From Pseudomonadota bacterium (GTDB lineage: Bacteria; Desulfobacterota; Syntrophia; Syntrophales; JADFWA01), in NCBI GenBank assembly GCA_015222855.1, contig JADFWA010000182.1:1-10204 (forward strand): DNA of 10,204 nt, in the 5' to 3' direction. The position numbers and the translations under genes are program-made. Position 1 is the first letter of the stretch. Every line of letters begins with the position of its first letter. Under the pieces are notes generated by a model that worked only from the letters and a program-made list of their open reading frames with translations, did no database searches and had not been told where the DNA came from. Shown here piece after piece: positions 1-10,204 of this stretch.

Positions 1-834
1 CTCCGTATCATCGCAGTCAAACCGGAGTGCGTAAGCATTCGTCATGCTCTTGGCAAATTTAGCAGCCCTTTTAACCCAAATTCTCCAGTCCGGAATTGGG
101 TATTTCACCCGGACGTTTGCGCCCGTGACCATTCTGATATTGCCGGCAATAATATCAATCGGAGCGTTCATGATTGCGCCCAGGGAAATCCCTATCCCAA
201 AGATGCCTTCGGAAACCTGTAGTGCTTCAAAGGCGGTACCTCTCTTGATCTTAGCTTTCCACACCTGCTTTTTTATACTGGTCTGTCCTTTTTTCGTGAA
301 CGGGTTTGCCTCAGTACTTCCGTCTAATGCTCGTTTTTTACTTAGCAGTATCTTTTCGGGAGACATTACCTCCGTTAAGATGTCCATACATCGCGCCGCT
401 GTCATTACCATACCCGCGCCAACTGTCACGACGCCCTTTATCTGTGGCGGAGCTGATCTCGCCGCAACTATACCGACCGCTGAAAGCGTCGAAAGTGCAT
501 CCTGCAGATCATCTACTGCCGTCAAAAGTGATGCCCTGGCTGAAACCATCGCCGGTGTGGGTGAACCCAACATCGCAAGGAAGCGTTCCTTCCGCTTTTT
601 CTTCATATATTTGAGTTCCTGGTATCGCTCAGGGGTGAAGTAACCCCAGTTTTTCCTTTTCCACTCCCTTGTTTCCTCGGCAGTGATCGGCTTTTCAAAG
701 CCGATCTTTATGATATCGTCAAAGCCCGGGATATAAATTGTATATCCGTGCTTTGCGATATATTTCGCTTTCATCTTCTGAAACTCCGCCGTTGTCATGT
801 GTGGCAAATGAAAAGGCGCCGTCCAGTCAGGCAT
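1..834 (-). CDS. Conserved viral protein of unknown function, 3' end off the left edge
   Basis: The frame is open from an ATG at 834 to base 1 without a stop, giving 278 residues of an incomplete protein. It begins MPDWTAPFHLPHMTTAEF, then has a stretch rich in Lys, Arg and Glu (about residues 55-85) that looks helical. Two Gly/Ala-rich hydrophobic segments follow (about 117-147 and 208-233) that could be membrane-associated. The best upstream match to a ribosome site is AAGGA, 11 bases before the ATG, which is a little far. I recall similar N-termini in uncultured small viruses but know no assigned function. Its place at the end of the virion-gene operon and its hydrophobic segments suggest a membrane or genome-delivery protein; this is inference. 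If the molecule is circular, the frame would continue 15 codons from base 10204 and stop at 10157-10159, making about 293 residues. Confidence 0.8.
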   Translation of the reverse strand, partial: MPDWTAPFHLPHMTTAEFQKMKAKYIAKHGYTIYIPGFDDIIKIGFEKPITAEETREWKRKNWGYFTPERYQELKYMKKKRKERFLAMLGSPTPAMVSARASLLTAVDDLQDALSTLSAVGIVAARSAPPQIKGVVTVGAGMVMTAARCMDILTEVMSPEKILLSKKRALDGSTEANPFTKKGQTSIKKQVWKAKIKRGTAFEALQVSEGIFGIGISLGAIMNAPIDIIAGNIRMVTGANVRVKYPIPDWRIWVKRAAKFAKSMTNAYALRFDCDDTE

Positions 835-855
835 TTTTGAACAATTCCTTATAGT

Positions 856-892
856 TGGAAGTCCGATTATTAACTTCCATGTTTTTTGGAAG
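856..892 (-). promoter_or_regulatory. Three-arm alternative hairpin in the 89-bp intergenic gap
   Basis: The gap between the gene ending at 924 and the gene starting at 834 holds three short complementary arms. TGGAAGT (856-862) can pair with ACTTCCA (873-879), and the same middle arm can pair with GGAAG at 888-892. The two hairpins are mutually exclusive. This arrangement could modulate expression of the last gene of the operon, but the stems are only 5 and 7 bp, so the call is weak. Confidence 0.25.
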
Positions 893-923
893 CTCTCCCT
901 GTCTCAGCGATCCGTGCGAAGGC

Positions 924-1475
924 TTATCCTGGAGTCGCCCAGACTCTAGGCGGTTCATCCGGATCGTTCGGAATAACATATATTAATATTCCGTCCTTGG
1001 CAGCCGCCGCAAACATATCCCTGTCGATCATGCGACAAACGAGTAGCCGGCGATCCGGTTTGGGAATCTTTGGGTCTTCACGCCACAAATATCGATAAAC
1101 CATCAATTGTCCAACGGCTCGTAATCCTGGCCCATCCGCAACCTCAATAAGCCAGGTTTCCTTGTCTGTCTCCGCGATCGCATCGGCCCGCTTGCATACA
1201 TTCATGCGGTACATTCTTTGCATCGGGTCCCGTTCTTGCGCTGGCGTTAATTCGGGACCACCTAAAAGACAATCATAGTATAACCTCTGAAACAGGTATC
1301 CATAACGCTCCAGGAACCTGTACCAAATCGGGACATCCGGACGTAACATGTGTGGCGGCCGTCCTCTCCAATTCACACTATAAGCTCTACCCAAGGTGGT
1401 CGGCATCTGCATCTCCATTCTCTCGGTTATCTGTACTCCTTCGGCTAAGCGTCTTCTTGATCCAACATAGATCAT
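924..1475 (-). CDS. PD-(D/E)XK nuclease-like protein lacking the catalytic lysine
   Basis: The central part reads CKRADAIAETDKETWLIEVA, followed by GQLMVYRYL. This matches the core of PD-(D/E)XK nucleases: Asp98, then a beta strand with Glu111-Val-X113, then a helix with Gln123 and Tyr127. The C-terminal RRLLVCRMI and GILIYVI strands also fit that fold. In active members residue 113 is Lys; here it is Ala, so catalysis is doubtful and the protein may only bind nucleic acid or use a displaced lysine. The start is uncertain. ATG at 1475 has GGGGA upstream but overlaps the preceding gene by 89 bases. ATG at 1406 (MPTTLGRAYS) has GGAG at 6-base spacing and overlaps by only 20 bases, so I think 1406 is at least as likely. 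The substrate is unknown. Confidence 0.75.
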   Translation of the reverse strand: MIYVGSRRRLAEGVQITERMEMQMPTTLGRAYSVNWRGRPPHMLRPDVPIWYRFLERYGYLFQRLYYDCLLGGPELTPAQERDPMQRMYRMNVCKRADAIAETDKETWLIEVADGPGLRAVGQLMVYRYLWREDPKIPKPDRRLLVCRMIDRDMFAAAAKDGILIYVIPNDPDEPPRVWATPG

Positions 1476-1575
1476 TCCCCATCTTTGCGATTCGTGATTC
1501 TAACCTCACGAAATATGCGCCAAGTAAAATCACTACTGGCAATAACTTAAACATATAGTCAATCCACGGTGTCAT
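1387..1575 (-). CDS. Small single-pass membrane protein, possible holin-like protein
   Basis: A 62-residue protein with a hydrophobic segment near the N-terminus (about residues 9-24, LLPVVILLGAYFV) follows a short MTPWIDYMFK lead. After it comes an amphipathic, charged helix (LESRIAKMGNDLCWIKKTL) and a polar acidic tail. The ATG at 1575 has AAGGAG 8 bases upstream and overlaps the stop of the upstream spike gene as ATGA, indicating translational coupling. One membrane span plus a short coil is the general build of many small phage membrane proteins, including holins and lysis accessory proteins. No specific family motif is visible, so a lysis role is only a guess. A minor membrane protein of an internal-membrane virion is an equal alternative. 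Confidence 0.7.
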   Translation of the reverse strand: MTPWIDYMFKLLPVVILLGAYFVRLESRIAKMGNDLCWIKKTLSRRSTDNRENGDADADHLG

Positions 1576-2552
1576 ACAACCAGCTCCTTGATTATGAAAT
1601 AATCCGTGTATGATGTTGATGGGTTGTCTACCTCAAATTTCATCCTGCCATCTGGCTGTGTTGTTGCTGGAAGTGTGAAATCGGTAAGAACTTGCTCATC
1701 TGCCTTCCACATATTCATAACGCTTCCATCAACCGTAATCTTCCAAAGGATGTCCTGATCTCCGATTTCTCCGATATTAAACTCAAACCAATTACTTCCA
1801 TTCCAGATCTGCCCTACATCCCAAACCTCATAAAAACTCAGAGATATCATATAGGCGGTATTGCCTATAAAAAAATACCACTGGTCACTAGTGGTCGCCA
1901 CCTTGTTTTTTATGTTGACTTCGAATGTCGGTGGAACCTGTCCGGATCCCGTCCGGAAAATACCTGCAATTCCGATAGGGGTTGGCGCGTAAAGCCGCAA
2001 ACTGCCATCCTCAATAGTTGCCGTTCCTCCGCTTATCTCATTCTTCGACCAGCTATTTGTCGTTAAATCGTCAAATTGCTCATTAAACCAGGTTTTTAGC
2101 TTTCTCTTGAGGCCTCTAGGGCCAATTCGAAACGGCCCACCACTAAAAACGCTAACATAAAGCGGTGCGATCGATCCGCCTGTGGGCGGGTCTGGAATGT
2201 CTACACCTATCCCAAACACCGGCGTCGGGGTTATGGCTTCAGGTGTAATCGGCGTCGGTTCAGCGTCTACCCCTGGTGTTGGTTCAGCGATTACCCCTGG
2301 TGTTGGTTCTATGGTTGGCGTCGGTGTTACGGTTATTGTGGGAGGAACCTCGGGAGACGTCGGAGGGATCGGTGGTTCAAGCAGTTCCGGGTGTAGTTTT
2401 TCCAGCCTGCGAGTCAACCACTTCGGCAGGATACTTCTAAGCAACCGCTGTGCAAACATTTGTTTTGCCCACTTCGGATACTGTTCAAAGCACTCTTTCG
2501 TGAGTCCTTTTCTACATGGTTCCGGCCAGGTTGCTTGTAGTTTTGTTTCCAC
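1572..2552 (-). CDS. Proline-linker spike protein with lectin-like C-terminal domain
   Basis: This 326-residue protein starts at GTG 2552. An overlapping ATG at 2554 is in another frame. The N-terminal ~55 residues are basic and helical and could anchor it to the virion. Residues ~58-118 are a low-complexity linker of repeated Pro-Thr units (TPTPTIEPTPGVIAEPTPG and similar), encoded by near-repeated DNA at about 2265-2310. The C-terminal ~170 residues (from about KTWFNEQFDDLTTNSWS) alternate Trp/Phe-rich strands, for example DQWYFFIGNTAYMISLSFYE and WKITVDGSVMNMW. This resembles concanavalin/LamG-type jelly-roll lectin domains, but the assignment is by pattern, not by search. Anchor, rigid stalk and glycan-binding head suit a receptor-binding spike at the capsid vertex. 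It lies in the virion-gene operon. Confidence 0.72.
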   Translation of the reverse strand: METKLQATWPEPCRKGLTKECFEQYPKWAKQMFAQRLLRSILPKWLTRRLEKLHPELLEPPIPPTSPEVPPTITVTPTPTIEPTPGVIAEPTPGVDAEPTPITPEAITPTPVFGIGVDIPDPPTGGSIAPLYVSVFSGGPFRIGPRGLKRKLKTWFNEQFDDLTTNSWSKNEISGGTATIEDGSLRLYAPTPIGIAGIFRTGSGQVPPTFEVNIKNKVATTSDQWYFFIGNTAYMISLSFYEVWDVGQIWNGSNWFEFNIGEIGDQDILWKITVDGSVMNMWKADEQVLTDFTLPATTQPDGRMKFEVDNPSTSYTDYFIIKELVV

Positions 2553-2554
2553 AT

Positions 2555-2950
2555 TTATGATTCCATGCCAGCCGCGGCCGCAAGTAGTTCGTTAAATGAT
2601 AGTGGTTGTAATACTTTTTTTGGCAGCATTCCGATTTGGATGATTATTTCACCAAAATCCGCTGCGAGCGTTGTCCAGATATGAGCTGTTAATATCGTGT
2701 TGCCTTGCTGTAGCTCATAAAATTCTCGGAAGGAAACCACGGTTGCATCTCCTCGCAACTTTTCACCCCGGTTTAATGGCCATACTTGGAAATTATCGTC
2801 AAACACCTGCACAAACGTTTCATGATTACAGCCAGACTGGAAAAGAACATCAACCTGATGAATCACGCCCGCTGTAAGGTGCATCTTTAGTTTGTGAGGG
2901 TTCGCTTCGGTGTCTCCGGCGTCTGGTGTGTAGGAAAAAGCAAAAAACAT
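2555..2950 (-). CDS. Small beta-rich virion protein, unknown
   Basis: A 131-residue protein with ATG at 2950 preceded by GGAG at 7-base spacing. The sequence alternates polar and hydrophobic residues in strand-like blocks: HLTAGVIHQVDVLFQSGCNH, FVQVFDDNFQVWPLN, ATVVSFREFYEL. It ends with an Ala-rich tail. This looks like a compact beta-sandwich. Its stop is two bases from the GTG start of the spike gene, so the two are probably co-translated. Position between two putative receptor-binding proteins suggests a vertex or spike-base protein. I have a vague memory of similar proteins in uncultured small viruses but no function. No catalytic motif is visible. Confidence 0.72.
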   Translation of the reverse strand: MFFAFSYTPDAGDTEANPHKLKMHLTAGVIHQVDVLFQSGCNHETFVQVFDDNFQVWPLNRGEKLRGDATVVSFREFYELQQGNTILTAHIWTTLAADFGEIIIQIGMLPKKVLQPLSFNELLAAAAGMES

Positions 2951-2967
2951 TTAATAACTCCGACGAT

Positions 2968-3168
2968 TTATAGGGTGTACTCTTCGATGATGCCTTCAGA
3001 GATAAGGTTGTCTCTAATTTCAACAAGCTGCTCAGTTGGTATGTTGAGGTGTTCCCTGATATCTGCTGTTGATACATACCCTTTTTTTATTGTCGCCATC
3101 TTAATTACCGATAAAACCCGGTTGGTTTGAAACTTAATAAGCTCAGTATGTTTTAACCTATAGTCCAT
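2968..3168 (-). CDS. Small helical protein with possible helix-turn-helix
   Basis: A 66-residue protein starting at ATG 3168, three bases after the stop of the beta-propeller gene and with no clear Shine-Dalgarno, so probably translated by re-initiation. Residues ~32-64 (VSTADIREHLNIPTEQLVEI then a helix and EGIIEEYTL) have the spacing of a winged-helix/HTH unit, with 'STADIREHLNIP' as the first two helices. It could be a small DNA-binding protein, or merely a small helical virion component. Its position inside the virion operon is unusual for a regulator. Confidence 0.6.
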   Translation of the reverse strand: MDYRLKHTELIKFQTNRVLSVIKMATIKKGYVSTADIREHLNIPTEQLVEIRDNLISEGIIEEYTL

Positions 3169-3171
3169 TTT

Positions 3172-3777
3172 TTATATCGCTATTTGATAGATCATATTTG
3201 TCTCGTTATCACATACCCATAAATACTTCCCATCAAACGTTAAGCCTGTTGGAGCGGTGCCAGGCGAGGCAAACGACCTTATTTCTATTCCGTCGAGGTC
3301 AATTTGGTAAATTTTATGGAGGTAAGTATCGCCCACCCATAAATACTTCCCATCAAACGTTAAGCCCTTGGGGTTATCTCCAGGTGTTACGAATGATTTT
3401 ATTATTACTCCATCGAGGTTTAATTGGTAAATCGATGTTGTTGTTATATCACAAATCCATAAATACTTCCCATCAAACGTTAGGTCGCGAGGAGAAGCGA
3501 CGGGCGAGGCAGGCGAGCTTATTTTTATTCCGTCGAGGTCAATTTGGTAGATTTTAATCGTAACCTTATCGCTTACCCATAGATACTTCCCATCAAACGT
3601 TAAACCATGTGGATCATTCCCAGGTATGGCAAACGACCTTATTTCTATTCCGTCGATGTTAAGCTGGTAAACTAATCCTGTTGTCCGGTCGGTGTGCCAT
3701 ATATATTTTCCATCAAATGCCAAACCATGGGCATTTACTCCAGGCGTCGTAAATGACTTTACAACCTCGCCGCTCAT
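3172..3777 (-). CDS. Five-repeat beta-propeller protein, putative receptor-binding spike
   Basis: A 201-residue protein made almost entirely of five 40-residue repeats with the pattern PxGLTFDGKYLWVxDxxTxxIYQ, then a DLDG loop and an IxIRSFxxPG strand. The repeat resembles blades of NHL/SMP-30/YncE-type beta-propellers. The N-terminus (GEVVKSFTTPG) supplies the strand that the C-terminal repeat (ending IYQIAI) lacks, as in circularly closed propellers, so a five-bladed ring is likely. The ATG at 3777 overlaps the preceding stop as TAATG. There is no signal peptide or catalytic motif. In the virion operon next to the lectin-like spike, a receptor- or glycan-binding role is the best inference. 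The close similarity of the repeats at DNA level points to recent tandem duplication. Confidence 0.82.
   Translation of the reverse strand: MSGEVVKSFTTPGVNAHGLAFDGKYIWHTDRTTGLVYQLNIDGIEIRSFAIPGNDPHGLTFDGKYLWVSDKVTIKIYQIDLDGIKISSPASPVASPRDLTFDGKYLWICDITTTSIYQLNLDGVIIKSFVTPGDNPKGLTFDGKYLWVGDTYLHKIYQIDLDGIEIRSFASPGTAPTGLTFDGKYLWVCDNETNMIYQIAI
3217..3720. repeat. Five 120-bp tandem coding repeats
   Basis: The 24-base core encoding TFDGKYLW recurs at exact 120-base spacing at 3217, 3337, 3457, 3577 and 3697. The first three copies are identical over the core, the fourth has one change, and the fifth (the N-terminal blade) is the most diverged. The spacing has no indels, so reading frame and blade length are preserved. 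Confidence 0.95.
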
Positions 3778-4244
3778 TAGCGGATACCATTCAATTTACA
3801 GGTTAATGTAAACGTATTCGTAGCATCGGTTCCAGTTGCGACAACATTAATTTTCAACCTGGAACCCAAGATTGGTGCCTCAATACACTCACTTTTAGCC
3901 CCGGCGGTATCTTCATACATTAGGGAACTAAACGGCCCACGTGCGTAGTTTTCGAACGTTGCGCCTCCTTCGCTGAACTGAAGGTTTATCTTTATTGTTC
4001 CAGGAGCGTTCGCTACACCTAAAATAATACGTAGAAGAACCTTCCTGTATCCACCGCAAGCTATTTCGGCGGACGTGTACGTGGTCTGTACATTATTAAA
4101 AACCTGGTTGTTAACTGCCGTAACAACCGTAGTTGCCGAAAGAGCTTCAACCGCCGCCTGGATCGCCTCTTCCGCTGTGATTTGTGTTTCCTGGTTAGCC
4201 GCCGATGCTCTCGCCGGTGTGCTCCTTACTCCAAAATCAGTCAC
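3777..4244 (-). CDS. Beta-rich minor virion protein
   Basis: A 155-residue protein with GTG start at 4244. GGGAGG lies 7 bases upstream, and the start overlaps the previous stop as GTGA. Residues ~1-45 are Ala-rich and helical (ITAEEAIQAAVEALSATTVV). The rest is strand-rich (KVLLRIILGVANAPGTIKIN, LQFSEGG, SRLKINVVATGTD, TFTLTCKLNG), consistent with a single jelly-roll-like beta-sandwich. It sits two genes downstream of the capsid gene and directly before the propeller gene. A vertex (penton-like) protein or spike base is plausible, but I see no diagnostic motif. Confidence 0.75.
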   Translation of the reverse strand: MTDFGVRSTPARASAANQETQITAEEAIQAAVEALSATTVVTAVNNQVFNNVQTTYTSAEIACGGYRKVLLRIILGVANAPGTIKINLQFSEGGATFENYARGPFSSLMYEDTAGAKSECIEAPILGSRLKINVVATGTDATNTFTLTCKLNGIR

Positions 4245-4603
4245 AAGTCCACCTCCCAGCCGACACAGGTCATAATTAACACATCATTGTTCGTTGTGCC
4301 TGTTAATTCAGAGAAGAAAATATCTCCCTCACCCAGGATAATATCTGACCGTGATACAGCCAACTCACAGGCAGCTATAGTTTGTAACTCATCTAAATAG
4401 TGATTAATTCCACCGTTCGTAATACCCAGGCGACACTTTGTGTAGGCGTTTGTCTCATCTTCCACTGTCACGTGTGAGAGAACCCGGATCCTTTTCGCTT
4501 TTATCCTCGATAGCTCAATTCTCACAGTTGCACCGGTTACCCCTGTTTTCATGCGGGTTCGCCGGTACAACCGTGTAAAGTTGTTAATATTTCGTGCATC
4601 CAT
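4241..4603 (-). CDS. Small beta-rich virion protein next to capsid gene
   Basis: A 120-residue protein with ATG at 4603 and AAGGG about 9 bases upstream. The N-terminus is basic (DARNINNFTRLYRRTRMKTG). The remainder is predicted strands: ATVRIELSRIKAKRIRVLSH, AYTKCRLGITNGG, DIFFSELTGTTNNDVLIMTC. It lies 24 bases after the capsid stop and its own stop overlaps the next start, so the three genes form one translational block. The size and beta content would suit a minor capsid or penton protein; the function is not established from sequence. Confidence 0.75.
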   Translation of the reverse strand: MDARNINNFTRLYRRTRMKTGVTGATVRIELSRIKAKRIRVLSHVTVEDETNAYTKCRLGITNGGINHYLDELQTIAACELAVSRSDIILGEGDIFFSELTGTTNNDVLIMTCVGWEVDL

Positions 4604-4627
4604 AATTATTAACCCTTCTTTTTGGTG

Positions 4628-5698
4628 TTAATAATTTCTGATTTGTTGCGTTATTACCTCACAAGTACCACTCGCTGAACTGCCGGCTGTAAGCGTAAGC
4701 TTAAGGCTCCCGATTTCTGCCACATCAAACCAGTCTGCAATAACATCTTGCATGCCGAATGGGAGGCAAAAGGCACTGTGCGGAATCAACCCGCTCAAGA
4801 CCATCATAATTTCCGCCGCCGCTCCATCGTAAACCGTAATACCTCCACCATAACTATCGATAATATAAGCATCTGCATCCGCCGCTACACCTACAAGCGT
4901 CGCTATCCGCTCATAAGATGGTGTGCAATGAAAAACCCGGTTCGCCGCGGCCGCTGTTTTGCAATAGATATTCTCTGTGAATTCTGGCCAGAGTCGATAC
5001 AGTTTCAGTAGGTCTGAGGTTTTTTCGTCATTAATAATAACCTTTTTATCGTTATCCTGGCTCAACTTCACCTGGTTGAATTGCTGCCAAGGCTGAAGCG
5101 ATGTTGACATTGATTGTAAGATAAGCTTGCGATAAGGGTAGTCTGTGGCAAGGTCGATGTGTTCTTTGGATCCAGAAACAAGCGTGTATCCATACTGTTC
5201 TTTACTCATAAGGAAGGCAGTCGGGGTGATAGCCTTCTCATCGAATAGGTGAGCATAGACAGAGATAAGGGCTTCATCCGGACTTGACCCACCGGCCGTA
5301 AGGTCATGGGTTATTTTTAGTTGCGGGTTAGTGAATTTCCTGGGGTCAAAAGCCAGTATCTCATCATACAGGAATCTACCAAAATCGATGTGATAGGTAG
5401 CAATAGCATACACATCATTAAGGTAGTTGAGAACGGTGTGTGGCATTCTTCCCTGGTCATAATAGTTAAGCGCCTGTGCCTCAACCCCCGATAAAGAGAA
5501 AAGCACATCAGAACCATCAACCAGCTCGATCTTGCTGATCATTTTCGCTGGGTGAGCGGTTGGCACATCTCCGTTATTATACCCTTTAATTTGTATAATA
5601 AACCTGGAGATCGGGTCAGCAACGTTAATGTCAATCGTTTTTACCCCTGCGGTATTCGCCTCTTCGGCGGGTAAAATTGACGCAAGTCTATAATTCAT
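4628..5698 (-). CDS. Putative double-jelly-roll major capsid protein
   Basis: A 356-residue protein with ATG at 5698 and GGGAGGG 5 bases upstream, the best ribosome site in the late operon. It is rich in beta strands, with blocks I associate with double-jelly-roll capsid proteins of small tailless viruses: KIELVDGSDVLFSLSG (56-71), then FGRFLYD (106-112), then AFDPRKFTNPQLKIT (116-130). The second half has comparable strand density (YRKLILQS near 189-196, VKLSQDNDKKVI, GSLKLTLTAG, GTCEVITQQI at the end). The length fits this capsid class (roughly 250-400 residues) and no HK97-fold or microvirus capsid features are visible. Being flanked by small beta-rich proteins and spikes supports the role. 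The assignment rests on recalled family resemblance and would be settled by structure prediction. Confidence 0.72.
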   Translation of the reverse strand: MNYRLASILPAEEANTAGVKTIDINVADPISRFIIQIKGYNNGDVPTAHPAKMISKIELVDGSDVLFSLSGVEAQALNYYDQGRMPHTVLNYLNDVYAIATYHIDFGRFLYDEILAFDPRKFTNPQLKITHDLTAGGSSPDEALISVYAHLFDEKAITPTAFLMSKEQYGYTLVSGSKEHIDLATDYPYRKLILQSMSTSLQPWQQFNQVKLSQDNDKKVIINDEKTSDLLKLYRLWPEFTENIYCKTAAAANRVFHCTPSYERIATLVGVAADADAYIIDSYGGGITVYDGAAAEIMMVLSGLIPHSAFCLPFGMQDVIADWFDVAEIGSLKLTLTAGSSASGTCEVITQQIRNY

Positions 5699-5724
5699 TA
5701 TTTCCCTCCCATCTTTCTGTCGAG

Positions 5725-5988
5725 TTAATCTTCAACGGGTTTCTGTATTGTGGTTTGTGTGTCTGGTTCCACCTCATCTGTAATATATACGGGCTTTTTA
5801 ACCCCTTCTTCTTTTTCAGGTCCTGGAAGAGGGACCTCTACTTCCATTGCAACGCCCAGGATGCCCGCAATTGAAACAGCAAGGTCAACCGCTTCTTGTA
5901 TTGTTATCTTGCCATCTGCAAGAGCTGTCATCGCCCAGGTCGATACAATCCCGAAAATCTGAAAGATTTTAAACATACTTATATTCAA
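5725..5988 (-). CDS. Small protein with hydrophobic N-terminus and DGKIT motif
   Basis: An 87-residue protein starting at TTG 5988. GGGAGG lies 6 bases upstream, and the TTG overlaps the stop of the upstream mini-gene as TTGA. An in-frame ATG four codons later is an alternative start. Residues ~5-23 are hydrophobic (MFKIFQIFGIVSTWAMTAL). ADGKITIQEAVDL then resembles half of an EF-hand loop and helix, followed by a hydrophobic helix (AVSIAGILGVAMEV) and a Pro/Glu-rich tail. Phage-encoded small proteins with this 'DGKIT-x-x-E' helix are common, but I cannot assign a function. Its place directly before the capsid gene suggests a minor membrane or virion protein. Confidence 0.7.
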   Translation of the reverse strand: MNISMFKIFQIFGIVSTWAMTALADGKITIQEAVDLAVSIAGILGVAMEVEVPLPGPEKEEGVKKPVYITDEVEPDTQTTIQKPVED

Positions 5989-6110
5989 TTTTTTCCTCCC
6001 TTCTGTAATATTTTCCTTATCTTCTTAAGCACTAAGATAAAAATAAGAGCGATAGTAAAAATTATGTGCTCAAAATAAGTTAAACGGATGTTGTAAAATG
6101 GATATAAGAT
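5985..6110 (-). CDS. 41-residue membrane mini-protein with ATC start
   Basis: Between the genes ending at 6114 and starting at 5988 is an open frame without ATG, GTG or TTG. AGGAGG (6118-6123) lies exactly 7 bases before an ATC codon at 6110, in frame with a stop at 5985-5987 that overlaps the next TTG start. The peptide has a lead of LYPFYNIRLTYFEH, one clear membrane span (about residues 16-28, IIFTIALIFILVL) and a basic tail KKIRKILQKGGKN (positive-inside). Its final Gly codons double as the next gene's ribosome site, just as the previous gene's final Gly codons make this one's. Perfect spacing at both ends and a textbook membrane segment argue for a real gene with a rare start. A sequencing error at the start codon is the alternative. 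Confidence 0.55.
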   Translation of the reverse strand: MLYPFYNIRLTYFEHIIFTIALIFILVLKKIRKILQKGGKN

Positions 6111-6113
6111 GCC

Positions 6114-6536
6114 TTATCCTCCTAACTTGGTTTTAACCATCGCATCAACAACCCTTTTCACTCTGTCGATATTTCGAGGATCCCGTTTTGGGAACTTCGG
6201 CCCCAGGTCAACGGCTTCGATTGCCGCCCTGAAAGGCGCAAACCCTTTCTCATATTCAGGGCCAGCATCATAAACGCCTTCCGCAAAGCGACCAGGCCCT
6301 TTTTTAAGAGCTTTCTCTTGCCATTTGGTCGAACCTGCTTTTTCCACGCCTTTTCCAAACAGATCCTTGGCGGCAGCCGCGTCAATGCCAGCTTTCCAAT
6401 TTTCCTTTGCTGCGAGTGTTTCCTCTTTCCAGTCTCGACGGGGGTTTTTCACACCTATCTTATAGTCCTCCGTCCTGCCCGGTGTAACCCGTGTCCACTT
6501 GTCTCTAATAGATGCTAAAGACCTAATTTCTGCCAT
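6114..6536 (-). CDS. Conserved 140-residue virion-operon protein, unknown
   Basis: The ATG at 6536 is preceded by AAGGAGG at about 9-base spacing. The protein is highly charged, has no membrane segment, and reads as a repeated set of short amphipathic helices with Trp and Gly. Examples are SLASIRDKWTRVTPGRTEDY, DWKEETLAAKENWKAGI, KWQEKALKKGPGRFAEG and FAPFRAAIEAVDL. Net charge is basic. I recall this kind of protein in uncultured small phage genomes close to capsid genes, without known function. As first confident gene of the late operon it might be a scaffolding-like or DNA-condensing protein; this is speculation. Its terminal Leu-Gly-Gly codons form the ribosome site for the following mini-gene. 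Confidence 0.8.
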   Translation of the reverse strand: MAEIRSLASIRDKWTRVTPGRTEDYKIGVKNPRRDWKEETLAAKENWKAGIDAAAAKDLFGKGVEKAGSTKWQEKALKKGPGRFAEGVYDAGPEYEKGFAPFRAAIEAVDLGPKFPKRDPRNIDRVKRVVDAMVKTKLGG

Positions 6537-6832
6537 AATAAAATACCTCCTTGTCTCAGTTTTGGCACGCTATTTGCGCCCCTTTCATCTTCCATATAAT
6601 ATTTTCTATAAAAGTCAAGAATTTTCTTTTCTGGCACATTCCTTGCTTTTCCATCCTTGCTGTAATTTTTTTCCTGTTTTGCGACTTCAAATGAGGTCGA
6701 TTTGTGTAGTTTTTCTTCAACCGGTTGCGGCCGGAAAAAAATATAATTAATAGAGCAAGGCGATTCCTTCTTTTTTCGTTCGGAGTGTAGAAATTCCGCT
6801 TTGTGCTCCATGCTATTTGATAGATGGAGCAA
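6515..6832 (-). CDS. Doubtful 105-codon ORF in the late leader
   Basis: An open frame from TTG 6832 (or ATG 6811, residue 8) that ends 22 bases inside the next gene. It is Lys/Glu-rich with no recognisable domain. Against it: neither start has a good ribosome site, its C-terminus reads through the next gene's strong Shine-Dalgarno, and its 5' end lies in inverted and direct repeats (6753-6841). For it: the length, and charged composition in the middle part (about PEKKILDFYRKYYMEDE). I list it because a compact genome rarely leaves 450 bases unused, but a non-coding leader is at least as likely. Confidence 0.3.
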   Translation of the reverse strand: MLHLSNSMEHKAEFLHSERKKKESPCSINYIFFRPQPVEEKLHKSTSFEVAKQEKNYSKDGKARNVPEKKILDFYRKYYMEDERGANSVPKLRQGGILLWQKLGL

Positions 6833-6841
6833 AGCGATTCC
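6753..6841. promoter_or_regulatory. Three copies of a GAGCAARGCGATTCC element, one inverted
   Basis: GAGCAAGGCGATTCC at 6753-6767 and GAGCAAAGCGATTCC at 6827-6841 differ by one base. A third copy, inverted and with a 2-base insertion, lies between them (6795-6809 on the plus strand). The inverted copy and the right copy form a strong hairpin: CGCTTTGTGCTCCAT at 6797-6811 pairs with ATGGAGCAAAGCG at 6824-6836. The position upstream of the first late gene suggests operator sites for a regulator of late transcription, or a structured leader. Confidence 0.55.
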
Positions 6842-6876
6842 GTCTTATCCCTAATATATGATTAATCTTTATCATT

Positions 6877-7049
6877 ATCTGCAGTCGGATTGCAGATCGG
6901 TTCAGATGTCGACGTTTCGGGGATCCGGCTAGGCCGAAAGATTTTTGCAAATTGCAAAAGAGGGGGTTAAGGGGGAAACTTCCCCCTTGGAAAAGCTCCC
7001 ACAGACTTGATTACGATATTGTAATTCAGTATTGTAATCCGGATTACAA
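6877..7049. promoter_or_regulatory. Palindrome-rich control region between the early and late operons
   Basis: This 173-bp stretch holds six inverted repeats one after another. (1) ATCTGCA/TGCAGAT, 6877-6883 and 6891-6897. (2) TTTCGG/CCGAAA, 6915-6938. (3) TTTTGCAA-A-TTGCAAAA, 6943-6959. (4) AAGGGGGAA/TTCCCCCTT, 6969-6988. (5) ATTAC/GTAAT, 7010-7025. (6) The perfect 18-base palindrome TTGTAATCCGGATTACAA, 7032-7049. Repeats 5 and 6 share the GTAAT half-site and may bind the same protein. The region follows the early terminator and precedes the late genes, so it probably carries the late promoter and its operators. I could not place a convincing sigma70 promoter. An origin of replication is an alternative. 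Confidence 0.65.
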
Positions 7050-7084
7050 AAAAAGGCCGGCCAGGATTTCTCCCGACCGGCCTT
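7048..7084 (-). terminator. Rho-independent terminator of the early operon
   Basis: On the minus strand AAGGCCGG (7077-7084) pairs perfectly with CCGGCCTT (7053-7060) across a 16-base loop, and the right arm runs into seven T residues (7048-7054). It begins 24 bases after the stop of the gene at 7109-7468. This is a typical intrinsic terminator and separates the early from the late operon. Confidence 0.88.
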
Positions 7085-7108
7085 GATCTCAAAAAGCTAT
7101 CTTCGATC

Positions 7109-7468
7109 TTATTCAAATAGGAATTTATCCGCCTTTCCGTTTCGTCCATACATTTCTTTCAATCCTTTCGAGCAACGCTTACAAACAACTTGCAGTCTCC
7201 CGATTTCGTCCCACCAGGTATATTGTTTTCCGTAAAACTCCGTTCCGCACACACTACATTTAAAGGCGGTTCCTCTCTTGATCTCCTTGCCAGGAAGACG
7301 GTTTTCTCCCACCTCAATAGGTTTCTCTTCAACACAGGCTAAAAGCCGCCTTACAATGAAGCCTATCGGTCTGTCAAACTCCACACCATACACTCTTTTC
7401 ACATATGATAGCACAATCTCAAATGCCTCAATAAGCTCCTTTTCCCTTTCGGTATCCGGCTTTGCCAT
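7109..7468 (-). CDS. Zinc-ribbon protein, last gene of early operon
   Basis: A 119-residue protein with ATG at 7468 and GGGAGG 8 bases upstream. The N-terminal half is helical and charged (ELIEAFEIVLSYVKRVYGVE). The C-terminal half carries two knuckles, Cys71-X2-Cys74 in KCSVCGTEFYG and Cys96-X2-Cys99 in VVCKRCSKG, 21 residues apart. This is a zinc-ribbon layout. Similar ribbons bind nucleic acid or protein partners, often in transcriptional regulation. No enzymatic motif is visible. It follows the other Cys-rich early genes and sits directly before the terminator. Confidence 0.8.
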   Translation of the reverse strand: MAKPDTEREKELIEAFEIVLSYVKRVYGVEFDRPIGFIVRRLLACVEEKPIEVGENRLPGKEIKRGTAFKCSVCGTEFYGKQYTWWDEIGRLQVVCKRCSKGLKEMYGRNGKADKFLFE

Positions 7469-7487
7469 TACTGATTCCTCCCTTCCG

Positions 7488-7742
7488 TTAACCCCACACC
7501 TCTCTATTTAACTTCTCTTCGGTTTCCCCCTGCATCGTCCTCATCAGGGCAAACATTGCGTCCATCCTAACGGTACTACTCACGATACAAGCCCTTGCAA
7601 CTCTAAGGGCTTCCTTGTTTGCGCAATAGGCGCACATCGGCGTTTTGCCGATATCATGCTGACAGGTGCAACCGCTTTCCCGCCCATTACGCTCAATAGC
7701 CTCATCAATCATTGAGATTATTACTTTTTTACAGTCTGTCAT
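7488..7742 (-). CDS. Small Cys-rich putative zinc-binding protein
   Basis: I choose ATG 7742 (84 residues, MTDCKKVIISMIDEAIE). It overlaps the upstream stop as ATGA and has AAGGGG 8 bases upstream. An ATG at 7778 in the same frame would overlap the neighbour by 40 bases. The centre reads GCTCQHDIGKTPMCAYCANK, so Cys-X-Cys, a His and Cys-X2-Cys could form one zinc site. The flanks are helical, and the C-terminus has Met-rich MDAMFALMRTM. No known family comes to mind. It is probably a small regulatory or host-interaction protein. Confidence 0.72.
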   Translation of the reverse strand: MTDCKKVIISMIDEAIERNGRESGCTCQHDIGKTPMCAYCANKEALRVARACIVSSTVRMDAMFALMRTMQGETEEKLNREVWG

Positions 7743-7990
7743 ATCCCGATCCCCTTCTTGTTTAATTCTGCCGTCCATAGTTCTTTCATTTCGTCGCTAC
7801 AATGTGACATAGCATCTTTCCAGCCCGGACACCTTCCCGTTTTCATGTAGAACTTCATCTGATAAAAGATGGAACCTTTGTCGTGAGGAAGCTCTTTGTC
7901 ATGGAACCTCGCACATTCTTGACACGCCCCTTTTACCGGAGGCAACAAAACAAACCTTCCCGTTCTTGCACTGTTCTTATTCCTCTTCAT
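7739..7990 (-). CDS. Conserved small phage protein with Cys/His motif
   Basis: An 83-residue protein with ATG at 7990 and AAGGGG 7 bases upstream. It contains GACQECARFHDKELPHDKGS, then FYQMKFYMKTGRCPGW and DAMSHCSDEMKELW. The ordered set C-X2-C-A, H, PHD, YQ, GR-x-P-x-W, DAM-x-HC is one I recall from many phage and prophage hypothetical proteins. The Cys and His residues (two Cys near the start, Cys64 after a His) suggest a bound zinc. Function is unknown. It is translationally coupled to the next Cys-rich gene. Confidence 0.8.
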   Translation of the reverse strand: MKRNKNSARTGRFVLLPPVKGACQECARFHDKELPHDKGSIFYQMKFYMKTGRCPGWKDAMSHCSDEMKELWTAELNKKGIGI

Positions 7991-8010
7991 TGTTATTCCC
8001 CTTCAAGAAA

Positions 8011-8193
8011 CTATATAATATCCCTATAAATAATTCCGTTTGCCGCAATAACTATTTCACCCTCATCATAAAAGGCCCCCCAAAACTCAGGGGAATTGAT
8101 TAAACCTCTTCCTTTCTTATTAAACTCATATTCATCTATAAATTTTACAACTTTCTCTGAATCTTCGTTTTCGTGTATTGCTACAGTTGTCAT
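8011..8193 (-). CDS. 60-residue acidic protein of unknown function
   Basis: The ATG at 8193 has a strong GGGGAGGG about 7 bases upstream, directly behind the parS-like site. The protein is acidic and likely a small alpha/beta fold: TTVAIHENEDSEKVVKFIDE, then FWGAFYDEGEIVIAANGIIY. No family recognised. It is the first gene after the 458-bp gap, so a protein bound at the parS site could control it. Confidence 0.7.
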   Translation of the reverse strand: MTTVAIHENEDSEKVVKFIDEYEFNKKGRGLINSPEFWGAFYDEGEIVIAANGIIYRDII

Positions 8194-8213
8194 GGTTTTT
8201 CCCTCCCCTTTTT

Positions 8214-8229
8214 TGTTTCACGTGGAACG
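8214..8229. promoter_or_regulatory. parS-like ParB-binding site
   Basis: TGTTTCACGTGGAACG differs by one base (final G instead of A) from TGTTTCACGTGGAACA, a form of the bacterial parS consensus TGTTNCACGTGNAACA. The left half-site is perfect and the right has one change. It lies 20 bases upstream of the start codon at 8193, just before the ribosome site, and about 570 bases downstream of the parB-like gene. It could be a partition or nucleation site, an operator, or both. I found no second site of this quality in the window. Confidence 0.78.
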
Positions 8230-8651
8230 TTATTAATAATAAAAACAAACTCTTATCCTTATTTAAAGCAATACCCGTGCCATGTCTTCACAAATCCGCA
8301 ACATTTTAACTATCCGGCATTGTTACGCATTGTTTTTATCCGGCACCGACGCCTAACCCCCAAAATCCGCTTTAAAATCCCCGCACCATTCGCGGCGGAA
8401 AAGCATTGTTCCGAGCTGGTTATTTTTGCCCCCCCTTTCCCTCGCTGTGGGTTTGCTTCGTCGCGGGTGGTTGCGGTCGTGTTGTGTTATATGGTTGTGT
8501 CCGAATTGGTAGGGTTTTGGTGTGGAAGTACAGTGGCAAACATCGGAATCAGGCCGCTTTGCGCTACCTTGAGTTGGTTGCTGGACGGCCTCTGGTCAAA
8601 GCCGTCCAGCCGGGGGTTCCGCCCTATGGCGGTCGGGAATACTTGATCAGG
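8230..8651. other. 422-bp stretch without a convincing gene
   Basis: No frame on either strand has a start, ribosome site and protein-like content. One minus frame (about 8624 to 8353) is open for some 90 codons but has no start until near its end. Visible structure: hairpins at 8580-8632; a C-rich, G-poor tract on the minus strand (8461-8520, 25 C and 6 G in 60 bases); and short direct repeats at its left end. TATCCGGCA occurs at 8311 and 8337, and GCATTGTT at 8317, 8327 and 8403. It may encode a structured RNA or contain a Rho site, packaging site or partition locus extending from parS. Confidence 0.6.
8580..8632. repeat. Two adjacent GC-rich hairpins
   Basis: GCTGGACGGC (8580-8589) pairs perfectly with GCCGTCCAGC (8601-8610) over an 11-base loop. 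Nine bases later CCGCC (8619-8623) pairs with GGCGG (8628-8632) over a CTAT loop. No T-run follows in either direction, so these are not typical intrinsic terminators. They lie just downstream of the 48-residue gene and could cap the parB mRNA or be part of a structured RNA. Confidence 0.7.
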
Positions 8652-8798
8652 TTAGGCCGGGATACCTGTCGTGTCGGGCTCTATCTTCTTTTCAAGGGTT
8701 ACGGTTAGCTTATCCTCGGTTTTTTCTTCCCGCACCTTCTCCCAGCCAAAACCCCTGGTCAAGTTCACTAAACGCTCTATTTCTAAATGTATCTTCAT
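8652..8798 (-). CDS. 48-residue protein coupled to ParB
   Basis: The ATG at 8798 overlaps the ParB stop as ATGA, and the frame runs to TAA at 8652. The peptide starts MKIHLEIERLVNLTRGFGWE and continues with strand-like KLTVTLEKKIEPD. A beta-alpha-beta-type mini-fold with an RGFGWE core is suggested. I recall similar tiny phage proteins with 'ERLVNL-RGFGWE' but no function. The tight coupling suggests it acts with ParB or is made in fixed ratio to it. Confidence 0.75.
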   Translation of the reverse strand: MKIHLEIERLVNLTRGFGWEKVREEKTEDKLTVTLEKKIEPDTTGIPA

Positions 8799-9622
8799 TT
8801 TTTCCGTTTCTCCATTTCTGCGATAACTTTAATAACGTTTTCTACGCAATCCGGGCAGGCTCGAATAACTGACTCGTTCCCGATCTCCATCGGGTCTTGA
8901 CATATATCACATGCGACGTAATAAGGCTTGGTTTTCATTGGGGAGGTAAGGGGGAGTTCTCTTTGGGTACCTTTTTCCTCCCTTCGCTTCGTGTCTTGAT
9001 AATCTTTTCTCCATTGCCTTACGATCTCTTGCGTTGCCCCGTGATCGATGCAGAATTCAAGATAATATGTGATTGCCGTCATGTCTCCCATCATCCAAAG
9101 CTCTTCGGCAACTGTTTGTGATATCTTTTTTTCGTGTACCGCCTCTTTGAGACATGGAGGCATTTTTACCATCTCCACTCGCCGCCTTACAACCCCTGCG
9201 CTTTTCCCAATCCGCTTCCCAATTTCCTCAAATGATAACCCGTGGTTTTCATGAAGATTATGGTATATGTTGGCCTCTTCAATCGGCGTTAAGTTTTCGC
9301 GGGCAAGGTTTTCTGATGCCCTGGCAAAGGCGACCTGCGTTTTATTGCCCTCGAATATGGTGCAGGGAATTTCGTCCCAACCCAACAAGGTCATCGCGGC
9401 AAAGCGTCTGTCTCCAGCGACAACTTCATAACGTCCCTTGTTTTCGACAACAAGGATTGCTTGAAGTAAACCATTTTCCCTGATATTTTCCGCAAGTTCC
9501 TTTATTCCGGACTTGGGAATATCAAGTCGATCAACCGTTGATGGTCGATCGATCTTAGCCCGTTTAATTTGCAGTACTTTACTTTTTCCCGCTAATTTCT
9601 TTTTTCCAGGTTCTTTCCGCAT
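8795..9622 (-). CDS. ParB/Spo0J-family protein with C-terminal zinc ribbon
   Basis: This 275-residue protein has the ParB N-terminal nucleotide-binding domain: IKELAENIRENGLLQAILV (40-58), GDRRFAA (70-76, the GxRRxxA box that binds CTP in this family) and ENLARENLTPIEEA (104-117). A central HTH domain follows (129-155, LSFEEIGKRIGKSAGVVRRR then MVKMPP). Instead of the usual C-terminal dimerisation domain it ends in Cys238-X2-Cys241 and Cys256-X2-Cys259, a zinc ribbon. The ATG at 9622 overlaps the AbrB-like gene by 44 bases, with GGAG 12 bases upstream. ParB proteins bind parS and slide or spread on DNA; a parS-like site lies downstream. No ParA is present, so partition by itself is not assured. 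A regulatory or DNA-coating role, or use of the host ParA, is possible. Confidence 0.9.
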   Translation of the reverse strand: MRKEPGKKKLAGKSKVLQIKRAKIDRPSTVDRLDIPKSGIKELAENIRENGLLQAILVVENKGRYEVVAGDRRFAAMTLLGWDEIPCTIFEGNKTQVAFARASENLARENLTPIEEANIYHNLHENHGLSFEEIGKRIGKSAGVVRRRVEMVKMPPCLKEAVHEKKISQTVAEELWMMGDMTAITYYLEFCIDHGATQEIVRQWRKDYQDTKRREEKGTQRELPLTSPMKTKPYYVACDICQDPMEIGNESVIRACPDCVENVIKVIAEMEKRKK

Positions 9623-9821
9623 TTAGTTCTTTATCTCCGTGGAAGGTGACTTGCGATGGTATTAGCGGGTTCGCCCTCTCTATGATCAAAACATCCTGTT
9701 CGTGCATCGTGACCATAACGAACTCTTCACTTTCCCAACCTTTTGTTTTGATCATTTCCCGCGGGAGCGTGACCTTGAATGTCCCCGCGTGTTGTATTAA
9801 CTTCACTATTTTAGTTTTCAT
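9579..9821 (-). CDS. AbrB/SpoVT-like DNA-binding protein
   Basis: An 80-residue protein. Residues ~10-48 (GTFKVTLPREMIKTKGWESE then FVMVTMHEQDVLIIER) match the swapped-hairpin AbrB fold: strand, 'LPREM' turn-helix, Gly-Trp, strand, strand. Such proteins are dimeric DNA-binding regulators or antitoxins. No toxin gene is adjacent, so a transcriptional regulator or ParB-linked factor is more likely. ATG at 9821 lies only about 6 bases after the -10 of the promoter at 9828-9856, so the mRNA may be leaderless. The promoter contains an inverted repeat that this protein could use for autoregulation (inference). The gene overlaps parB by 44 bases. Confidence 0.82.
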   Translation of the reverse strand: MKTKIVKLIQHAGTFKVTLPREMIKTKGWESEEFVMVTMHEQDVLIIERANPLIPSQVTFHGDKELNAERTWKKEISGKK

Positions 9822-9827
9822 ACTCGT

Positions 9828-9856
9828 TCCATATTAAAACCAATTCGGTTTGTCAA
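9828..9856 (-). promoter_or_regulatory. Early promoter with internal operator-like repeat
   Basis: On the minus strand TTGACA (9851-9856) and TATGGA (9828-9833) are separated by 17 bases, good sigma70 spacing with a perfect -35. The spacer contains AAACC-GAATT-GGTTT (9837-9851), an inverted repeat placed where a bound repressor would block polymerase. The predicted start falls close to the ATG at 9821. Confidence 0.62.
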
Positions 9857-9980
9857 GCACTTTTTTTTATATGATCGCTTTTTTCATCCACATGGTGGTG
9901 CCTGCCCAACCATATGGTATACCCTGGCGATCTATATTTGTGTTATACCTTGTATTTCCGTAAAAAAGGGTATTTTTCCG

Positions 9981-10017
9981 CTTATTTCCGCTTAAATAGA
10001 TAAAGTGCGGAAATAAG
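9981..10017. repeat. 11-bp perfect inverted repeat
   Basis: CTTATTTCCGC (9981-9991) is matched by GCGGAAATAAG (10007-10017) with a 15-base AT-rich spacer. A further TTTCCGCTTA copy overlaps the left arm, giving a short direct repeat (CCGCTTATTTCCGCTTA). It could be a hairpin in single-stranded DNA or a two-site protein target near the iterons. Confidence 0.8.
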
Positions 10018-10059
10018 TAGTTTATCCGGAATTTTATGCCTTTTTCTTCCTTTTAACCG

Positions 10060-10147
10060 GTTTTTATCTACCTTTCAAATTGTTTTTATCTACCTTTCAA
10101 TTGGTTTTTATCTTCCCTATAAATGGTTTTTATCTTCCCTATAAATT
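10060..10147. repeat. Four head-to-tail 22-bp iterons
   Basis: Four consecutive 22-base units start at 10060, 10082, 10104 and 10126, all beginning GTTTTTATCT. Units 1 and 2 agree at 20 of 22 positions, units 3 and 4 at 21 of 22, and the two pairs at about 17. A degenerate unit in the same phase (10038-10059) matches unit 3 at 15 of 22. Spacing of 22 bases puts every copy on the same face of the helix, as in iteron origins that bind a replication initiator. Confidence 0.85.
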
Positions 10148-10178
10148 GGAGCTCACTCACCAAAGAGGCCTGGGGTTA

Positions 10179-10204
10179 GAATCTATTAGGAACGACATAG
10201 ATTC
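10179..10204. repeat. 8-bp inverted repeat at the right edge
   Basis: GAATCTAT (10179-10186) and ATAGATTC (10197-10204) are perfect inverted repeats around a 10-base centre. The repeat ends exactly at the window edge. It may be a protein site or chance; if the molecule is circular it lies inside the last codons of the left-edge gene. Confidence 0.5.

Follow-up and report, generated by a model that had tools for sequence, protein, structure and literature searches.

A 10.2-kb metagenomic contig that very probably carries most of the genome of a bacterial double-jelly-roll virus of the Odin-group type

The Odin group consists of metagenomic double-jelly-roll (DJR) viruses described by Yutin et al. 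2018 (PMC5894146). According to the relevant passages of that paper, its members combine a DJR capsid protein like those of STIV and PM2 with ParB, PD-(D/E)XK and single-jelly-roll (B_sand) proteins, have no packaging ATPase and carry, ahead of the capsid gene, a small conserved one for which a packaging role was suggested from its position; AbrB and HTH genes appear in the genome-map legend, and the stand-alone genomes measure 7-11 kb. One member, Huginn virus, was tied to the Asgard archaeon Ca. Odinarchaeum, and the Skuldviridae (viruses of Lokiarchaeia; Varidnaviria) are distantly related to it, as stated in the part of Tamarit et al. 2022 (PMC9246712) that deals with these viruses. We encountered no isolate of the group in the literature, isolates as such not having been searched for. 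Among the other DJR viruses, FLiP (Flavobacterium phage, Finnlakeviridae) and phiCjT23 resemble the locus presented here in their capsid protein, their small genome with genes on one strand and the short genes flanking the capsid gene, and FLiP also in having no ATPase, as the section on it in PMC5894146 indicates. PM2 (Pseudoalteromonas phage, Corticoviridae; genome of 10.1 kb) and the Autolykiviridae share the DJR capsid protein, but the corresponding passages of PMC5894146 give them an FtsK-like ATPase and, in some members, an RCR Rep, neither of which was seen in our incomplete sequence. The Sulfolobus turreted icosahedral virus (STIV) and PRD1 differ by their larger genomes (18 and 15 kbp in the pertinent part of PMC6260650), and the STIV group also by the packaging ATPase mentioned for it in PMC5894146.

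Here, we analysed the window, which is the entire 10,204-base contig C85 of a 423-contig, 1.9-Mb metagenome-assembled genome (MAG) of about 81% completeness. All retained genes of the window lie on the minus strand. Like the Odin group as described in the cited passages, it has a DJR capsid protein, a small conserved pre-capsid gene, a ParB, a small genome and, as far as the contig reaches, no packaging ATPase; its PD-(D/E)XK-like, HTH and AbrB-like genes are candidate counterparts of those of the group. It differs from that description in its propeller-like and Pro/Thr-rich spike candidates and in a nuclease-like protein without the catalytic lysine; furthermore, Huginn virus is archaeal, whereas the window comes from a bacterial MAG. 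Gene complement and fold, set against the published description, support an assignment to the Odin-group type, so that the window founds no new group but enlarges one that is little known and has been described from metagenomes. The initial annotation had pointed to an accessory set unlike that of PM2. This does not mark an unknown kind of virus, since AbrB, ParB, a nuclease and the lack of an ATPase are the very set given for the Odin group in those sections of PMC5894146. Overall, the contig very probably represents most of the genome of a tailless icosahedral bacterial virus of this type.

The capsid gene (4628..5698, minus strand) is an exact ORF of 356 aa. The blocks on which the capsid reading had been based, KIELVDGSDVLFSLSG, FGRFLYD and FDPRKFTNPQLKIT, are all present in it and belong to the best-conserved parts of the family, with I57, E58, V60, G62, S63, L69, G71, G107, D112 and L127 invariant in all 11 aligned members. 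Full-length relatives match the protein at phmmer E values of 7e-34 to 3e-89 and L049, the remotest among the 10 tested, at 8e-12 (small target sets throughout); such whole-length matches argue that the blocks are not due to chance. Identity to the window protein is 31-44% in eight of the 10 aligned relatives and 27% and 20% in the remaining two. The predicted fold comprises two jelly rolls in one chain and covers the whole protein, residues 1-356, and the model is structurally near STIV and PM2. In the test set beforehand for this reading, which opposed it to another fold or a non-capsid family, the model showed two jelly rolls and the best 50 PDB rows of the structure comparison were all viral capsid proteins. 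A DJR capsid protein is thus supported by a confident predicted fold. A single-sequence fold of the same protein was discarded (pLDDT 31.7).

At the sequence level, the capsid protein by itself exceeded the cut-off of none of the Pfam families and matched none of the PHROGs, and its best E value against PDB sequences was 0.25, which is no match. A tblastn search of 50,697 phage records yielded nothing, including no PM2 relative, apart from two chance matches (E 2 and 6); within these records, the absence of a close named relative claimed at the outset therefore holds. A connection to PM2 appears in L049, which exceeds the cut-off of the Pfam family P2_N (PM2 coat) with 32.3 against 25 bits, as the only one of the 11 members, and in hhalign, which aligned the family (A8) with a PM2/autolykivirus profile (A10) at a probability of 63.6. 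Run against individual capsid sequences of PM2 and FLiP, the family profile gave no match.

When viral contigs were searched with a degenerate DNA version of the motif F....F.NPQL.I, 31 stretches matched; a full-length relative (34% identity, E 1e-63) is encoded in one of them, L026. The family profile found no relative beyond L026 among the 771 ORFs of at least 60 aa in these stretches, and scans with one sequence as query against contigs from viruses and genomes came back empty. With the two-sequence profile, four contigs (4/67 stretches) were recovered from public genomes, namely L043 (Chloroflexi RBG_13_51_18), L044 (Desulfobacterales HyVt-363), L045 (Ca. Euphemobacter frigidus, partial) and L046 (Chloroflexi LacPavin). 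Later scans added L047, L048 (on the same contig as L053), L049, L051 and L054, and genome searches L084 to L089, with duplicates set aside. The total is 17 capsid genes, the window counted. Gene content was compared with iterated profiles over 18 contigs, these 17 and L083, which is treated below. Cons1, a small basic protein, occurs in all 18, the capsid protein in 17, the structural candidate P131 in 16, ParB in 15, and the nuclease-like protein and the large terminal gene in six each. The capsid family is rare, with two of 395 genomes in the sample of the host phylum (the host MAG and G295), 2/301 in the phylum of G155 and 2/395 in that of G156; matches at E 0.03-0.26 in 7/155 genomes of the class were dismissed as chance. 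Only two of the 14 inner branches of the capsid tree are well supported and, because of this poor resolution, no clade is claimed from it. Another large protein of 515-648 aa was seen in the more distant relatives L026 (8463-10409), L049 (11096-12643) and L054 (7694-9586), and L051 carries the same type at 1-1349 (449 aa, cut at the contig end); all four share the stretch [RK]DRLRGWMASW near their start.

The initial annotation had taken the virus to have a genome of about 10 kb. However, the 10.2-kb contig is not the whole genome, as its leftmost gene, the large terminal gene (1..834, minus strand), is truncated at the contig end and encodes only the first 278 aa of a protein that has 534-642 aa in five relatives. 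By this comparison, the contig probably lacks some 0.75 kb or more, and if the cut gene has the length found in the relatives, the full genome exceeds 10.9 kb. The window ends show no direct terminal repeat, so a further gene may lie on the missing part. Direct terminal repeats of 48-223 nt were found in 6/17 contigs tested (L085, 223 nt; L049 and L051, 141 nt each; L026, 84 nt; L053, 57 nt; L043, 48 nt), and the genome of the window is probably circular.

The genes around the capsid gene form a conserved block, in which cons1 is followed by a small transmembrane (TM) protein in some cases, the capsid protein and structural candidates, accompanied by ParB, AbrB-like and PD-(D/E)XK-like genes. 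Cons1 (6114..6536, minus strand; 140 aa) precedes the capsid gene, by coordinates, in 17/17 contigs that have one, as the small conserved gene does in the Odin group, and all 16 members aligned (of 18) are basic, with a net charge of +7 to +13. Between the two genes lies P87 (5725..5988, minus), an 87-aa membrane protein with one hydrophobic segment and homologues in L044, L088 and L089. The capsid gene is followed, on the same strand, by structural candidates of 120 aa (4241..4603; homologues in L044, L087 and L049) and 155 aa (3777..4244; homologue in L046), and by a beta-propeller-like repeat protein of 201 aa (3172..3777; homologue in L046), a spike candidate whose DNA repeats with a period of 120, i.e. 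40 aa, and which matches Pfam Vgb_lyase below cut-off (E 3e-8). A 66-aa winged-helix-like protein (2968..3168, minus) with only weak Pfam wHTH matches separates it from P131 (2555..2950, minus; 131 aa), which matches neither Pfam nor PDB sequences and may be a penton or single-jelly-roll protein. In L043, a P131-type protein occurs twice, at 6603-7010 and 7728-8123. A second spike candidate of 326 aa with a Pro/Thr-rich stretch (1572..2552, minus) has homologues in L043, L044, L087 and L088, and the 62-aa membrane protein P62 (1387..1575, minus), with one TM segment, in five other contigs. The setting proposed for the capsid gene was thus recovered, with small proteins, the TM mini-proteins P62 and P87, the propeller-like repeat protein, a ParB and Cys-rich small proteins; in agreement with the same proposal, the Pfam scan of 20 window ORFs brought up no recognisable tailed-phage gene. 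It also revealed no lysis gene. An M15-like endolysin gene is present in L083 at 6713-7087 (minus), with Pfam Peptidase_M15_4 just below cut-off (E 4e-5) and phrog_1768 at E 1e-4.

The ParB named in the initial annotation is well founded. The gene (8795..9622, minus strand) encodes a ParB-like protein with Pfam ParB_N at 4e-14, HTH_ParB at 3e-12 and TIGR00180 above cut-off, and ends in a zinc ribbon whose four cysteines are invariant in 13/13 aligned proteins (of 15 ParB rows, two partial ones being omitted). The three contigs in which ParB was not found, L046 (6.5 kb), L047 (9.6 kb) and L089 (5.1 kb), all have no terminal repeats. The ParB region of the window (8652-9821) is co-directional with cons1 and the structural genes, while ParB has the opposite orientation in L083, L085, L043, L044, L045, L087 and L088; the change may reflect either inversion of this segment or a join made by the assembly. 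ParB is followed by the 48-aa protein P48 (8652..8798, minus; homologues in five other contigs). The parS-like site that had been proposed exists as the palindrome TGTTTCACGTGGAACG at 8214..8229, with one mismatch to TGTTYCACGTGRAACA, which we take to be the parS consensus. No core-bearing match with up to three mismatches arose in 50 mononucleotide shuffles. L083 has a site with two mismatches at the place aligning with that of the window, L085 has two with three mismatches, and the other 15 contigs have none. These sites make a ParB-parS pair plausible in the window, without establishing one for the whole group.

The PD-(D/E)XK-like protein (924..1475, minus; 183 aa) has no match in Pfam or NCBIfam. 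D98 and E111 are invariant in 6/6 members and the catalytic lysine is replaced in all six, in one of them by Arg; the nuclease-like ORFs of L026 and L084, read by eye, show IEAK. The proposed AbrB-like regulator (9579..9821, minus; homologues in L044, L087 and L088) received weak support, from sub-cut-off matches to the antitoxin family phrog_4681 (E 0.066) and, for the L087 homologue, to MazE (E 0.021), but it matches nothing in NCBIfam. Three Cys-containing proteins are encoded on the same strand, a zinc-ribbon-like one of 119 aa (7109..7468) with only weak Pfam zinc-ribbon matches, the Cys-rich P96 (7488..7778; 96 aa) and P83 (7739..7990; 83 aa), the last two with homologues in L083. Upstream of the AbrB-like gene and near the contig end, 4.9 copies of a 22-bp direct repeat (10041..10150) are a candidate origin or operator. 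No array of this unit was present in seven relatives searched, and L085 has a different 22-bp repeat (2.7 copies).

PRD1 has a packaging ATPase. In the window, which is incomplete, and in L085, L043, L026, L053, L049 and L051, no ORF of at least 80 aa contains a Walker A motif ([AG]xxxxGK[ST]), and the only matches among the 18 contigs fall in ORFs of L087, L088 and L084 outside the shared families. The lack of a packaging ATPase thus applies strictly to the six terminally redundant relatives, the window itself being incomplete. Given this lack, cons1 would be a DNA-condensing or packaging factor, and it is the strongest candidate for getting the DNA into the virion when no ATP-driven pump is at work. 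By analogy with PM2, FLiP and phiCjT23, capsid trimers would form pseudo-hexamers around an internal membrane vesicle held by the TM mini-proteins, with P131 as the putative penton and the propeller-like and Pro/Thr-rich proteins as putative spikes. Basic cons1 may condense or recruit the DNA during assembly of the capsid around it, and ParB, perhaps acting on the parS-like site, may maintain the genome in the host or regulate early transcription.

Gene layout also raised the question of kinship to FLiP, according to which the window would belong to an ssDNA phage that replicates by rolling circle and packages without an ATPase. FLiP has 16 genes on one strand of 9.2 kb, with an 84-aa (structural), a 311-aa (capsid), a 123-aa and a 158-aa protein in a row, and the statement on its missing ATPase in PMC5894146 fits as well. 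However, the profile and fold scores argue against it, and no M13-like rolling-circle Rep was recognised among the 20 ORFs of the incomplete window scanned with Pfam; we regard this kinship as improbable. It is very improbable that the window stems from a relative of PM2 (corticovirus) or of the autolykiviruses and that an FtsK-like packaging ATPase is encoded on the part which the contig lacks. The six terminally redundant relatives have no Walker A motif in ORFs of at least 80 aa and no PM2 relative of the capsid protein appeared in the phage collection. There is hardly any probability in a plasmid-like or domesticated element whose DJR protein would be a cellular enzyme of the DUF2961 type. 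The terminal repeats of six contigs and the provirus-like setting of L084 speak for a virus rather than a chromosomal gene, and an Odin-group-type virus is the reading retained here.

In L084 (G714:C45), a 52.7-kb contig, the capsid-gene region lies next to genes for a histidine kinase and a response regulator, a setting that suits a provirus integrated in a bacterial chromosome, and L084 is likely one. The RecA of the host MAG (245-aa fragment) lies above the cut-off of the bacterial RecA family, with 71% identity to that of G295 from the same phylum, 68% to that of a MAG labelled Desulfobacterales, and 66% and 59% to the other two near-full-length RecAs compared. Cons1 was found in 2/155 genomes of the class, G000 and G003, which are MAGs of one family; such related contigs speak for a real host link without proving it. 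One MAG, G156 (labelled Desulfobacterales HyVt-363), holds four different capsid-gene contigs (C300, C76, C254 and C56), by either multiple infection or a mixed bin, which means that bins may contain stray contigs. In a CRISPR search with the window DNA against 41 genomes (at most seven candidates scored per genome; short spacers could escape), no spacer was found and the window matched only itself and G003:C130. Taken together, the bacterial MAGs are likely the hosts, and the host of this virus is probably a bacterium.

L083 (G003:C130; 10,643 bases) belongs to a MAG of the host's own family and shares cons1 (70% identical DNA), the large gene, the nuclease-like protein, ParB, P62, P48, P96 and P83 with the window. 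Iterated profiles detected neither a DJR capsid gene nor P131 in it. The capsid position is occupied by a 288-aa protein (5081-5947, minus); a further ORF was noted at 4701-5066 (minus). After cons1, a 49-aa ORF (5950-6099) matches 51-aa ORFs between cons1 and the capsid gene of L045 and L043, indicating that L083 departs from the other contigs right at the expected start of the capsid gene. The only relative detected for the 288-aa protein is ORF3 of Altiarchaeum virus Altivir_6 (29% identity over 88%; tblastn E 4e-22, phmmer 4e-30), apart from one weak match (E 5e-4) of its profile in the 395 phylum genomes. No profile links it to the DJR family or PM2, or its neighbouring gene to P131. It may still be a very diverged DJR protein, and since L083 has no terminal repeat, a DJR gene may also lie on an unassembled part.

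Altivir_6, whose genome clusters with Altivir_1 in the comparison given in PMC8324899, has eight genes, all recorded as hypothetical. Its ORF1, separated from ORF3 by ORF2, matched the cons1 profile at E 1.6e-4 in a small set and scored 11.6 bits, compared with a best of 11.1 in 2,000 shuffles of itself; with two cons1 profiles, 7 and 3 of 20,000 shuffles reached its score, ORF1 being one of eight proteins tested, and hhalign gave a probability of 20. These values hint that ORF1 may be cons1-like. A tentative and rather doubtful extension is that cons1, ParB, the nuclease-like protein and the large gene form a chassis without an ATPase, in which one capsid gene can be swapped entirely for another. 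If true, this would point to the capsid gene of Altivir_6-type viruses and to one packaging system serving two capsid proteins.

DJR viruses without an ATPase bear on the packaging of DNA without a motor and, following the relevant part of PMC8812541, on the origin of DJR viruses. The present analysis provides 17 aligned capsid proteins, a confident predicted fold, a basic cons1 partner in every contig examined, bacterial MAGs and a likely provirus. With the aligned capsids, the fold, the conserved cons1 and the likely bacterial hosts, motor-less packaging becomes testable in vitro, and the putative capsid-swap contig L083 offers a way of finding the capsid protein of a type of archaeal virus for which none is known.
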